From positions 1,561,246 through 1,625,245 of the forward strand of contig CATQHT010000003.1 of NCBI GenBank assembly GCA_958296045.1: a stretch of 64,000 nt of DNA. Direction: 5' to 3'. The stretch is from Rhodothermales bacterium. GTDB lineage: Bacteria; Bacteroidota; Rhodothermia; Rhodothermales; Bin80. The translations under genes and the position numbers were made by a program. The number at the start of each line of letters is the position of its first letter. The stretch's first letter is position 1. Of the stretch, positions 1-64,000 are shown piece after piece. The notes below the pieces were generated by a model that saw nothing but the letters and a program-made list of their open reading frames with translations, did no database searches and was not told the origin of the DNA.

Positions 1-1208
1 GATTCTGTACACTCCCCAGACCCGCCACAGCATCCAACAGCGGATGCCGCTCAGCGTCCGGGTGAGCAGACACATGTTGCGCGTACGATAGGCTCGCCGC
101 CCATCCATCAGGGCAAAGGCCCCGATACAACACGTTCAACGCCGCGTTAACGTCGCGGCACTGGGTCTTTCCGCACGTGGCACAACGATGCTTCCTGTCA
201 GCCAGGCGTAGCCTTTCCTCTGGCTTGTGATGGCAAGCGCTGCATCTCTGCGTTGTGTCGTTCGGCGGAACCAGCTCCACCTTGCCGCCAAGCAAAGTGG
301 ATTTGTACTTCAACAGCTGCACCAATTCGTACAGCCCTTGCGCGCGCATTCGATCGGTTCAGCCCCGTCTCGCGGCTGCCACCGGCGCGTGTCATGCGTC
401 CTACTTTCAGGTCTTCCAGAAACAGATTCGCGGATCGCTTGACGACGTCGGCAGCCACCTCGTGGCGGTACCCGCGGTTGCGTCTTACTACGCGCTCGGC
501 CTCCTTGCGCCAAGCACCGAACCGCTTGCGGCGCAGACGCGTGCCTTTCTTCGTCTTAGCAGCCCGACGCTGCAAAGCGTCCCTGCGGGGCTCACTCTTT
601 TTGATGGGCGCGTAGCTCTTTCCATCCGCCAGCGTCGCGATGGCCTTGCAGCCAAGGTCCACGGCCATCGGTGTGTCTGCGCAGCTGTTCTCTGGCGCCT
701 CGGGGCGCTCGTACACGACTTGTATCGTGTATTCGGTACCCAGCGAAGACCGCACGATGCGCAGGAACTTGCAGCCGTAGCGCTTGATCAACCCGCGCCG
801 ATCGGTGAAACGGACGTACCCGACGCCCTTGATGCGAACGCGATAGTCTTGGCGCCTGACGCGTTCGGGCTTTCGTAACAGCCTGAAGCTCTTCACCAAG
901 TCGCCGCTGAAACGCGGCGGGCGCGCATGGTGCTTATTGAAAAAGCGCTTGTAACCCTCCGTCACGCCCCTGATCACAGAACGCTGCTCCGTCATGCCGA
1001 ACTCGAGATTGCGCTCATCGGCTCTGCGGGCGGCCATCCAGAGCTTCGTCAACGTGAAATAGCTCGGATGCCTCTCTGTTACCTTGTGTGCGTTGCGGCA
1101 TTGTTGGACCGCCCAGTTGCGGACCCACTTACCGTTAACGAACATCCGCCGCAGGCGGGCATAGCCCGCCTCCTTTGTATAGCAGCGGTATGTCTGGCTC
1201 AGTAGCAA
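1..1208 (-). pseudogene. tnpB: tnpB (RNA-guided nuclease/transposase accessory), frameshifted copy
   Basis: IS605 OrfB/TnpB family. The reading frame is open from 1208 down to about 350 and carries the RuvC-I Asp (MAVDLGCKAI) and the RuvC-II Glu (LFLEDLKV). One extra T near 350, relative to the second copy, shifts the frame, so the zinc-finger and RuvC-III part continues in another frame to the window edge. Unlike the other copy, its out-of-frame zinc finger still encodes the normal first CxxC (RCSACHH). Inactive as it stands. It lies beside the sulfatase gene, with nothing coding between 1500 and 1700. Confidence 0.85.
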
Positions 1209-1210
1209 GG

Positions 1211-1405
1211 CTACGGGCGCTCTCGTGGGTCGGCTTTCAGGCGTGCCGTCTGGGCAGCCCGGATCCGCTTCGAGTACGCAATCAGGGCCTCATCGACAAC
1301 GGCTCGGCGCACGACGCCCGTTTACGGCGCCCCTTCGCGCAGGGCAAGACCGAAAGCAGCGTCAAGGGCGCTACGTGAAACGTAAATAAGGACTATTTCC
1401 GACAT
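1211..1405 (-). pseudogene. small tnpB-upstream ORF, broken copy
   Basis: Counterpart of the 64-residue ORF at 9372-9566. It starts MSEIVLIYVSRS and runs in the same arrangement, ending just before tnpB, but a TAC-to-TAA change at GAPY converts the Tyr codon to a stop after about 30 residues. Together with the tnpB frameshift, this shows that copy 1 is decayed. Confidence 0.6.
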
Positions 1406-1702
1406 TCAGGCGGGAGCGGTTATTGGCGTGCATAGCATCTGCGCAGGTACGGAGCCGATGGTTCCGGTCAGGCTAAGCTAATATTGCGCCAGCCCTGAGC
1501 TTGTCAGAGGACCATGAGGGTCTGCTACTTCATGGCGTATACCATTGGCCTCGTCGCTAGGATCATGTCCCCAAGGGCCGCAAGGTTGCCTGCGGAGAGT
1601 CTGTGATGTGGGGCGATTACCACTTGAGAGAGTTAGCGCTCTACATGCAGCGTCTTATGAGCGGCCCCTATCTGGCGTTCTGGAACGTGTCCTGACCCAA
1701 AT

Positions 1703-3082
1703 CTAACGGGGTTCGGGGCGGTACGCGTCAAAGGTGGCTTGTGCGCTGTCGACCATGGCCACGAGCCGCCGAGCGGTAGCAGGGTGATCGTCAATCACGT
1801 TGACGCTTTCGCCGATATCGATATCCAGATTGAACAGCGCCAGCGAAATGGAGTCGCGCGTGTATGCTCCCGGATGGGTCCAGGTGGCCAGGTAGGCACC
1901 GTGGATGCTGCGAAACCGGTGCGGAACATGCAGCTTCCAGCTTCCAGCGCGCACCGCCTGCACCTGGTACCCCTGGACAAAGAAGAAGGCCGTATAGGGC
2001 AACGCGGCTCCTGGCTGTCTCCGAAGCAGCGCCCGTATGTCGTGCCCGTCGAACGGGGTCACACCCACATCGGCGCCGGTCAATGCTGCAACTGTCGGCA
2101 TCAGATCCAGACCGGTCGCTAGGGCATGGCTCACCGATTGGGCGGGTATCGTGCCCGGCCACCAGGCGACGAAGGGCACTCGCTGTCCGCCTTCGAAGGT
2201 TGTGCCTTTGCCTTCGCGCAGCGGCTTGGCCACGCCGCTGCCCTCTCCCTTAACCAGCCAGGGACCATTATCTGAGGTAAAGATGACAAGAGTGGATTGG
2301 CTTATACCCGTTCGCTCAAGCGCGTCTAGAATCTGGCCCACGGACCAGTCTATCTCCAGCAGCACATCACTGTAGCGACCCCTGCTTGAGGCGCCTTCGA
2401 ACGCTTCCGACACAAAAAGCGGCATGTGTGGGGCTGCGTAGGGCAAATACAGGAAGAAAGGCTGATCGGCATGCTGCTCAATGAAGCGAATCGCGCGCTG
2501 GGTATAGCGCGAAGTTAGCAGGCGCTGATCCGGCTCGGTGGCCACGGTGGTGACGCCTTCGACCAGCGGAAGTGGCGGATGGCGCCGCGCGTAGGGGTTC
2601 GGATTCTTGGTCGAGTCCGGCGTCATGTCGTTGGAGTACGGGATGCCGAAGTATTCGTCAAAGCCATGGTGCTGAGGGAGGTGAGGCTCCAGATGCCCCA
2701 AGTGCCATTTACCGAAGCAGGCGGTGGCGTACCCTTGTTGGCGGAGCATTTCCGCCATGGTGAGGGTTTCGGGGGGCAGGCCGCGCGTGGATTGGGGCAT
2801 GAGCACGCCTGGGATGCCGACCCGCTGGGGGTACACGCCGGTCAGGATACCGGCGCGCGATGGGGAGCAGGAGGCTGCAGGTGCATAGAAGTCAGTCAAG
2901 AGGATTCCCTCGCGCGCCATGCGTTCCAGGTTGGGTGTGACTAGGCCGGTATCCGCGTAGAGTGCTAGGTCCGAGTAGGCCAGGTCATCGGCCAGGAGGA
3001 TCACAATGTTGGGTGGCGGCGGGGCGCTGCAGCCTGCCCAAAGCAGTGCCACGATAGGAGCAGTCAGCCAAAAGTGGTTCAT
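1703..3082 (-). CDS. lipoprotein arylsulfatase
   Basis: Sulfatase of the alkaline phosphatase superfamily, 459 residues from the chosen ATG. That start is preferred over one 16 codons upstream because it puts a lipoprotein signal (MNHFWLTAPIVALLWAGC) at the N-terminus, so the enzyme is probably exported and lipid-anchored. It shows the metal-binding DD in NIVILLADD (about residues 25-33) and the canonical type I signature CSPSRAGILTG, with C72 as the formylglycine precursor. A further metal-site stretch, FTSDNGPW, is present in the middle of the protein. It would hydrolyse sulfate esters, for example of algal or host glycans; the substrate cannot be told from sequence. No sulfatase-maturing enzyme is seen nearby. 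It stands alone, divergent from the aldolase-like gene. Confidence 0.92.
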   Translation of the reverse strand: MNHFWLTAPIVALLWAGCSAPPPPNIVILLADDLAYSDLALYADTGLVTPNLERMAREGILLTDFYAPAASCSPSRAGILTGVYPQRVGIPGVLMPQSTRGLPPETLTMAEMLRQQGYATACFGKWHLGHLEPHLPQHHGFDEYFGIPYSNDMTPDSTKNPNPYARRHPPLPLVEGVTTVATEPDQRLLTSRYTQRAIRFIEQHADQPFFLYLPYAAPHMPLFVSEAFEGASSRGRYSDVLLEIDWSVGQILDALERTGISQSTLVIFTSDNGPWLVKGEGSGVAKPLREGKGTTFEGGQRVPFVAWWPGTIPAQSVSHALATGLDLMPTVAALTGADVGVTPFDGHDIRALLRRQPGAALPYTAFFFVQGYQVQAVRAGSWKLHVPHRFRSIHGAYLATWTHPGAYTRDSISLALFNLDIDIGESVNVIDDHPATARRLVAMVDSAQATFDAYRPEPR

Positions 3083-3248
3083 AAGAGACAGGCGTCTGAC
3101 CAGCAAGGTACGGATCCTTCTTTGCAGCATGTGCGTCTGGCGGTACGTGCTACGCCTTTGGCGTGTGCATCAGCATGCGGGCCCGGCTGAATGAACCGGC
3201 AGGCGGAGTTGAGGGTTTGCCGCCTTTGTCCTTATCAGAAGCTCAGCG

Positions 3249-3872
3249 ATGGAGCCAGAGGGGGTTATCCGATTCAACCTGAAGCTGGTGGCGGCGCCCC
3301 CGCTGCCCGAGCAAGCCGTGGCGGAAATTGAAGCGTGGCGCCATCGGCTACGAAAGGTGGGCCTTTTGGGTCAGGATCCAGACAGGTATGACGGTTATGG
3401 CTTTGGAAACATCAGCCGCAGGCTCGCACCTTTTGCTGGGCCACCGACTGCGCGGCGCTTCCTTATCACAGGTTCGCAGACCGGCCACCTAGCAACGCTT
3501 CAGGCGTCGCACTACGTGGTCATCTGTGCCTGCGATCCGGCGCACAACTTCGTCGAGGCCGAAGGTGGGATGGCTCCTTCTTCAGAGAGCCTAACGCACG
3601 GCGTGCTTTACGCACTTGATGACAGGATCCGCTGGGTGGTGCATGCGCATGCTCCTACGATTTGGCGGCGCGCGGCGCAACTCAGTCTGCCGGTCACAGA
3701 CAGAAGGGTTCAGCAGGGAACGCCAGCGATGTATAAGGAGGTGGCGCGCCTTATGGCTGTGAGCGATGTTCTGAATCAGCGCCTGTTTGCGATGGGCGGG
3801 CACGAAGACGGGATGATCGCTTTTGGCCGCACCGCACAGGAGGCGGGCGATGCTCTCTTTGCGCGGCTATAA
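3249..3872 (+). CDS. class II aldolase/adducin family protein
   Basis: A 207-residue protein of the class II aldolase/adducin fold. Visible family marks are YGFGNIS (substrate phosphate/backbone loop), ITGSQTG, the catalytic-type SSES followed by THGVLYA, the zinc ligands in VVHAHAP, and a third His in MGGHEDGMIAFG. These are the residues used by fuculose-phosphate aldolase-like enzymes to bind zinc and form the enediolate, so it should be catalytically competent. The substrate is unknown; the 207-residue length fits the stand-alone type. No sugar kinase or isomerase lies next to it, and a tRNA follows on the other strand. Confidence 0.85.
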   Translation: MEPEGVIRFNLKLVAAPPLPEQAVAEIEAWRHRLRKVGLLGQDPDRYDGYGFGNISRRLAPFAGPPTARRFLITGSQTGHLATLQASHYVVICACDPAHNFVEAEGGMAPSSESLTHGVLYALDDRIRWVVHAHAPTIWRRAAQLSLPVTDRRVQQGTPAMYKEVARLMAVSDVLNQRLFAMGGHEDGMIAFGRTAQEAGDALFARL

Positions 3873-4081
3873 AGGGCAGGCGAGCCCCAAAGAAGGTGCC
3901 CGCTACAGGATCGCTGTGTGCCGTTAATGCGTCTACGTGTCAATGTCCGCCGCAACGGACGACTTGGCGGTTGCGTAGATCGACACCTGGCACGAAGGGA
4001 TCGCCAGATCGGACCCATTGAGATACGCGCCGGGTCCTGACAGGATGGTGCACCGCGCTGGCCGCCGCTGTCAGCACCGTG

Positions 4082-4155
<74 letters not shown>

Positions 4156-4229
4156 AGGACCATTGTTACGCACCCTGGTCCGCAGGGGTTCTTTGCCAGA
4201 GGGCTGCTTGACCTGCTGTATCTTAGGGT

Positions 4230-4709
4230 ATGGGGCCTCTGAACTTTCCGGCATACGAATTCTTTGTGCGCGGTGAAGGACGCGCGCGGGAGATCTTCGA
4301 TGCCATCAGCCAGCGGTATGTTGCACTGACACCGGAGGAATGGGTGCGCCAGCACTTGGTACAATACTTGGTCCAGAACAAGGGCGCTCCGATTGGACTC
4401 ATACGCCGGGAAGCCCCGCTCGTTGTTAATGGTAAGGCCAGGCGAGCCGATGTGGTCGTATATGACCGCCAGATGAAGCCGATCATCGTGGCGGAATGCA
4501 AAGCGCCCAGCGTGGCCTTAGACCAGTCAGCCTTTGACCAGGTCGGCGTCTACAACAAGAAGCTGCGCGCGCGATTTATTGTGCTGACCAATGGGATTGA
4601 CCACTACGTCAGCCAAATAAACTACGTGCGCCGGACATTCCACTATGTGGATGATATCCCGCCGTACAATGCCATCAGTCCAAATGACTCGGGTCGCAGG
4701 AACGGATGA
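4230..4709 (+). CDS. HsdR-N-like (type I restriction enzyme R N-terminal domain) protein
   Basis: A 159-residue stand-alone protein with the HSDR_N_2-type nuclease fold. Characteristic stretches are PLNFPAYEF at the start, [17 protein letters not shown], the PD-(D/E)xK-like core with [21 protein letters not shown] (D..ExK), and [12 protein letters not shown]. Genes of this type occur singly across Bacteroidota without hsdM/hsdS partners, so it is not evidence of a restriction system; its function is not established. Its 3' end overlaps the chosen start of the nucleotidase gene by 26 bp, so the two may be co-translated. Confidence 0.88.
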
Positions 4710-5655
4710 GCTGGAGGTCGCGCTGGCGGCTGTCCGAGAAGCGGCACGGCTGTGCCAGCGCGTGCAGCGCACCCTCGGGTACGGTGTGCTGACCAAGGGT
4801 GACCGGAGCCCAGTGACGGTGGCGGACTACGGCAGTCAGGCGCTCATCTGCCGCGCATTGCGGGCGGCTTTGCCTCACGACCCGATAGTGGCCGAGGAGG
4901 ACGCCGAACACCTGCGTAGCTCTAACGGGCATGCGGTGGCAGGCGAAGTGGCACGTCACGTGCAGGCTGTTCGCCCAGGTGCCACAGAAGACGAGGTGCT
5001 CTCGTGGATTGACGAAGGCAGCGGGACGCTATCGGACGAGCGCTTCTGGATCCTTGATCCTATTGACGGGACCAAAGGGTTTCTAGGGCAGCGCCAGTAT
5101 GCGATTGCGTTGGCGCTCTTAGACCGCGGGCAGGTGCGCCTGGGTGTGCTGGGTTGCCCGAATCTGGCAGGTGGAGCCCTTTTTGCCGCCGCCCGGGGCA
5201 AAGGAGCGACTTTTCAGCGACTTTCTGAACCTGCAACAGGGGTCCGCATGCGGGTGAGCAGGATGCGGGACCTAGCTGGTGCGCGCCGGTGCGAATCCGT
5301 TGAATCTGGCCACAGCGCGCACGGCATAGGCCATCGCTTGGCGGCTTGCCTGGGTATCCGGTCCGAACCTGTGCGCATGGACAGCCAGGCCAAGTATGCG
5401 GTGGTGGCAGGCGGGCAGGCTGAATTGTACCTGCGACTGCCCATCAGCCGTAGCTATAGGGAGAAGATCTGGGATCATGCGGCAGGTGCCCTGCTGCTGA
5501 CCGAGGCTGGCGGCCAGGTCACCGACGTATGCGGCCAGCCCCTTGACTTCTCTTGCGGTACGACCTTGAGCCGCAACCGAGGCATCGTTGCTACCAATGG
5601 CATAATGCATGCCAAGGTTATTGAGGCGCTAACAGAGATGTGTGACGATGCCTGA
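4684..5655 (+). CDS. cysQ: 3'(2'),5'-bisphosphate nucleotidase (CysQ/Hal2-like)
   Basis: Inositol monophosphatase superfamily, 323 residues from the ATG at 4684 ([12 protein letters not shown]). That start places the domain at the usual distance; an upstream start would add residues that overlap the preceding gene further. Metal-site motifs are present in order: VAEED, DPIDGTKGF (about residue 125) and KIWDHAAG near the C-terminus. The GTKGF variant and the long insert before it are those of the Hal2/SAL1 type, which dephosphorylate PAP (3'-phosphoadenosine 5'-phosphate) and PAPS to AMP and APS, relieving inhibition by PAP in sulfate assimilation and RNA decay. The sulfatase in the neighbourhood is suggestive but not in an operon with it. 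Confidence 0.9.
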   Translation: MTRVAGTDELEVALAAVREAARLCQRVQRTLGYGVLTKGDRSPVTVADYGSQALICRALRAALPHDPIVAEEDAEHLRSSNGHAVAGEVARHVQAVRPGATEDEVLSWIDEGSGTLSDERFWILDPIDGTKGFLGQRQYAIALALLDRGQVRLGVLGCPNLAGGALFAAARGKGATFQRLSEPATGVRMRVSRMRDLAGARRCESVESGHSAHGIGHRLAACLGIRSEPVRMDSQAKYAVVAGGQAELYLRLPISRSYREKIWDHAAGALLLTEAGGQVTDVCGQPLDFSCGTTLSRNRGIVATNGIMHAKVIEALTEMCDDA

Positions 5656-5754
5656 TCCGATTGAAGACGCAACCGCAGGAGGTGTCAGCTCCCGGGGTTC
5701 GTTGCGACGCGCTGGCTTGCATGGACCCAGCAGGTAACGAATAGTTATAGGGAT

Positions 5755-7104
5755 ATGCTAGGCAGGTGGTTTCGGTATGTGGCGTTGAATCTCGTCCGGA
5801 TATTTTACGCTCCGCTTGAGGTGGCCAACGATGGTCTAGAGCCAACCGGCCAGGGCACCATCCTGGTGCTCAACCACCCCAACGGCGTCATGGATCCTGC
5901 GCTTATCTTCGCTGTTACGCGGCGCTCGGTGACGTTTCTGGCCAAGAGTACGGCCTTTGCGCACTCTGGCAAGCGGTGGGCTATGTACCAATTCGGCGCG
6001 ATTCCGATATACCGCAAGGTGGACATTGGCCAGCTCGGAGGGGCCCGGGACCCGGACGACATGCAGCGCCGCAATGAAGAGACCTTCCAGCGGTGTCGAG
6101 ATTTTCTAGCAGACGGTGGGACGGTGGCGCTTTTTCCCGAGGGTCTCACGCATGACCAGCCCCAGATGGCACGTGTGCGCACGGGGGCAGCGCGTATTGC
6201 GTTGTCGACGGCCGCATCTCTGGGTTGGAAGGCGCCGCGCCTCGTCCCGGTCGGCCTCTGGTATGAGAATAGCACCCAGTTTCGCACTGCGGCCTTCGTA
6301 GCGCCGGGCAAGCCCGTGAAGCTGGCTGCTTTCCAGGAGCTGTATGCTAAGGCGCCCCAAGAGGCGGTGCAGCAGCTGACCCGGCTCATTACGGAGCGCC
6401 TGCATGAGGTGGTGCTCCAGGCGGAATCCGTGGAACTGCTCCGGAGCATCCCTTTCGTGGCCGCTTTGTCCATCCAGTCAGAGTGTAAACCTAACGTTAA
6501 GGAGCGGCAGGCGAAGGCGGCGGAGCTGCTCAGGGGTTACCGGAAGATTCGCTCGGCGGATCCCAGGCGGCTGGCTGCGATCGAGCAGGCGGTCAGAGAG
6601 TATGCAAACGAGCTGCGCAGCCTGGGTGTCTCGGATCCATGGAAGCTTGAGGATCCCAGGCCCATCGCCGGCTACATCGTTCGGCGTGTACTGATACTTG
6701 CCGCCTGGGCGGTCCCGGCATTGTTAGGCATGATTATCAGCTATGTCCCATACCGGTATTCGGCTCACTTTGTGCGTCACAGGCTACCGTACAATAGGGC
6801 GCAGACGGGCTCGACCAAGGTTACCGTGGGGACGTTTATGATTGCTGGGGTCTGGGTGCTGGAGGCCGGAATAGTGGCTGCCTTGGCGGGCCCATGGTGG
6901 GGCCTTGCGCTTTTGGCCACCGCCCCGTGGTGCAGTTATCTGGCGCTCCGCTGGGGTGAGGTTGGGCGCAAGGTGCACGTGGTCAGCCGGGTTGGATGGC
7001 TTCGGCGTCGCCGCGAATCGGTGGTGCGCTCGCTGGTGGAAAAGCGTAGCAAATTGGCCAGCCAGATTGAAGCGGCCCTGCTCTATGTCCAGGCCCTCGA
7101 CTGA
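5755..7104 (+). CDS. 1-acylglycerol-3-phosphate acyltransferase-type membrane protein
   Basis: PlsC-domain protein of 449 residues. The acyltransferase core has the catalytic NHPNGVMD motif (H41, D47), the acceptor-binding block FGAIPIYRKVD and the FPEG motif near residue 127, so it should transfer an acyl group to a glycerolipid-type hydroxyl on the inner membrane. The C-terminal third carries two pairs of hydrophobic segments (about 310-335 and 360-395) followed by a basic tail with many Arg, longer than simple PlsC enzymes of about 250 residues. It resembles the glycerol-3-phosphate/DHAP acyltransferase-like group. The exact acceptor is unknown. It is transcribed alone, 100 bp after the nucleotidase. 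Confidence 0.85.
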   Translation: MLGRWFRYVALNLVRIFYAPLEVANDGLEPTGQGTILVLNHPNGVMDPALIFAVTRRSVTFLAKSTAFAHSGKRWAMYQFGAIPIYRKVDIGQLGGARDPDDMQRRNEETFQRCRDFLADGGTVALFPEGLTHDQPQMARVRTGAARIALSTAASLGWKAPRLVPVGLWYENSTQFRTAAFVAPGKPVKLAAFQELYAKAPQEAVQQLTRLITERLHEVVLQAESVELLRSIPFVAALSIQSECKPNVKERQAKAAELLRGYRKIRSADPRRLAAIEQAVREYANELRSLGVSDPWKLEDPRPIAGYIVRRVLILAAWAVPALLGMIISYVPYRYSAHFVRHRLPYNRAQTGSTKVTVGTFMIAGVWVLEAGIVAALAGPWWGLALLATAPWCSYLALRWGEVGRKVHVVSRVGWLRRRRESVVRSLVEKRSKLASQIEAALLYVQALD

Positions 7105-7329
7105 AAGTGGCTGCCGGGCTACGCATGCGAGCGCTAACATTAATGAACATAGTTCTGGGCTGCAGCGGGAATCGGTATTCTGATTGAGCTACACCTAAGG
7201 TCTAGCGCAGTCCTGGTATTTCTGGCCCATGGAGCCGTGCGAGGCATGCCCCCACAGGTAATATCAAAGGGTCGGTCGCGCTGTCTGGCGTGTACACGCT
7301 TCGGGTTTCACCAAACAGCGAGGCACGTC

Positions 7330-8088
7330 ATGAGGCGGGTAGGCTACTCTGGCCTAGATGCCCATGTCCACGACAGCGTTCTGGCGGAGGTGGGGATGGA
7401 TGGCAAGTTGGTCAATAGCGATCGGTTCAGAACATGCAAGCCGTCAATAGTGGGTCGCATTGTCGCTGTAGCTGCGAAGAAGAAGCTCTGGGCTCTGGAG
7501 GAGTCAACATTGGCTGCGTGGCCAGCAGGCATGCGGCGTGGCTACGTGAATAAGGTGGTTGTCTGTGATCCACGCCACAGTGCGCTGATTGGCAGGAGCG
7601 CGAACAAGGACGACTTTGAGGATGCGTTCCGCTTGGCCCGTCTGTTGCGGATGGGTGAACTGCGGTCGATTACTCGGATCATTACCGCCGCGGCACCTTC
7701 AACGCTATCGCGCAGCCATTTATCAAGCTGCGCGATAGCCAACGCAACCTGAAGACTGCCATAAAGATGAAGTATCCAAAAGCAGGTATCTTGCGCGTGG
7801 ACAGGACAACCGTGTTCAGCGCGGCACACCGCAAGCGTTACTTGGAGCAGCTGCCGAACGCTCCCTCTCGTAAGATGGTATCGGATAGTTGTGGGTTGCC
7901 GGATTCAATGATCGCGGCGCGGCAAAAGGCACGAGACCAGATGATCCGACTGGGCAGATGGTATCTGGAGGTTCAGCAGTTCATGCAGATGTCCGATGTG
8001 GGACCAATCAGTGCTCGTATCTTCAATGTGTTCATCTAGATGCCCCACCGTTTTGCAACTAAGGGCTGGCGAAAATTTAACCTATCTG
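7330..8088 (+). pseudogene. IS110-family transposase remnant
   Basis: The N-terminal half (from MRRVGYSGLDAHVHD) shows the DEDD RuvC-like residues: D in GLDAH, E in WALEES, D in VVCDPR and the NKDDFEDA stretch. Near 7670-7690 the frame shifts; the next frame continues with YRRGTFNAIAQPFIKLRD and later the C-terminal GPISA-type element (MSDVGPISARIF). An in-frame TAG at 8037 then interrupts the region that should read IGDPHRFATK (here I-stop-MPHRFATK). Homology ends near 8090, where the tnpB unit begins, so the tnpB unit may have inserted into or deleted the 3' end. Inactive. Confidence 0.85.
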
Positions 8089-9369
8089 CCTAGTTGGCCG
8101 GTGGTCAATTTCGCCTGCACTCGTGGGTGCGCAACACCCCTGCGGATGCAGCTCACGAGCACGATGCTGTACACTCCCCAGACCCGCCACAGCATCCAAC
8201 AGCGGATGCCGCTCAGCGTCCGGGTGAGCAGACATGTGTTGCGCGTACGATAGGCTCGCCGCCCATCCATCAGGGCAAAGGCCCCGATACCACACGTTCA
8301 ACGCCGCGTTAACGTCGCGGCACTGGGTCTTTCCGCACGTGGCACAACGATGCTTCCTGTCAGCTAGGCGTAGCCTTTCCTCTGGCTTGTGATGGTAAGC
8401 GCTGCATCTCTGCGTTGTGTCGTTCGGCGGAACCAGCTCCACCTTGCCGCCAAGGAAAGTGGATTTGTACTTCAACAGCTGCACCAATTCGTACAGCCCT
8501 TGCGCGCGCATCGATCGGTTCAGCCCCGTCTTGCGGCTGCCACCGGCGCGTGTCATGCGTTCTACTTTCAGGTCTTCCAGAAACAGATTCGCGGATCGCT
8601 TAACGACGTCGGCAGCCACCTCGTGGCGGTACCCGAGGTTGCGTCTTACTACGCGCTCGGCCTCCTTGCGCCAAGCACCGAACCGCTTTCGGCGCAGACG
8701 TGTGTCTTTCTTCGTCTTAGCAGCCCGACGCCGCAAAGCGTCCCTGCGGGGCTCACTCTTTTTGATGGGCGCGTAGCTCTTTCCATCCGCCAGCGTCGCG
8801 ATGGCCTTGCAGCCAAGGTCCACGGCCATCGGTGTGTCTGCGCAGCTGTTCTCTGGCGCCTCGGGGCGCTCGTACACGACTTGTATCGTGTATTCGGTAC
8901 CCAGCGACGACCGCACGATGCGCACGAACTTGCAGCCGTGGCGCTTGATCAACCCGCGCCGATCGGTGAAACGGACGTACCCGACGCCCTTGATGCAAAC
9001 GCGATAGTCTTGGCGCCTGACGCGTTCGGGCTTCCGTAGCAGCCTGAAGCTCTTCACCAAGTCGCCTCTGAAACGCGGCGGGCGCGCATTATGCTTATCG
9101 AAAAAGCGCTTGTAACCCTCCGTCACGCCCCTGATCACAGGACGCTGCTCAGCCACGCCGAACTCGAGATTGCGCTCATCGGCTCTGCGGGCGGCCGTCC
9201 AGAGCTTCGTCAACGTGAAATAGCTCGGATGCTTCTCTGCTACCTTGTGTGCGTTGCGGCATTGTTCGACCGCCCAGTTGCAGACCCACTTAGCGTTAAC
9301 GAACATCCGCCGCAGGCGGGCATAGCCCGCCTTCTTTGTATAGCAGCGGTATGTCTGGCTCAGTAGCAA
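8077..9369 (-). CDS. tnpB: TnpB (IS605 OrfB-type RNA-guided nuclease), full-length copy
   Basis: A 430-residue protein. The RuvC triad is present: D184 (AVDLGCK), E265 (LEDLKV) and D352 (CRDVNAAL). The C-terminal zinc finger is altered: the first pair reads RCSAYHH, so the second Cys (position 325) has become Tyr by TGC-to-TAC, while the second pair CATC is kept. The sister copy at 1-1208 still encodes that Cys but is frameshifted. The tail after NVWYRG is about 70 residues longer than usual and reads into the presumed right-end/reRNA region. No tnpA is present. Whether the protein is active with three zinc ligands is uncertain. Confidence 0.85.
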   Translation of the reverse strand: MLLSQTYRCYTKKAGYARLRRMFVNAKWVCNWAVEQCRNAHKVAEKHPSYFTLTKLWTAARRADERNLEFGVAEQRPVIRGVTEGYKRFFDKHNARPPRFRGDLVKSFRLLRKPERVRRQDYRVCIKGVGYVRFTDRRGLIKRHGCKFVRIVRSSLGTEYTIQVVYERPEAPENSCADTPMAVDLGCKAIATLADGKSYAPIKKSEPRRDALRRRAAKTKKDTRLRRKRFGAWRKEAERVVRRNLGYRHEVAADVVKRSANLFLEDLKVERMTRAGGSRKTGLNRSMRAQGLYELVQLLKYKSTFLGGKVELVPPNDTTQRCSAYHHKPEERLRLADRKHRCATCGKTQCRDVNAALNVWYRGLCPDGWAASLSYAQHMSAHPDAERHPLLDAVAGLGSVQHRARELHPQGCCAPTSAGEIDHRPTRQIG

Positions 9370-9662
9370 GGCTACGGGCGCTCTCGTGGGTCGGCTTTCA
9401 GGCGTGCCGTCTGGGCAGCCCGGACCCGCCTCGAGTACGCAATCAGGGCCTCATCGACAACGGCTCGGCGCACGACGTCCGTGTACGGCGCCCCTTCGCG
9501 CAGGGCAAGACCGAAAGCAGCGTAAAGGGAGCTACGTGAATCGTAAAGAAGGACTATTTCCGACATTCAGGCAGGCGGGAGCGGTTATCGACGTGCATAG
9601 CATCTGCGCAGTTACGGAGCCGATGGTTCCGGTCAGCATAAGTTAATATGTCGCCAGCCCTA
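8090..9662 (-). mobile_element. IS605-type tnpB-only unit, copy 2
   Basis: The left end is set by loss of similarity to copy 1 just after GCCAGCCCT at about 9662. The right end is less sure because copy 1 runs off the window; it is placed near 8090, where IS110 homology stops. It carries tnpB and a 64-residue upstream ORF. A guide RNA (reRNA/omegaRNA) would be expected to overlap the tnpB 3' end at about 8080-8250, but I cannot define its limits. Confidence 0.6.
9372..9566 (-). CDS. small protein upstream of tnpB, unknown function
   Basis: A 64-residue ORF starting MSEIVLLYDSRSS and ending 3 bp before tnpB, so the two could be translationally linked. It is conserved in position and mostly in sequence in copy 1, where it is broken by a stop codon. 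Predicted helical with a charged C-terminus (RRVRAAQTARLKADPRERP). It could be a vestige of the element's own leader or a regulatory peptide; I do not recognise a family. Confidence 0.45.
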   Translation of the reverse strand: MSEIVLLYDSRSSLYAAFGLALREGAPYTDVVRRAVVDEALIAYSRRVRAAQTARLKADPRERP

Positions 9663-10035
9663 AGCAGCGGCTTTCGCACTACTGCAGGCTGGGCATTCGC
9701 ACGCAGTCCTGGTGTAAAGGCGCTGGCATGCAATCGCCTGGATCGCGCGGGCAATGGCGAGCTCGAGGCCGTTAGCTATCGCGCCTGGATGAGCGCCATG
9801 CGCGGCGGTAAGCACTCAAACGAAGTGAGGCGCTTTTTTGAGGCCTCGCTGGATCACACGAACGACCGCACACATGCGCGCCCTCTATATTCACTCTGCT
9901 CGACGCCGTGCGATCTGCGGTCGGCCTTCGCCCTCCCTTCGAAGGAACGGCCCTTTCCTGCTCTCCTCGCTAGCCTCTGTCTCCATTTATAAGCACCCTG
10001 ACCTGTATGTACACGCTGCGCTTCGGAGTTATATT
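9663..10035. other. intergenic, no feature recognised
   Basis: About 370 bp between the tnpB left end and the riboswitch. The open frames here have no recognisable motifs, and I see no transposase similarity. It presumably contains the promoter for the receptor transcript. Confidence 0.5.
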
Positions 10036-10228
10036 GGGGACACGAAAGCTGCGTAAACTCCTGGAATATTGCTAAGGCAATACTGATGGGATGCATGGTG
10101 CAAACCTATGCTACTCCAAACGCAGCTGGGCGGAGGCACCCAGCTGCGTGTGCCCGATGCCAAGGCCGTCAGCAGTCCGCAGGAGCTTGCCAACAGCAGC
10201 TAGTAGGCCAGCCACGAAACTGTCCACG
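10036..10228 (+). promoter_or_regulatory. probable cobalamin (B12) riboswitch
   Basis: Conserved cobalamin-aptamer pieces occur in order. A P1 strand GGACA (10038-10042) pairs with TGTCC (10221-10225). A perfect TATTGC/GCAATA hairpin lies at about 10067-10082, followed by GATGGGAT and GGTGCAAACC inside a GCAT..ATGC stem, which matches the aptamer's GGGAA...GGTGnAAnnCC core. Next comes AACGCAGCTGG, like the GCGCAGCGG of the E. coli btuB switch. Finally a B12-box-like AGCCACGAAACTGTCC sits at 10210-10225 (E. coli AGCCCGAAGACCTGCC). It lies 170 nt ahead of a TonB receptor start, the classic location. A perfect 11-bp hairpin at 10120-10149 overlaps the core and could be an alternative fold. Divergent from consensus in the middle, so not certain. 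Confidence 0.65.
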
Positions 10229-10397
10229 CCGATGCCGGCAGGAAATGGATGCCATTCAGCGCTCGCTCAGGTGGAGGGCAGCTCATGGCGGGCAGGCGTT
10301 TGTTGGCGGCGCTATTGCATTGCGCGGGGTGCACTATTTTGTCGTGATGCTTAATCTGCACGGACTGGTGCGCTAGACGCTATTGAGACAATATCCT

Positions 10398-12503
10398 ATG
10401 GGTTCGAGAATGTTTTTCCTGCTTGCCCTTGCGGCGCTGGTTGCTAACACGCACGCCCAGGAGGCGGACACCGTCGCTACTTTGCACACCCTTGAAAGCA
10501 TCGTGGTGACGGCGGACCGCTCAGCCAGCGTGCTTGGACGATCGGCCGCATCAGTTTCTGTGATGAGCGGAGATGTGCTCCGAAGCCTGCCCGGGGTGAG
10601 CCGGCTCGCCGATGTGCTGCGGCAGATGCCCGGCTTTGCAATCCTTAACCTTGACGGCCAAGGGCTCGACCCCCAAGCCGTGGTGCGCGGATTCTACGGA
10701 GGTGGAGAAACAGAATATGTGTTGGTGCTGCTGGACGGACGCCCGATAAACAACATGGAGATGGGCCTAGTCAACTGGAGCCAGATTCCGCTGGCCGCAA
10801 TAGAATCTGTAGAAGTGATTCGGGGCGGCGCGTCTTCTTTGTACGGCGATGCCGCCGTGGGCGGTGTGCTCAATGTGGTCACCCGGGACCTGTCGGCCAC
10901 GGGTGAAAGTGCACAGCTGTCATTCACCACGGGATCCTTTCGAACCTACCAAGCGGAGGCGTCGGTGCGCACCATGGTTCAAGGCCTGCCAGTCAACGTG
11001 TTTGGGAGCTATCTGAAGACATCCGGCTTTCGGGCGCATGCGTCGCGAGTAGCCTCCAGTGTCGGGGTGACCTTAGACCTGACAGAAGGCGTATCCGGCC
11101 TCGATGCGAGCGTTTCTGCGCTTGGGCACCTGCGCCGCTACGATGTCCCTGGACCATTGACCCGTGGCGAGCTGACAGGTTCGCGCGTGCAGGAATCTCC
11201 ATTCTTCCGGTTTGACAACACCGACGAGGCCAGCCTTCGCCTTAGCTCCGACGTGCGTCGTGTGCTGTCCTCTACGCTGAGCTTGGTGGCCGCAGCAAGC
11301 GCCGAATGGCGGCGTGCGGACATCGTCAGGACGCTGCCCTTGGCAGCCGTCTTCGCCGATACCAAGAGTCGGGAGCTCCGCACGGACCGGTACTTCGTTA
11401 GCGCCCAGGTCGTTAAAGAGCGCCTTATGATGCGAACCGACAAACTGGTCGCGGGACTTGAAGGGAGCTTCGGCGCGCTGGACAACACCTACTACAACAT
11501 GCTTACTGGAGGTGCGTCCGACTATGCAGCCTTCTCGGGAGAGCGCGGTGGTGTTAGCACGCGCGGTGACGGCCACCGCAATGCGATGGCCGGGTTTGTC
11601 CAGTACGACTTCGAGCCGCTGCCGCGCGTGCGCCTTATTGCTGGCGGGCGCTATGATGCTATCGTTGACACATACAACCCCGCCGATGCGCCGGGGCATC
11701 GCGCTTCGCATAAGGCGTTCAGCCCAAAGGTGGGCGTCAATGTGGCATTCGCGCGGTCCGAGCATCATACAGGGCACCTTTATGCCAACTACCTGGGGAT
11801 CTTCAAGGCAGCGACCCTGGATCAGCTATTTGATCAGCGCCTCTTACCAGTGCCCTTTCCTCCGTTCGCTATCACTATATCCAACGCGGACCTGAAGCCG
11901 CAAAGGGGTACGAGCGTTGAGTTGGGGGGATACCAGTTGTGGACAATAACCCGCAACGTCGTTGGTGAGCTTACGTTAGCCGCCTATCAGGTTGACATGA
12001 AGGACGAGCTGGATTTCTCGTTTGAGACGTTGAGCTATGCCAACATCGCGTCCAGCCGGCACACCGGCATTGAGGGCGGCCTGCGGTTGGCTGCCGGGCA
12101 GGGGTTTTCGGCGTATGCCAACTATACGCTCCAGAACGTGACGTACGAAGAGGGAGACTACCGAGGCAACTACGTGAAAGGCATTCCGCGCGACTATTTC
12201 AACATGGGCGCCAGCGCTGCGCTTGGCCGCGGGTTGCAGCTGGGTGCAGTGCTGCACTCGACGGCGCGCATATTTCTGGACGATGCCAACTCGGAGCCGC
12301 TCAAGTCATACACTACGCTGGATGCGTCGGTCATGTGGGCATGGCGCAGCACGCAACTCCGCCTCGAGGCCACTAACGTGCTGGATGCCACCTACAGCAC
12401 GACGGGGTTTCCAGATCCCGACCCTTCTTCTGAATCTGGCATCGTGTTCCTGTATCCAGCTGCAGGGCGCGCCTTGCGGCTGGGCCTTTCTGTCTCGCTG
12501 TAA
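10398..12503 (+). CDS. TonB-dependent outer-membrane receptor, BtuB-like
   Basis: About 701 residues from ATG 10398; an earlier TTG codon adds only five residues and spoils the signal peptide. Signal peptide MGSRMFFLLALAALVANTHA, then a TonB box-like LESIVVTADRS, a plug domain (VMSGDVLRSLPGVSRLADVLRQ; GGASSLYGDAAVGGVLNVVTRD) and a 22-strand-type barrel ending in LRLGLSVSL, a typical terminal OMP strand although Leu replaces the usual Phe. The size fits small-cargo receptors of the BtuB class rather than SusC. The upstream riboswitch-like leader makes cobalamin or a cobinamide the likely cargo. The stop codon is followed after 2 bp by the TMEM220 gene, so both are one transcript. Confidence 0.9.
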   Translation: MGSRMFFLLALAALVANTHAQEADTVATLHTLESIVVTADRSASVLGRSAASVSVMSGDVLRSLPGVSRLADVLRQMPGFAILNLDGQGLDPQAVVRGFYGGGETEYVLVLLDGRPINNMEMGLVNWSQIPLAAIESVEVIRGGASSLYGDAAVGGVLNVVTRDLSATGESAQLSFTTGSFRTYQAEASVRTMVQGLPVNVFGSYLKTSGFRAHASRVASSVGVTLDLTEGVSGLDASVSALGHLRRYDVPGPLTRGELTGSRVQESPFFRFDNTDEASLRLSSDVRRVLSSTLSLVAAASAEWRRADIVRTLPLAAVFADTKSRELRTDRYFVSAQVVKERLMMRTDKLVAGLEGSFGALDNTYYNMLTGGASDYAAFSGERGGVSTRGDGHRNAMAGFVQYDFEPLPRVRLIAGGRYDAIVDTYNPADAPGHRASHKAFSPKVGVNVAFARSEHHTGHLYANYLGIFKAATLDQLFDQRLLPVPFPPFAITISNADLKPQRGTSVELGGYQLWTITRNVVGELTLAAYQVDMKDELDFSFETLSYANIASSRHTGIEGGLRLAAGQGFSAYANYTLQNVTYEEGDYRGNYVKGIPRDYFNMGASAALGRGLQLGAVLHSTARIFLDDANSEPLKSYTTLDASVMWAWRSTQLRLEATNVLDATYSTTGFPDPDPSSESGIVFLYPAAGRALRLGLSVSL

Positions 12504-12505
12504 AA

Positions 12506-12877
12506 ATGGGAATCACGTCAGAACATTGGGGTCCGTTTGCGGTGACCAACGGGGTCGTGGGAGTGGGTTTCGCCGTCTTTGCGTTCTTTCAGCTCAACGA
12601 TCCAGACGCCATATACTGGGCAACCTTCTATGCTGTGGGATCGCTGGCATGCCTGCTGTACCACCTCAAGCGGCTGCCCGCCGAGGCCGTAGGAAGCTAC
12701 GCGATGCTGTGCGGAGCGCTGGCGCTTCTATGGATCATTCTCAGCATTTTGGGGCGACCGTTGCCAGGCGCAATTCAAGGCATGGCCTACGAGCCGGAAA
12801 AAGAGGTAGGCGGGTTTCTGCTCGTGGGCATCTGGATGGCGGTACTCTGGTGGCGCACCGGGGCGCGGGGTCAATAG
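12506..12877 (+). CDS. TMEM220-family membrane protein
   Basis: A 123-residue integral membrane protein with about four hydrophobic helices (roughly 12-28, 35-52, 64-82, 100-116). It carries the family mark FQLNDPDAIYW in the first loop, typical of transmembrane family 220 proteins. It starts 2 bp after the receptor stop and would share its riboswitch control. The function of the family is not known; the context suggests a role linked to the imported corrinoid or receptor, which is inference. It is convergent with the amidohydrolase gene, 15 bp apart. Confidence 0.8.
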   Translation: MGITSEHWGPFAVTNGVVGVGFAVFAFFQLNDPDAIYWATFYAVGSLACLLYHLKRLPAEAVGSYAMLCGALALLWIILSILGRPLPGAIQGMAYEPEKEVGGFLLVGIWMAVLWWRTGARGQ

Positions 12878-12892
12878 CGCTGCCTCTGTTTC

Positions 12893-14626
12893 CTACTCGC
12901 CTTTCTCATAACGCACGTCGCCCCCAACGATCGTGTAGAGCACCTCGGTCTCTCTGATCTCTTCCGCTGGTATCGACAGGATGTCTTGGGAGAGCACCAC
13001 GATATCCGCCAGTTTACCCATGGTAAGCGAGCCTTTCAGGTCTTCTTCGAAGGCCGCATACGCGTTGTTTATCGTGTAGGACTCCAGTGCTTGTTGACGC
13101 GTGAGGCGCTGGTCCTCAAAAAAGGTGGTGCTGTCGGCCAAGAGCCGCGTGACCGTCGAAAAGTAGCTTGCGATAGGATCCACATCTTCTACCGGCGCGT
13201 CTGTTCCGTTGGTGACTACAGCACCGGACTGCCAGAGCTTCTGCCAAACATAGGCACCCTCTTCGGCCCGCTCCGCGCCCAGCCTTTTGTACACCCACGG
13301 GCCATCTGAGGTGGCATGGACACCCTGCATCGAGGCGATCACGCCCAAGGATCCGAAGCGCGAAATATCTGCGCCGCTCAGATGCTGCGCATGCTCGATC
13401 CGCCATCGAAGGTTCGCGCCTTTTCCCGCCTGTCCGTACGCCCGCTCGAAGATGTCCAGCACCTCGCGGTTCGCGGCATCGCCGATGGCGTGGATGCTCA
13501 CCTGGAAACCATGCGCGAGTGATATGTCGGCTGTACGTGTGACTTCGTCGGAATCCACTGTCTGCAACCCTACGCTTTCCGGCTTATCCCGGTAGGGAGC
13601 CAGAAGCCATGCGCCATGGGAGCCCAAGGCGCCGTCAATAGATCGCTTAACGCTGCGCACCGAGAGGTGGTTATTGCCGTATCCGACCATTCGGTGATCT
13701 GCCAGATTCTCAGCAAGGTCTTCCGCGTTGGCGCGAATCATGACATATAGGCGTACAGGAAGGGCACCTTCGTTGGCCAGCTGCTCATAAAAACGCACCG
13801 TGGCAAAACTCACGCCAGCATCATGGAAAGAGGTAATTCCATTCTCCAGACACTCTTCGGCAGCTAGGCGCGCTTGTTCTCGCGCTTCCGCGTCTCTTTC
13901 GGCATCTGTCATACGGTCCCGGCTCTTGGCCAGCGCTGCAGCCACGAGGTCTTCCGCAGTTTCTCTGAACAGCCCTGTCAGTTCTCCGCGCGCATCTCGG
14001 ATAATCTCGCCCCCGCTCGGGCTGGGTGTTTCGGGGCTGACGCCAGCCGCATGCATGGCGGCCGCATTGGCAAAGGCCGCGTGACCGCTGGCGTGCCCCA
14101 GAAGCACGGGGTTATCGGGCGATGCAGCGCTGAGCTCATGGTGTGTTGGGACGCCCTCTACGGATCCTTCCGGCACCGAGTCCCACTTTTCCTGGTGCCA
14201 ACCGCGCCCGGTGATCCACGTGCCCGGGTCGACTCCTGCCGCGGCTTCTTCCACCATGGCCACGATCTCTTCCCAGCTCTTGACCTGCGTCAAATCGAGA
14301 ATGCGCTTCGCCTCGCCCAGCCCCATATAGTGGCCGTGGCCTTCGATAAAGCCGGGGATGGCAAGCTTTCCTTCGAGGTCAATGATCCGTGTGTTGGGAC
14401 CGCTTAGCGCCACGATATCGGCTGTGGACCCGACGGCGAGGATCGTGTCGCCAGCGACCGCGAGGGCCTCCGCGTATGGTAGCAGAGAATCCACCGTCAC
14501 TATGTTGCCATTGATGAGCGCTAGCCGGACTTCGGGCTCCTGTGATAACGGAGCGTTGCAGCTCGCCAGAAGCAGGAGGGCCAGTGGTGCGCTGACCACG
14601 ACACCAGTCAAGATGCGGGAAGGCAT
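12893..14626 (-). CDS. amidohydrolase family lipoprotein (YtcJ-like)
   Basis: 577 residues from the ATG at 14626, chosen because it gives a lipoprotein signal ending LALLLLASC; a start 19 codons upstream buries it. Amidohydro_3 type: the N-terminal beta-sandwich strands (ALINGNIVTVDS), the metal motif GFIEGHGHYMG (HxH equivalent), further ligands in FHDAGVSF, VSIHAIGDAANREVLD and WRIEHAQHL, and the late NGTDAPVEDVDPI aspartate. Such enzymes hydrolyse C-N or related bonds of diverse small molecules with a metal centre; the substrate is unknown. The lipobox indicates a periplasmic or outer-membrane location. Confidence 0.88.
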   Translation of the reverse strand: MPSRILTGVVVSAPLALLLLASCNAPLSQEPEVRLALINGNIVTVDSLLPYAEALAVAGDTILAVGSTADIVALSGPNTRIIDLEGKLAIPGFIEGHGHYMGLGEAKRILDLTQVKSWEEIVAMVEEAAAGVDPGTWITGRGWHQEKWDSVPEGSVEGVPTHHELSAASPDNPVLLGHASGHAAFANAAAMHAAGVSPETPSPSGGEIIRDARGELTGLFRETAEDLVAAALAKSRDRMTDAERDAEAREQARLAAEECLENGITSFHDAGVSFATVRFYEQLANEGALPVRLYVMIRANAEDLAENLADHRMVGYGNNHLSVRSVKRSIDGALGSHGAWLLAPYRDKPESVGLQTVDSDEVTRTADISLAHGFQVSIHAIGDAANREVLDIFERAYGQAGKGANLRWRIEHAQHLSGADISRFGSLGVIASMQGVHATSDGPWVYKRLGAERAEEGAYVWQKLWQSGAVVTNGTDAPVEDVDPIASYFSTVTRLLADSTTFFEDQRLTRQQALESYTINNAYAAFEEDLKGSLTMGKLADIVVLSQDILSIPAEEIRETEVLYTIVGGDVRYEKGE

Positions 14627-14777
14627 GGCCACAGTCGTTGATGAGGTAAGGGAATATGTTACGAACGTTGGCCCACAATCCAAAGTACTCTGCCTGGAAT
14701 GATCAGGCCGACGCTACAGGCGTACCACTATTCGTAGATTCGCAACGAGTCCACCAGCCACTAGACGGATGCGCGCG

Positions 14778-15164
14778 ATGCCCGCCACAGAGAGACGCAC
14801 GGCTATCCTGTACCGATGGGACGACATGCCCATCGACGAACTGAAGCCGGGGTTGGGGCGCCGACTAATCACAGCGGATCGGATGATGATCGCGCATGTC
14901 TATTTTGACAAGGGCCAGGTAGTGCCCTGGCACAGTCATGATAATGAGCAGCTTACGTACGTGCTCAAGGGAGCGCTGCATTTTTTCTTGGGTGCCGCTT
15001 CAGATCCCCAGGAGGTGATGGTTCACGCAGGCGAGGTGTTGGTGATTCCATCCAATCTGCCGCATCGTGCCGTGGCTTTGGAGGACACGCTGGATGTGGA
15101 CATCTTCTGCCCGCCGCGTGCCGACTGGCTGGACGGGTCCGACACCTACATCCGGGAGCAATAA
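14778..15164 (+). CDS. cupin-domain protein
   Basis: 128 residues from ATG 14778 (MPATERRT). A single cupin barrel: motif 1 WHSHDNEQLTYVLKG (HxH...E) and motif 2 PSNLPHRAVALED (H), giving the usual three-His-one-Glu metal site. Related small cupins act as oxygenases, isomerases or ligand sensors; nothing in the sequence decides which. It is divergent from the amidohydrolase and stands alone before the accessory island. Confidence 0.85.
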   Translation: MPATERRTAILYRWDDMPIDELKPGLGRRLITADRMMIAHVYFDKGQVVPWHSHDNEQLTYVLKGALHFFLGAASDPQEVMVHAGEVLVIPSNLPHRAVALEDTLDVDIFCPPRADWLDGSDTYIREQ

Positions 15165-15492
15165 ACCAGGATCCATGCATTGCTGGCTTTAGTTTCTGCT
15201 CCCGGCCTGTCTGCTCCGCCGCCAGCGATCCGTACAGGTAACGCCATTTAACACCGGTAGGGACTACTGTACCCCCTGCGATCTGGAAAACAATTGGAGA
15301 CCAAATTGAATGACATGGCATGAATAATATATGTTTATCATATTCGTAGTTATCTTTAATGTAAGTATGATCATCTTGGCTGGGATCGTGTTGGGTTGGC
15401 GGGTGCTGGCCGTGTTCTCGTGTCGCTCACCGCGATAGTTACGCTGGGGATTTCGTAGTTTTGACTGTCTACCGTACGCTGATACACTGCTT
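15165..15492. promoter_or_regulatory. AT-rich upstream region of the accessory island
   Basis: About 330 bp with no gene. Around 15310-15370 the sequence becomes strikingly AT-rich (for example GAATAATATATGTTTATCAT) compared with the GC-rich flanks. It is the only sizeable gap before a run of co-oriented genes from 15493, so it is the likely promoter region. No clear operator or terminator was found. Confidence 0.35.
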
Positions 15493-15939
15493 ATGGCAAG
15501 CCCCCCGATGCCTTCTGCTGGACTCTGGCGTGGTTTGGCTGTTCTTGCACTCGCGCTGTTCTTGACCGGCTGCACCGAGTCTGCAATCGACGCCACATGC
15601 CAGGACGGACTTAGTGGACAGTTTTTCATTCCAGCCTTGTTGCTGGCCGCTTTGTTGACCACGGCCCTTTGGATGCTGGGCTATTTTGCCTTCGCCCGAC
15701 GCAGGATGGCGAATTGGAACCTAGCCGGAAAGGAAAATAGAGCACCGCGTTCATGGGCGTTTGTCGTACTTGGAAGGGTGGTCCCAATCCTGACGATGCT
15801 TGGTTACGTCATCGTGTTCTTATTGGCGGATTGCCCAGCCTCCAACAAGATTTGGTTAGCGGCTGGACTCACGCTAGGATACGCGGTGGGGTTGGTTGCG
15901 TGTATGGTGATAGTCCGGCTTACCAAGCGCGGTTCGTAA
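15493..15939 (+). CDS. membrane lipoprotein-like protein with four hydrophobic segments
   Basis: A 148-residue protein. An N-terminal signal with lipobox-like LALFLTGC (about residues 20-27) is followed by three further hydrophobic segments (about 45-67, 89-112 and 118-141) separated by a basic loop (FARRRMANWNLAGKENRAPR). No family recognised. It ends only 20 bp before the 1660-residue tubulin/actin-like gene and on the same strand, so it is probably the first gene of that operon and would supply a membrane anchor. The start could also be 15 bp downstream (second Met). Confidence 0.6.
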   Translation: MASPPMPSAGLWRGLAVLALALFLTGCTESAIDATCQDGLSGQFFIPALLLAALLTTALWMLGYFAFARRRMANWNLAGKENRAPRSWAFVVLGRVVPILTMLGYVIVFLLADCPASNKIWLAAGLTLGYAVGLVACMVIVRLTKRGS

Positions 15940-15959
15940 GATAAGCTCAGACAGACGAC

Positions 15960-18900
15960 ATGACCAGACTGGTTGCATGCGGTGGAACGGGCGCTCACGT
16001 TGCGCTGGCGTTGGTACGCCTGCACATTCTTGGGGACGCCCTTGGCTTCTTTGACCGCAAGAAGCACAAGTTTCGTTTCCCAGACCTGTACCTGGTAGAT
16101 CAGGACAGCGGCGACGGTTCGGAGGGCAAGCGGACGGCATGGCAAGAGGTGCGTCAGCTCATGGACCAGCATCCAGGCCGAGTAGATTGGGAACAGGGCG
16201 GTCGCCACGGTGGGATGCCTACCATCACGACGATTAGCCCACTGCCAGTCGGCAAGAATAAGCGCTGGTTTGATAAGCCCAACAGCTCCCTCAAGGTCCG
16301 TTTTGGCGATTCTCCTCTTCTTAACTTGCTTGCGTCTCGATCGCAGCAGGAGATTGATTTCTCACTAGGCATGATGGGCTCCCCTGCCGTGGGGTCACTC
16401 TTGTTCAAACTCAAGGAATTTGACCAAGCTGGCGACGGCACGAACCATGACGAGGAGTACGAGAAGGCCATTCACGAATGCAGCTCCGACAGGGTAGTGG
16501 TCGTGGGATCGGCTGTAGGTGGAACCGGCGCATCGGTTGCTCCCACGCTGGCCGAACTCTGTGCAAGAGGGGTGCGCGATAGTGTCGACGAAGCGGACGG
16601 TGCAGCTGTGATGGCAGTTATGGTGCACAAGTGGTTCACTTTTCATCGGCGAGACCAGGATGGCAAATATCAGGCCAGTGCACGGGACCGCAATGCCCGC
16701 ATGAAAGAGAATGCCGCCAGTGGCTTGGCGTGCTACGGACAAGCCTTGGTACAGAAGGCGGCCACTGTGCTGGTTGGCGTACCGAAGAAGGGCTTGGTAA
16801 GGCGAGTCTATACCTCCGATAATCAGCAGCCCATCCAAGACTCCTACGCCCATGTAGTGGGCGCCCTCGCCGCCACTCTTCATCTTCTGAAGAAAGAGCC
16901 ATTTTCTCCAGGTTTATACGGCGTATCGGCGTCGGATCCCACTAGGTTGACGGGAGACCTATCGGTAGGGGTTGAAGAAGGTACCATGCAGGATTTGGTA
17001 GATAAGGCAACCGTCCTGCTCCACATCCTGCGAGTATTTATCCGCGATCTTACCCGGACCAATTCGTCGTCTTTGAAGAATTCGTCGTCTTTGAAGAACT
17101 GGTTTTTCTATGCTGGCCGCGACGCTCCTACGTCGAGCCTCTTTCGTAGCGTGTCGGACACAACAGGTGGCAATCAGGCTCAGGTTGCTCGGATACTCCA
17201 AAAAGTCGTTAACGACTACAGCTCCTGCCTAGCATGGCTTCAGAATGCTGACTGGGGGGTCAAGGCCAGTGTGGTCGACAAGCGTGGTGTAGAAAAAGAG
17301 TTTACAACTCAGTCAAAGTTGGCCGCGCGTATCAAGAAAGTCAAATGGACTGAAAGTAGCGGCAATAATGAACCCGAAGAGGCAGCTCTGGCACTCTATG
17401 GCTGGACTGCGCGTTGGGTCGCTGACGTATGGAAAGAACGGAAAGAACGATTGGTTAAGCCGCAAGTACAGACCGGGCACGCTGAAGGTCACCCCGGCGG
17501 CTACTGGCCATCGCAGGGGAAGACAGGTCTAGCGCCGAGTTGGAAAAAGCCAGGTATGATGACTGCGGTCGCGGAAGAGAAACAGAAGGGTACGCTGGCG
17601 ACATTCTACGAGGCGAAAGATATATCGCAGAATGGCTGGCCTGATCCTGTAGCGACCGCAGAACACTTCAATTACTGCATTGAGCATAAGAGTGACATTC
17701 CTTACGCTTCTCGGCAGCTTAATATCCTCCTGATCGGTTTGGTAAACGGAGCATTATCCATCGAACGCATGGCACGCTCCGGCTCGCCGCCCAGCGTCTC
17801 ACTGGAAGGACTGATACATGATCTTAAAATCCCCTACCCCGATCTTGCATCTCATCGCATCGTGTATCGTCCACGGAAGAAACCGCCGCGTAGTATTGGA
17901 TTCACTTCACCCAAGACGTTGGTCTGCCCTTCCCCGACGGTGAGTGATGATGATTGGCAAGAACTGTGGGAGGACCTAAATGACATCCCACCCAAGCCTC
18001 CGTCTAGCTGGAAAGATCCCTGGAATGATCCAAACGACCTATCCAGCCTTGTTAGGGACGCCACAGAAGTAATTATGGGTTGGATCGTTAGGCTGAAGAA
18101 AGACAGGCCTCGAGCGGTACCCGATTGGACGTCAGCACTTGCAGGTAAGAATGAAGATGCAGGGCCGTTTCGTGCATCTATTCAAACATACAGTGTGCTA
18201 TGGGGTGAAGACACAGCGCGCATTACATTGCCTATTAATGCTAACAGCCCTCGATTGATACCCAAGACAAGCGAAGAGGCCCTTGGAGAGCATAAAGCCC
18301 GGGAGGTGGAGTGTGCGACATTCTTGGAGGATAACAAGCATTGGTCGCCTCTTGATGGATTCACAGTTATTGAAGACTACTACTTACCAAGCAAGAAAGA
18401 CACTGTAAATCTGATATGGAGAAACCACCTTGAGGCCCTCCAGAAGGCAAGTAAGCTGTTTTCATGGACGCCAGAGTGCGTGGATGGTCAGGACAACCTC
18501 TTGATCCAGCTGGACGGGAAAAGCTCGGTGTTGGTGTTGGTTAAGAATCTTCGGGTGATTGATGAGGAGGTTTTATGCATACGTGAGTGCTATCCTTTGC
18601 ATCAGCGTCCAATCTCCAGATCACGACGAAAAGCAGGTGAATGGGTGTTTCCTGACCTCCCGATTCTTCCCGATTATCTGGGACTTATCCGCACCCGAGA
18701 CGGCGACAGCCTACTAGAGCTCCTGCTGGATGGGGTAACCGATACGAATGTACTAGACATTAACCACGGACCAGAACACAATCGCAAAGGGCGAAGGGTT
18801 TCATGGTCGGTAAGGTTTAAAGGATGCGAAAAGCCAATCCAAGTCCCCGTGGGGATTCGCAAACTAGAGGCAGATCCCGTTCGTGCCCATTGGATGGTCT

Positions 18901-20942
18901 GGCCGAACTTCCGTGTAGCGGGTAACCAAGACCCGTGGCGTGCCTATTACCTATATGGCCGCACGAGCCATGAGCCGATAGAACTCCGTCCAATGATTGT
19001 CGATGGACCTGGAAACCGCGTATCGGAACCAAGACCGGGTGTGTCTATGGCGTGCAGGATGAGGGCCATTGCACACGACAATGGTAGCCATGTTGGGGGT
19101 CCGCCCGTTGCTGTTTGTGCCTACGATACTGCACTAAAAGAGTATGTCGGTGTGTATCTGGTGCGTCTGAAGGCATATGACCGGGCTAAGGCTAACACGT
19201 GGAAGGTGGCCGTAGACTTTGGTACTTCGCATACCGTGGCCGCCATGAAGGTGGGCGAGGAAGACGTCGAGCATGCAGAGCTGGCCGCAGAATTGGCAAC
19301 TCCTACTGGCGGGCAATGGAACGGGATGAGTGTTCACATAAGCGAAGACTGGCAAGAGGGGAATCCGGCAGGGCAAGATGCAGGATACGAGCTATGGCGT
19401 CCAAACTATGTAGCTAAATACAGCAAGGGCTCCAAATCGTTGCTGCCATCTGAACTGTGGTCGGTCAGGCCGCTAGATAAGGTTGCTCCAACAGATATCG
19501 ACAACTGGGAACCTACGACACATTATGCCATTCCTGTCATGGATCTTCGACGCTCAGACGTTGCACAGCATATTTTGTCTGGGCTGAAGTGGGGTGCGAT
19601 TCAGCAGATGAAATTCCGGGACAAGGCGAGTGTCCTTCGCGGCAAATACTTGAATGCTGCTCTGGAGTTGTTCATAGCAGATCTGGTTTGCAAGCGGAGT
19701 TTGCTGCCCGAAAAACTCCTGATGACCTTTACTTATCCACTTCGGGCCATCGATGTAGGAGAATATAAACGCTTTGAAGAAACCATTAGTAAGGTCCTCC
19801 GCATTAGCAGAGGGGACCTGGGATGTCATTTCGAGCTCGCCGAAAACGTAGGCCTGTTTAGCGAGTCGCATGCTGCTAAGGGTGGTAGCGGGAGAAACCT
19901 GGAAGTCGTCATCGTTGGCGACCTCGGCGGCGGGACGTTTGACATGTTGATCTCAACGTCAGAAGTACCCTCTTTTGAGAGCCCCCGATTTCGTGAAGTA
20001 GCAGACAGCGCAAAGTTAGGTGGCAACCTGCTTCTGGACATCCTCGCGAAGAATCCCAGCCGATACCTTCCCAAAGATAGTAAGGGCTGGAGCGATGATC
20101 CAGAAAAATGCGCAACTCAGCTCCGCACTTGGATGCGTACCATTGGTGCCAACTCTCTTTTCGATCCCAATTCACTCAACGTGGAGGAAGAGGGGCTAAG
20201 ATTGAGTGGATTTGGCAAAAAGGATGCGGGGAATCTGGCGAGGCTGCAGATTGAGCGATATTTCCGCATGATCACCGACTATATGGCGAAGAGCTTGGTG
20301 GCTTACGTGGGTAAGGAGGTATGGCCGAAGCTAAGCGAAAGGGAGCGCAGCAAAGTCCGAATCCTGGTGCAGCTGCGCGGCAACGGATGGCGCCTTTGGT
20401 ACCAGACTACAGATTACGCCTCAATTCAGGCCACAATGCGTGGCTGGATAAAGGAGCGCGCCGAAGAGCTTTGGAGCCAAGTCGGGATGAAGGGCTCAGT
20501 CAAATCCATGTGGAAGTCGCCAACGCCGCCGAAATCCAGGCCAAAGCTGGATGCGATCTGCGAAGCCGTAGGTAAGAGCTACGGAAAGGATAAGGCTACG
20601 AAGCACAGCTACAAATTCCCGCTTTCCAACTTGGAGCTCATCCCAAGCGGTGATCGCAACGTGACTGTCAAGTGGTACGATAGCCTGCCCTATAAGCCTC
20701 CAGAAGACGTAGAGAATGCTGTTTTTCAGTTCGGACTCGTAGACCCGAAGATTGCACTTGGACAGCCTGGTACGAAAAGCCCAACGGTAAGTGAGTTGGA
20801 TGAGGCGTCCATGCGCAAAGTCAATGAGGGCATCCAAAGCGTCGTCCGAGAGGGTGGCACCATATCAGCTCCGGTGGCAGCGCTGATTTGGGAGAATGTT
20901 TTTGAGTCCGAGACTTTTAGGGATTTCAAGGATGTATCTTAA
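15960..20942 (+). CDS. giant two-NTPase protein: tubulin/FtsZ-like N-terminus, actin/Hsp70-like C-terminus
   Basis: 1660 residues. It begins TRLVACGGTGAHVALALVRL, a Rossmann GGTG loop as in tubulin-like proteins, and at about 179-201 has VVVVGSAVGGTGASVAPTLA, matching the GGGTGSG signature position of tubulin/FtsZ. Residues about 210-960 show no domain I recognise; they include a 6-residue duplication (NSSSLK twice). At 970-1000 there is a Trp-rich WPNFRVAG segment. From about 1081 it has an actin/Hsp70 ATPase core: phosphate-1 VAVDFGTSHTVAA, phosphate-2 VIVGDLGGGTFDMLI (about 1316-1330), connect-2-like DSAKLGGNLLLDIL, and ILVQLRGNGWRL in the adenosine position. Likely a cytoplasmic NTP-driven sensor or scaffold. 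The actin-like part is clear; the tubulin-like part is inferred from two motifs. GC content is visibly lower than in flanking genes, which suggests transfer. Confidence 0.75.
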   Translation: MTRLVACGGTGAHVALALVRLHILGDALGFFDRKKHKFRFPDLYLVDQDSGDGSEGKRTAWQEVRQLMDQHPGRVDWEQGGRHGGMPTITTISPLPVGKNKRWFDKPNSSLKVRFGDSPLLNLLASRSQQEIDFSLGMMGSPAVGSLLFKLKEFDQAGDGTNHDEEYEKAIHECSSDRVVVVGSAVGGTGASVAPTLAELCARGVRDSVDEADGAAVMAVMVHKWFTFHRRDQDGKYQASARDRNARMKENAASGLACYGQALVQKAATVLVGVPKKGLVRRVYTSDNQQPIQDSYAHVVGALAATLHLLKKEPFSPGLYGVSASDPTRLTGDLSVGVEEGTMQDLVDKATVLLHILRVFIRDLTRTNSSSLKNSSSLKNWFFYAGRDAPTSSLFRSVSDTTGGNQAQVARILQKVVNDYSSCLAWLQNADWGVKASVVDKRGVEKEFTTQSKLAARIKKVKWTESSGNNEPEEAALALYGWTARWVADVWKERKERLVKPQVQTGHAEGHPGGYWPSQGKTGLAPSWKKPGMMTAVAEEKQKGTLATFYEAKDISQNGWPDPVATAEHFNYCIEHKSDIPYASRQLNILLIGLVNGALSIERMARSGSPPSVSLEGLIHDLKIPYPDLASHRIVYRPRKKPPRSIGFTSPKTLVCPSPTVSDDDWQELWEDLNDIPPKPPSSWKDPWNDPNDLSSLVRDATEVIMGWIVRLKKDRPRAVPDWTSALAGKNEDAGPFRASIQTYSVLWGEDTARITLPINANSPRLIPKTSEEALGEHKAREVECATFLEDNKHWSPLDGFTVIEDYYLPSKKDTVNLIWRNHLEALQKASKLFSWTPECVDGQDNLLIQLDGKSSVLVLVKNLRVIDEEVLCIRECYPLHQRPISRSRRKAGEWVFPDLPILPDYLGLIRTRDGDSLLELLLDGVTDTNVLDINHGPEHNRKGRRVSWSVRFKGCEKPIQVPVGIRKLEADPVRAHWMVWPNFRVAGNQDPWRAYYLYGRTSHEPIELRPMIVDGPGNRVSEPRPGVSMACRMRAIAHDNGSHVGGPPVAVCAYDTALKEYVGVYLVRLKAYDRAKANTWKVAVDFGTSHTVAAMKVGEEDVEHAELAAELATPTGGQWNGMSVHISEDWQEGNPAGQDAGYELWRPNYVAKYSKGSKSLLPSELWSVRPLDKVAPTDIDNWEPTTHYAIPVMDLRRSDVAQHILSGLKWGAIQQMKFRDKASVLRGKYLNAALELFIADLVCKRSLLPEKLLMTFTYPLRAIDVGEYKRFEETISKVLRISRGDLGCHFELAENVGLFSESHAAKGGSGRNLEVVIVGDLGGGTFDMLISTSEVPSFESPRFREVADSAKLGGNLLLDILAKNPSRYLPKDSKGWSDDPEKCATQLRTWMRTIGANSLFDPNSLNVEEEGLRLSGFGKKDAGNLARLQIERYFRMITDYMAKSLVAYVGKEVWPKLSERERSKVRILVQLRGNGWRLWYQTTDYASIQATMRGWIKERAEELWSQVGMKGSVKSMWKSPTPPKSRPKLDAICEAVGKSYGKDKATKHSYKFPLSNLELIPSGDRNVTVKWYDSLPYKPPEDVENAVFQFGLVDPKIALGQPGTKSPTVSELDEASMRKVNEGIQSVVREGGTISAPVAALIWENVFESETFRDFKDVS
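17061..17096 (+). repeat. 18-bp perfect tandem duplication inside the giant gene
   Basis: AATTCGTCGTCTTTGAAG occurs twice back to back, giving NSSSLK twice in the protein. It keeps the frame and looks like a recent slippage event in a linker. Confidence 0.85.
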
Positions 20943-21028
20943 CGAGACCCTGTTCACAGCTGCTGGTGTCATGCCCACGCAAAGCCGCTTACGATCGTAG
21001 CCCCTGCCCTATTTGGTATATGGTACGC

Positions 21029-21352
21029 ATGAACATACCCGGAACTATGGATAGCTCACTGAGGCCTGGTCGCGCCCAGCGGCATGACCAGGCTGACCAC
21101 AAAGGTGGCAACGCAATGACTGTTGCGTTGCGCTGGCTTATTGGGCACACCCTCTCGGTTGCGCGATGGGCAGTAAGGCGTCTGGAGGTCGCTGAAGGTA
21201 GGCTGCGTGGCCGACCTCACAAATTGGCACCGCTTCTCCTCCATGATGCACTGGAGCTTGCCAAGGCCCTACCACGATTGACGTGGCCACCATCACCTTC
21301 ACTGCCCCGTGATCCGCTCCAGAACGGAGACTATGGAGATACCGAAACGTGA
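21029..21352 (+). CDS. small basic helical protein in the accessory operon, unknown
   Basis: 107 residues from ATG 21029 (MNIPGTMDSSLRPGR); an in-frame GTG at 20966 is a longer option. It has a mildly hydrophobic amphipathic stretch (MTVALRWLIGHTLSVARWAV) followed by basic helices, and a disordered Pro-rich tail. It fills the only gap between the giant gene and the vWA lipoprotein on the same strand. No family recognised; it may be a real small component or a chance frame. Confidence 0.4.
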   Translation: MNIPGTMDSSLRPGRAQRHDQADHKGGNAMTVALRWLIGHTLSVARWAVRRLEVAEGRLRGRPHKLAPLLLHDALELAKALPRLTWPPSPSLPRDPLQNGDYGDTET

Positions 21353-21389
21353 AGCCTATGAACTCCTACGATCTTGTCGCTAATTCGTC

Positions 21390-22766
21390 ATGAAAAAGAC
21401 ACTCTTCATTATTCTCATTGCCCTTGTCGTAGGTGTGGGCTTGCCTGTCGCCTGTACGAGTGACCGCAGTGAGAACGATCTCGGATCGGCCGGTGGTCCC
21501 ATTGGTCAGCAGGGGCTGCGCCAGGACGTAGATGTTACGCCGGTCTGGGACGATGCCGCAGCCGATGTAGTCCAGATAGCCGATTCGCTGCCTAGGGTAT
21601 TCAGGCTGCTGTGGGATCGCTCCATCCCGATGGGCGGATACATAGATCCTCACCCAGACAGCATTTCCCTACCTCATAACATTCAGGAGTTCCTCAAGAG
21701 TGTGCGCTTGGCCTCCGACTTTGGCCACGCTGATATTTCCTTAGAATGCAGCGGGATCTCTGACCAGATCGTGGCCTACGATTGTGCCACCAAGTTTGGG
21801 CGCGAGTTTTTTGACGGAGGAAACTCCCGTATGGACTTGGCCATCAGCCAGGTCACATCGGACATTTTGGACGGCACCGTTGTGGGAGCGGCACTCATCA
21901 CGGACCTCATGGCTACCACGGAGTTTGCCGTGGGAGCCACATCCCTCTTGCCTTACTTACGAGACGCAAGCCTTCGGGCCCATTTCAATAACGGTAGTAT
22001 TCACGTGGCACTGGTGGGCATCAAAGCAGCTTATTGGGGCATACGCGGCACAGGTTGTCGAACGGAGCCTCCAGGATCTCCAGGGTGCTGGTTCAATGAG
22101 GGTACCGAGAGTTACCAGCCACTCGATAGTTTGATTCAGAGGCCGCTGTACGTACTCTTAGTAGGCCGAAGCATTAAGGCTCCAGATCGGAGAGTAAATC
22201 CTGTCGTGAAGATGGCGCAAGCGCTTCAGGAGGCGATTGCGAAAATAGATCTGCATGCGGAGACGTTGTTGGATCTTTTCACGCATGGGACAATTGCGTC
22301 AACTGATAGGTTTTTCTGGTTACCGATGAAGCAAGAAGGATTTCAGCCTGTCGATCTCTTAGGGAATGGCTACGACTGCAAGCAGGATGGCACGTTTGAT
22401 TTATCCGGTACCTTTGCGGACTCAAGCATAGTTGTTATGGACACCAGGGTAGATTCAAGAGATAGCTTGTATGCGGGCGCAAGTGAGGTCAGGTCAGTGG
22501 CTAGAGACAGTGTAAAGTTCTCGCTCTACTGCGAGCATGTTCGCAGCAATGAGGACAAAATCTGCTCCAAGGCTGACGATGGCCGCGCCACTAATGTAAC
22601 CGTTCGGCTCCGCCATCAAGCTGCCGATCAGAGCCGCCTCGATTCATGGTCTTCTGTGGAGCATGATCCAGCGTCTACTTTGTATTTGGACGATTTCCTT
22701 GACGGCTTAAGACCCAGCTATTACGAGGCGGCCATCACGCCTTTTCCGCCTATTGCTTGCCGTTAG
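21390..22766 (+). CDS. vWA-domain lipoprotein
   Basis: 458 residues. A lipoprotein signal (MKKTLFIILIALVVGVGLPVAC) predicts export and membrane anchoring. The first half reads as a von Willebrand A domain: FRLLWDRSIPMGGYI gives a MIDAS-like D76-x-S78-x-P-M81 (canonical DxSxS, with Pro for the last Ser), GGNSRMDLAI supplies the second metal ligand (S146), and VGAALITDLMATTE the third (T171-D172). Then come strands HVALVGIKAAYWG and RPLYVLLVG. The second half has several Cys residues and no known domain. Such proteins bind partners through a metal-dependent face. It follows the giant gene on the same strand; an IS3 element begins 18 bp after its stop. Confidence 0.72.
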   Translation: MKKTLFIILIALVVGVGLPVACTSDRSENDLGSAGGPIGQQGLRQDVDVTPVWDDAAADVVQIADSLPRVFRLLWDRSIPMGGYIDPHPDSISLPHNIQEFLKSVRLASDFGHADISLECSGISDQIVAYDCATKFGREFFDGGNSRMDLAISQVTSDILDGTVVGAALITDLMATTEFAVGATSLLPYLRDASLRAHFNNGSIHVALVGIKAAYWGIRGTGCRTEPPGSPGCWFNEGTESYQPLDSLIQRPLYVLLVGRSIKAPDRRVNPVVKMAQALQEAIAKIDLHAETLLDLFTHGTIASTDRFFWLPMKQEGFQPVDLLGNGYDCKQDGTFDLSGTFADSSIVVMDTRVDSRDSLYAGASEVRSVARDSVKFSLYCEHVRSNEDKICSKADDGRATNVTVRLRHQAADQSRLDSWSSVEHDPASTLYLDDFLDGLRPSYYEAAITPFPPIACR

Positions 22767-22783
22767 ATAGATCCAAGTCGCTC

Positions 22784-23795
22784 CCCCTAAAACTGGACAG
22801 TACCCTAAGATGAAGTTGGGCTGGCTGAAAACAACGGTGACGTTGCCCATAATAGAGAAGCGCTCCATGGTGGGTCATGCTGAGGGGAGCATCCAACGCC
22901 AGTGTCAGCTGCTTAGAATTCCGCGATCCACCTGGTACTACAGGCCTACAGGGGAGTCGGATTATGAGCAGCAGTTGATGCGCGTCATGGACGAGGCGTA
23001 CACAAACAATCCTGCTTGCGGTGTTCGCCGGATAACGCAAGGCCTGCGGCGCCGTGTGTACGTGATGAATCCGAAACGTGTTCATCGGCTGATGCGTCTG
23101 ATGGGATTGCAAACCAGCCACCCCAAGCGCGGATATCGGCCAGATTCGGGGCATTATCGGCGTCCGAACCTGATAAAGCGGCTGCCCATCGTGCAGGCGG
23201 ACCAGGCTTGGTGCGTTGATACCACGCACATTCGGATGGATCGTGACTGCGGATTTCTGGTGACCGCGATGGGTTGCTTTAGCCAATACGTACTTTCATG
23301 GACGCTATCCAATACGCAAAAAGCTGCGAAGTCTGCTCCGGTTTGCGAGGACGCGTTGGCCATTAGGCAGCCGGAGATCTTTCACTCGGATCACAGGGCG
23401 CAGTACAGCAGCGATGCGATGATAGCTTTGTCCATGGACGCGGGCGTACGGATTTCCATGTGCGGGCACGGCCGTTGCTACGACGACATTCTAAACGAGC
23501 GCCTGTGGCGCAGCGTGAAGGATGAGGAGGTGTATCTGAATGAGTACGGCTCGCTGCACGACGCTGGGCAGCGGCTGCACGCGTGCTTCGCGCGCTACCA
23601 CCACTGCCGTCCGCGCCATACATTGCAATACCGAACACCTGCAGAGGCCTACTTCAGCTCCGATGAGGTCAATGAACCGGTCACCGAAGCCGGCCCGATG
23701 ACTGAATCCCCAGGAGGACCTTCTCCCCCACATAGCCCTAGACAAGTGGCCATGCACCATCTTAACTACGTGGTGACACTGTCCAATGAATGGGG
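22784..23795 (+). mobile_element. decayed IS3-family element between two island genes
   Basis: Ends are imperfect inverted repeats: left CCCCTAAAACTGGACAGTA and, read on the other strand at 23795, CCCCATTCATTGGACAGTG. It is only about 1.0 kb: orfA is missing and orfB begins 25 bp from the left end, so an internal deletion has removed the first ORF. No clear target duplication. It lies wholly between the vWA and ZorA-like genes. Confidence 0.75.
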
Positions 23796-23817
23796 TACAC
23801 CTTACTCAATGGGCTGA
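22810..23817 (+). pseudogene. IS3-family OrfB transposase, orfA deleted
   Basis: 335 residues with the rve-type DDE core: D in WCVDTTHIRM, D in IFHSDHRAQYSS (usual HSDQGSQY, so altered) and E in LNERLWRSVKDEEVY. An HTH_21-like part (CQLLRIPRSTWYY) lies near the N-terminus. It begins with sequence normally at the end of OrfA (KLGWLK), so the programmed OrfAB fusion cannot be made. Its frame reads through the right inverted repeat and stops 3 bp before the next gene. Probably inactive. Confidence 0.85.
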
Positions 23818-23819
23818 TT

Positions 23820-26195
23820 ATGGAGACCGTATTGAGCGCGTTGACGTACGTTATTCTTGGCGCTGGTTTTCTGACTATATTATATTTTCAGCGCCGATAC
23901 TGGCGCCAAGCGAAAGAGGCTGGGCGAAGCCTTGAGAGTGAGGGCTTTGAGGAAGGTGAGATCGCACGTGTGCTGGACAGCGTTCGCACGTTGGCTAGGA
24001 ATAGGCAGCCTTTTGACTGGGCCGCGACATTCGATAGGTTCGATCGGATAACGGAACATCCGCTCGATGAAATCAGACGCAGCGCTAATGCCGCCTTGGT
24101 CACTGGCGTAGGTGGAACGATGGGATTGTTCATCATTGACCTTTTCTTTCATTTTGTCTTCTTCCCCAGTGGCGAGAAACTGCTTGTCGATGATGAACTA
24201 CGACCAAGTGTGTTAATAGGAGCACTCTTGGCGCTGCTGTCGAGTCTGATCGGCGTACTCTTCCACCTTAACATAGTTTTACGTTGGTTGAGTCGGGCAC
24301 AGACAAGTGCCGCCAACAAGGTTAAGGAGTTGATAGCCAGGGCGCACCAGCTGATTCTAACGACTGCAGAAGAGCTGGCCGCTGAGGAGGAGCAGCCGCC
24401 TATCGATCTTGATGGCACTTTTGCCGAATCAATTGCGCGGTATCCAGAGTTGCTGCAGCGTGCAGACGCAAGCATTCAGTCTTTGAGAAAGGAGGTAGCT
24501 CGGCAGGTAGATCTTCTTGGAGCTGCCTCAGGTGTAGTGGCGCAAGAACTGAAGGGTATCGCAGGCGTGACAAAAGAACTCGCTGCGCAAAAGGCCTCCT
24601 TGCAGAAGGCGCTGGAGACGCAGCAGGAACAACAGGAAGCGCTTGGTACGCGCTACGACAGCCTAATTGACCTTGTATCTTCTGCGCTGATTACCCACCA
24701 GCAGACTGCTACTGCAGCCCAAGAGGTTGTAAACGTCGTGGCGGTCCTTAAGGCTCTTCCCGAGCGCTTGGCCGATACCATCAATGCGGCTACGACCGCC
24801 TGGGAGGACCAGCAGAAGCGTGGCCACGACGTGTTTGCGAACGCGGTCGGGGGTTACCTCGACGACCACAGGGCGATCCTTGCGGGAATCAAAGCCCAAT
24901 TTGAAGAAGAGCAAGAACGGGGAGAAAGGGTTCAGCAAGCCCAGGCCAAGGTCCAGCAGGAAATCGTGGACAAGTACGAGAGGCTCACCGTTCTGGTAGA
25001 ATCGTTCCCGAAGGCCTTGCGCGTTTCATTAGAGCAGATGTCAGATATCTTCGGCCAAGAAGCACGTAACCACGTTAAAGATCTGGAGCGAGCGCTCAAC
25101 GATGGTCTCGGCAACTTGGACGAATCCTTCAAAGCGAACCTTCAAAGGTTGAGCCAAGACATTGGAGCAGGGGCTGCCAGCATTATTGAGCAGACTTTGG
25201 GCAAACTTTCCCAGGAGATCCAGCAGGGCGTGCTGACGCCTCTGGAAAAGACGGGGCGCCATCTTGACGACTTGGTAGCCTCTGCGCTCAGTACCTACCA
25301 GCAGACAGTTGATTCGGCGCAAAACGTAGCGAACGCGACAGCGGTCCTTCAGACGCTGCCCGAGCGCCTGACCGATACCATCAATGTGGCCACCACTACT
25401 TGGGAGAACCAGCAGAAGCGCGGCCACGACGTTTTTGCGAATGCGGTCGGGGGCTACCTTGACGAACATAGGACGATCCTGGAGGGAATCAAAGCCCAAG
25501 TTGAAAAAGAGCTAGAACGGGGAGCAACGGCTCAGCAATCACAGGCCAATGTTCAGCAGGAAATCATGGACAAGTACGAGAGGCTTACCTTGCTGGTGGA
25601 GTCCCTTCCGAAGACCTTGCGCGAGTCATTAGATCAGATGTCACACATCTTTGGCCGAGAAGGACGCAACTACGTAGCAAAGCTGGAACAAGCGCTCAAT
25701 GATGGTCTCAGCAACTTGGACGATACCTTCAGCACGAACCTGAGGACATTGAGCCTGAACATTGGAGAAGAGGCTGTTCGCGTCATCGAGCAGACTCTGG
25801 GTAAACTTACCGAGGAAATGAAGCAAGGCGTGCTGATTCCACTAGAAGAGATGGGACGCCACTTAGATGCGGCCACCGAGGCCATGCCTGCTGGTGCAGA
25901 GAGGTTCGGGCAGGCGATGCTGGCATCCGTTACTGTATTGGAAGAGCTGCCCAAGGCACTGGCTGACGCGTCCAAACGGGTCAACAGTGTAGCTAAGGAC
26001 GTCACTGGAATAGCTGAGGACCTAAATGTCAGTATCGAGGGGGCTATTAAAGACGCGTGGGAGCCGGTCACCGGCAAGATGCTGGAATTTGCTGAGCAGG
26101 CAAAGGATACTCATAAGGAACTGGAGGAATTAATAGACGGCCTTGTTAAATTCATCCAAGAACTCGTGGACAGAATAGGGAGTCACGTAAAATGA
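23820..26195 (+). CDS. MotA/ZorA-like membrane protein with long coiled-coil tail
   Basis: 791 residues from ATG 23820 (METVLSALTYVILGAG). An earlier ATG at 23790 lies in the IS3 end and is not native. Three hydrophobic segments (about 5-22, 98-122, 138-162), including ANAALVTGVGGTMGLFIIDLFF and LIGALLALLSSLIGVLFHLN, match the paired pore helices of MotA/TolQ/ExbB-type proton channels. Residues 180-790 are almost entirely helical and charged, as in the long cytoplasmic tail of ZorA. The tail contains an exact 200-residue internal duplication. The stop overlaps the start of the next gene by 4 bp (ATGA), typical of coupled MotAB/ZorAB pairs. The channel assignment is inferred from topology, motifs and partner gene. 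Confidence 0.65.
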   Translation: METVLSALTYVILGAGFLTILYFQRRYWRQAKEAGRSLESEGFEEGEIARVLDSVRTLARNRQPFDWAATFDRFDRITEHPLDEIRRSANAALVTGVGGTMGLFIIDLFFHFVFFPSGEKLLVDDELRPSVLIGALLALLSSLIGVLFHLNIVLRWLSRAQTSAANKVKELIARAHQLILTTAEELAAEEEQPPIDLDGTFAESIARYPELLQRADASIQSLRKEVARQVDLLGAASGVVAQELKGIAGVTKELAAQKASLQKALETQQEQQEALGTRYDSLIDLVSSALITHQQTATAAQEVVNVVAVLKALPERLADTINAATTAWEDQQKRGHDVFANAVGGYLDDHRAILAGIKAQFEEEQERGERVQQAQAKVQQEIVDKYERLTVLVESFPKALRVSLEQMSDIFGQEARNHVKDLERALNDGLGNLDESFKANLQRLSQDIGAGAASIIEQTLGKLSQEIQQGVLTPLEKTGRHLDDLVASALSTYQQTVDSAQNVANATAVLQTLPERLTDTINVATTTWENQQKRGHDVFANAVGGYLDEHRTILEGIKAQVEKELERGATAQQSQANVQQEIMDKYERLTLLVESLPKTLRESLDQMSHIFGREGRNYVAKLEQALNDGLSNLDDTFSTNLRTLSLNIGEEAVRVIEQTLGKLTEEMKQGVLIPLEEMGRHLDAATEAMPAGAERFGQAMLASVTVLEELPKALADASKRVNSVAKDVTGIAEDLNVSIEGAIKDAWEPVTGKMLEFAEQAKDTHKELEELIDGLVKFIQELVDRIGSHVK
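24661..25860 (+). repeat. 600-bp tandem duplication encoding the coiled-coil tail
   Basis: 24661-25260 and 25261-25860 align without gaps at a fixed 600-bp offset, with roughly 80 percent base identity by eye. Identical blocks include KRGHDVFANAVGGYLD, KYERLT, LERALNDGL/LEQALNDGL and IIEQTLGKL/VIEQTLGKL. Divergence shows that the duplication is not recent, yet the frame and heptad phase are preserved, so the tail has been lengthened by exactly 200 residues. Confidence 0.92.
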
Positions 26196-26869
26196 GGCGA
26201 CACCGAACTCAGGTCACCGTATGGCCCGCGGTAGCAGACCTGATGACCGTCATTGCTGTGGTAAGCGTCATCGCAGGGCTGGCCTTTTGCTCTCCTAAAT
26301 CGGCATCAGACTCGCTGCAGGAGAAGAGAGACTCACTGCAGGAGGAAAGAGACTCACTGCAGGAGGAGAAAGACTCGCTGCAGGCAGAAAACGAGTCCCT
26401 GGCTGCTAGGCTAGGCTCGCTAAGGGTAGAAGTGGATTCACTATCCCGCGACGGAGAGGGTATACCTGCATGCCTTGGCAGGGACTCAAGGGATGACCTC
26501 ATTCCGCTGGTTTCTATCACGGTACGCAATGATGATACCTACCTTGTACAGCGCACGTGGTGCCCTACCCGTAATAACATGTTCGCAGCACTCAACGCGG
26601 AAATCAACGAGATTGATGGTGAGGTATTGAACCGTAACCAATTGCGCCGGTTTGCCGAGAAGGCTAGCAATACCGCCGCCGCTCAGTCTTCTAATTGTGG
26701 CTTCTGGGCACATCTGCGAAACGGTGGCGTTAGCATCAGCGAATTGCGCAACAGGTACCACGACGACTTCGCAAGATTCTTCAGCGGCCTAGTCAATCCG
26801 AGCGTGCTATATGCCAACCGTACTACTTCCCCTAGTCCACAACTATGTGGGGCACGGTCTGGTAATTGA
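26192..26869 (+). CDS. MotB/ZorB-like single-span protein, no OmpA signature
   Basis: 225 residues, starting inside the stop of the previous gene (ATGA overlap). After a short basic cytoplasmic end comes one helix, VWPAVADLMTVIAVVSVIAGLAF, in the MotB/ZorB style, with an Asp at the helix start (ADLMT) where MotB has its proton-carrying residue. A heptad linker (DSLQEKR, DSLQEER, DSLQEEK, DSLQAEN) follows, then a 140-residue periplasmic domain with three Cys (ACLG, TWCP, NCGF) that lacks the OmpA peptidoglycan-binding motif. It probably forms the stator/plug partner of the ZorA-like protein and senses something in the periplasm; that role is inference. Confidence 0.62.
   Translation: MRRHRTQVTVWPAVADLMTVIAVVSVIAGLAFCSPKSASDSLQEKRDSLQEERDSLQEEKDSLQAENESLAARLGSLRVEVDSLSRDGEGIPACLGRDSRDDLIPLVSITVRNDDTYLVQRTWCPTRNNMFAALNAEINEIDGEVLNRNQLRRFAEKASNTAAAQSSNCGFWAHLRNGGVSISELRNRYHDDFARFFSGLVNPSVLYANRTTSPSPQLCGARSGN
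26309..26392 (+). repeat. four 21-bp tandem repeats (heptad repeats)
   Basis: Units of 21 bp, each encoding D-S-L-Q-x-x-x, run from 26309 to 26392 inside the ZorB-like gene, with only a few differences between units. Copy number changes would alter the coiled-coil linker by whole heptads without losing frame. Confidence 0.9.
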
Positions 26870-27541
26870 CCTTCAGCAGTTCCCAGCATGTGCAGCCACA
26901 CCTGCCGAGCATTGCCAGATCGTTAGACCTAACATCAGAATCCTTGGTTAGCGCAGCTACTAGAAGACGTGAGCTCCTCGGGGAATCACCAACCCAACGG
27001 ATTCGGGTTTCTACGGAGAGCACATTGTTTTCCTTGGTTCCCTGCTCCCAACGCGCTGCTGCACATCTTCTGACTTTCCCTGCGAACGTGGATTCAAATC
27101 GGACACCGAAGCCGAGGAATGCGGACGACCCTGCGAGGCCACCGGTGATCGGGCCACGCCTATGCTCCTGCACGTACTGACCGCTGGATGCGCAAGAGCC
27201 GCGGTTCCGAGCAAGAAGCGGACATCCTAGCTAAGCGCCGTTATTGTTGCAGATCACGGAGGACTTAAGTCGAAATGCTGGCGCATCTTGATCGGAAGGG
27301 TCTGGTAAAAAGCGGCGAGGCCATGGTACGCGCGCTTCCGAGCGCTTTGTGGGCTGACGCGGGCCCTGCTGGCCTACAAACAAGGTAGCGGGCGAGGATC
27401 TTGGCATGACCCGGCTTTCCGAAAACCGAGGGTACAACCGAACCTCCATCGACGTGCGGCCGTATTCAGGGAACAGAGTAGCGACATTACTATTTGCCAT
27501 CATAGTACCTATGGCGCCACGGCGCCGTCCAGCGTGAGCTC
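26870..27541. other. intergenic, end of accessory island
   Basis: About 670 bp between the island and the Lol-like operon. The open frames here lack recognisable motifs, and I see no integrase, attachment site or direct repeat that would mark an island boundary. Confidence 0.5.
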
Positions 27542-28315
27542 ATGGCAATGCGAATAGCCGCCGTTGCTGCCGGGAGTTTTGCGCTCGCGCTTGTCGCCGC
27601 GAGCGTGGCGCGGCCTGCCCAGGCCCAAGAAAGCGCCCTTGACATCGTGCAACAGATGGAAGAGCTGACGCGGGGCTCCACGCAGGTAGCAACGTACCGC
27701 CTCATCATCGTGCGACCTGACTGGGAACGGACCCTTCAATTCGATACGTGGTCAGAAGGGACCCACCGTAGCTTTATCCGCATCACCGCGCCAGCAAAAG
27801 AACGCGGCGTGTCGTTCCTCAAAATCGGTCGTGAAATGTGGCAGTATGTCCCACGTATCAGCCGCATCATTAAGCTTCCGCCCTCCATGATGATGCAGTC
27901 CTGGATGGGCAGCGGCTTTACGAACGACGACCTAGCCCGGGAATCCAGCCTAGTCCGAGACTATGAACATACCCTGGCGGCCACGATAGATACGCTTGGA
28001 GGCCGCGCCTATCACCTATCGCTCGTGACGCGCCCGGAAGCGCCAGTGGCATGGGCGCGCGTAGAGTTCTGGGTGCGGACCGACGACTATGTGCCACTTA
28101 AAGCAGAATTCTTCAACGAGCGCAATGAGCGGGTGCGAACGCTGACCTACAGCGATATCCGCACTATTGGTGGCCGCACGATCCCTGTGCGCATGGAGCT
28201 TGTCGAGGATCGTTGGCCGGATCGCAAGACGGTGATGATTGTGGACGAGACCCGCTTCGATGTGCCTATCGGTGACGACATCTTTACACAGTCCAATCTC
28301 CGGCGGCGCCGGTAG
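27542..28315 (+). CDS. LolA-like outer-membrane lipoprotein-sorting protein
   Basis: 257 residues with a cleavable signal (MRIAAVAAGSFALALVAASVARPAQA, from either of two close Met). The mature part has the half-barrel pattern of outer-membrane lipoprotein-sorting proteins: YRLIIVRPDWERTLQFDTW, RSFIRITAPAKERGVSFLKIG, MWQYVPRISRIIKLPPSMM and the GSGFTNDDLAR motif typical of this LolA-related family. It ends 5 bp before the first permease, so it is the first gene of a five-gene operon and probably serves as the periplasmic carrier or acceptor for the ABC exporter. Confidence 0.88.
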   Translation: MAMRIAAVAAGSFALALVAASVARPAQAQESALDIVQQMEELTRGSTQVATYRLIIVRPDWERTLQFDTWSEGTHRSFIRITAPAKERGVSFLKIGREMWQYVPRISRIIKLPPSMMMQSWMGSGFTNDDLARESSLVRDYEHTLAATIDTLGGRAYHLSLVTRPEAPVAWARVEFWVRTDDYVPLKAEFFNERNERVRTLTYSDIRTIGGRTIPVRMELVEDRWPDRKTVMIVDETRFDVPIGDDIFTQSNLRRRR

Positions 28316-28320
28316 TTAAG

Positions 28321-29556
28321 ATGCTACGACTGGTGAAGCTGGCGTGGCGAGACATCTGGCGGAACCGTCGCCGGACTCTGCTTACCACTGGAGCGGTATT
28401 CTTCGCTGTTGTGGTGATTTCCCTGGCCAACTCGGTCCAGTTCGGCACGTACGATGCTATGGAGCAGAGTGTGGTCCGCCTCACAACCAGTGAGCTGCAG
28501 GTGCAGCATCCGCGATTCCACGAAGAACGCACGCTGGAGCACTCGTTGCAAGAGAAGGCGCTGGATATCGACGAGCTGCGCCTGGCGCATCCCTGGATTG
28601 TGGCGGCGTCCCGGCGCCTGACAGGTTTTGGGCTGGTGAGCTCCGACTCAGCCAGCGCCGGGGCCCTCATCATGGGGGTGGACCCTGTGCATGAGCCCAC
28701 GGTCGCTGGTCTGCTGCGCTTAGATTCGGAAGAAACAACACTGACGGCCAACCGCCCTCAGTCGGTGCTTCTGGGGGCAGTGATGGCCCGCAATCTGGGC
28801 GTGATACCTGGAGACTCTGTCGTGGTACTGACACAGGGGTACCACAACGTGATGGGTGCCGAGGTGTACGCGGTCCAAGGGCTGGTACGTACAGGGACGC
28901 CGCAGATGGATCGTGCGACGATGGTGACAACCCTGACGGCGGCCCAAGACCTGTTTAGCATGCCGGGCCGCTATACGGAGCTGGTGCTGCGTACGGACCG
29001 TCACACCACAGCGCGGGAACACGCGATGCGCTTGGAATCTACTCTGGCGACTGAAGAAGCCGCGGTGCTTCCGTGGCAAGTGCTGATGCCAGACCTGGAC
29101 CAGATGCGGCGCCTGGATGACGCATCCAACGCCATATTCTACGTGTTCCTGCTGCTCCTGATAGGGTTTGAGATTTTTAATACAACCGCTATGAGCATGA
29201 TGGAGCGCGTGCGGGAGTTTGGTGTCATGATGGCGATGGGCCTAAAGCCCAGCCTGATCAGCGGGCTCGTAGCGATGGAGCTCGCTATGAAGGTGCTGCT
29301 CGGCATCGGTGCTGGCATTGTCGTAACAGCGGGCGTAGTGGCCATCCTGGCGGGCGAACCGATTGCGCTCTCTCAGGACATGCGGGAGCTGTATGACGAC
29401 TTTGGCTTCGTGGTCGACGGGCTGTACTTCACTTCCAGGCCCTCCATCTATGCGCTCCCGGTGGTGGCAGTCTCAATCATGAGCCTGCTGTCGATGGGAT
29501 TTCCGATTCTGAAGATGCGCAGCTTTGCACCGGTTAAAGCCCTGCGCGCTGCCTAA
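28321..29556 (+). CDS. FtsX/MacB-type ABC transporter permease 1 (LolC/E-like)
   Basis: 411 residues: one N-terminal helix (about 21-41), a 230-residue periplasmic MacB-PCD-like domain, and three C-terminal helices (about 272-294, 320-345, 378-402). The cytoplasmic coupling motif MSMMERVREFGVMMAMG is the MERxREFGxMxAxG sequence of FtsX permeases. With the second permease and the ATPase it would form a LolCDE-type mechanotransmission complex that extracts lipoproteins or lipids from the inner membrane. The 3' end lies 7 bp before the next permease start. Confidence 0.92.
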   Translation: MLRLVKLAWRDIWRNRRRTLLTTGAVFFAVVVISLANSVQFGTYDAMEQSVVRLTTSELQVQHPRFHEERTLEHSLQEKALDIDELRLAHPWIVAASRRLTGFGLVSSDSASAGALIMGVDPVHEPTVAGLLRLDSEETTLTANRPQSVLLGAVMARNLGVIPGDSVVVLTQGYHNVMGAEVYAVQGLVRTGTPQMDRATMVTTLTAAQDLFSMPGRYTELVLRTDRHTTAREHAMRLESTLATEEAAVLPWQVLMPDLDQMRRLDDASNAIFYVFLLLLIGFEIFNTTAMSMMERVREFGVMMAMGLKPSLISGLVAMELAMKVLLGIGAGIVVTAGVVAILAGEPIALSQDMRELYDDFGFVVDGLYFTSRPSIYALPVVAVSIMSLLSMGFPILKMRSFAPVKALRAA

Positions 29557-29563
29557 GCCTGCC

Positions 29564-30796
29564 ATGATATTCGTCAAGATTGCCTGGCGCAGCATCTGGC
29601 GCAATCCACGCCGGTCGTGGGTGCTTATCTCCGCCGTAGCAGTGGGGGTCTTTGCCTTTATCGGTGTAGTGGCTTACCTGGACGGCATGTCTATGCAACT
29701 TGTCAAGAGCGCCGTTGAGCTGCAGGGCGGACACATTCAGGTCGCAGGCCACGGGTACTTTGAGAATCCTGCTGTCCGAACACAGGTGCGCCAAATGCCC
29801 CAGGTGGCGACCATCTTGAAGGACGCCAGCGCCAGCGACGTACGCTACGCATCCCAAATCCGAGCTGCCGGCATGATCAGCAGCGCGGAGCATTCGGCCG
29901 GCATCGCGATAGTGGGGGTGGATCCGGTCCAGGAACAGCAAGTGTCACCGGTGCCGTCGCTGGTGACCGAAGGCGGGTGGCTCACGGACGATCCCGCAGC
30001 GGGTGAAGTGATCCTAGGCGCCGCGCTGGCAGAGCAGCTCGGGGTGCGCCTTCGAGAACGCATCGTACTGATGGTCAGCGACCTGGATGGAGCCGTCAAC
30101 TCAGGAGCGTACCGCATCCGGGGACTCTTTACGACAAGCAGCCGCGCATTTGAGCGGAGCACCGTGCTCCTGCACCAGGAAGAGGTGCGCACACTCGTCG
30201 GATTTGCCCGAGATGCCGTATCCACCGTTGCGGTCAACATTGACCCGGGACAGGAAGTGCTGGCCGTCGCCGCCACGCTGCGTGCAGCCTTAGTCGGCAT
30301 GGATGTGGAGGTGCTTACATGGATGGATCGCTCGCCGATGCTCGTGATGATGGACAGGATGATGAACCTTGTTAACGTCATCCTGGTGGTAATCCTGTTT
30401 TCGGCGATCGGCTTCACGCTCATCAACTCATTTATCATGGTGATCTTCGAGCGCATCCGCGAAATCGGCATTATGGCCGCCGGAGGCGTGCGTCCAGGCC
30501 AGGTGCGGCTCCTGCTTTTCCTGGAAGCTGCATTCATTGTGGTGGTGGGCGCTGCCGTAGGCATCGCGATGGCTGCCGCACTGATCACGTGGTGGAGTGA
30601 GGTGGGTCTCGACCTGAGCTCATTCGCCGAGGGACTGAGCCGGTTTGGAGCCGGAGCCGTGATATATCCGCGGGTCGTACTGGAGAATATGGTGACCGGA
30701 TTTGTGATGATCTTTGTGATGGTGTTTCTCGCAGTGCTGTATCCAGCCATCAAGGCGAGCCGCTTCAAAGTTGTAGATGCCATGAACCATGTCTGA
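29564..30796 (+). CDS. FtsX/MacB-type ABC transporter permease 2 (LolC/E-like)
   Basis: 410 residues from ATG 29564 (MIFVKIAWRSIWRNPRRS), which matches the N-terminus of the first permease (MLRLVKLAWRDIWRNRR); an upstream start would overlap the preceding gene and break this alignment. Same topology: an N-terminal helix, a periplasmic domain, three C-terminal helices and a coupling helix IFERIREIGIMAAGG. The two permeases are paralogous and probably heterodimerise. It overlaps the ATPase gene by 8 bp. Confidence 0.92.
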   Translation: MIFVKIAWRSIWRNPRRSWVLISAVAVGVFAFIGVVAYLDGMSMQLVKSAVELQGGHIQVAGHGYFENPAVRTQVRQMPQVATILKDASASDVRYASQIRAAGMISSAEHSAGIAIVGVDPVQEQQVSPVPSLVTEGGWLTDDPAAGEVILGAALAEQLGVRLRERIVLMVSDLDGAVNSGAYRIRGLFTTSSRAFERSTVLLHQEEVRTLVGFARDAVSTVAVNIDPGQEVLAVAATLRAALVGMDVEVLTWMDRSPMLVMMDRMMNLVNVILVVILFSAIGFTLINSFIMVIFERIREIGIMAAGGVRPGQVRLLLFLEAAFIVVVGAAVGIAMAAALITWWSEVGLDLSSFAEGLSRFGAGAVIYPRVVLENMVTGFVMIFVMVFLAVLYPAIKASRFKVVDAMNHV

Positions 30797-31490
30797 GCAG
30801 CCGCTGGTGCACGCCACAAACCTGGTAAAAGTGTATCAGGACGGCAGCTATGTACCTGTGCGCGCCCTAGGAGGCGTGGATTTCCGGGTCGAAGCCGGCG
30901 AATTCACGGCCATTGCAGGGCCCAGCGGCAGCGGCAAGACGACGCTGCTCAACCTCATCGGATCGCTGGACGCTCCGACAGAAGGCCGCATTGAGGTGGC
31001 TGGCCAGGATCTGAGCCTTCTTACCAGAAAAGGCCGCGCTGATTTTCGGCTCAACAACCTCGGGTTTATCTTCCAGTCGCACAACCTCATTCCCGTACTG
31101 ACGGCCGCAGAGAACGCGGAATTCAGCCTGCTGCTACAGGGCGTGCCCACGGGGGAGCGCCGCCGCCGCGTACTGAGTGAATTCGCGGACCTGGGAATCG
31201 AAGAAGGGCTCACACGCCGCCGTCCAGCAAAGCTGAGTGGCGGGCAGCAGCAACGCGTGGCGATAGCCCGCGCCCTCGTGTCCCGTCCGAAACTCATTCT
31301 GGCTGACGAGCCGACCGCGAGCTTGGATTCCAAGACCGGTGCCCGCCTCCTAGACAAGATGCGCGACCTCAACGAACGCACGGGTATCACCTTTCTGTTT
31401 TCAACGCACGATCCTATGGTGATTGATCGGGCGCGACGCCTCGTGGTGCTTCGGGATGGCCTGATCGCCAGCGATGAAACGCGCAACTGA
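30789..31490 (+). CDS. ABC transporter ATPase (LolD/MacB-N-like)
   Basis: 233 residues: Walker A GPSGSGKTT (44-52), Q-loop FIFQSHNLIPVLTA, signature LSGGQQQRVAIARAL, Walker B LILADEPTASLD and switch His in FSTHDP. Sequence type and gene order place it with the LolD/MacB group that works with FtsX-type permeases. It overlaps the permease upstream and its stop codon overlaps the start of the barrel gene by one base, so the operon is translationally tight. Confidence 0.95.
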   Translation: MSEQPLVHATNLVKVYQDGSYVPVRALGGVDFRVEAGEFTAIAGPSGSGKTTLLNLIGSLDAPTEGRIEVAGQDLSLLTRKGRADFRLNNLGFIFQSHNLIPVLTAAENAEFSLLLQGVPTGERRRRVLSEFADLGIEEGLTRRRPAKLSGGQQQRVAIARALVSRPKLILADEPTASLDSKTGARLLDKMRDLNERTGITFLFSTHDPMVIDRARRLVVLRDGLIASDETRN

Positions 31491-32635
31491 TGCACTGGCA
31501 TGCGGCACGGATCACCTGCCTCATGGCGCTTGCGCCTGTAGGGTCGGTCTGCGCGGGACAGGATAGACCGTCGCTGGAGCTTTTCGGCTATGGCAAGGCC
31601 TTGACCATCCGTGTATCTTCGCCCAGAACAGGACAAGCGTACCTGCTCAGCGTAAGCCGGCTAAGGAGCCAAGTGTTGCTCACTATTGGGCAGCGCCTGC
31701 AATTCGAGGTATGGCTCGACACAGAGCTCTTAGCGGGAAGCTATTTGCAGTCCGACGACTATGTCCTGGCACAGATGGTGGACTCGCAGCGTCCCTGGGG
31801 GCTGGATTGGACGCTTGCGGAAGGACCTGCCTATGAGGCGCGTCAGCGCTTGTTTCGGGCGTCTTGGCAGCTGCATGCCAAGGGGGTGACGGTAACCGCA
31901 GGGCGGCAGCGCATCGCGTGGGGAAGTGGCTTTGCATGGAACCCAACCGATGTGCTCAACCCATTCAATCCCGGCGCCATAGAGCTGAGCGAGCGCGCCG
32001 GCGTAGATGCCGCACACTTTAGCATTCCGCAGGGAGCGCTGTCGCGCCTAGAGCTCGTAGTTGCGCAACCTGCCGTAGGAGAGCGTCTAAGCGTGGCAGC
32101 CCGCGCTGGCACCAACTACCGTTCATATGATGTGCGCCTTATGGCCGCGCACCACAGGCGCGGCTGGGTCATGGGCGGCGACTTCGCTGGGTATCTGAAG
32201 AGCGCGGGGCTGCGTGGGGAGGCGGCGTACACCACAGGCGGTGCGCAAGGCAGCTATCTGCGCGCGGTGCTAAACGCGGACTATACCTTGGAGAAAGGCG
32301 TCTACGCGCTGGCGGAACTCTATTACAACGGCCGTGGCGCCACTCAAGAGGACAGGTACAACTTCGAAGATCTCTTAGCAGGCGACACCTACAACCTAGC
32401 CCAGTGGTATGTGGCCGTCTCGCTCGGTGCAAGCCTCACCCCACTGGTCTCCGCAGGACTGTACCAGCTCGCCAACCTAAACGATGGCAGCCTGCTGATT
32501 GGCCCTTCGGCCACGGTGTCTGTCCTAGAAAACCTAGAAGCCGCGGCGGCGGCGTATTTCTTTGCCGGGCCCTCCGACTCGGAATACGGTGCGCAGCGTC
32601 ACACCTACTTTGCGACGCTGCAGTGGTACTTCTAG
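31490..32635 (+). CDS. outer-membrane beta-barrel protein of the Lol-like operon
   Basis: 381 residues with an N-terminal signal (MHWHAARITCLMALAPVGSVCAG). The body alternates polar and hydrophobic residues as in a barrel and ends in a C-terminal aromatic strand (TYFATLQWYF). The segment RIAWGSGFAWNPTDVLNPFNP is the kind seen in DUF1302/alginate-export-like porins. Its place behind LolA-like, permease and ATPase genes suggests it is the outer-membrane end of that export route. Cargo unknown. Its TAG stop shares the palindrome CTAG with the stop of the convergent OsmC gene. Confidence 0.75.
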   Translation: MHWHAARITCLMALAPVGSVCAGQDRPSLELFGYGKALTIRVSSPRTGQAYLLSVSRLRSQVLLTIGQRLQFEVWLDTELLAGSYLQSDDYVLAQMVDSQRPWGLDWTLAEGPAYEARQRLFRASWQLHAKGVTVTAGRQRIAWGSGFAWNPTDVLNPFNPGAIELSERAGVDAAHFSIPQGALSRLELVVAQPAVGERLSVAARAGTNYRSYDVRLMAAHHRRGWVMGGDFAGYLKSAGLRGEAAYTTGGAQGSYLRAVLNADYTLEKGVYALAELYYNGRGATQEDRYNFEDLLAGDTYNLAQWYVAVSLGASLTPLVSAGLYQLANLNDGSLLIGPSATVSVLENLEAAAAAYFFAGPSDSEYGAQRHTYFATLQWYF

Positions 32636-33063
32636 GCCCTCAGTACCGCGTCTACGCTGATGGAGGTGCCAGCATACAGCTTTGAGATGGGACATCCCGT
32701 GCGGATACCTTCCACCGCAACCTGAAACGTCGCCTCATCCAGCCCCGGAACTTCGGCCTCAACGTTCAGCTCAATAGAAGAGACATGAAATCCTCCAGCG
32801 GGATCAGGTCCAAGGCTCACGGTAGCGGTCGCATGCACGCGGGTGGGTACATACCCTTCGGTGGCCAAGCCGTGGGAGAGTGCCATGGCGAAGCAGCCAG
32901 CATGCGCGGCCGCAACCAGATCCTCGGGGCTGACGTGCTCGACATCCCCAAAGCGTGAAGCGAACGTGAATGGGGACGCGAAGCCACCGCGCCCGGTCTG
33001 CATCGAGCCGTCGCCAGACTTGAGGTCGCCTTTCCAGGTAGCTTCTGCGGTTCTAACGGTCAT
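32632..33063 (-). CDS. OsmC-family peroxiredoxin
   Basis: 143 residues of the OsmC/Ohr fold. The two redox cysteines are in HAGCFAMALS and RTGCPISKLY, as in OsmC-type hydroperoxide reductases, and the N-terminal RTAEATWKGDLKSGDG is typical of OsmC proper. It would reduce organic hydroperoxides using a dihydrolipoyl or thiol donor. It is followed 15 bp upstream by a second OsmC gene on the same strand, so the two form a pair. Confidence 0.9.
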   Translation of the reverse strand: MTVRTAEATWKGDLKSGDGSMQTGRGGFASPFTFASRFGDVEHVSPEDLVAAAHAGCFAMALSHGLATEGYVPTRVHATATVSLGPDPAGGFHVSSIELNVEAEVPGLDEATFQVAVEGIRTGCPISKLYAGTSISVDAVLRA

Positions 33064-33078
33064 AATTCTCAGAGTGGG

Positions 33079-33504
33079 TTAGAGTTCGTAGCGCGTGCCG
33101 TTAACGGAGTACGACACGGAGATGTCGGCGGTCTTTTCAACAATTTTGGCTACAGAGCAGTACTTGTTGATGCTTAGGTCTACCGCCCGTCGCACCTTTG
33201 ACGCATTCAAGTCTCCGGTGAGCGCATAGTGTACATGAATACGCGTAAAAAGCGCTGGCAGGCCCTCGCGCTCGTATTCGATGGTGGTATCAAAGCCCTC
33301 CAGATTCTGGCGACCCTTGCGCAGGATGTCGACGATATCTATGCCGCTGCACCCGCCGATAGCCATAGCCACGGCCTGCATGGGCCCAACGCCCTGGCCG
33401 TTACCTTCGGGTGGATCCGTATCGAAGTGGAGGGTGTTGCCAGACTCGTTAGTACCGACAAAGTGGTTCTTATCGTCGAGACGGCGGAGGGTGACGGTGG
33501 CCAT
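33079..33504 (-). CDS. OsmC-family protein (YhfA-like)
   Basis: 141 residues. OsmC fold with Cys in AIGGCSGIDIVDIL and in INKYCSVAKI; the layout resembles the YhfA/DUF-type OsmC branch (GPMQAVAMAIGGC) rather than Ohr. Probable thiol peroxidase or redox protein. First gene of the two-gene OsmC operon; divergent from the DUF4097 gene. Confidence 0.9.
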   Translation of the reverse strand: MATVTLRRLDDKNHFVGTNESGNTLHFDTDPPEGNGQGVGPMQAVAMAIGGCSGIDIVDILRKGRQNLEGFDTTIEYEREGLPALFTRIHVHYALTGDLNASKVRRAVDLSINKYCSVAKIVEKTADISVSYSVNGTRYEL

Positions 33505-33767
33505 AGGGCAAGTCAGCTGCGTGTAACTGAAGCGGATTCAACCCCTGAGCCGGGCATCTGATTCTGTTATGGGTCGCACGGCGCAGGTGCGCAGTAGCCT
33601 CAGATGTGGCGCTGCGCCGGTGCGTCTTCGGTGCACGGCCGGTGGCAATCGTGGGTGCCGACATGGCTGAGGCCCGTAGGTGTACCACAATCAAGAGACG
33701 CAACCCGCATGCGCAAGGCCCCGTAGAATTCTGTGCAATCTCTCCATTTCAGACGCTGGCCAGACCT

Positions 33768-34658
33768 ATGCACGCCGCGATTGTCTTCCTGCTGATACTG
33801 TCTGCTTCTGTGGCTTCTGAAGCCGGTCTTCTTACACCGGTTGAGAGGGATGTAATCAAGAAAGAGTATGCGGTGCGTCCAGGAGGCACGCTCCACCTTG
33901 ACATGGATCGCGGCAACATCGAGGTGGAGGTCGGGGACGAGAACCGCGTATTCATTGAGCTGGAGCGGGTGGTCAAGGCTGACGACAAAAGAACCGTGGA
34001 CAACGTCCTCAGGCTCCACGAGTACACCTTCAATAAGAAGGGCAACGATGTGCAAGTCAGCACTCAGTACAATTCTGAGAGGGGCCGGTGGCATCGATTC
34101 CGCAGGCGCCCGCGCCTGCGTGTCAACCTGACGGTCCGCGTGCCCGAAGTCTATAACGTCAACTTTGAAAATGGTGCTGGCAACGTGGAGGTGACCAATG
34201 TGGGCGGATCTGTTGAGGGCAGCACCGGGGCTGGCAACGTCATTGTCGATGACATCACCGGCGATGTCAAGATTTCTACAGGCGCTGGCAACATTGATGT
34301 TTCCGGTGATGTGGGCAGCGCGAGTGTGGAGACTGGTGCAGGTAACATCGACTTGTACGGGCTTGAAGGTGCGGTGCGTGCGGTAACAGGTGCTGGCAAC
34401 ATTGACGCGGTGATTCTACACCAGCCGGACGCTGACTCGAAGTTCTCTACGGGTGCTGGCAACGTGATGGTGGCGTTAGCCGAAGACGTAGGCATATTTG
34501 TCGATGCCAGCACCTCGTTGGGCTCGGCCGACTGCGACTTTCCAGTACGGTTTCAGAAGAGCTTTCTGTCGACGTCGTTTTCTGGCAAGGTCAATGGTGG
34601 TGGCGCTAAGATCGCCATGAGTGTCGGCATGGGCAACGTAACGCTGAAGCGGCACTAG
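33768..34658 (+). CDS. DUF4097-type secreted beta-solenoid protein
   Basis: 296 residues from ATG 33768, which gives a signal peptide (MHAAIVFLLILSASVASEAG); longer starts add a region without coding character. The mature protein is a run of short beta strands with the motif GAGN[V/I] six times at intervals of about 18-25 residues (positions about 135-235), the pattern of DUF4097/adhesin-like repeat proteins. It contains a basic patch (RGRWHRFRRRPRLR) before the repeats. Probably periplasmic or surface exposed; function unknown. Similar proteins often sit near anti-sigma factors or PspC-type genes, but none is here. Confidence 0.82.
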   Translation: MHAAIVFLLILSASVASEAGLLTPVERDVIKKEYAVRPGGTLHLDMDRGNIEVEVGDENRVFIELERVVKADDKRTVDNVLRLHEYTFNKKGNDVQVSTQYNSERGRWHRFRRRPRLRVNLTVRVPEVYNVNFENGAGNVEVTNVGGSVEGSTGAGNVIVDDITGDVKISTGAGNIDVSGDVGSASVETGAGNIDLYGLEGAVRAVTGAGNIDAVILHQPDADSKFSTGAGNVMVALAEDVGIFVDASTSLGSADCDFPVRFQKSFLSTSFSGKVNGGGAKIAMSVGMGNVTLKRH

Positions 34659-35643
34659 ACATGCCTCTTGGGCAATCGGGTCAGCAACCGTTGGCCGGGA
34701 TCAGCCAGGATCTGGACCCAGCGACAGCCTGACCGACTCTTAACGACGTTGGCCGCCCTTTCTGTACGTTCAGACGGCCTCCCCCCAAGCGACCTTCAGA
34801 CAGACACGCGCACCCCTGGGCTGCACTTCATTCACGCTGATCCAGGCGGTCTGGCTTTCCAGTGCGCTCCTGGCCCTGCAGGATTAGATCTTCCTACGGC
34901 AGGCATGCGAATGGTGATGACGGCTTAAGCCGCATTGTTGTGGGGTCGTTGGCGTCTTGCAAAGCGATCGATGCCCGTTGAAGCCTGACACGCTGGTGCA
35001 AGTGATCATCGCAGAGCATGATCGGTACCTGTCCATGGGCTGCCACCAGTTTGCACCGTCATAGGAGATACCAATGCCCATCTTGACTCTGCATACGTTC
35101 CGGTTGGGTTCGGCAAGCGTGCCTGGCTTACCCGCTAAGCGAATAGATCGCAGGGAGTGGATACCTGGGCAAGGATGCCTGCCAGCTCCTGTCCCCTCGG
35201 TGGACGTGTCCCGCCCTGTGCGGGGTGGATGTGAGACGTGCGCAGTGCGTATGCCCTTGACATTCGTCTACCAGTGCTCTGTCCGACGTGGCGTGCCGCA
35301 GTCGGCTCCAGCGACGTACGTCTGGCGAGCCGCACACCAGTCGTGTCCGCCAACCGCGCGACTAAGCATACGCGCCCTGAAGCCGAATGCCAGCTCGACT
35401 GGTGTCCTGCACGCGTCGCCAGCTGCGTATGGTACGCTCCAATAATCGAGTGCTGACGGATGCGCGGCTGTAATCAGCCAATTCGGTCAGACGAAGCGGC
35501 TGCTCTGCCCCGGTCGCATCGGGCTGTAGAGCCTAACGCAGCGGAGGCTTGGCACATCTGACTGAGCTGGGGGAGTCCGGGCCTTACTTTGCTTGAATGC
35601 GCATGGATCACCCGTGCCTGCGCAGCAGCTGCAGTGATTAGGT
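34659..35643. other. about 1 kb without a recognisable gene
   Basis: Several short open frames overlap on both strands with no motifs, signal peptides or family resemblance. No repeats or transposase fragments were recognised. Confidence 0.5.
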
Positions 35644-35644
35644 C

Positions 35645-35683
35645 CCGGATCCGACGATCCGGGGGGCGCCACTTTTGTATAAT
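35645..35683 (+). promoter_or_regulatory. palindrome plus -10-like box upstream of the fad operon
   Basis: A perfect inverted repeat CCGGATC-CGAC-GATCCGG (35645-35662) lies 15 bp before TATAAT (35678-35683), about 90 bp ahead of the first fad gene. A repressor bound there would cover the -35 region. The position fits a fatty-acid-responsive TetR/FadR-type operator, but no regulator gene is in view and no -35 consensus is evident. The gene itself has a good ribosome site (GGAGAGGA). Confidence 0.4.
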
Positions 35684-35773
35684 GTGCCTAACGACAGGCA
35701 TTGCCGGCTAAGGTTGGGCCAAAGCACCACCGTCGGTGCCTAGGACCCAAAGAGCACGGCGGAGAGGATTCGG

Positions 35774-38116
35774 ATGGACGCATACCACAAGCCGCTGCGC
35801 ACCGCTGCAGTGCTGGGAGCCGGAACGATGGGGGCCCAGATTGCCGCACACCTAGCTAACGCTGGCATGCAGGTACACCTCCTAGACCTGCCAGCTACCG
35901 AAGGCGCGCGCAACGCCATAGTAGATCGTAACCTGAAGGCAGCAACGAAGGCTAGGCCCACGCCCTTCTTTACCAAAGAGGCGATTCAGCGGATCACCAC
36001 AGGTAACTTCGAGGACGACTTTTCCCGCATCGCGGACGCTGACTGGGTGATCGAAGCAGTCGTCGAAAGGCTGCACATCAAACGGAAGCTGATCGAGCGC
36101 ATCGAAAAGCATGCGCGAGCCGATGCCATCGTATCCACCAACACCAGCGGCATCCCGGTCCATAGAATAATGGAAGGCCGAAGTGCCGCGCTGCGCAGGC
36201 GCGCGCTGGGGACACACTTCTTTAATCCACCGCGCTATCTCGAACTCCTGGAGCTGGTGCCTACCCAGGATACCGACCCGGCCGTGGTGGCAGCAATAGC
36301 GGCATTCGCTCGGGTGCACCTCGGTAAAGGTATAGTGATCGCAAAGGATGTGCCCTACTTTATCGGCAACCGGATCGGCATCTTTGCCATGATGGATGCC
36401 ATGGAATACTATACGCGCGGACAGCATTCCATAGAAGAGGTTGACACGCTTACGGGTCCGCTCACCGGGCGCCCCAAGTCGGCCACCTTTCGCACCATTG
36501 ATCTGGTCGGGCTTGATGTCATGCAGGATATCGGCAGGGTGCTGTACGTGTCGCTGCCGCACGACGAAAGCCGCGAGCGCTTCAAAATGCCAGAGGTGAT
36601 CAGTACGCTCGTGGCCAAAGGGGCCCTGGGTGCCAAGACCCGCGCAGGCTTTTACACTAAGAGGGGTGGCAAAATCCTCTCGCTCAACCAGGCGACGGGC
36701 GAGTACCAGCCTCGAGGTGCACTCAAGCTGGGCAAGCTCAAACGTTTGCAGCAGATCCGGAACCTCCCCGATCGCCTGCGGGCCCTATATGCGGATGAGG
36801 GACCCGCCGGGGCGTTTTTTCGTGCCACGACGCTGAGTACGCTGGGATACGCCGCGCGCAGGCTGGAAGAAGTCGCCGAAAGCCCGGTCGACATCGACAA
36901 TGCGATGCGATGGGGGTTCGGATGGCAGCTCGGACCCTTCCAGCTCTGGGACACGCTTGGCTTTGATCAGGTGCGCCAGGACATGGACAAAGCTGCTGTG
37001 CCATTGCCATCATGGGTGGAGGACATGGCACAGAAGGGCACTTTCTATAAGGATGGCTCCGTGTTTGTCCCGTCTGCACGCACGCGGCAGACCGTACATG
37101 TACCGCCCGATGAGGTGGGTCTCGCTGCCGTGCACTCCGATGATGCCAAGCTGTTGTGGTCGAATGAGGAAGCCTTGCTGTGGGACTTCGGAGACGGAGT
37201 GGCCCTCTTTGAGTTTCGATCCAAAGCCAACACGCTAGGAAGCAAAGTCATCGTCGGGCTGATGGAGGCCATCGACCTGGTGGAGAATAATCGTAACCTG
37301 CGAGGGATGGTGATCGGCAACGAAGGTAAGAACTTCTCTGTCGGAGCTAACCTGAAGGAGATGCAGTCTGCGGTGATGCTGCGCAGGTTCAGTACAATCG
37401 ATGCTTACATCGACAACTTTCAGCAGGCGATGCAGCGCGTGCATTATGCGGTTAAACCCGTGGTCGCTGCCGTGCACCAGCGCGCCTTAGGAGGAGGTTG
37501 TGAACTTGTGATGTCATGCGCGACTGCTGTGGCCGCAGCAGAGACTTACATCGGGCTGGTTGAGGTGGGGGTAGGACTGATTCCCGCCGGCACGGGCTGC
37601 ATGCGCATTGCGGTTCAGGCTTCACGCCATGCGTCGCACGACAGTGAAATCATGGCTGCGCTGAGTCCCCGGTTCGTTGAGGTGGCCAAAGGGACGGTGG
37701 CCACCGGCGCAGCGCACGCCAAAGAACTGGGGTACCTGCCGCGGCATGCCAGCGTAGTGATGCGAAGGCAGCGTCGCCTGCATGCGGCTAAGTGCACAGT
37801 GGTTAGCCTTTCCGAGCAAGGATACATGCCACCATCACCTGTTTCCATACGCGTGCTGGGTCAGCCGGGATTTGCGGCGCTCAAGATCGGCGTCCATCAG
37901 CTGTATCGTGGAGGGTTTGCCACTAAGTATGATTGCCACTTGGCCGAACAGGTCGCATACGTGATGACGGGCGGCGACCTGAGCGGGGCCCAGAATGTTA
38001 CAGAGCAGTACCTCCTGGACCTAGAGCGCACGGTGTTTGTAGGGCTTCTGAAGAGGCCCAAGACGCTGCGACGGATCGTTGGCATGCTCACCACCGGTAA
38101 GCCCGTGCGTAACTAG
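35774..38116 (+). CDS. fadN: 3-hydroxyacyl-CoA dehydrogenase/enoyl-CoA hydratase (FadN-type)
   Basis: 780 residues, with the dehydrogenase first and the hydratase last, as in Bacillus FadN (and opposite to E. coli FadB). NAD-binding loop VLGAGTMGAQIAAHLANAG at 14-32; HAD signature region GTHFFNPPRYLELLELVP; FIGNRIG. The C-terminal crotonase part has the oxyanion-hole GNEGKNFSVGANL and both catalytic Glu (ALGGGCELVM and VEVGVGLIPAGTG). It catalyses hydration of enoyl-CoA and NAD-linked oxidation of the 3-hydroxyacyl-CoA. First gene of the fad operon; 17 bp to the thiolase gene. Confidence 0.95.
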   Translation: MDAYHKPLRTAAVLGAGTMGAQIAAHLANAGMQVHLLDLPATEGARNAIVDRNLKAATKARPTPFFTKEAIQRITTGNFEDDFSRIADADWVIEAVVERLHIKRKLIERIEKHARADAIVSTNTSGIPVHRIMEGRSAALRRRALGTHFFNPPRYLELLELVPTQDTDPAVVAAIAAFARVHLGKGIVIAKDVPYFIGNRIGIFAMMDAMEYYTRGQHSIEEVDTLTGPLTGRPKSATFRTIDLVGLDVMQDIGRVLYVSLPHDESRERFKMPEVISTLVAKGALGAKTRAGFYTKRGGKILSLNQATGEYQPRGALKLGKLKRLQQIRNLPDRLRALYADEGPAGAFFRATTLSTLGYAARRLEEVAESPVDIDNAMRWGFGWQLGPFQLWDTLGFDQVRQDMDKAAVPLPSWVEDMAQKGTFYKDGSVFVPSARTRQTVHVPPDEVGLAAVHSDDAKLLWSNEEALLWDFGDGVALFEFRSKANTLGSKVIVGLMEAIDLVENNRNLRGMVIGNEGKNFSVGANLKEMQSAVMLRRFSTIDAYIDNFQQAMQRVHYAVKPVVAAVHQRALGGGCELVMSCATAVAAAETYIGLVEVGVGLIPAGTGCMRIAVQASRHASHDSEIMAALSPRFVEVAKGTVATGAAHAKELGYLPRHASVVMRRQRRLHAAKCTVVSLSEQGYMPPSPVSIRVLGQPGFAALKIGVHQLYRGGFATKYDCHLAEQVAYVMTGGDLSGAQNVTEQYLLDLERTVFVGLLKRPKTLRRIVGMLTTGKPVRN

Positions 38117-38133
38117 GCCCGCAATAGAAGCCC

Positions 38134-39321
38134 ATGAACATCAGGGAAAGCTATATCGTGACCAGCCTCCGCACCGCCGTAGGTAAAGCGAAGAAGGGGA
38201 CACTGCGGCATACGCGCCCCGAACAGCTGGGCGCGGCGGTGGTCAAAGAATCTGTAAAGAGGACGGACCGCCTGGAGCCGCAGAACGTGGACGATGTCAT
38301 TATCGGGTGTGCGTTTCCAGAGGGTCCGCAGGGAATGAATATGGGCCGCATCATCGCAGGGGAAGCCGAGCTGCCGGTCACAGTGCCGGGTGCTACCGTG
38401 AACCGGCTATGCGCCTCCGGGCTGCAGAGCATCGCCATGGCATGCCAGTCCATCGGCATGGGCAGCACGGATGTGGTCGTCGCCGGCGGCGCGGAGTCGA
38501 TGAGTATGGTGCCCATGTCGGGGTTCTATTTCCAGCCGGATCCCACCATTGCCCAGAAGTATCCAGACGTCTACATCTCGATGGGACTGACGGCTGAGAA
38601 CCTGGCAGTGAAGTACAAAATCACACGGCAAGAGCAGGACACGTTTGCGCAGCAGTCTCATGAGCGGGCGCTCAAGGCGCAGAAGGAGGGACGGTTTGAT
38701 GACGAGATTGTCCCGCTCACGGTGGAAGCATCCAACTTTGACGGGGCGCGTGCTGTGTCGTCGAGCACCGTCTTTACATCAGACGAAGGTCCGCGTCCAG
38801 ACTCGTCGATAGAAGCGCTCGCGCGCCTGAAGCCCATCTTCAAGCGTCAGGGCACAGTGACCGCCGGCACCTCTTCGCAGATGTCTGATGGTGCCGCGGC
38901 ATCCGTGGTGATGAGCCGCGAACTTACCCAGATGCTAGGTCTGGAACCCATGGCGCGCCTAGTACAGTATGCTGTGCATGGCGTGGCGCCCGAAATTATG
39001 GGCATCGGCCCGGTAGGTGCCATCCGCAAGGTGCTGCGACGCAGCGGTCTAACACTGGACCAGATCGAACTCATTGAACTCAACGAAGCCTTCGCAGCGC
39101 AAGCGCTGGCTGTGATAAAGGAGGCTAGGCTGGACGAGGCCATCGTCAACGTCAATGGCGGCGCCATCGCGCTGGGCCACCCGCTGGGATGCACAGGAGC
39201 CAAGCTCACAGCTTCGCTGCTACATGAGATGAAGCGGCGCGGTGCACGCTACGGGCTCTGCACCATGTGCATCGGAGGCGGGATGGGAGCGGCAGCCGTA
39301 TTTGAGAACCTACAACGCTAA
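38134..39321 (+). CDS. fadA: acetyl-CoA C-acyltransferase (3-ketoacyl-CoA thiolase)
   Basis: 395 residues of the thiolase family. Nucleophilic C93 in VNRLCASGLQS, His in the NEAFAAQ region, His in GGAIALGHPLGCTGAK and the second catalytic Cys in CTMCIGGGMGAA. It cleaves 3-ketoacyl-CoA with CoA to release acetyl-CoA, the last step of beta-oxidation. It sits between the FadN-type gene (17 bp) and fadE (18 bp), so one operon. Length is normal. Confidence 0.96.
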   Translation: MNIRESYIVTSLRTAVGKAKKGTLRHTRPEQLGAAVVKESVKRTDRLEPQNVDDVIIGCAFPEGPQGMNMGRIIAGEAELPVTVPGATVNRLCASGLQSIAMACQSIGMGSTDVVVAGGAESMSMVPMSGFYFQPDPTIAQKYPDVYISMGLTAENLAVKYKITRQEQDTFAQQSHERALKAQKEGRFDDEIVPLTVEASNFDGARAVSSSTVFTSDEGPRPDSSIEALARLKPIFKRQGTVTAGTSSQMSDGAAASVVMSRELTQMLGLEPMARLVQYAVHGVAPEIMGIGPVGAIRKVLRRSGLTLDQIELIELNEAFAAQALAVIKEARLDEAIVNVNGGAIALGHPLGCTGAKLTASLLHEMKRRGARYGLCTMCIGGGMGAAAVFENLQR

Positions 39322-39339
39322 CCGTATCGCCGATTCGTC

Positions 39340-41823
39340 ATGGGATCGTGGCCACTTTTTGCTTTCTTAGCGGAGCAGCCTTGGTGGGCCTGCGTGCTGG
39401 CATCAGTGCTGACCTTCGGCATCCTCGGCTTCTTCGGAGCGCCGCTATGGTTGTGGAGCCTGTTGATCATGGTGCTGCTATACGGCGCGGGGGCACCATT
39501 ATGGCTCCTGGTAGCGGCCGTCGTCATCCTTGCGGTGCTGGTGATCCGGCCAGCGCGACGCACGCTGCTTTCCCGAGCAATCATGCGCCTCCTGGCGGCG
39601 ACAGGCATCCTGCCACGCATCTCGCCTACAGAGCGGACGGTCATTGAAGCGGGCAACGTCTGGGTGGAGGGAGAGCTGTTTTCCGGTCGCCCGGACATGA
39701 AGCGTGTGCTTTCGGAACCATACCCGAAGCTGAGTCCTGAGGAGAAGGCTTTCCTGAATGGTCCCGTGGAGGAGCTCTGCAAGAGCGCCACGGATTGGCA
39801 GGTCCAGACCAGCCGCGAACTGCCAAGGGAGTCATGGGACATCATCCGGCGCGAAAAGCTGTTCGGCCTTATTGTACCCAGAGAGTTTGGCGGTCATCGA
39901 TTCTCGGCAACAGCCAACAGCGCGGTCGTAGCTAAGCTGAGCGCGCACTGCTATCCGCTGGGCATCACGGTGATGGTTCCCAACTCGCTCGGACCTGCGG
40001 AGCTCCTGATCCATTACGGAACCCGCGAACAGCAGGAGTACTTTCTGCCGCGGCTGGCCGATGCCAGTCTGACACCGGCCTTTGCCTTGACAGAGCCTGA
40101 AGCCGGCTCGGATGCCGGGGGCATTCGGGCGAGCGGCGAGGTGTTTCGCGACGAGGATGGCGCGGTCAAGCTGCGCCTGAATTGGAACAAACGGTATATC
40201 ACTCTGGCCGCTGTAGCGGACCTTTTGGGGCTGGCTTTTAAGCTGGTAGATCCAGACAACATCCTGGGCAAAGGCACCAGGCCCGGGATCACATGTGCCT
40301 TGATCCATACCGACACGCCTGGCGTGGTGATTGGTGACCGGCACGACCCCTTGGGCGTAGCGTTCGTCAACGCGCCCACATGGGGTCGTGATGTGGTGGT
40401 TCCTGTGGATGCGATTATTGGCGGCGCCGAGGGGGCGGGTCGCGGCTGGCAGATGCTGATGGAGTGCCTTGCAGCAGGGCGCGGCATTTCGCTCCCGGCC
40501 TCTGCGGTGGGTTCAGCCAAGGCGGTATTTCTGGCCGTTTCGGCACATGTGAAGGTAAGGCGGCAGTTTGGGTTGCCCCTTGGTGCGTTTGAGGGCATCC
40601 AGGAGGCGCTGGCACGCATCGGCGGCTTTACGTACCTGATGGATGCCGCCCGCATCTTTACGTTGGGTGCCCTTGACCAGGGTATATCTCCGGCGGTGGT
40701 GACGGCCATGGTGAAATACAGCCTCACGGAGCTCGGGCGCAAGGTGGTCAGCGATGCTATGGACATCATGGCAGGCAACGCCATCTCGCTCGGACCTCGC
40801 AACACGATTGCCAAGTTTCACATGAGCGTCCCGATCTCCATCACAGTGGAGGGCGCCAACATATTGACTCGGACGCTCATGATTTTCGGTCAGGGAGCGA
40901 TTCGTTGCCATCTGTGGGCCTACAAGGAGATCACCGCGCTTGAAAATAAGGATGTGCATGGCTTTGACCATGCGTTTTGGAACCATATCGGGCATGTGGT
41001 GCGCAACGCGTGCCGATCGCTCATCCTGAGTCTTTCGCGAGGCTATCTGGCGGGATCCGCCGGTGTGCGCGGTCCGGCGGCCCGGTACGTACGGCGCCTG
41101 CAGTGGGCGTCTGCGTCTTTTGCTTGTCTGGCCGACGTAGCGATGGTAAGCATGGGCGGACAGCTGAAGCGCCGAGAAATGATTACCGGCCGCTTTGCGG
41201 ACATCTTCTGCTGGATGTACCTGGCTGCGGCAACGCTCCGGCGTTTTGAGGCAGAAGGCCGCCTGAAGGAAGATCGTTCCTACTTCCGGTGGTCAATGGA
41301 GTACGCGTTTGCACGTATCCAGGAAGCCTTTTCCGGGCTGTATGCTAACCTGAAGGTGCCGGGGCTGACCTGGTATTTCCGCGGCCCTGTTCTTGCCTGG
41401 TCACGCATTAACAGCATGGGAAGGGGGCCCGGGGACAAGGTCAGTTGTAAGGTGGCCCGTCTTATGCAAACGCCAGGCGCCCAGCGCTTGCGCCTGACGG
41501 CGGGTTGTTACCGTCCGGGGGCGGATGCGCCTGGCCTTGGAATGTTGGAGGCGGCCTTTGAGCTGGCCTATGCGGCGGACAACGTCATGCGGGGTGTGAG
41601 CAAGGCTGTGCGGCAAGGAAAGCTTGCAAGAAAACCCAAGAGCACGTTGGCGGCGCGTGCGCAGGAGGCAGGAATCATAAGTGCCAAGGAGCTGGAGCTG
41701 ATCAGGGAGGCGGATGCAGCGCGGTTGGAAGCGATACAGGTGGACGATTTCGATCCAGAGGTCTACCGCAGGCACCATCAGACAGATGCCGCCAGCACAT
41801 CAGCCTCTACGGCCCATGCATAA
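39340..41823 (+). CDS. fadE: acyl-CoA dehydrogenase, FadE type
   Basis: 827 residues, close to E. coli FadE (814). Three N-terminal hydrophobic segments (about 8-70) anchor it to the membrane. The flavin dehydrogenase domain starts at about 125 with LSPEEKAFLNGPVEELC; FALTEPEAGSDAG is the signature, and GRGISLPASAVG and the RRQFGLPLGAFEGIQEALARI helix follow. The C-terminal 280 residues are the FadE-specific DUF1974-like domain (RMGRGPGDKVS-like, here SMGRGPGDKVS). It performs the FAD-dependent first step of beta-oxidation. Last core gene of the fad operon. Confidence 0.96.
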   Translation: MGSWPLFAFLAEQPWWACVLASVLTFGILGFFGAPLWLWSLLIMVLLYGAGAPLWLLVAAVVILAVLVIRPARRTLLSRAIMRLLAATGILPRISPTERTVIEAGNVWVEGELFSGRPDMKRVLSEPYPKLSPEEKAFLNGPVEELCKSATDWQVQTSRELPRESWDIIRREKLFGLIVPREFGGHRFSATANSAVVAKLSAHCYPLGITVMVPNSLGPAELLIHYGTREQQEYFLPRLADASLTPAFALTEPEAGSDAGGIRASGEVFRDEDGAVKLRLNWNKRYITLAAVADLLGLAFKLVDPDNILGKGTRPGITCALIHTDTPGVVIGDRHDPLGVAFVNAPTWGRDVVVPVDAIIGGAEGAGRGWQMLMECLAAGRGISLPASAVGSAKAVFLAVSAHVKVRRQFGLPLGAFEGIQEALARIGGFTYLMDAARIFTLGALDQGISPAVVTAMVKYSLTELGRKVVSDAMDIMAGNAISLGPRNTIAKFHMSVPISITVEGANILTRTLMIFGQGAIRCHLWAYKEITALENKDVHGFDHAFWNHIGHVVRNACRSLILSLSRGYLAGSAGVRGPAARYVRRLQWASASFACLADVAMVSMGGQLKRREMITGRFADIFCWMYLAAATLRRFEAEGRLKEDRSYFRWSMEYAFARIQEAFSGLYANLKVPGLTWYFRGPVLAWSRINSMGRGPGDKVSCKVARLMQTPGAQRLRLTAGCYRPGADAPGLGMLEAAFELAYAADNVMRGVSKAVRQGKLARKPKSTLAARAQEAGIISAKELELIREADAARLEAIQVDDFDPEVYRRHHQTDAASTSASTAHA

Positions 41824-41901
41824 GACTGCTCACAGTTGGCAGGGGCTGCGGGGGTTGCCAGGCAAGGCAGGTCGCATCATTAACATCAATAAGAGAGGAT
41901 A

Positions 41902-42357
41902 ATGGCTTTTCTCCATGCATTGTTTGTGGCGCTGCATGTGATTTCCGCGGCCGCTTGGTTCGGGCTGGCACTGCGCCTAGCTTCACAGGCACGAGCGGTC
42001 AGGGATGCGGAACCTGCTGTGGCCGTGGCCTTGGCCCACGACGGCGCATATGCGGTGCGGCTGATGGGGCTGTTTATACTCCTAACGTTTGTCTTCTCGA
42101 TGGGTGCCTTGGGGTTGGGAGGTGGATATCCCGGGCAGTGGCAGTACCATGTGGCTTCGCTTCTAATCGTCGTATTGGTCATCGTTCAGTACGTGCTTAT
42201 CCGTCCGACATGGCTGCGGCTACACGACGCAGCGACGTTAGAGAGCGGGTCGGACGGCCTCGTAAAACGCATCGCCATGTTGGTAGGAGCAGGCCACGCC
42301 ATCTGGCTGGTGTTGGCGCTACTGATGTTCTGGAACCGTTTCGCTGGTGTGTGGTAA
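41902..42357 (+). CDS. four-helix membrane protein, CopD/DUF2269-like
   Basis: 151 residues with four hydrophobic helices (about 2-26, 48-72, 80-102, 124-146). The start HALFVALHVISAAAWFGLALRLAS with a His and Trp in helix 1, and a His-containing helix 4 (GAGHAIWLVLALLMFW), recalls CopD/DUF2269-type heme or copper membrane proteins. A good ribosome site (AGAGGA) precedes it. It lies 78 bp behind fadE and may be cotranscribed, but has no obvious part in fatty acid oxidation. Confidence 0.7.
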   Translation: MAFLHALFVALHVISAAAWFGLALRLASQARAVRDAEPAVAVALAHDGAYAVRLMGLFILLTFVFSMGALGLGGGYPGQWQYHVASLLIVVLVIVQYVLIRPTWLRLHDAATLESGSDGLVKRIAMLVGAGHAIWLVLALLMFWNRFAGVW

Positions 42358-42399
42358 TAAGGTGCGAAGAGAAGCATTTCGCCCACCACATAGCAGGTT

Positions 42400-42594
42400 A
42401 TGGCCACGCCCCGCATGAATGAGAGTTGGAAACAGGTGCAGAAACAGATCAAGGAGATCTGGGACTACGCTGAATTCACGCCCCAGGAGATGAAGAAAGC
42501 TAGGGGCAAGATGCGTGTGATGGTCAAATTGATTCACGAGAAGACAAACGAGCCTGAGCACGAGATCTTCGACAAGATCAGCGCGATAATTTAG
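42400..42594 (+). CDS. small acidic-basic helical protein, CsbD-like
   Basis: 64 residues. The pattern ESWKQVQKQIKEIWDYAEF followed by KMRVMVKLIHEKTNEPEHEIFDKI resembles CsbD-type stress proteins (NWKQ..GKIKE.WG....). Two helices are predicted. It follows the CopD-like gene by 42 bp on the same strand. Family assignment is tentative. Confidence 0.6.
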   Translation: MATPRMNESWKQVQKQIKEIWDYAEFTPQEMKKARGKMRVMVKLIHEKTNEPEHEIFDKISAII

Positions 42595-42746
42595 CTCGGC
42601 GCCACAACAGGCGGAGCGAAGTGCTAGCCCCATGCACGGATTGTGTCGGCAGGGCTTATCGTACGTTGCCGAATGCGAAGCAGCCGGAATCGTCGTTAGC
42701 CCACGCCAGCGGATCATCCTTACCGAATGCCGGTCGGCGACAGGGT

Positions 42747-43028
42747 ATGGCGGATTCTGGCTCGGATGACTGGGTAGAGGTCACGCATCCTTTCCATCCA
42801 TGGTGCGGTCGCCGATTTCCGCGCCAATACTGCCTTACAACCGGCAATGTGCGGCTGGTGCGCTGCATTGTGGATGAAAACACGCTACGGTGTTTGCCCA
42901 GGGCGTGGACAGACTTGCGCGTGGTAGACGACTTCGAGCGGGTTTCAGCGGGCCGTGCACTCTTTCGGGCAGACGATCTTGTGGCCCTGAGGTCGCTGGT
43001 GGACACGCTTTTGGAGGAACACCTTTAA
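42747..43028 (+). CDS. DUF5372-like transposon accessory protein
   Basis: 93 residues from ATG 42747. Recognisable stretches are WVEVTHPFHPWCGRRF and LPRAWTDLRVVDDFERVSAGRALFRADDLVALRSLVD. Small proteins of this type accompany large serine recombinases in a class of bacterial transposons, which fits the HTH gene and recombinase remnant that follow. Role unknown. Confidence 0.6.
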   Translation: MADSGSDDWVEVTHPFHPWCGRRFPRQYCLTTGNVRLVRCIVDENTLRCLPRAWTDLRVVDDFERVSAGRALFRADDLVALRSLVDTLLEEHL

Positions 43029-43163
43029 TGCAACGCATAATCGCGTATTGCGCAACTTCGTGAAAAATGGGCTGTTTTTTGGCCGTAGTAGGTCGTTATT
43101 GTGTGCCTAGGTTGCATTCCGAAGCGACGTACATATTCCGTGGTGATCATTACTCCTGACGGC

Positions 43164-43610
43164 ATGTCCAGTGACAAGAGCGAGCGCCTGCAGAGGTCTA
43201 GAACCCTCAACCCGAACCCAGAGGCGGTCTCCGATCTCCTATTTGAGTGCAGCCCTTTCTTCGATCCGCGAGACCTCCTGCAAGTCCGCTACGAGATGAT
43301 ACGCTCTCATACGAAAGGCACGACCCTTGCAGCGGTCGCGGCCCGGTACGGCATGTCTGTACCTACCTGTGTGCGCGTAAAGCGCGCTTTCCAGGCAGGC
43401 GGTCTGCAAGCCCTGATTCCAGAGCGGCTCGGCCCCCGGGGATCCCACAAGATTACGCCCGAAATCTTAGAGTTTGCCGAGTATTGCCGCGCCTTGCCTG
43501 ACGCCGTCAGCGTCCGTAAACTCGCCGAGATGATACGCGAACGCTTCGATGTAACCATCCACTACAGCAGCCTTCACCAGGCGCTGTCAAAAAACTCCGA
43601 AACACTCTGA
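43164..43610 (+). CDS. helix-turn-helix protein of the recombinase transposon
   Basis: 148 residues from ATG 43164. Central HTH: MIRSHTKGTTLAAVAARYGMSVPTCVRVKRAFQAGGLQALIPERLGPRGSHK, as in IS630/IS481-type N-terminal domains, followed by a second winged-helix stretch (VSVRKLAEMIRERFDVTIHYSSLHQAL). No catalytic domain is attached. It probably binds DNA in the same mobile unit as the DUF5372-like protein and serine recombinase. Confidence 0.65.
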   Translation: MSSDKSERLQRSRTLNPNPEAVSDLLFECSPFFDPRDLLQVRYEMIRSHTKGTTLAAVAARYGMSVPTCVRVKRAFQAGGLQALIPERLGPRGSHKITPEILEFAEYCRALPDAVSVRKLAEMIRERFDVTIHYSSLHQALSKNSETL

Positions 43611-43852
43611 TGATACAGTGGGCAATAGCCAGAACACCCATCGCTATAACCGGTGGCGCCAGCGGTGGCTCAGTGGCCAGCGCAGCCAGGCCATCTCCAT
43701 CCTGTGCCACCATGGCTTGGCGCACGCGCTGGTGCTTACGGAACAGATGCCGAGCATCAATACTCCGAGTGTGCCTGCACCCATCGCTCCATTCGCTCCA
43801 CTGCTTAGGCAGGCCGCGTCCATGAGCTGCCATCTCATCCACTCATAGCGTT

Positions 43853-45946
43853 TTGCCTATGCTCAGACCCTCATCCCATAAAATCACGGCTGACCATCTC
43901 AACCGCCGGGCCTGCCTGTACATCCGTCAGTCCTCGCTACATCAGGTGCAGACCCACAAGGAGAGCCAGTACCGTCAGTATGACCTGCGCAGGCATGCCA
44001 TTGCCTTGGGCTGGCCCGAAGATCGGATTGACGTTATTGACGAGGACCAAGGCAAATCTGGTGCCACCAGTCCCCAACGTACGGGATTCCAGGATCTGCG
44101 TGCGCGTGTCGGTGCTGGAAAAGTGGGCATGGTACTCAGTCTCGAAGTATCACGCCTGTGCCGGGACAATGCGGAATGGCATCAATTGCTTCGGATTGCA
44201 GCCGTGGCTAAGACCCTCATCCTTGATGAGCATGGCATCTACGACGTAGGCGACGTAAACGACTGAATGCTGCTCGGGCTCAAGGGGCAGCTCTCGGAGT
44301 ACGAACTGCGCGGCATATGCGCACGCATGATTGGGGAACAGCGCTCGAAAGCGCTGCGTGGAGAGCTCAAAATCCCCTTGCCCATCGGGCTGGAATACAT
44401 CGAAGCAGACAGGGTTGTCTTGGATCCAGATCAATCCATCACTGAAGCGATGGCGTTGGTATTCAAAATCTTCCGGCGATTGGGGTCCGCCATGCAGACC
44501 ATGAAGTGGTTCCAGCGACAAGCGATTCGCTTACCTTCGCGGCCCCGCACGGGTAACGGTAAAGTGTACTGGGGAGTGCCCAACTACGGCCAGATTCAGC
44601 GCATCTTCCGTATTCCCCGCTATGGTGGCTGCTACGCCTACAGCCGTACGCACGCACACACGCCCGGATGGGTCCGTGCAGCGTGTCCTCCTGCCCAGCG
44701 ATCAGTGGCTGGTGTGTATTCGGGATGCCAACAAGAGCTACATTGACTGGGAGGAATATTTGCACAACCAGGAGACCATGCGCTCGAACGCGGCGAGCTT
44801 CTTTGGTGGGGCCGAGCGCAGGCCGTCGCCACGCAAGGGGGCGGCCTTGCTTCAATCCCGCATCATCTGCGGCCTGTGTGGTCAGAGGGTGCGCGTAAAC
44901 TACAACTATACTGACCGCAAAGAAGTTAAGTGGTACTATCTGTGCAAGGAGAACATCGTTCGCCGCGGCACGCGTACATGCCAAAACATGCGTGGAGATG
45001 TGCTGGATGCGGCGGTAGGCGGCTTTGTCGTTGCCGCGATCAACCGGGAGAACCTAGCGCTTTCGCTGATGGTGCGCGAGCAGCTGCGCAGCGACTTTGA
45101 GGAGGCAGATCGCCAGAGAATCAACCATATTGAAGGCTTACGTGCTAGGTGGATCTGGCCCGCTGCAGGTACATGGAAGTGGACCCGTCGAATCGCCTCG
45201 TGTCCGGTCCGCTGGAGGCCGAATGGGAAGCCCGTCTGAAGGCCCATGGTGAAGCCGTCAGAGAACGAGAGCGGTACAAAAAAGCCCAGCACAGCTTACC
45301 TGATGCCGCGTTGGACCAGCGCATCCTTACATTGGCCAGCGACTTTGGCACGGTCTGGGAAGCGGCTCGTACCACCAACGAGGACCGGAAGCGTCTCTTA
45401 GGATTGCTCATCGAGGACATCACCCTGACCCGAAGGGGATACCAGGTGAATGTCGGGTTGCGATTGCGTGGCGGACGAACCCACGAGCTGCCTCCAGTAG
45501 CGTTGCCCCTGCCTCGCGCTACGGTCATCGGTCGCGATGCCTCCAAGCAGGCCCTGGCCGAACTGGAGGAGTTACTTGAGGCAGGCTACGATGATCCCCA
45601 AGCCGCCGAGGAGCTAAACCTGCGCGGGTACCGCGATAGCTTGGGAGGACGGTTCAACGCAAAACGCATGCGCACCATTCGCATGCGTAACAAGGTGCCT
45701 GGAGGACTCGAGCGGCAAGGCGAAAAGATACGTGCGCAGGGCTACAAAACCGGCAAAGGACTCGCCGCCGAACTCACAATAGACGCTGCCACGGCAGGAC
45801 GGCTAGCCCGGGAAGGCAGAGGCATTGACGTACGAGCCTCTTGCAAAAAACCGAAAAATGGGAAGTACTCCCTCCGCAGGCGCGGGAGAAGAGGTGGCGC
45901 CTCTGTCGTGGGTATCGTAATGATGTACACCAGAATCGTTGACTAA
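43853..45946 (+). pseudogene. large serine recombinase, nonsense and frameshift mutations
   Basis: Resolvase domain with the catalytic Ser in ACLYIRQSSLHQVQTHKESQ and the DEDQGKSG, LSLEVSRLCRDN stretches. An in-frame TGA at 44264 sits where relatives have Arg (VND-stop-MLLGLKGQ), then a frame change near 44640 and another near 45150. Between them are the recombinase domain (YGGCYAYSR, SDQWLVCIRDAN), the zinc ribbon (IICGLCGQRVRVNY...CQNMRGDVLD) and the coiled C-terminus. At least three lesions, so inactive. An inverted remnant of its 3' end lies at 50785-50880. Confidence 0.88.
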
Positions 45947-46061
45947 CGCAGTGAGGTTGACCTCAAAAAGACAGTTTTCGGGCCTTAGCGATGACAATTA
46001 CGCATACCTATCCCACTACACGTGGCACTACAACCGCAATTCTGTGCGCCGGTGAAGCCAG

Positions 46062-47153
46062 TTAGCACACAAGTCGCGTCATTTGGTCGATCGTCAACGC
46101 GAGTATGCCGAACCCAAGATGACATAGCACCTTCGCATGACCACGTACGCGAATATGGCGACCGCCATATTCGTCCTTGAGGCGACCAAAGACGCGCTCG
46201 ACGGTCGAACGCTCGTGGTAGCGTACGCGCTCTGGTGGTACCCATCCGGCCGCACGCTGCGCCTTCGCCTCACGCTTTTTCGCCGCCTTACGTGCGTGTG
46301 TACGCGGGTTCTCATCAATGATCGGCACATGCCCAAGACGCTCGCTGTGAAGGCGTATCTCCTTCGCATCATAGGCGCTATCCATCACATCATACAAATT
46401 CGTGACCCGCTTCGCAGACTTCGTAGCCAAGGGAATGGCCACCTGACTATCATGCACCGACGCAGACGTTACCAGGTAGCTGATTGGTACGCCCCCGTCG
46501 GCCACGTCTGCGTGCAGCTTATAGCCGTTCCAGCTCTGCCGGTAACCCTTAGCTTTGCGCTTAGCGCCTCGGTTACACTCCCCGGGCAAATCTTCTTCCA
46601 TCTCCGGCAGACTCATGTCCAACTGACGTACAAGGTGTCGTTGCTCTTTTGGAGGTGTTTCTCCCTCACGCGGTTGACCATGCGTGTCTTTGGCCAGCGC
46701 GGACTTCTTCGTAGCAGGGCGCTCGCGCGCCTTAATCGCCGTAGAATCACGTGAATGATGTCCGACGATCTCTTCTTCGTACGACTCGTCGATCAGTGCA
46801 CGATGCACCTGATCGGGCAGACACGACCGCGCAAACTCCCCGAAAGCCCGTGAAAAGGTCGACTCGCTGGGAACTTCGTGTTGATGCGTCCACCCACAGA
46901 TGCGGCGCAGCTGTGGGTCCGAGCGAATCCGTTCGATCAGCGCGCGCGTCGAATCGATGTTGTAAACCGCCTTAGCAACAAACGCCCGCGCAAGCGCCGC
47001 ACGACTCTTCTGCGGACGCCCGCGCGAGGCCTTCGCATCATCGCCATCGCTAATAAAGCGCTCAACGCGAGCGATCTCCAACACGCCCAGCAGCTTCTTC
47101 TGCGGCACGGTCAGAGGACCGAGCAGTTCCTCCGCAAAGCAGAAGAGCATCAT
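46062..47153 (-). CDS. IS5/ISL-type DDE transposase
   Basis: 363 residues and apparently intact. An N-terminal DUF772-like helical region (KAVYNIDSTRALIERIRSDPQLRRICGW), then the DDE core: D in HHSRDSTAIKA, D in YDVMDSAYDAKEI and E in STVERVFGRLKDEYGG. A group II intron ends 8 bp upstream of the start codon, so native expression from the left end now depends on intron splicing or a promoter inside the intron. It would mobilise the flanking inverted repeats. Confidence 0.88.
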   Translation of the reverse strand: MMLFCFAEELLGPLTVPQKKLLGVLEIARVERFISDGDDAKASRGRPQKSRAALARAFVAKAVYNIDSTRALIERIRSDPQLRRICGWTHQHEVPSESTFSRAFGEFARSCLPDQVHRALIDESYEEEIVGHHSRDSTAIKARERPATKKSALAKDTHGQPREGETPPKEQRHLVRQLDMSLPEMEEDLPGECNRGAKRKAKGYRQSWNGYKLHADVADGGVPISYLVTSASVHDSQVAIPLATKSAKRVTNLYDVMDSAYDAKEIRLHSERLGHVPIIDENPRTHARKAAKKREAKAQRAAGWVPPERVRYHERSTVERVFGRLKDEYGGRHIRVRGHAKVLCHLGFGILALTIDQMTRLVC

Positions 47154-47339
47154 TTGTCAAGTAGCCCGGGGGAATCTCACCCCCAGGCCCTCACAGAACC
47201 GGACGTGCGCGTCTCCACGCATCCGGCTCTTCCCGGTCCGTCAGACGGTTGTTGCCAACCATCCAGAGCTGCCTCCCAATGGATCGTCCCGTTTCCGGTT
47301 GTCCTATAGATCAACAGCAGACCAGGGTACTCCATCGCG

Positions 47340-48038
47340 GTAGCCCCAGGGTTTCCCCTGGGGCCCCGCACAGATCCGTGCGTGCGCGTTAACGCACACG
47401 GCTCTTCCCGCAGGTCGCGCTCCCGCGCATGACGTTAGGAAGTGGGGATACCCACCTCCAGCCGTAAGCGGTACACCTGCGCCCCGACTGTGGCACTGAG
47501 TCCACAGCTCTTGGACAGATTCACGTAATCCGGCCCAGAGTCCGGCATGAATCCAGCTTCCCGCTTTCCCCTTGGGTGCGACCCTTGGCTCCACCGGCTC
47601 CGCCCCGTGGTCATCCACGCGTTGTTCGCTGGCTTCATAGCTACTATGGTCGCATCTGACTTCTCTCCACCGTACATCCTCCGATCGGCATTTAGCCTAC
47701 GCTTTGGCGACCCTCCCCGAAGGGATGGGTAGTGGAGAGACCTCCCAGGTCCCGATGCAGTACGTACGTGCGTGCCTGGGTTCTTGGACACCGCGGGACC
47801 CTCCTCCGCCTCACCATTAACGGCAAAGAAGGTGTTGCCTTCGACCACGAAGAAACCCTCGGCGTCCCGGACGATGACATTTTCGGTGCTCATTAGCCCT
47901 GCCCACCCGCACCTCTACCGACGCTTCGCCTGCACCCTCGCGGGTACCAACGCACGGCTCGAGGAGATGCGTGGATGGTTAGTCCTTCACATCGGGAGAC
48001 TTTCACTCCCTGTACTGGCACCAGTTAGCCTGGCGCAC
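47340..48038 (-). mobile_element. inner group II intron B, reverse transcriptase deleted
   Basis: 5' end GTGCGCCAGGCTAACTGG at 48038, 3' end GGGGCTAC at 47340, domain V at about 47371-47404 (GAGCCGTGTGCGTTAACGC...GATCTG). The 5' 250 nt match intron A closely. Only a short relic of the reverse transcriptase N-terminus remains near 47630-47690 (EKSDATIVAMKPAN, compare EKSDTGIVAKKAAN in intron A), so it is a deletion derivative of about 700 nt that would need a maturase in trans. Confidence 0.7.
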
Positions 48039-48384
48039 CTTCGCTCCGCCTCCATTACAGAGGGTTCAACGCTACTACGAAGTACTCCGCCCCTGTGCCC
48101 CGCTTCGGTACTCAGTCGCTTGAGGTATTTCCTCTTGCGAGTCTCCCTTAACATCGGGACGACAGGTTCCCACGTTCCGCACAAGAGCCTGATCCGACCT
48201 CTTGCCGCCTATATGCCGGAGGCCGCCAGGGCAGTAAGCAGATCTCTCCCTGACTGCTCCCGGGGACGATACCCTACCCCGGTTTTGACCTCGTCTAAGG
48301 ATTTTTCGACACGTCATCAGCGGTTCGCTTGCGCTCAACTTGAATGGATCACACCTGACCCGATCTACGCCGGGCCTTCTCGCG

Positions 48385-50304
48385 GTAGGGACCCGGGTTT
48401 CCCCGGGCCCCCCGCACAGATCCGGACGGGCGCGTTAACGCATCCGGCTCCTCCCTTGGGTCGCACCGGCGTGCATGGCGACATATCGTTGATCAGGCCA
48501 GGGGTGTTTGATCTTGAGCGCAGGCCAGCACCATGTAACCATGGTCTCCAGCTTACTCCATGTCATGCGATCCTTCTGCGAACGTCTGCGGATGACCTTC
48601 ATCCACTCACGCTTCAGGCGGGTAAAGAACCTTCGTAGGAACACAAAGCTGGTGGGAACAGCGTAGTAGTTCAGCCATCCCCGAAGTACGCGCCCCAGCC
48701 ACTGGGCTGTAGCGTGTAACGGTGCATGCATCCTACGGCGAAGCTCCTGACACAGGCTTTTCAGCTTTCGTGCCATGCGCTTCCCCACCGGTTTCCGTCC
48801 CAATCCGAAACGACCACGGCGAGTCTTACGGCAGTAATGCGTAAAACCCAGAAAGTCAAACGTCTCGGGACGACCCTCACCTCGGCTGCGGCGATTCACC
48901 GCCGCAAACCGCCCAAATTCCAACAAGCGAGTCTTCTTCGGATGCAGGGATAAGCCAAATTTGGCCATCCGCTGCCCTATATCCCTTAGAAAACGCTGCG
49001 CGTCGTGCTTCCGCTGGAAGCCTACCACAAAGTCGTCCGCATAACGGACAAGGCAGGTTTCTCCCCACGCCACCCGCACGCGCCATCGCTTATCATACCA
49101 CAGGTCCAGGGCATAATGCAGGTACACATTCGCCAGTATCGGCGAAATAACCGCGCCTTGCGGGGTGCCCATCGGACTGTCCCGCAAAACACCGGCCTCC
49201 ATTACGCCTGCCTTGAGCCATTTGATGATCAGCCGAATGACCCGTTTGTCCGCTATGCGGTGCTCCAGAAACCGAATCAGCCAGCCCTGGTCCACCATGT
49301 CAAAGAAAGAACGTATGTCCGCATCAACAATCCAGTTGACCTTCGTACGCCCGATCGCATAGGCCAACGCGTCCAACGCATCATGCGCCTTCCGCTTGTA
49401 CCTAAACCCATAGCTGAAGTCAAGAAACTCCTCCTCATAGATCGGGAGCAGGATACAGATCGCCACCGCAGCCTGGACAATCTTGTCCTCCAGTGCCGCA
49501 ATGCCGAGCGGTCGTGTACTGCCATCTGGCTTGGGTATCTCAACCCGCCTGGACGGCATCGCCCGGTACGCTCCGCTGTGCACGCGGTCATGTAAGTCAG
49601 CCAAACGCGCTGTCAATCCAACCTCGTACTCCGCCCATGTCACGCCGTCCACGCCTGGCGCTGCCTTCCTCTTTAAACGATAGAAGGCATGCCGCAGCGA
49701 TTTCACCGTAACATGGTGCAGAAGCGTCGTGAGCTTCTCCTTGGGTTTCCGCTTCACAAATTGTCGCAACCGGTCCGCTCCTTGTGTCACCGCTACCCGA
49801 TCCCGCGCCCGGACAGTGTTAGAGTTTTCCAGTTTCCCCTCAGGTACAGGACTTGGCTCCGGCAGCTCCGCCGGGCGGCTACGCCCCTTGTTCGCTGCTT
49901 TCTTAGCTACTATTCCTGTATCGGACTTCTCCATGTCGTTCATCTCCAGTTACGGGGATTAACCCTCTCTTTCGCGACCCTGAACGACTCCAGGGTGACA
50001 CGGAGACCTCCCAGGTCCCGGCGTAGTACGTACGTGCGTGCCTGGGTTCTTAGACACCGTGGGACCCTCCTTCGCCTCACCATTGGCGGCAAAGAAGATG
50101 TTGCCTTCGACCAAAGAAAAAGCCTCGGCATCCCAGACTATAGCGTTTTCGGTGCTCATTAGCCCTGCCCACACGCGCCTCTACCGACGCTTCGCCTGTA
50201 CCCTCGCGAGTACAGACGCACGGCTCGAGGTGATGTGCAGATGGTTAGTCTTTCACAACGGGGGACTTGCACCCCCTGTACTATCGCCAGTTAGCCTGGC
50301 GCAC
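48385..50304 (-). mobile_element. inner group II intron A, full length with maturase
   Basis: 5' end GTGCGCCAGGCTAACTGG at 50304, 3' end GGTCCCTAC at 48385, domain V at about 48417-48450 (GAGCCGGATGCGTTAACGC...GATCTG) followed by a GC-rich domain VI hairpin. 1920 nt long, the usual length for a bacterial intron with an encoded reverse transcriptase. Like intron B it is followed by CGCGA in the host sequence. Probably the only complete intron here. Confidence 0.75.
48435..49943 (-). CDS. ltrA: group II intron reverse transcriptase/maturase
   Basis: 502 residues. RT blocks are all present: RRVEIPKPDGSTRPLGIAAL, the palm YGFRYKRKAHDAL, WIVDADIRSFFDMVD (first Asp), GTPQGAVISPILANVYLH and the catalytic VRYADDFVVG, followed by FGLSLHPKKTRLLEFG. 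The thumb and maturase X domain follow (PVGKRMARKLKSL, LRGWLNYYAVPTSF). There is no HNH endonuclease at the C-terminus. It should splice its own intron and could act on the nested introns. The start codon lies about 360 nt inside the intron. Confidence 0.95.
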   Translation of the reverse strand: MNDMEKSDTGIVAKKAANKGRSRPAELPEPSPVPEGKLENSNTVRARDRVAVTQGADRLRQFVKRKPKEKLTTLLHHVTVKSLRHAFYRLKRKAAPGVDGVTWAEYEVGLTARLADLHDRVHSGAYRAMPSRRVEIPKPDGSTRPLGIAALEDKIVQAAVAICILLPIYEEEFLDFSYGFRYKRKAHDALDALAYAIGRTKVNWIVDADIRSFFDMVDQGWLIRFLEHRIADKRVIRLIIKWLKAGVMEAGVLRDSPMGTPQGAVISPILANVYLHYALDLWYDKRWRVRVAWGETCLVRYADDFVVGFQRKHDAQRFLRDIGQRMAKFGLSLHPKKTRLLEFGRFAAVNRRSRGEGRPETFDFLGFTHYCRKTRRGRFGLGRKPVGKRMARKLKSLCQELRRRMHAPLHATAQWLGRVLRGWLNYYAVPTSFVFLRRFFTRLKREWMKVIRRRSQKDRMTWSKLETMVTWCWPALKIKHPWPDQRYVAMHAGATQGRSRMR

Positions 50305-50784
50305 TTCTTGCCTGCTTACCACCACGCCTCTTAAGCGCAGCAGCGGCAAGTGGTTTGGTGCCTCCGTCTGCACGGCGGCACCGAGGGGCCGACCCTCATC
50401 TCCTGTGCAGCATAGCTGCGGGAAGGATTCTACATATCAGTATCCCTCCGCGCCTTCGTGGCGCACGGCGACTTATCCAAGAACACAGCCGCGCTGCTCC
50501 AGTGGACATGGCTGCTCCGTTATGTTAGGAATTGTCTTCGCCCAACACCGCGACCTCGCTCACCGCCACATTGCTCGAATGACACCAAGCCCCTCGCGCA
50601 CGTTCGCGGGCTTTTTCTGGACGACTCCGTCCGGCTTGCGCATAATGCCTCGCGCTCCAGACGCAGCGTGTGTTTTGCTGCGCGACACCAATCGAGTTGC
50701 ATTGTTGCTTCGCGATACCGTGACTACCCCACATTCGCGATCAGGCCCGCTCCCCCACTAGGTATACCCTAACGGGCGCTTACT

Positions 50785-50880
50785 ATTACGATACCCACGA
50801 CGGAGGCGCCACCTCTTCTCCCGCGCCTGCGGAGGGAGCACTTGCCGTTTTTCGGGTTTTTGCAAGAGGCTCGTACACCG
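50785..50880 (-). pseudogene. inverted remnant of the serine-recombinase 3' end
   Basis: About 90 bp match 45826-45916 in reverse orientation at roughly 90 percent identity by eye (shared blocks include GTACGAGCCTCTTGC and CTCCCTCCGCAGGCGCGGGA). It indicates a second, mostly deleted copy of the same transposon on the other side of the IS5/intron complex. Confidence 0.8.
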
Positions 50881-51883
50881 GATCCCTGGCAGAAAACGTA
50901 CCTTCGCAAGATATAGAATCAGCCCCAAGACACGAACCACACCTACGGCCGCATGAATCCAACAGATCGCATCCAGACTCCAAAGACTTGGCGTAACGGT
51001 CAGAGTGTGACGGGTGCCGAAATCACACTCGCTGGCCTGTATCCCGGTGGACTCCGTCGCGGGGGCGTTCTCTTGCTGTTTGCTCTAAGAGCCAGCATCC
51101 GAAATGGAGGATGGTGTGGCGGTTAGGAGGGATATCTTATTCAGGTCATACGGGCTGCGCCGTGTCATTAGCCGTGCTTCCATAGTCCTTGCGCGAATTA
51201 CGCGTCTTGGTACGACGCCCTGAGGATTATGTCATTGGCATTTGTAATCAGCGAGGATGCTGGGGGACCGAGCCTGGATGTGCACGCATGGATCCTACCA
51301 GTGGGACGCCAAGTCTGCGGCAACTGTCTCCGGCCTTGAACGTGTTGCAGCATTGATGACGCTGCCGCTTTGTTGGAGCCCGGGGAGTTTCCAGGCGTAC
51401 CTTTGAGTGACTCTTCCACGCCATCCGCACAGTGGTGAGACACCGGCGGGTGCTTGTCAGGAGCCGCAGTGCGCCAAGGCGGATTACGCTTGGAGCTGTG
51501 TCTGTACCGAGAGGCGACCGAGGAGGATTGGTCCTAGGTCTCCCATTTAATTTGAAATATGATTTAACGTATCCGTCTGGAAGTCCGGTTATTTGAGCAC
51601 AGTCTAGCTGATTAGTGCCGCGCGGAGGTGGCTTGGCGCCATTTACTGGCTGGCTTCAGGCCGGGAATGCAAGGTTGTAGGGTAGCAGGGCGCATCCGGT
51701 CGGCAGCTTACCTTGCTGGCGTGGCGGTGCTACGGCAGTTGCGAAGCGGCCTGATGGGTACTTGGGGGGAGCTAGCGCTGGGTGCATGCAGAGCGCTTGG
51801 GTGTGCACTGCTGTGCAGGTCTTGCGCTCAAGAGCGGCACAGAGGGGGCTTATGCGCTGGCGCACGACTGGGAGCTGTGTCTT
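50881..51883. other. about 1 kb without a recognisable gene
   Basis: Short overlapping open frames with no motifs. Apart from the flanking recombinase and IS66 relics I recognise nothing; it is probably decayed mobile DNA. Confidence 0.45.
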
Positions 51884-52260
51884 TCACATGGCGGCGCATT
51901 CAAGCGTGGTCCACCGATGTGGCAGCAGGTCGCCGATGGCGGTGGTGTGTGTCGGCATGCGCTCTGTCACATCTTCGAGCCAGGTTTACGGATCACTGCC
52001 CTGCAGTTTGCAGGCGCCCAGCAGCGAGTAGATGACGGCAGCGCGCTGGGCTGCTTTGTGTGACCCGGAATACAGGCAGTTCTTGCGCCCCAGCGCTAAG
52101 GGGCGGATGCTGTTGTCGATGAGATTGTTGAAGACTCGTGGCTGAGCTGCTCGAATGAGTACAGGGGAGCCCTAGGTGGAGCTGTTCACAGTTTGCGCAG
52201 AGCCATGCGCGCCAGTGTGAAGCTGAGTGCATACTGCCGCAGGCACAAAGCCCGGTCGCA
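51884..52260 (-). pseudogene. tnpC: IS66-family TnpC C-terminal remnant
   Basis: Read on the minus strand, this region gives FNNLIDNSIRPLALGRKN, LYSGSHKAAQRAAVIYSLLGACKLQGSDP, a stop, then TWLEDVTERM and a tail ending DLLPHRW...ECAAM, the conserved C-terminus of IS66 transposases (normally NAIRPIALGRKNYLF... and NPYEWLKDVL). A TAA replaces the Tyr of the NPYEWL motif, and upstream only a trace (QYALSF) remains in a shifted frame. TnpA, TnpB and the catalytic core are absent. Confidence 0.85.
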
Positions 52261-52422
52261 GGGTCGCGCGGTAATGATATGGTCATTCTGCGGTGACGGC
52301 CTTGGGCGCCATCTCTGGACCGGTCGGGCACGTTAATTGTAACAAGACTAGGAGCGATGTCCATGGGACCCTGCATCCTGCACACATGCTGCATCAGCGC
52401 ACGAACAGGCGGGAGTAAAAGC

Positions 52423-54450
52423 ATGGACCAGGTCTTTGGCTTGGCTGCGTTAGTGGCTGCCCTTCTTGTTGCTCCGACGATTGATCTTGAGCAAGCCAGA
52501 GAAGCCATGGAGGCGCAGCAGTGGCGTCGCGCCGTCGCTATCCTGTCTGATCACCTGGAAGATGCCCCTGGAGACCTGGAAGCACACTACCTGCGCGGCA
52601 TCTGCTACGGCGAGATAGGCAAAACTCCGAACCTCAGAAACCGGCTAGAGCGGGTGCTGCAGAAAGGCGCCGCAGACTTCGATACGGTCCTGACCAGCGA
52701 TTCTCTGTATCGGGACACCATCTTTCAACTGGCGCTGATCCGGCGGTACGACAACATGTTTCAGGAAGCTATCCGCCTGGCGGAGACGCAGATCCAGCTG
52801 CGGCCCGAGATTGCACACGTGCATCTGGGGCTACTCAACTTTTACTGGCGCTATATGGTGTCCAAGCCACCGGCGGAGGCGCGCAGGTGGCTGCGCACGT
52901 TACCCGGGCCGTATGCCCGACTCTTTGTCGCCAGGACATACGAAAGTCAGAGTCTGTTTCAGCCGGCAGAGCTGATTTATCAGGAGCTGCGCCGCGAGGG
53001 CTTCCTTCCGGTGCCGGTACTGGTGGCGCTGGCGCGCCTGAAGTTTCAAGAGCAGAAACCGATTGCTGGTACCTGGTACATGAAGGAGGCTATCGAAGCC
53101 ATCGAGACAGAGCTGGATGCGCTCCTGCTGTTTGACGAGATCCGAACTATCGTCTCGCCGGGGGAGCACGCTGCCTTTGAGCGGCGCGCGTCGTTAAGCG
53201 AAGCTAAGGCGTTCTTTGCCGAGTTCTGGGCCCGGCGTGACCCGATGCCCGCCGCGCCGTACAACGCGCGTATGGTTGAGCACTACCGGCGGCTGCGCAT
53301 TGCGGAGACGCACTACGTGTTCAACGGTTTTCGCAGCTGGTTTCGGAGCCGGTTCACACATGATGAACGGTACCTTCCACCCACGTATACACTGGGCGGG
53401 GACTTCGACGATCGGGGCGTAATGTTTATTCGGCATGGGGAGCCGGACGACTTCTCGGTGGGTGAGTCCCCCACCTGGCTGTTTGAGGCTTCGGCAGAGG
53501 ACGGCGACTCGCTGCTGATTTTCCACTTTGCGCCCACCTGCCATGGGGGCATATGCGGGGTTACGAAGCATTTCGTTCCGGTACCCCGGGGAGAGAGCTT
53601 TCTGCCGCCCCGGCTGGTCGGGCTGGATGCTGCGGACATGGAGCGCAAGACGCTGGAATACATCACGCGGGGGTTATCCACGGATCGCCATCGGTGGCCA
53701 AGTGGCACCAAGGAGCTGGACGTACCTGTGATGCCGGCTTCATTTCGGGGCATGGATGGTCGCACGCTGGTGGAGGTATTCTATGAGGTGCCGGTACAGG
53801 AGCTTGAGGCATCGCAGGACACGATCGTGTTTGAGACCGGCTTCATGGTGCAGGATATGCGGTGGCGACAGCACACTTTTAACCGCAACGTGATACGGCT
53901 GCCCCAGGCGACGGCCGATCAGTCGTACGACGGGCTCTTCCAGGTGGATCTATTGCCACAGCCATACCGCACGGCCTTGCATGTGCGGTCATTGAGCGGA
54001 CGCGCGGTGAGTACCTTCCGGCAGAGGTATGTACCGCTTGACTTTTCAGCGCCGGGCCTGAAGCTGAGCGACATTCTCCTGGCCGACAGCGTTTTAGCAA
54101 TCGAGGGTGATCCCGCGGCGCGCCGCGAGGATGTGCATGTACAGGTGCGCCCTTCCGGCACGTTCAGCCGCACGGAAACGCCCGCGGTGTATTATGAGAT
54201 CTACGACCTGGCGGAGGGCCCGGACCAGCGAACGCTTTACGCCATCTCATATGCGCTTAAAGACAGGAGAGGAGATGTGACCACGCTCTCTACAGGCGAA
54301 TCCGGCGGCGCGCTGCGGTCCCCCGTTCAGTTTGTAGTCATCGATGTCGCGGACTTGGCCCGCGGTACCTACACGTTGACGGTCACCGTGGAAGACCGCA
54401 TCGCAGGCACGCGCGCGTCGCAGTCCAGGCAACTGACACTGATCCGGTAG
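52423..54450 (+). CDS. GWxTD-domain protein with N-terminal TPR region
   Basis: 675 residues from ATG 52423, which has a good ribosome site (GGGAG) and gives a secretion signal (MDQVFGLAALVAALLVAP); earlier ATGs do not. TPR-like helices follow (WRRAVAILSDHLEDAPGDLEAHYLRGICYGEIG and onward to about 250). The GWxTD-type core is at about 300-350, with LGGDFDDRGVMFIRHGEPDD, the divergent form of the GRGxxYIRYGxPD block. The C-terminal 250 residues are beta-rich. GWxTD proteins occur mainly in Bacteroidota, Rhodothermota and Gemmatimonadota; function unknown. It is an intact gene in the middle of IS remnants. Confidence 0.85.
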   Translation: MDQVFGLAALVAALLVAPTIDLEQAREAMEAQQWRRAVAILSDHLEDAPGDLEAHYLRGICYGEIGKTPNLRNRLERVLQKGAADFDTVLTSDSLYRDTIFQLALIRRYDNMFQEAIRLAETQIQLRPEIAHVHLGLLNFYWRYMVSKPPAEARRWLRTLPGPYARLFVARTYESQSLFQPAELIYQELRREGFLPVPVLVALARLKFQEQKPIAGTWYMKEAIEAIETELDALLLFDEIRTIVSPGEHAAFERRASLSEAKAFFAEFWARRDPMPAAPYNARMVEHYRRLRIAETHYVFNGFRSWFRSRFTHDERYLPPTYTLGGDFDDRGVMFIRHGEPDDFSVGESPTWLFEASAEDGDSLLIFHFAPTCHGGICGVTKHFVPVPRGESFLPPRLVGLDAADMERKTLEYITRGLSTDRHRWPSGTKELDVPVMPASFRGMDGRTLVEVFYEVPVQELEASQDTIVFETGFMVQDMRWRQHTFNRNVIRLPQATADQSYDGLFQVDLLPQPYRTALHVRSLSGRAVSTFRQRYVPLDFSAPGLKLSDILLADSVLAIEGDPAARREDVHVQVRPSGTFSRTETPAVYYEIYDLAEGPDQRTLYAISYALKDRRGDVTTLSTGESGGALRSPVQFVVIDVADLARGTYTLTVTVEDRIAGTRASQSRQLTLIR

Positions 54451-54934
54451 TGATCCGCCTTCGGCTCGAGGTGCCCATGCAGTGGCGCGTGGCGTGTCGC
54501 GCGGCAGCTGGCCAGCGAAGGCGTCGCTCGGGGGTATGGTCCGAGCAATCATAGCACCAGATGCCAGGTGGGGTGCGGCAAGCGCTGCGGAGGGGACAAA
54601 CGCTGTGATTTCAAGGTGTGATCCCTGTAAAGGTCTCATGGTGTGGTACCCTGTCTGCAAGAACGCTTCGTTGATTTGGATCGTGCACAACAGGCAGCGA
54701 CCTTCTATTGGCTACGACCAGGGCTCCCGCTTTGTCGCTGGCTGCTGCCACCGAGCACATGGGTGTCCACGCCGCCGCGTAGGCGCTGGCTCTCAGTTCG
54801 CGCTGCGTATTCGCCGCTCGCTGCTCCACCGGGGAGTCTCCTCCACCTTCCCTTCTTCTTCCTCCTCTCCAGCCTCATCTCTAATTGTTGCTGAACACCT
54901 TCAGGATGCACACCACAAGCGTCACTGATAAGAT
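54451..54934. other. intergenic, no feature recognised
   Basis: About 480 bp between the GWxTD gene and the IS1595 relic. The N-terminal zinc-finger part of the IS1595 transposase is not found here, so the relic starts abruptly near 54935. Confidence 0.45.
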
Positions 54935-55640
54935 ACAGGGCGATCTACCTGAAACTGACCAATCTCAAGTGCGTCTCGACCATTAAGCTCCACCGGGATC
55001 TCGGTATCTCGTATCCGTCCGCTTAGTTCATGCTCCACCGAATCCGTAAAGCCTTCGTGGACATCGCGCCGGTCTTCCACGGCACCATGGAGGTTGATAA
55101 GGCGTATTTCGGTGGTAAGCGGGCCAACATGTCGAACGTGAAGCGGAAGGAACTGGAGAATGCTGGCCGCGGCCCAGTGACCATGACGGCGGTTGTGGCG
55201 GCCAAGGACCGGGACAGCAAGCAGGTGGTCGCCAAGGTGATCGACCGGACGGATGCGGAGACGTTACAGGGCTTCGTAGATCGGCACGCGACCGAGGACG
55301 GCAAGCTCTACACCGACGACCCGACCGCCTAGAAGGGGTCGGGTCGGGAGAACGAAGCAGTAAGGCACTCAGCCGCCGAATACATTCGGTATCTCGAAGG
55401 CGAGAAGATCCACACTAACGGCGTGGAGAACTTCTGGTCGATGCTCAAGCGCGCCACAAGGGCGTCTACCACCGGCTCAGCCCCAAGCACCTGCAAGCCT
55501 ACGTGCACACCTTCGCGGGGCGGCAGAACATCCGAGGACTCGACACGCTGGCGCAGATTCAGCACGTCGTGGCCGACCTGGTCGGAAAGCGGCTGATGTA
55601 CTGGGATCTCGTCGCCGACAACGGACAGTCGGCGTGGCAG
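54935..55640 (+). pseudogene. IS1595-family transposase, broken
   Basis: DDE_Tnp_IS1595-type sequence in three pieces. The first, AIYLKLTNLKCVSTIKLHRDLGIS, ends at a TAG (55024) that replaces the Trp of AWFMLHRIR. The second, FMLHRIRKAF to KLYTDDPTA, contains the first Asp-bearing EVDKAYFGGKRANMSN; another TAG at 55330 follows. Then EKIHTNGVENFWSMLKR (the catalytic HTNGIESFW motif), and after a frameshift near 55455 FAGRQNIRGLDT...VGKRLMYWDLV. The N-terminal zinc ribbon is missing. Inactive. Confidence 0.88.
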
Positions 55641-55645
55641 GCTAG

Positions 55646-56347
55646 CTACGCTGGAGGCTCGAGTCCTCCGGCCATCTCCAGCAGCTTATCGCGTAGTTCA
55701 ATCGCGAATACTCGGTGAATCTGTTCGATAGGCAGTCCGTGATCGTAGGCGCTTTGACGAATGGTTCTGAGTTCATCGTCTGTATACGTGAAGTGCTCAG
55801 CAAATTCGAAACAATGCTCTTGGATCTGATAGGCATCTTTGCCCTTGAGCCAACTTGCTAGGGTGGGGGCGACGCGGCTTGCCCACTTAGCTCCCTGGAT
55901 TTCCTGAGTGATAGCCCGGCCAAGATCATTAAGCGCGAGCGGGCTTTGGGAAGATACAGGACCCTTTCCAAAGATCGCATAGAAGGCCTTGATCAGCCGA
56001 TCCTCGACCCTCGTAAAACGGTCACTGACACGATTCTCCACTCGTTCTATTCGCTCACTCAAAGCCGTTTCCGTCTTACTAATAGCCATTTCCGTCTTGC
56101 TAATAGCCATTTCCGTCTTGCTAATAGCCATTTCCGTCTTGCTAATAGCCGTTTCCGTCTTGCTAATAGCCGTTTCCGTCTTCGTTATCCCTGCCTTGAA
56201 TTCCTTACCAAGATCGTCGGTGCGCTTTCCTAGGTTCCGCCAGATAGCGAACAGTCCTCCCGCTAGGACCAGGAATGCCACCACACCTCCCCAAGTTGTT
56301 ACCAAGTCGATACTGTTGCTGGGCGGTACAGTTTGGAATAGAAACAT
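55646..56347 (-). CDS. membrane-anchored heptad-repeat protein, unknown
   Basis: 233 residues. One N-terminal helix (about 18-38, VTTWGGVVAFLVLAGGLFAIW), then a coiled coil built from six heptads of the form ISKTE[T/M]A, then SERIERVENRVSDRFTRVEDRL. The C-terminal domain of 100 residues begins SPLALNDLGRAITQEIQG and includes DAYQIQEHCFEFAEHF and a final AIELRDKLLEM; I do not recognise it. The last residues (GGLEPPA) run up to the IS1595 relic, so the natural C-terminus may have been altered by that insertion. Confidence 0.65.
   Translation of the reverse strand: MFLFQTVPPSNSIDLVTTWGGVVAFLVLAGGLFAIWRNLGKRTDDLGKEFKAGITKTETAISKTETAISKTEMAISKTEMAISKTEMAISKTETALSERIERVENRVSDRFTRVEDRLIKAFYAIFGKGPVSSQSPLALNDLGRAITQEIQGAKWASRVAPTLASWLKGKDAYQIQEHCFEFAEHFTYTDDELRTIRQSAYDHGLPIEQIHRVFAIELRDKLLEMAGGLEPPA
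56064..56189 (-). repeat. six 21-bp tandem repeats encoding heptads
   Basis: On the plus strand the unit is GCC(A/G)TTTCCGTCTT(G/A)CTAATA, six times without gaps, giving ISKTE[T/M]A heptads in the minus-strand protein. Units are nearly identical, so copy number is probably unstable. Confidence 0.92.
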
Positions 56348-57014
56348 CGAGGGCTACCTCCGGCGAGAGACATGAGTTAGGCGGCGGAATACAATTTGTT
56401 ACGCTCCCGGTTGCCCGCAAGTTCCTCCCCGAAGCTGTCACTAGCGACCATCAGGCACCACTCGCGCCCCTCTTGCCCTCCCGGCCCACGCGCCTTACCG
56501 TTCTCACCGGTCACTTTCATCAGCGGAATCCCATGTCGGGCTTCCCACTGAATAGAACTGCCGCTAAACGAGCGGGCGGGTAGCTCCCGGCGCTCAGGCG
56601 AATAGGCGGAGCTTGTCCTAATTTTCCGCTGACAAGTGACAAACGCCCAGCACCATGTCTGGAGTCCAGGACTGCTACCACCCATCAAGGAGACCCGCGC
56701 GCCACGAACTCCACACCTACCGTTCTGCTCACCCTCTTGCTGTCGGCGATCATATCCGGCTGCGGGCTGTTCGGCCCGCCACCAACGGGAAGCCGAGGGG
56801 CGTGTCTCGGTGTGCGCAGCGGGTACGGCACTGTACTTCGACGCAGACAGAAACATCGACATTGAAGCGGCAGGACCGACGCCCAAGACGGCCACGCTCA
56901 CTGCCTGCATATTCCACAAAACAACCACTCGTTCCACGGTACATCGAGCACCTGATCCGGCGCACTGAGTCCGGCCTGGGCGGTTCTGCATCGTGACGTT
57001 TCTAGGTACCATTT
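56348..57014. other. about 670 bp with no supported gene
   Basis: A minus-strand frame spans the region; its end (QWEARHGIPLMKVTGE and the final GNRERNKLYSAA) has coding-like character near 56380-56600, but the rest overlaps istB and shows nothing recognisable. It may hold the 3' end of a decayed gene. Confidence 0.3.
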
Positions 57015-57797
57015 TCACGGCTCTCTGGTGTCGGTTACGCTGGTCTTCTCTCGAAGGTTCTGCCATTTTGGCAGACGCTTTCTCATGGGTTCTCCCTTCA
57101 GGGCGATGTGGTGTGCATGGTGAATGAGGCGATCCAGGATGGCATCTGCGAGTGTTGGGTCCTCCATGCATTCGTGCCACACGTTAGCAGGCATCTGGCT
57201 GGTAACAACGATGGAGCCTTTCTGGTACCGATCGTCGGTGGTGAGCTCAAGCAGGTCTTGCTGGTGCAGCGTATTCATGCGTGATAACCCCCAGTCATCA
57301 AGTACCAGGAGGTGGAAGCGCATCAACTGCTTCAGCAGTTTCAGGAAGCGTCCGTCCCCGTGAGCGAGCTGCAGATCTTCCGGAAGACGATGCAGTCGGT
57401 GGTAGCGTACGGTAAACCCTTCTATGCAGGCTTTATGTGCCAGTGCACACGCCACGAAGCTTTTACCGACCCCGGCAGGTCCGCTAATAATCACATTGTG
57501 ATGTTTTCGCAACCAGTCGCAGGTGGCCAGCGAGCCCATCAGATGCCGGTCCAGATTGCGACCGCGACGATAGTCCAGATCGGCCATGGAGGCCTCTTGT
57601 CGTAGCCGAGCACGGCGTAGGTGCGACCGCAGGCGCTTGTTGTATCGCACGATCGCTTCCTGGTCAACCAATAGGCCCAGGCGGTCCATGAACGGGAGCT
57701 ACTCCATTTCCGGCTGAGTAAGCTGGTCACGCAGCGCGTGCGTAATGCCATGCAGACGCATTTGCTCGAGCTTCTGAAGGGTGGGATGCGTAAGCAT
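57015..57797 (-). pseudogene. istB: IS21-family IstB ATPase, N-terminal nonsense
   Basis: The natural start is the ATG at 57797 (MLTHPTLQKLEQMRLHGI), the standard IstB N-terminus. A TAG at 57699-57701 stops it after about 32 codons (QPEME-stop); an internal ATG at 57689 reopens 224 residues. The AAA+ core is intact: Walker A GPAGVGKS, LLVLDDWGLSRM as Walker B, and IVVTSQMPANVWHE as sensor. IstB is the helper ATPase of IS21 transposition. Inactive unless the truncated form works. Confidence 0.88.
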
Positions 57798-57919
57798 TAG
57801 TCCTTCGATGTTTGGTGAGGAAGATCCGATGCGATGTCGTAATAGCCTGGACCCCGAATGTTGTCATGGTTTATGGGAGGCGGAGGCACCGAGTCCAGCG
57901 GATGTTTGTCCAGTCCGTT

Positions 57920-58526
57920 TTACAGGATGGTCGCGATGCTCTTGTACGAGCGGGTGCCGATCGCCAGTGCCCTCGTACACGCGTTTTCCATACGGCTCTT
58001 ACCGTGGGTGCGAGCCAAGCGGAGCAGACCCATGAGCGTGCGGTAACGTAGCAGCGGGTGCCGTTCAGCATCAATGATCTGCTGCACGATCTTGCGTGTC
58101 TGGCCCGATGCGCTCTGCCTCGGAATAGGCAGCGATTCGAATCGGCTCATATCCTTCATTTGACGTTGCGAATCCGGCATGTGTTGGTCCTCGGTAGTGA
58201 CCCCTTTACGGCGGCGACGCGGATGTGCCGCCACCCGTTTGTCGTCGAAAAACACCTCCACGGTGGTATCTGTCACGCAAACCTGTACCAACAAGCCTAC
58301 ATATCGATAAGGACCGCTATACCGGTGCCTGCGCACCTCGATGTGCGTATCTCTGTGCACCTTGGCTTTGCGCCACTGGGCATGCTCGTACGGGTCCGCT
58401 GGTAAGGGTTTCATCCCTGATCGCTCCCACGTGTCAAACCAGCTCATACGACTGCATTCCAGCTTCTGAAAAGGCCGTTCATTGAACTCCTTCAGATGGG
58501 TGCATAATCCGATCCAAGCTGGACGG
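57920..58526 (-). pseudogene. istA: IS21 IstA, C-terminal fragment
   Basis: From 58526 downward the frame reads LDRPAWIGLCTHLKEFNERPFQKLECSRMSW and on to the DUF-type beta-barrel and RALAIGTRSYKSIATIL, the standard C-terminal third of IstA. The catalytic DDE core is absent: at 58527 the sequence switches to a group II intron tail and then IS1634. The N-terminal HTH piece survives at 60668-60895. IstB follows 122 bp downstream, as in an intact IS21. Confidence 0.88.
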
Positions 58527-58530
58527 TCAA

Positions 58531-58556
58531 GTAGCCCGGGGGAATCTCGCCCCCAG
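58531..58556 (-). mobile_element. 26-nt relic of a group II intron 3' end inside istA
   Basis: Minus-strand sequence ending CCCCCGGGCTAC followed by TTGAC is the same domain VI end and 3' exon as the outer intron at 47161. The rest of the intron has been lost at the IS1634 junction. Confidence 0.65.
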
Positions 58557-60667
58557 CTCAAGTTTATCAATTTCGCCCCATGCGCAGCGAAAGCGGGGTT
58601 TATTTTGTGGCAATATGGCCTCAACTTATGTGTTATACCTATGATCCATATGGCTTTGATACCTTTTTTTCTCAAAAATACCCAATGTAGTGGAATTGTC
58701 CAGAACCATTTCGCTGCAAAGCCGTATATTGACGCATGGGCACCCGATACCCGCACGCTCACATGCATGTACATCCGCGCCAAGACACGCATCCTTAAAT
58801 CAGGTGCCAAGGCCACCAGCTACGCGCTGGTCGAATGCCACCGTATCAAGGGCGCTCCTAAACAGCGGACCGTCCTCAACCTGGGCCAATCCTTCGCAAT
58901 CCCCAAAGAACAATGGCGCGCATTGATCCTCCATATTGACGAGGGCTTGCGAGGACAGAGCCGCCTAGCGTTTGAGAGTGAAGGCCTCCGCCATGCCAGC
59001 GAGACCATCGTTGAGAAGCTGCTGGAAAAGGGCTACAACGTGGACGACCCGCGCGACGACCGGGATGCCGTCATCATTGATGAAGTCCATCATACCGACA
59101 CTCGTACCGTCGGAGGCGAACGTGTGGCTCTGAAAGCGTTGCAGCTGTTGGCATTCGCAAAGTCCTTGCGAATGCTGAAGTTGCGCGAAGATCAGATTCA
59201 TCTGGCGACGGCGCTGGTGGTCGGGCGCATGCTCTCCCCCGGCAGTGAACGACATACGCATGAATGGATGCACGAACGGTCCAGCATCCTGGAGTTACTG
59301 CACTGCGACCTCCCCAGTCTGAGCAGCCTTTACCGTATCGGAGATGCCCTCTACGAGCACCGTCAGTCGATCATGGATGCACTCTTCGGCGCCACGAAGG
59401 AGCTCTTGGGATTCAGCGAAACCATTGCCTTCTTTGACCTGACCAATGTGTTCTACACGGGCCGCAAGAAAGGGGACTTGCTGCGGCATGGTCGCAGCAA
59501 CGAAAAACGGTCTGATTGCCCACTGGTGACGTTGGCCTTGATGATTGATGCATCGGGGTTCCCCCGCACGGCGGAAATCCTCCCGGGCAATGCCAGTGAG
59601 CCTGCCATGTTGCACCAGGCCATTGCACAGCTGAACGGAGCCAAGCCCACGGTGATTATGGACGCTGGCATCGCTACAGAGGCCAATCTGGCGTATTTGA
59701 ACGAACAGGATCTGAACTGGATCTGCGTGCAGCGTACGAAGACCCCGCCGGTACCCAAAGACGCACCGGATCAAGTTTTCAAAACCGCCAGCGATGTCGA
59801 CGTGCGTGCCTGGGCACTCCCAGACGAAGGAGGAGAACGGCGCGTGTATCTGCACAGTGAAGCCCGACAAGCAGTCAGCGACCAGATTGTTGGAGCAAAG
59901 CGTGTGACGTTCGAGGAGGCCATCGCGCACCTGAACGCGGGACTGGCGCTGCCCAGACGTCTGAAGAACTACGATAAGGTGCAGATCCGGGTGGGCCGAC
60001 TCATAGAAAAGTACAAGCAGGTGGCCTACCAGTATGATGTTAAAGTGACCAGGAAGGCTGGCAGCACCCACGCCGAAAAGATCTGCCTCACACAGAGGCC
60101 TGCCTACGAGGCATGTACGGAGGCCCTCGGCGGGTATGTACTGCGCACCAGCCACGCAGAATGGTCGGTCAAGAAAATCGCACAGACCTATTGGCAGCTA
60201 GGAGAGATCGAACGCACGTTCCGCACCATGAAATCCGATCTCGGATTACGTCCGATCTACCACAGTCGGGACCTTCGCATAGAAGCCCACCTCTTCCTGT
60301 CCATTCTCGCCTTTCACGCAGCGCATCTGATACGCAGCCTATTGAGAACCGTCGACATCCACAGCAGCTGGGGCACACTCAAGGTCAAGCTCAACCAGAT
60401 GCATCGTGTAACAACCGTGCTCCCACAAAACGCAACCCATTGCACCCTGCTCAAGAAAGACCAGGACCTCAAGTCGTTCCACCGTAAAGTCTTCCGCGCG
60501 ATGGGGCTCAAAACCGGCACGTACACCCGCAGAATGAAAGCAAGACGCCCCGTTAAAGGGCACGCGAACATGTAAAACACACGGGTAAAACCCGCCCTTC
60601 TGGCCATCCCTGTATGTCAGGGATGTGTTACCTCACGTAAAAAATCCACTACATTGACAAACTTGGG
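58557..60667 (+). mobile_element. IS1634-family element
   Basis: Inverted ends: left CTCAAGTTTATCAATTTCG at 58557 and, on the minus strand from 60667, CCCAAGTTTGTCAATGTAG. 2.1 kb, with one long transposase gene. A perfect CATCCCTG/CAGGGATG hairpin lies just inside the right end (60605-60625). It splits the IS21 istA gene, whose middle is missing, so its arrival or a later event deleted flanking DNA. Confidence 0.75.
58767..60575 (+). CDS. IS1634-family DDE transposase
   Basis: 602 residues from ATG 58767 (MYIRAKTRILKSGAKATSYAL); the frame is open further upstream across the IS end and into intron/istA sequence, but that part is not homologous. Catalytic residues: D in IAFFDLTNVFYTG, D in PTVIMDAGIAT and E in LGEIERTFRTMKSDLGLRP. 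Late features HLFLSILAFHAAHLIRSLL and a basic C-terminus are usual for the family. No stop or frameshift, so this is probably one of the few active transposases in the window. Confidence 0.92.
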   Translation: MYIRAKTRILKSGAKATSYALVECHRIKGAPKQRTVLNLGQSFAIPKEQWRALILHIDEGLRGQSRLAFESEGLRHASETIVEKLLEKGYNVDDPRDDRDAVIIDEVHHTDTRTVGGERVALKALQLLAFAKSLRMLKLREDQIHLATALVVGRMLSPGSERHTHEWMHERSSILELLHCDLPSLSSLYRIGDALYEHRQSIMDALFGATKELLGFSETIAFFDLTNVFYTGRKKGDLLRHGRSNEKRSDCPLVTLALMIDASGFPRTAEILPGNASEPAMLHQAIAQLNGAKPTVIMDAGIATEANLAYLNEQDLNWICVQRTKTPPVPKDAPDQVFKTASDVDVRAWALPDEGGERRVYLHSEARQAVSDQIVGAKRVTFEEAIAHLNAGLALPRRLKNYDKVQIRVGRLIEKYKQVAYQYDVKVTRKAGSTHAEKICLTQRPAYEACTEALGGYVLRTSHAEWSVKKIAQTYWQLGEIERTFRTMKSDLGLRPIYHSRDLRIEAHLFLSILAFHAAHLIRSLLRTVDIHSSWGTLKVKLNQMHRVTTVLPQNATHCTLLKKDQDLKSFHRKVFRAMGLKTGTYTRRMKARRPVKGHANM

Positions 60668-60895
60668 CTCGGACCAGTCCAGCAATGGACGCATCGTCCG
60701 GGAACCCTCCGACTGACCATAAAGCAACGCCTTCAACTTGGTCTCCGTCATACCCTCTGGCAAAGGCCAACGCAAACCCGCAGCCTTAGCACGACGCAAA
60801 TACGCAAGCACCGTGCTGTGCGAGAGTCCAAGCGCACGACCGATACCGCGTACGCTCAGGTCTGACTCCGCAGACAACCGCAAAACGTCCCACAA
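60668..60895 (-). pseudogene. istA: IS21 IstA, N-terminal HTH fragment
   Basis: MWDVLRLSAESDLSVRGIGRALGLSHSTVLAYLRRAKAAGLRWPLPEGM matches the N-terminal HTH of IstA. Homology is lost where IS1634 begins; the remaining frame runs on to 60617. About 200 residues of IstA, including the DDE core, are missing between this piece and 57920-58526. Confidence 0.85.
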
Positions 60896-61095
60896 AGAGC
60901 GATGTGGAAAGGGAGTTCAAACATCTTTTCCCCTCCTGAGCAGCCCATATTCCCACCGAGAGTGGCTTACCTTCTGCATCAAAAGCCAAGCCCCAATGCA
61001 CCCGATGGGGCTTAATGCCGCTTCTCCGCAAGCCCCGCAGGAGCACAGATACGGAGCGCGGGCCACGCCCATACAAGGTTTGCGTACTCAGTCAG

Positions 61096-62835
61096 CTACG
61101 GATCCACGTGAATGGTCAGGATGTCCACGTCGTGATACTGCTGATGGCGCACGGACGAGGCATAGTAGTTAAGCAATCGTAAGGACATGCCCTGCTCCAC
61201 ATCTGCCTGCGTTGCCGGCTCTTCAAGGATTGCAATCTTGTCCTGCAGATTCTCGTCGCCCGAACCGGCTACAAACTCAAGCTCCGCTCGTCCGTCCTTT
61301 TTCTGTGCGCTGATCTGCAACCGCCTGTCTGCCTCTCCGTCTGGCGTGCTGCGCTCCATCAGGCTGTCGATGGCTTCTTCGGCCGCGGAAGTCAAACGAC
61401 TAAGCATCGACTCCTGCCAGCCGCTGCGACGATGGAACTTCTCAATGAAGGAAGTCACCTGCGGCAGACTGTTGCCGTCAAGGGGAATCTCAATACGCAC
61501 CCGGCGGGACTGTGTCAACTCCACGAAAAGGCTGAGCACGATGGCTACCAGCCCGCCTGCCGTCATGCCGTTCTGCAAAAGCCCACCGGCGAAGGTGGAA
61601 AAGAACTCAGGAAATACGGACCCGCTCTGCAGCCCGACGCCAACCCAAAAGGCAATACCTACAATGAGCGCTTTGCGGTAGTCGACGCCAGCCTTGACCA
61701 CAATCCGCATGCCTACCACGAATAGCATGGCAAGAAGCACGGTGATATAGGCGGCTGCGACCGGCCCTGGGATAGCCACCACGAGGGCCAGGACTTTGGG
61801 AAGAAAGGCCATCAGCAGGAAGGATGCTCCTATCGCAATGCCAACCACTCTGGAGCCGACGCCGGTGAGCTCCGTCACGGAAATGCTTGTGGAGTAGGTG
61901 GTGTTGGGCACCGTTCCGGTAAGGCCCGACAGAAGGTTGCCCATCCCATCGGCGGCCAGCGCTCCTTGCACGGCACGATAGTCTACAGCCCGTGCATCGC
62001 GCCATGAGACACGTTGAATGGCCACCGCATCGCCGATCGTTTCTATCGCGCCCACGAGCGTGACGAAAATGAATGCAGGCAAAAGTGACCAGAAGGTGGC
62101 GCTGAAGCTGAGGTCGAACCCGGGCCAGCCGCTGGTCGGCATGCCGATCCAGGCGGCATCGGTGATCTGACCGATGTCGTAGATGCCATAGAAGGCACCG
62201 ACAATGGTGCCTGCCACCACACCGATCACCGGTGACCAGAGCCGGAAAGCCCCTCGCGCACGCAGGCCGATAAGGACGATAACGACGATGGTTACCAGCG
62301 CGCTCATGGCCGCGGCATTGACCGAAGCACCCTCAGGCACATCGGTCAGCATGTCGAAGATTACCGGCATGACGGTCACCGGTATCAGCATGATGACGGT
62401 GCCCGCCACCGCAGGAGTCAGGATGTGGCGAAACAGCTGAAGCCTGCCAGCCAGCGCAAACTGAAACAGGGCCGAAATCACCACCAGCGTGCAAAGCATT
62501 GCTGGCCCGGCCATTTGCAGTGCTCCGACGCAAACCGAGATAAACGCTGCAGACGTTCCCATCAGCAGGATGTATCCCGAGCCGATGCGCCCAAGGCGCA
62601 CTGCCTGAAGGGTGGTCGTGATTGACGAAACCAGTACCGCGGCGAAGACCGCCCAATTGAGGAAGTCTTCGGAACCTCCGCCTGCGCGGATGACAATGGC
62701 AGGCGTGAGGACAATGCCTGCAATACACAGGATGGCAAACTGGAAGCCGAGGCCCGCGGTAATTGCCAGCGGGGGGCGCTCGTCGTTCTGGAAGCGGATG
62801 CTCGGGCGTCCGGTGGAGTCTCCTTGGGGATTCAT
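61096..62835 (-). CDS. NCS2-family nucleobase permease with C-terminal HATPase-like domain
   Basis: 579 residues. The first 440 form a UraA/xanthine-permease-like transporter with about 14 hydrophobic segments; the NCS2 signature region is LVGAIETIGDAVAIQRVSWRD followed by GALAADGMGNLLSGLTGTVPNTTYSTSIS. It would import uracil, xanthine or a related base with a cation. Residues about 444-579 are soluble: RIEIPLDGNSLPQVTSFIEKF, RLTSAAEEAIDSLME (in the place of an N-box) and QGMSLRLLNYYASSV, resembling the histidine-kinase-type ATPase fold of RsbW-like anti-sigma proteins with altered N-box residues. That extension is unusual for NCS2 carriers and may regulate transport. Confidence 0.85.
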   Translation of the reverse strand: MNPQGDSTGRPSIRFQNDERPPLAITAGLGFQFAILCIAGIVLTPAIVIRAGGGSEDFLNWAVFAAVLVSSITTTLQAVRLGRIGSGYILLMGTSAAFISVCVGALQMAGPAMLCTLVVISALFQFALAGRLQLFRHILTPAVAGTVIMLIPVTVMPVIFDMLTDVPEGASVNAAAMSALVTIVVIVLIGLRARGAFRLWSPVIGVVAGTIVGAFYGIYDIGQITDAAWIGMPTSGWPGFDLSFSATFWSLLPAFIFVTLVGAIETIGDAVAIQRVSWRDARAVDYRAVQGALAADGMGNLLSGLTGTVPNTTYSTSISVTELTGVGSRVVGIAIGASFLLMAFLPKVLALVVAIPGPVAAAYITVLLAMLFVVGMRIVVKAGVDYRKALIVGIAFWVGVGLQSGSVFPEFFSTFAGGLLQNGMTAGGLVAIVLSLFVELTQSRRVRIEIPLDGNSLPQVTSFIEKFHRRSGWQESMLSRLTSAAEEAIDSLMERSTPDGEADRRLQISAQKKDGRAELEFVAGSGDENLQDKIAILEEPATQADVEQGMSLRLLNYYASSVRHQQYHDVDILTIHVDP

Positions 62836-63184
62836 GAGAGCTGTTGGCGGATTCGGTGAAAAGCTACGTCAAGCATTCCGAGTTGTGAGACTTGGTGCAT
62901 CGAAGCAGAAAACATATGCGCACGGCTGTGTGCACTTTCTATGCAAGGTTATGTCTTTTGGCCAGAACGTTGACACGGCGGTCCAAGAGCATGGCTCAGG
63001 GCTTAAGCAGATCTTGCAGGCGTCGCAAACCTTCCACAGTTAAGTTTCACCGATGGCTCCTGCGGTAAGGGTCAGGGCAGTGCTGGTAAGAGCGTCAGAC
63101 GGCCGGAGAGGCGCATAGATGGCTATAGCCTGTTACGTTGTGCGCGAATATAGGACAATAGTGCAAAGGCATGGCGGATGACGA
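62836..63184. other. intergenic, no feature recognised
   Basis: About 350 bp between the permease and the MBL-fold gene, both on the minus strand. It must hold the permease promoter; no clear motif or terminator was seen. Confidence 0.45.
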
Positions 63185-63931
63185 TTAGAATGAGTAGCGC
63201 CCGCCCTCCTTGCCGAGTTCCGTAGCCGGGAATTGCTCCTGCGCCGACGCGAATGCTTGGTGGTCGATGATCGGCGGCAGGTGCACCAGCACTAGGCGCT
63301 CCACACCGGCGCGCCGCGCGACCTCAGCCGCCTGCTCCATAGTCGAATGACCAGGTAGCGCGCCGGTAGCTTCGTGGAGCAGCAGGCTGCAGCCGCGGGC
63401 CAGCTCGACAACGTCTTCGCACGGGCTGGTATCTGAGGAGTACACGAATGTCCCGCCTGTCTTCAGGCTTGTGATGCGCAGCCCAACCACCGGGACGGCA
63501 TGAACGCCACGGGCGGCATGAACGACCCATGCATCGTCCGAATAAACCGCCTTGCCTGGAGCAGGCGACAATGCGTGCCACTCCACCGGTGGTAAGCCTT
63601 CAAAGGCGCGTGTATCAAAGGATTCAAAGCATCGTGCTGCCTGCACTACGGCACTTGGAAGCCCGTGGACCGGCAGAGGATCGCGCCGACCTGCCAGCCA
63701 GAGTTTCTTGTAGAACAGCGGAAACCCGCCGACATGATCTATGTGCTCGTGCGTAAGGAACAGTGCCCGCACAGTGTCCACGGCCACGCCGACCACCTGC
63801 ATGCGCGCCACCGCATCGCCGCCACAGTCAATAACGAGCGTGGATGCGTCGTCACTCGCGCACAACATGGTCGTGGTCCGGCCCGCTCCGCTATAGGCCG
63901 CGCCGGTACCGAGCAAATGAAGAGTAGCCAT
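63185..63931 (-). CDS. MBL-fold metallo-hydrolase (RNase Z-like)
   Basis: 248 residues. Zinc motif THEHIDHVGG (H61, H63, D65, H66), the opening LHLLGTGAAYSGAGRTTT and the later FVYSSDTSPCEDVVELARGCSLLLHEATG with GHST give the full ligand set of the RNase Z/ElaC-like branch. It is shorter than tRNase Z (about 300) and lacks an obvious exosite arm, so it may hydrolyse a phosphodiester or other small ester rather than pre-tRNA. Presumably stand-alone. Confidence 0.88.
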   Translation of the reverse strand: MATLHLLGTGAAYSGAGRTTTMLCASDDASTLVIDCGGDAVARMQVVGVAVDTVRALFLTHEHIDHVGGFPLFYKKLWLAGRRDPLPVHGLPSAVVQAARCFESFDTRAFEGLPPVEWHALSPAPGKAVYSDDAWVVHAARGVHAVPVVGLRITSLKTGGTFVYSSDTSPCEDVVELARGCSLLLHEATGALPGHSTMEQAAEVARRAGVERLVLVHLPPIIDHQAFASAQEQFPATELGKEGGRYSF

Positions 63932-64000
63932 CGGTAATGCCCCTGGCTATGACAGGTATCCTAAAGTATGCCCGACGCTGCTTGGCAGCCTCATCTGTCG

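Follow-up and report, generated by a model that had tools for sequence, protein, structure and literature searches.

A cassette of six genes (A to F), carried by the 64,000-nt stretch of Rhodothermales DNA analysed here (the window), combines a ZorA/ZorB-like channel pair with a protein predicted to join a tubulin-type to an actin-type domain, and probably represents a cell-envelope machine of a new kind. The six genes constitute one accessory module, the members of which travel together. A preliminary description of this DNA had called the system undescribed, which turned out to be true in part: gene sets in which vWA and OmpA proteins accompany divergent FtsZ-like proteins had already been predicted in 2010 (PMC2875224), but we found neither a natural tubulin-actin family fusion nor a gene set joining both families with an ion-driven motor published in the open-access literature. 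If the assignment proposed below holds, ZorAB-type motors would control filaments or switches, beyond nucleases; it would also suggest a possible role for the uncharacterised FtsZ-like/vWA/OmpA systems of 2010, and the six-gene cassette would make their function directly testable.

Gene content, conservation and insertion site

The co-oriented open reading frames of the preliminary description were all recovered, on the + strand, and the cluster is indeed less GC-rich than its flanks (52-56% versus ~60%). The claim that it is without other cargo had to be abandoned: an IS3-family transposase gene (ORFB only; 22810..23817, + strand), with the Pfam domains HTH_21, rve and rve_3 (E 1e-13 to 1e-8), lies between D and E. 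It is present in one copy in the genome, is absent from every relative cassette seen, and is considered to be outside the system. In relatives the insertion site of the cassette is unoccupied: the cupin and LolA-like genes, ~12.4 kb apart in the window, are separated there by 0.3-2 kb.

The order A-B-D-E-F, on the same strand, was found in ten complete loci at unrelated sites (six in one Rhodothermales family, three in Acidobacteriota and one in Gemmatimonadota), besides truncated copies at contig ends. Since the same order recurs in ten loci from at least three phyla, the clustering is more than chance, an explanation that we therefore discarded; the neighbourhood comparison thus bears out that the homologues are neighbours in unrelated genomes. 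D and B occur together in the same 8 of 146 genomes of the class and in the same 2 of 347 Acidobacteriota genomes, and a strong D match without B was seen in none of these genomes. F accompanies B in six of seven unrelated genomes; in the seventh, B is present just as a 4-kb fragment at a contig end. Gene distances are correlated across loci (Mantel r 0.77-0.93). Distribution is patchy, with B carried by 8 of the 15 sampled genomes of the Rhodothermales family. No viral or plasmid copy of the fused B was found: 20 viral stretches fit a pattern, none of them a relative. Three Acidobacteriota matches to PF13809 (G348, G376 and G389) were set aside as ordinary FtsZ within a cell-division cluster.

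Proteins of the cassette

Profiles, a fold model and motifs all agree with the earlier suggestion that B (15960..20942, + strand, 1660 aa) is a giant tubulin/actin-like protein. According to the AF2 model, residues 1-570 belong to the tubulin/FtsZ superfamily: the model matches A. aeolicus FtsZ (VIA; B residues 1-551; Z 16.8, 241 residues, rmsd 3.9), and the tubulin superfamily accounts for 50 of the 50 top VIA rows. All ten divergent B members keep the glycine-rich nucleotide loops, T1 (ACGGTGAH in the window) as CGG[TS]GAH and T4 (VGGTGAS in the window) as VGGTG[AS]. The candidate T7 loop, placed by sequence only, reads GLYxxxAxD, with a first Asp that is not conserved, versus NxDxxD in FtsZ; because this catalytic loop is apparently not conserved, GTP hydrolysis by B is uncertain. 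The middle region (residues 570-1075) was modelled with low confidence. Judging from its motifs and profile matches, the C-terminal part (residues 1075-1660) is an Hsp70/actin-type ATPase: the phosphate-1 (DFGTSH) and phosphate-2 (DLGGGTFD, conserved as DLGGGTxD) motifs are conserved, Hsp70/DnaK makes up all 60 PDB profile matches listed (E ~0.002), and a homologue in a distant relative (L059:5052-8336) matches MreB_Mbl (6.9e-6).

A few other matches of B were examined. The GGTG loop raised the possibility of a ThiF/E1 origin for the N-terminus (NCBIfam PRTRC_ThiF, E 0.36), which the tubulin fold rules out. The best PDB profile match for whole B, a retinoblastoma pocket (E 0.01), was taken as a chance helical match, and the viral structure library gave weak phage tubulin matches only.

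D (21390..22766, + strand, 458 aa) is a membrane-anchored lipoprotein with, on the evidence of its AF2 model (pTM 0.76), a vWA domain, in keeping with the protein of this type announced earlier. Its 50 top VIA rows are all vWA/integrin-I-like domains, with middling Z values (up to 7.2) and matches that span model residues 65 to about 285 or 442. The canonical MIDAS sequence DxSxS is not present in D; alignments show instead a conserved variant, DxSxP[MIV]xG, which in D is DxSxPMxG (residues 76-83), with TDL at residues 171-173. Because Foldseek returned only E values of at least 1e-3 for both AF2 models (B and D), these fold assignments rest on VIA Z values, uniform match lists and motifs.

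A (15493..15939, + strand) is a small TM lipoprotein of 148 aa, with a lipobox-like N-terminus (LTGC) and three further hydrophobic segments in the hydropathy profile; its homologues lie immediately upstream of B in relatives (E 1e-6 to 1e-68). C (20966..21352, + strand) is a small variable gene of weak sequence conservation and conserved position. It codes for 128 aa from a GTG, or for 78 aa if the ATG at 21116, which may be its start, is used; in the Acidobacteriota and Gemmatimonadota copies it is replaced by proteins of 280-360 aa with an N-terminal hydrophobic segment.

The layout of E (23820..26195, + strand, 791 aa) and F (26192..26869, + strand, 225 aa), whose reading frames overlap by 4 bases, is that of a MotA/TolQ/ZorA-MotB/ZorB ion channel pair. 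E, the start of which was set by homology at 23820 and not at 23790, has three hydrophobic segments, the second of which contains GxGGTMG, followed by a cytoplasmic tail that is helical and very long; the GxGGT motif is also seen in the TM motif alignment. PADLOC ZorA3 matches E at 1.8e-11, chiefly via the tail. F consists of a single TM segment with an invariant WPAxxDLMT, a coiled coil and a short C-terminal region. Asp16 of the TM motif is invariant across 9 members, and two invariant cysteines are found in the C-terminal region, where an OmpA domain would stand; among the families listed, no OmpA match was obtained for the 9 members up to E 10. An OmpA domain is present in the ZorB-like proteins of relatives L057, L058, L059 and L060. 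Where relatives share this gene order, their ZorB bears an OmpA domain (PADLOC ZorB, 5e-15), and L059 carries MotA_ExbB; these proteins align to F and E, and the E profile matches the E proteins of the OmpA-bearing relatives. PADLOC, the TM motifs and these alignments thus uphold the ZorA/ZorB-like pair and argue against two unrelated membrane proteins. Coiled-coil and viral F-protein PDB matches of E and F were dismissed as low-complexity matches.

Comparison with known systems

The pair shares with Zorya the channel architecture, the long helical ZorA tail, the conserved TM Asp of ZorB and an accessory distribution. The cassette differs in that a vWA lipoprotein and a tubulin-actin protein stand in place of nucleases. 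As the preliminary description had it, ZorC, ZorD and ZorE are absent, both from the window cassette (PADLOC) and from the relative cassettes (gene content), and no cassette contains a nuclease gene. Zorya needs the peptidoglycan-binding domain of ZorB (PMC11890865), i.e. the OmpA domain missing from F; this lack and that of ZorC/D/E rule out membership of Zorya proper. The MotAB, TolQR and ExbBD motors are likewise similar in the GxxGT TM motif of E and the TM aspartate of F, and TolQ and ExbB have three TM segments, the same number as E. They differ by the very long tail of E and because the cassette has no flagellar, Tol or Ton partner.

The FtsZl1 (Tubulin_2, PF13809)/vWA/OmpA systems resemble the cassette in their patchy distribution and in having a divergent tubulin-superfamily gene beside a vWA gene (here D, encoded next door); some of the genomes with these systems add an OmpA-domain protein. 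In FtsZl1 the tubulin is fused to an extended coiled coil and a helical C-terminal domain, whose place is taken in B by a middle region of mixed character and a C-terminus of Hsp70/actin type; the P-loop GTPase or kinase of these systems is absent from this cassette. Neither is B an FtsZl1 sensu stricto, PF13809 scoring 12.4 bits, below the cut-off of 27 (E 0.09). The paper's text makes no mention of a MotA/TolQ or actin-like partner of FtsZl1 (PMC2875224). The cassette is linked to these systems by distant relatives with split tubulin and actin genes and an OmpA-bearing ZorB. In those of the L059 type, the tubulin gene (PF13809) is followed by one for an MreB/FtsA-like protein of ~1,100 aa, to which L059 itself adds MotA_ExbB and OmpA/ZorB proteins as well as a lipoprotein of vWA-like type; unlike in the cassette, tubulin and actin are separate genes, and OmpA is kept in ZorB where found.

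A possible function

We see about even chances that the six-gene module is an envelope-spanning, ion-driven sensor or motor that steers a filament or switch formed by the tubulin-actin protein; its likeliest role would be anti-phage defence in the manner of Zorya, but with a cytoskeletal in place of a nuclease effector. E and F could form an E5F2 ion-driven motor, with the long E tail extending into the cytoplasm like that of ZorA. The envelope would be sensed or held by F, D and A, with the vWA domain of D and the Cys-containing domain of F substituting for the peptidoglycan-binding OmpA domain. An envelope disturbance, e.g. phage DNA injection, would cause ion flow and turning of the E tail, which would recruit and activate B; B would then polymerise or switch at the breach site, with GTP at its tubulin end and ATP at its actin end, and the membrane or incoming DNA would be sealed, remodelled or isolated. 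We propose more tentatively that the cassette is an immune machine in which an inner-membrane rotary ion motor directly controls one tubulin-GTP/actin-Hsp70-ATPase hybrid polypeptide assembling at envelope breaches.

Patchiness, a mobile position and, in some relatives, neighbouring defence genes make a defence role plausible. In the 64-kb window itself, the cassette is not flanked by any defence gene. Near the closely related L026 and L028 loci are a C5 methylase, an AIPR/AbiU-like protein, a ShosA-like DprA and a ZorD/DpdE-like SNF2 helicase; an N6/N4 methylase is near L022, HSDR_N near L031, and Uma2 downstream of L023 and of L029. Accessory DNA often has Uma2 or a methylase as a neighbour, which weakens the argument from these loci. 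Several observations speak against the proposed reading: the FtsZl1-type relatives are predicted for membrane remodelling, possibly as housekeeping; a nuclease is absent and F is without the domain required in Zorya; the PADLOC ZorA match to E is mostly to the coiled tail; and the fused B was not encountered on viruses or plasmids.

The main competitor, which we find rather doubtful, is a membrane-remodelling or vesicle-forming apparatus without defence role, where the envelope would be reshaped by motor and vWA lipoprotein, with the tubulin-actin protein as scaffold. The nearest published gene sets (FtsZl1, vWA and OmpA) were predicted for just such processes (PMC2875224), the distant relatives have the corresponding components, and membranes are a common site of action of tubulin and actin superfamily proteins. 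That role of FtsZl1 is a prediction, however, and the very patchy distribution, mobile position and several defence-rich neighbourhoods of the cassette fit it poorly. It is still less likely that the likeness of E and F to ZorA and ZorB betrays a Zorya of undescribed type, with B as a new effector acting directly on phage DNA. The SNF2 helicase gene that lies ~5 kb away from the cassettes of L026 and L028 might suggest it, but this gene is seen at that single pair of loci, with other genes between and a nearly equal DpdE match; furthermore, neither ZorC, ZorD, ZorE nor any other nuclease is encoded in a cassette, the OmpA domain is missing from F, and B gave no nuclease or helicase match. A competition, secretion or surface module, in which the ion motor would power export or surface display via D and A, appears very improbable: none of the fused-type cassettes examined has effector, RHS or secretion genes, and what recalls such a module is an RHS-repeat protein adjoining the tubulin gene in L059. 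Plasmids of cyanobacteria also carry genes of the L059 type (WP_013325769.1, in RefSeq a 'tubulin-like doman-containing protein').

Organisation of the cassette in the window

The ORFs announced in the preliminary description are all present on the + strand at the coordinates it assigned to them (cassette, 15493-26869), and the cassette is indeed less GC-rich than its flanks (52-56% inside versus about 60% outside). Gene A (small TM lipoprotein) and gene B (1,660-aa protein) are separated by 20 bases, and genes E (ZorA/TolQ-like channel protein) and F (ZorB-like protein) share 4 bases, consistent with an operon organisation. The view that there was no other cargo had to be abandoned: an IS3-type transposase ORFB, without ORFA, lies at 22810-23817, between D (vWA lipoprotein) and E. 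It occurs in a single copy in the 4.78 Mb genome that harbours the window, and is absent from all cassettes of relatives, in which D directly adjoins or overlaps E. In the window's genome, it may cut E-F from the upstream operon promoter. Two similar ORFs on the - strand (198-1208 and 8077-9369), both beginning LLLSQTYRCYTK, are, judged by eye, probably IS200/IS605-type transposon proteins.

Protein B and its partners

Protein B had been described as a tubulin/actin-like giant, and the evidence supports such a fusion at both ends. The predicted structure covers residues 1-1075 (pLDDT about 80 over 1-600, lower beyond). Residues 1-551 of this model align with FtsZ at a Z of 16.8 (VIA), the best 50 VIA matches are all FtsZ, CetZ, TubZ or tubulin, and the top Foldseek match is also FtsZ (with modest E-values). 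The T1 and T4 loops are conserved among members; the candidate T7 loop is non-canonical. Profile comparison linked the N-terminal part to free-standing tubulins (prob 98%), and the C-terminal part to actin-like proteins of relatives (prob 99% and 94%); MreB_Mbl matches one of these actin-like proteins. The C-terminal third carries DFGTSH and DLGGGTxD across members, and the PDB matches listed for its profile are Hsp70/DnaK only (E about 0.002).

For D, the predicted model is a vWA domain (pTM 0.76). Its Z of 7 is middling, but the assignment is supported by the uniformity of the best 50 VIA matches, all vWA or integrin-I-like, and by the conservation of two motifs, DxSxPMxG and TDL. E combines three hydrophobic segments, carrying a GxxGT motif of the MotA/TolQ/ExbB type, with a long helical tail. 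F has a single TM segment with an invariant WPAxxDLMT, and a C-terminal region with two invariant cysteines and no family match; OmpA was undetected in F in 9/9 members.

Conservation, insertion site and wider family

Of the 145 other class genomes searched with B, 7 contain a homologue, and all seven belong to the family of the window's genome (Rhodothermales/Bacteroidota MAGs). Beyond the class, species-representative genomes gave homologues in Acidobacteriota (Vicinamibacteria, Thermoanaerobaculia, Holophagales) and Gemmatimonadota, plus a contig-end fragment in a possibly mis-binned MAG with a Gammaproteobacteria label. Profiles built from the first loci and run against six-frame translations revealed ten complete A-B-D-E-F loci (window, L013, L014, L015, L016, L017, L023, L029, L030 and L031), order kept and on a single strand. 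The proposed gene neighbourhood is conserved, Acidobacteriota and Gemmatimonadota included. Other loci are cut by contig ends (L018, L019, L025 with L054, L032/L052 and L033). In L019, L030 and L032 the B coding sequence is spread over two or three frames, so it is either decayed or mis-assembled at these loci. The small gene C keeps its position across loci, its sequence being hardly conserved. D and B mark the same genomes, 8 in the class and 2 in Acidobacteriota, and D never occurs at strong score without B in the class or Acidobacteriota genomes searched; of 7 unrelated genomes, 6 contain F, and the remaining one is that with the B fragment only. Pairwise gene distances are correlated over seven loci (Mantel r 0.77-0.93, p 0.0006 to 0.003), which shows joint inheritance of the cassette genes, though part of the correlation stems from species relatedness.

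The genes flanking the cassette in the window (cupin, LolA-like, FtsX-like) are kept in five relatives, four of which also keep the amidohydrolase in the stretch read. The cupin-LolA-like spacing is 12.4 kb in the window, where the cassette occupies it, 0.32 kb in relative L098, and 1.9-2.1 kb, cassette absent, in relatives L096, L097, L099 and L100. Two of these five relatives, G041 and G107, carry the cassette elsewhere in the genome. Save for the closest pair, cassette flanks are unlike from locus to locus.

More distant relatives (L057, L058, L060 and L059) have the same gene order with a different build, from which we conclude that the window system represents one branch of a wider tubulin/actin/vWA/ZorAB family, with B fused and OmpA missing from F. 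Tubulin and actin-like proteins are separate genes in L057 and fused in L058; L060 is cut. In these three loci F possesses OmpA, and its best ZorB matches in PADLOC range from 2.7e-9 to 4.8e-15. L059 (G675:C78:22000-41000) combines a PF13809 tubulin and an MreB-like protein with a vWA-like lipoprotein, MotA_ExbB and OmpA/ZorB proteins; this split tubulin/MreB-like system adjoins a 1710-aa RHS-repeat protein. Tubulin and FtsA-like gene pairs are found on cyanobacterial plasmids, as on the mobilizable NC_014503.1 (39732-44646, a tubulin-like gene, then a 1118-aa FtsA-like gene). The FtsZl1/vWA/OmpA systems, a prediction of 2010 (PMC2875224), overlap with this wider family, the link being two of the free-standing tubulins connected to B, which exceed the PF13809 cut-off. 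B itself scores below it, and its direct profile comparison with canonical FtsZl1 proteins gave no significant match.

Defence or membrane remodelling

Proteins A-F form one module; the mechanistic steps beyond that are inference. Zorya requires an ion channel, the ZorA tail and peptidoglycan binding by ZorB, and its effectors are nucleases (PMC11890865). The window system likewise has a channel and a long tail, but it has another region in place of the peptidoglycan-binding domain and contains no nucleases. The patchy distribution of the cassette, its mobility and the defence-type neighbours of its relatives favour a role in defence, for which we consider the chances evenly balanced. Such neighbours occur near L026/L028 (methylases, AIPR/AbiU-like, ShosA-like and SNF2 genes), L022 (a methylase), L031 (HSDR_N) and both L023 and L029 (Uma2); in L026, an AIPR abortive-infection protein with an HTH/M78 protein (20194-23541) adjoins the cassette. 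None was found beside the cassette in the 64-kb window. That the cassette is instead a membrane-remodelling apparatus, the role predicted for the FtsZl1/vWA/OmpA systems that its family overlaps, appears rather unlikely. The SNF2 helicase (DUF3670) of L026 (1489-4587) and L028 (43-3141), matched about equally by the ZorD and DpdE models, lies about 5 kb off the cassette and adjoins a short partner gene.

Follow-up and report, generated by a model that had tools for sequence, protein, structure and literature searches.

The window analysed in this work, a stretch of 64,000 nucleotides from a Rhodothermales bacterium, carries on its forward strand a conserved operon made of a small membrane protein, a very large protein (gene 2), a small protein, a lipoprotein and a pair of membrane proteins referred to below as the A and B subunits. 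Its features, with the basis on which each was placed, are:

15493-15939, +: gene 1, small membrane protein with a lipobox-like start, 148 aa (open reading frame)
15960-20942, +: gene 2, 1660 aa (profile matches of both ends)
15960-16994, +: FtsZ/tubulin-like N-terminus of gene 2 (PDB profile search; PF00091)
19182-20519, +: Hsp70-like C-terminus of gene 2 (PDB profile search)
20966-21352, +: candidate for gene 3, small, 128 aa (placed by position; similarity weak)
21390-22766, +: gene 4, lipoprotein, 458 aa (open reading frame; homologues in the same position in relatives)
22810-23817, +: remnant of an IS3-family transposase between genes 4 and 5 (NF033516, E 2.2e-51)
23820-26195, +: gene 5, A subunit (stator/ZorA-like), 791 aa (fold match; start and tail limits by alignment)
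23820-24305, +: core of gene 5 (limits by alignment)
24306-26192, +: tail of gene 5 (limits by alignment)
24669-25268, +: first copy of the tail repeat (match to the second extends to 25261)
24996-25118, +: LP-FG module copy 1, residues 393-433 (module HMM built without the window, i-E 1.6e-11)
25269-25868, +: second copy of the tail repeat (match to the first extends to 25861)
25596-25718, +: LP-FG module copy 2, residues 593-633 (same HMM, i-E 6.5e-13)
26192-26869, +: gene 6, B subunit, 225 aa (transmembrane helix with Asp16; periplasmic domain of predicted TolR/ExbD-like fold)

Alignment to relatives places the likely start of the A subunit at the ATG at 23820, and the first ten codons of the longer reading frame (23790-26195) overlap the end of the transposase gene. 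The latter is a single reading frame, present in one copy in the genome, and the IS3 element (region 22767-23819) interrupts the operon between the lipoprotein and the A subunit, a place from which it is absent in relatives, where the two genes adjoin or overlap. Homologues of the lipoprotein, the start of which we take to be lipobox-like, hold the same position throughout the window's family and in five loci beyond it (L041, L047, L048, L049 and L050), and a small frame resembling gene 1 precedes gene 2 in L029, L030, L031, L032, L034, L035 and L037. Between about 15000 and 27000 the GC content drops from about 0.60 to 0.51-0.57 across the operon, as expected of acquired DNA.

The operon is rare and patchily distributed. 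The A subunit and gene 2 occur in the same 8 of the 16 genomes of the window's family, and at the level of the order gene 2 is found in 8 of 114 genomes, all from this family. A scan of species genomes with the gene 2 alignment gave 14 loci, seven of them known family members and seven new, which brings gene 2 to 15 genomes in total, the window's own included. The new loci come from metagenome-assembled genomes labelled Vicinamibacteria, Thermoanaerobaculia, Holophagales, two further Acidobacteria, Gemmatimonadota and Gammaproteobacteria, the last on a 4.1-kb contig, and five of the seven have an A-subunit homologue; the contigs of the other two (L043 and L051) stop before the A gene. The Gammaproteobacteria-labelled contig (L051, coverage 808) holds the start of gene 2, which shares 59% identity with the query across residues 2-78 and begins as the Rhodothermales copies do; the contig is possibly misbinned. 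Wider genome searches returned 2 of 396 genomes in the phylum of L041 and 1 of 298 in that of L048, all already known, and added none; a contig scan of close relatives with the A subunit alone gave 72 pattern matches, none of them confirmed. The A subunit had no match in the plasmid collection, and the 20 pattern matches of the gene 2 alignment in viral contigs were all unconfirmed, so these collections give no sign of carriage by phage or plasmid. As for the neighbourhood of the operon in relatives, DprA/ShosA-type, methyltransferase-like and MzaE/AbiU-like genes lie near it in G392 and G396, and a type II methyltransferase in G270, which makes a role in defence possible, by association with such genes.

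Gene 2 appears to encode one polypeptide with a tubulin/FtsZ-like and an Hsp70-like end. All 29 PDB matches of its N-terminal profile are FtsZ (E 0.04-1.1), the best 60 of the 66 matches of its C-terminal profile are all Hsp70/DnaK (E 0.16-1), and PF00091 is found in seven of seven members, the best at 4.4e-5, below the cut-off. None of the matches of the two end profiles is significant singly, yet the lists are uniform. The profile of the whole protein matched only one, unrelated, PDB chain (E 0.09). Within gene 2, at 17061-17098, a perfect 18-nt repeat (2.1 copies) adds a few extra residues at a place where relatives vary in length.

The A subunit carries a duplication in its tail. Comparison of the window's DNA with itself gives a gap-free match at a lag of 600 between 24669-25261 and 25269-25861, with 470 of 593 nucleotides identical (79%), and, taken as a unit of 200 codons (24660-25259 and 25260-25859), 137 of 200 residues are identical. 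The self-match scores 347 at this lag; across the remaining lags between 30 and 1499 it never exceeds 13, and shuffling the codons of the tail 200 times gave no score above 18, so that the duplication is far above chance level. The first-pass annotation, which had placed it at 24661-25860 with about 80 percent identity and read it as an in-register lengthening of the tail by one unit, was right within about 10 bases and 1-2 percent, and on the nature of the change as well: the copy is tandem, in frame and 200 residues long. Both copies share the frame of the gene, and their identity at the three codon positions is 0.805, 0.86 and 0.685. The divergence between them (NG86: dS 0.57, dN 0.18) rules out an assembly artefact as well as a very recent origin, and their dN/dS of about 0.32 is evidence of constraint on the sequence of the copies only, and not of selection on length. 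Helical phase was considered as a further line of evidence and rejected: 200 and 160 residues, the latter being the unit of the relative G398 described below, are whole turns at a period of 3.636, but fall 72-90 degrees off at 3.62, the mean windowed period.

A duplication of this kind is an ordinary type of mutation in an unusual location; it is its recurrence that adds interest. Among the 13 A-subunit sequences, the window's included, that were searched for internal repeats (with only six shuffles of each as control), the 200-residue repeat is confined to the window and absent from the 12 others, as a change particular to this lineage should be, and homologues do not all carry two equally diverged copies. 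G398, from another genus of the same family, has a tandem repeat of 160 residues of the homologous segment, with 129 of 160 identical (dS 0.31, dN 0.094, dN/dS 0.30). In G392 and G396 there is an array of 29-residue (87-nt) units, and the first protein is 58 residues, or two such units, longer than the second, the two being otherwise nearly identical. Self-alignment scores of 67-150 in the undoubled tails are weak and were not counted as repeats.

What these repeats add to the tail differs. A module of 41-45 residues (LP...FG.EA..HV...L) occurs once in most tails, and is found doubled in the window (200 residues apart), in G398 (160 apart) and in L048 (80 apart), where one copy is weak (i-E 4e-4 under a model built without L048). 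Reversed sequences scored as well as i-E 0.0078 against the module HMM, for which reason G215 (0.002) and L049 (0.0049) are not counted as having clear copies. Both large duplications, the window's and that of G398, thus doubled a conserved module besides making the tail longer; the 29-residue repeats fall outside the module and supply spacer.

Tails range from 318 to 629 residues, with a coefficient of variation of 21.6% (n = 12; G397, split over two contigs, is excluded), and complete A subunits from 462 to 791, whereas the coefficients for gene 2, the lipoprotein and the B subunit are 1.9, 4.5 and 5.3% (n = 7 each, family genomes; the fused lipoprotein of G270 and the B-subunit fragment of G397 are excluded). 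When one copy is subtracted in the window and in G398, tails still range over 318-436 residues, with a coefficient of 9.6%. These figures are subject to the nature of the material: for L048, L050 and G398 the frames or contigs analysed do not include the N-terminus of the A subunit, reading frames of GC-rich loci were picked by HMM, and alignments of the tails are not reliable column by column. The single-copy tail is presumed to be of ancestral length, and in this rare and uncharacterised system the length of the tail seems open to evolutionary change.

We lean, with some reserve, to the view that this system is an uncharacterised ion-driven stator-type complex, the A-subunit rod of which was lengthened by a 200-residue duplication that doubled a module. 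The first-pass annotation added that tail length here may be under selection; recurrent lengthening while partners keep a constant size fits either selection or the mere tolerance of extra spacer. On the second option, helical tails would tolerate in-frame repeats, and slippage and unequal crossing-over would lengthen and shorten a spacer with no functional effect; such neutral drift is a serious possibility, if one that we hold short of probable. It would account for three different unit lengths (200, 160 and 29 residues) inserted at different sites, and for the spread that persists among tails after subtraction of one copy. On the other hand, the copies of both large duplications are constrained in sequence, and it is the same conserved module that was doubled in two lineages.

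A structure model of the A subunit (AF2, from 12 sequences) is mostly well predicted for residues 1-190, except in a loop near 111-130, and is poor in the tail (pLDDT mostly 31-52), where the prediction of helix is accordingly of low confidence. In a Foldseek search of the PDB, 47 of the best 50 matches of this model are TolQ, ExbB, ZorA or PomA (E 0.017-0.17), and three ZorA entries are among these 50; VIA gives Z of about 10-11 for ExbB, TolQ and ZorA, and designed helical bundles score equally high. At the level of sequence, PF01618 matches one of nine A-subunit N-termini (E 0.017); the PDB search with the N-terminus has unrelated proteins at the top and a single MotA/TolQ/ExbB chain (8vvi, E 9.6); and profile-profile comparison with 20 ExbB/TolQ proteins gives a probability below 2%, which, the reference being narrow (Neff 2.1), is weak counter-evidence. 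The core thus has no significant sequence match to any stator family in Pfam, the PDB or the profile comparison, and its membership of the TolQ/ExbB/ZorA/PomA fold class is moderately supported, by its predicted structure. The best match of the PADLOC ZorA models to the window's A subunit (1.8e-11) is located in the tail and not in the core. The name 'ZorA-like', under which the protein had first been described, is therefore valid for the predicted fold only: that of residues 1-195 does match the class, but sequence searches do not single out ZorA, the B subunit looks like TolR/ExbD, and the models of ZorC, ZorD and ZorE had no match, at E up to 10, in a PADLOC scan of genes 2, 4, 5, 6 and two upstream genes (genes 1 and 3 lay outside it).

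It might be argued that the protein is no stator subunit at all and belongs to some other kind of membrane protein, with three helices and a coiled-coil tail, for which the comparison with ZorA would be misleading. The failure of the sequence searches and the scores of the designed bundles would agree with this, but the near uniformity of the Foldseek matches and the nature of the next gene make it improbable. The B subunit encoded there has a single transmembrane helix that contains D16; this residue and two cysteines, C94 and C169, are invariant in 11 of 11 sequences. The predicted fold of its periplasmic domain matches TolR at Z 6.6 (73 of 74 residues, rmsd 2.5) and 6.4, and ExbD at 4.7-5.0, the top value being below the safe level of the tool; the two are the closest fold matches of the domain. 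An OmpA-like fold is absent from the lists of fold matches of the B subunit, and the OmpA family from its Pfam results, which does not by itself exclude their presence. A 21-nt tandem repeat (3.9 copies, 26308-26389), each unit of which encodes seven residues, or one heptad, lies in the periplasmic helix of this subunit; here too, as in the tail of the A subunit, in-frame repeats have extended a helical part of the operon's products.

The preferred reading, a stator-type complex with a lengthened rod, also includes an independent origin of the window's duplication and that of G398, which the sequences show. In a tree of ten copies of the segment the window's two pair together (93/97), as do those of G398 (88/96). 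That both instead descend from one ancient duplication, with the copies homogenised within each protein by gene conversion, which could mimic such a tree, is very improbable: the duplicated segments are homologous and the within-protein pairs are both below the starred level of the tool, but unit lengths and limits differ (200 against 160 residues), L047, which comes nearest to G398 over this segment (49 and 54% identity), is single-copy, and the AU test rejects trees that join the first copies of the two proteins, or their second copies, to each other (p 4.9e-4 and 5.6e-25). Together with the array in G392 and G396, this makes at least three separate changes of tail length by tandem repeats among 12 tails.

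If the stator interpretation is correct, the A subunit would be the pore-forming part of a complex with a TolQ/ExbB/ZorA-like core, joined by a single-pass B subunit with its membrane Asp, by envelope lipoproteins and by a cytoplasmic tubulin-like/Hsp70-like protein. In Zorya, as described in PMC11890865, the ion-driven complex is built of five ZorA and two ZorB, the tails of the ZorA subunits come together as a pentameric rod in the cytoplasm, and defence needs both the ZorA tail and the ZorB Asp. By analogy, five A subunits should bundle their C-termini into a rod, to which the 200 residues of the duplication, at 0.15 nm each, would add about 30 nm if they are helical throughout. Most likely this rod would relay an ion-driven movement, or a trigger at the envelope, to a cytoplasmic partner, for which the tubulin/Hsp70-like protein of gene 2 is the likely candidate, and the duplication would alter the reach of the rod or the number of its docking modules while leaving the motor untouched. 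Rotation or rearrangement of the ZorA rod is itself put forward only as a hypothesis in that source (PMC11890865).

How far a Zorya-type architecture may be extended to the present A/B pair depends on which features are compared. With the ZorAB of Zorya types I and II, as covered in those parts of PMC11890865, the pair seems to share the fold class of the membrane core, predicted here, a long helical cytoplasmic tail of the A subunit, here predicted helical, and an Asp in the transmembrane helix of the B subunit. It differs in that its core has no secure ZorA sequence match, in the apparent resemblance of its periplasmic domain to TolR/ExbD, and in a tail that varies strongly in length within the family; since the sizes of Zorya components are reported in the same source to be well conserved within each family, such variation is notable. 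With TolQR and ExbBD the likeness is in the predicted A-subunit core and, apparently, in the periplasmic domain predicted for the B subunit, but their A subunits have about 220-250 residues and no long tail, and the present operon has lipoproteins and a tubulin/Hsp70-like protein. The system is classed among the ion-driven stator systems, and not as Zorya. A motor-coupled helical rod of widely variable length between species is also described for TolA domain II, in the part of PMC12204202 used here; unlike the doubled module of the A subunit, that rod is periplasmic and belongs to a separate protein.

The closest described relative of the system, in the literature searched, is the GTPase-tubulin-HSP70 class of conflict systems, which, in the text devoted to it by Kaur et al. 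(2020, PMC7159879), combines tubulin-family and HSP70-family proteins in one cluster. In the present operon the two parts seem to lie in one polypeptide, and a stator pair is added; MotA, TolQ and ExbB are not mentioned in that text. A TRAFAC GTPase had no Pfam match in genes 2, 4, 5, 6 and the transposase (genes 1 and 3 were outside the scan), and the open-licence literature searched yielded no stator system with a tubulin/Hsp70-type protein. The operon may represent an undescribed class of stators. In it a motor of the TolQR/ExbBD type, fitted with a rod like that of ZorA, would signal to a tubulin/FtsZ-Hsp70 protein, linking rotary defence motors to tubulin/HSP70 conflict systems, and tandem duplications would have adjusted rod length and the number of docking modules more than once (by 200 residues in the window, by 160 in G398 and by units of 29 in G392). 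We offer this as a tentative proposal, less probable than not in our own estimate. Even so, the operon appears to unite two predicted kinds of conflict machinery that are described apart in the cited portions of the literature, and its tails bear on the question, raised by the account of the ZorA rod in PMC11890865, of whether such a rod acts as ruler, lever or docking platform. They offer natural experiments for this, namely homologous rods with one or two copies of a module, and a nearly identical pair of proteins that differ mainly by spacer repeats.

Other features of the window and its genome may be listed briefly. A gene for a TnpB-family RNA-guided nuclease lies on the reverse strand at 8077-9369 (NF040570, E 3.8e-45), and a 21-nt tandem array of 5.7 copies, with 96% matches, at 56063-56182. 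Outside the window, the same genome (G000) has PF01618 (MotA_ExbB) matches at C1:235453, C1:844001, C2:33348 and C3:2159548, with identical scores and frame lengths (226 aa), perhaps as parts of a repeated element.
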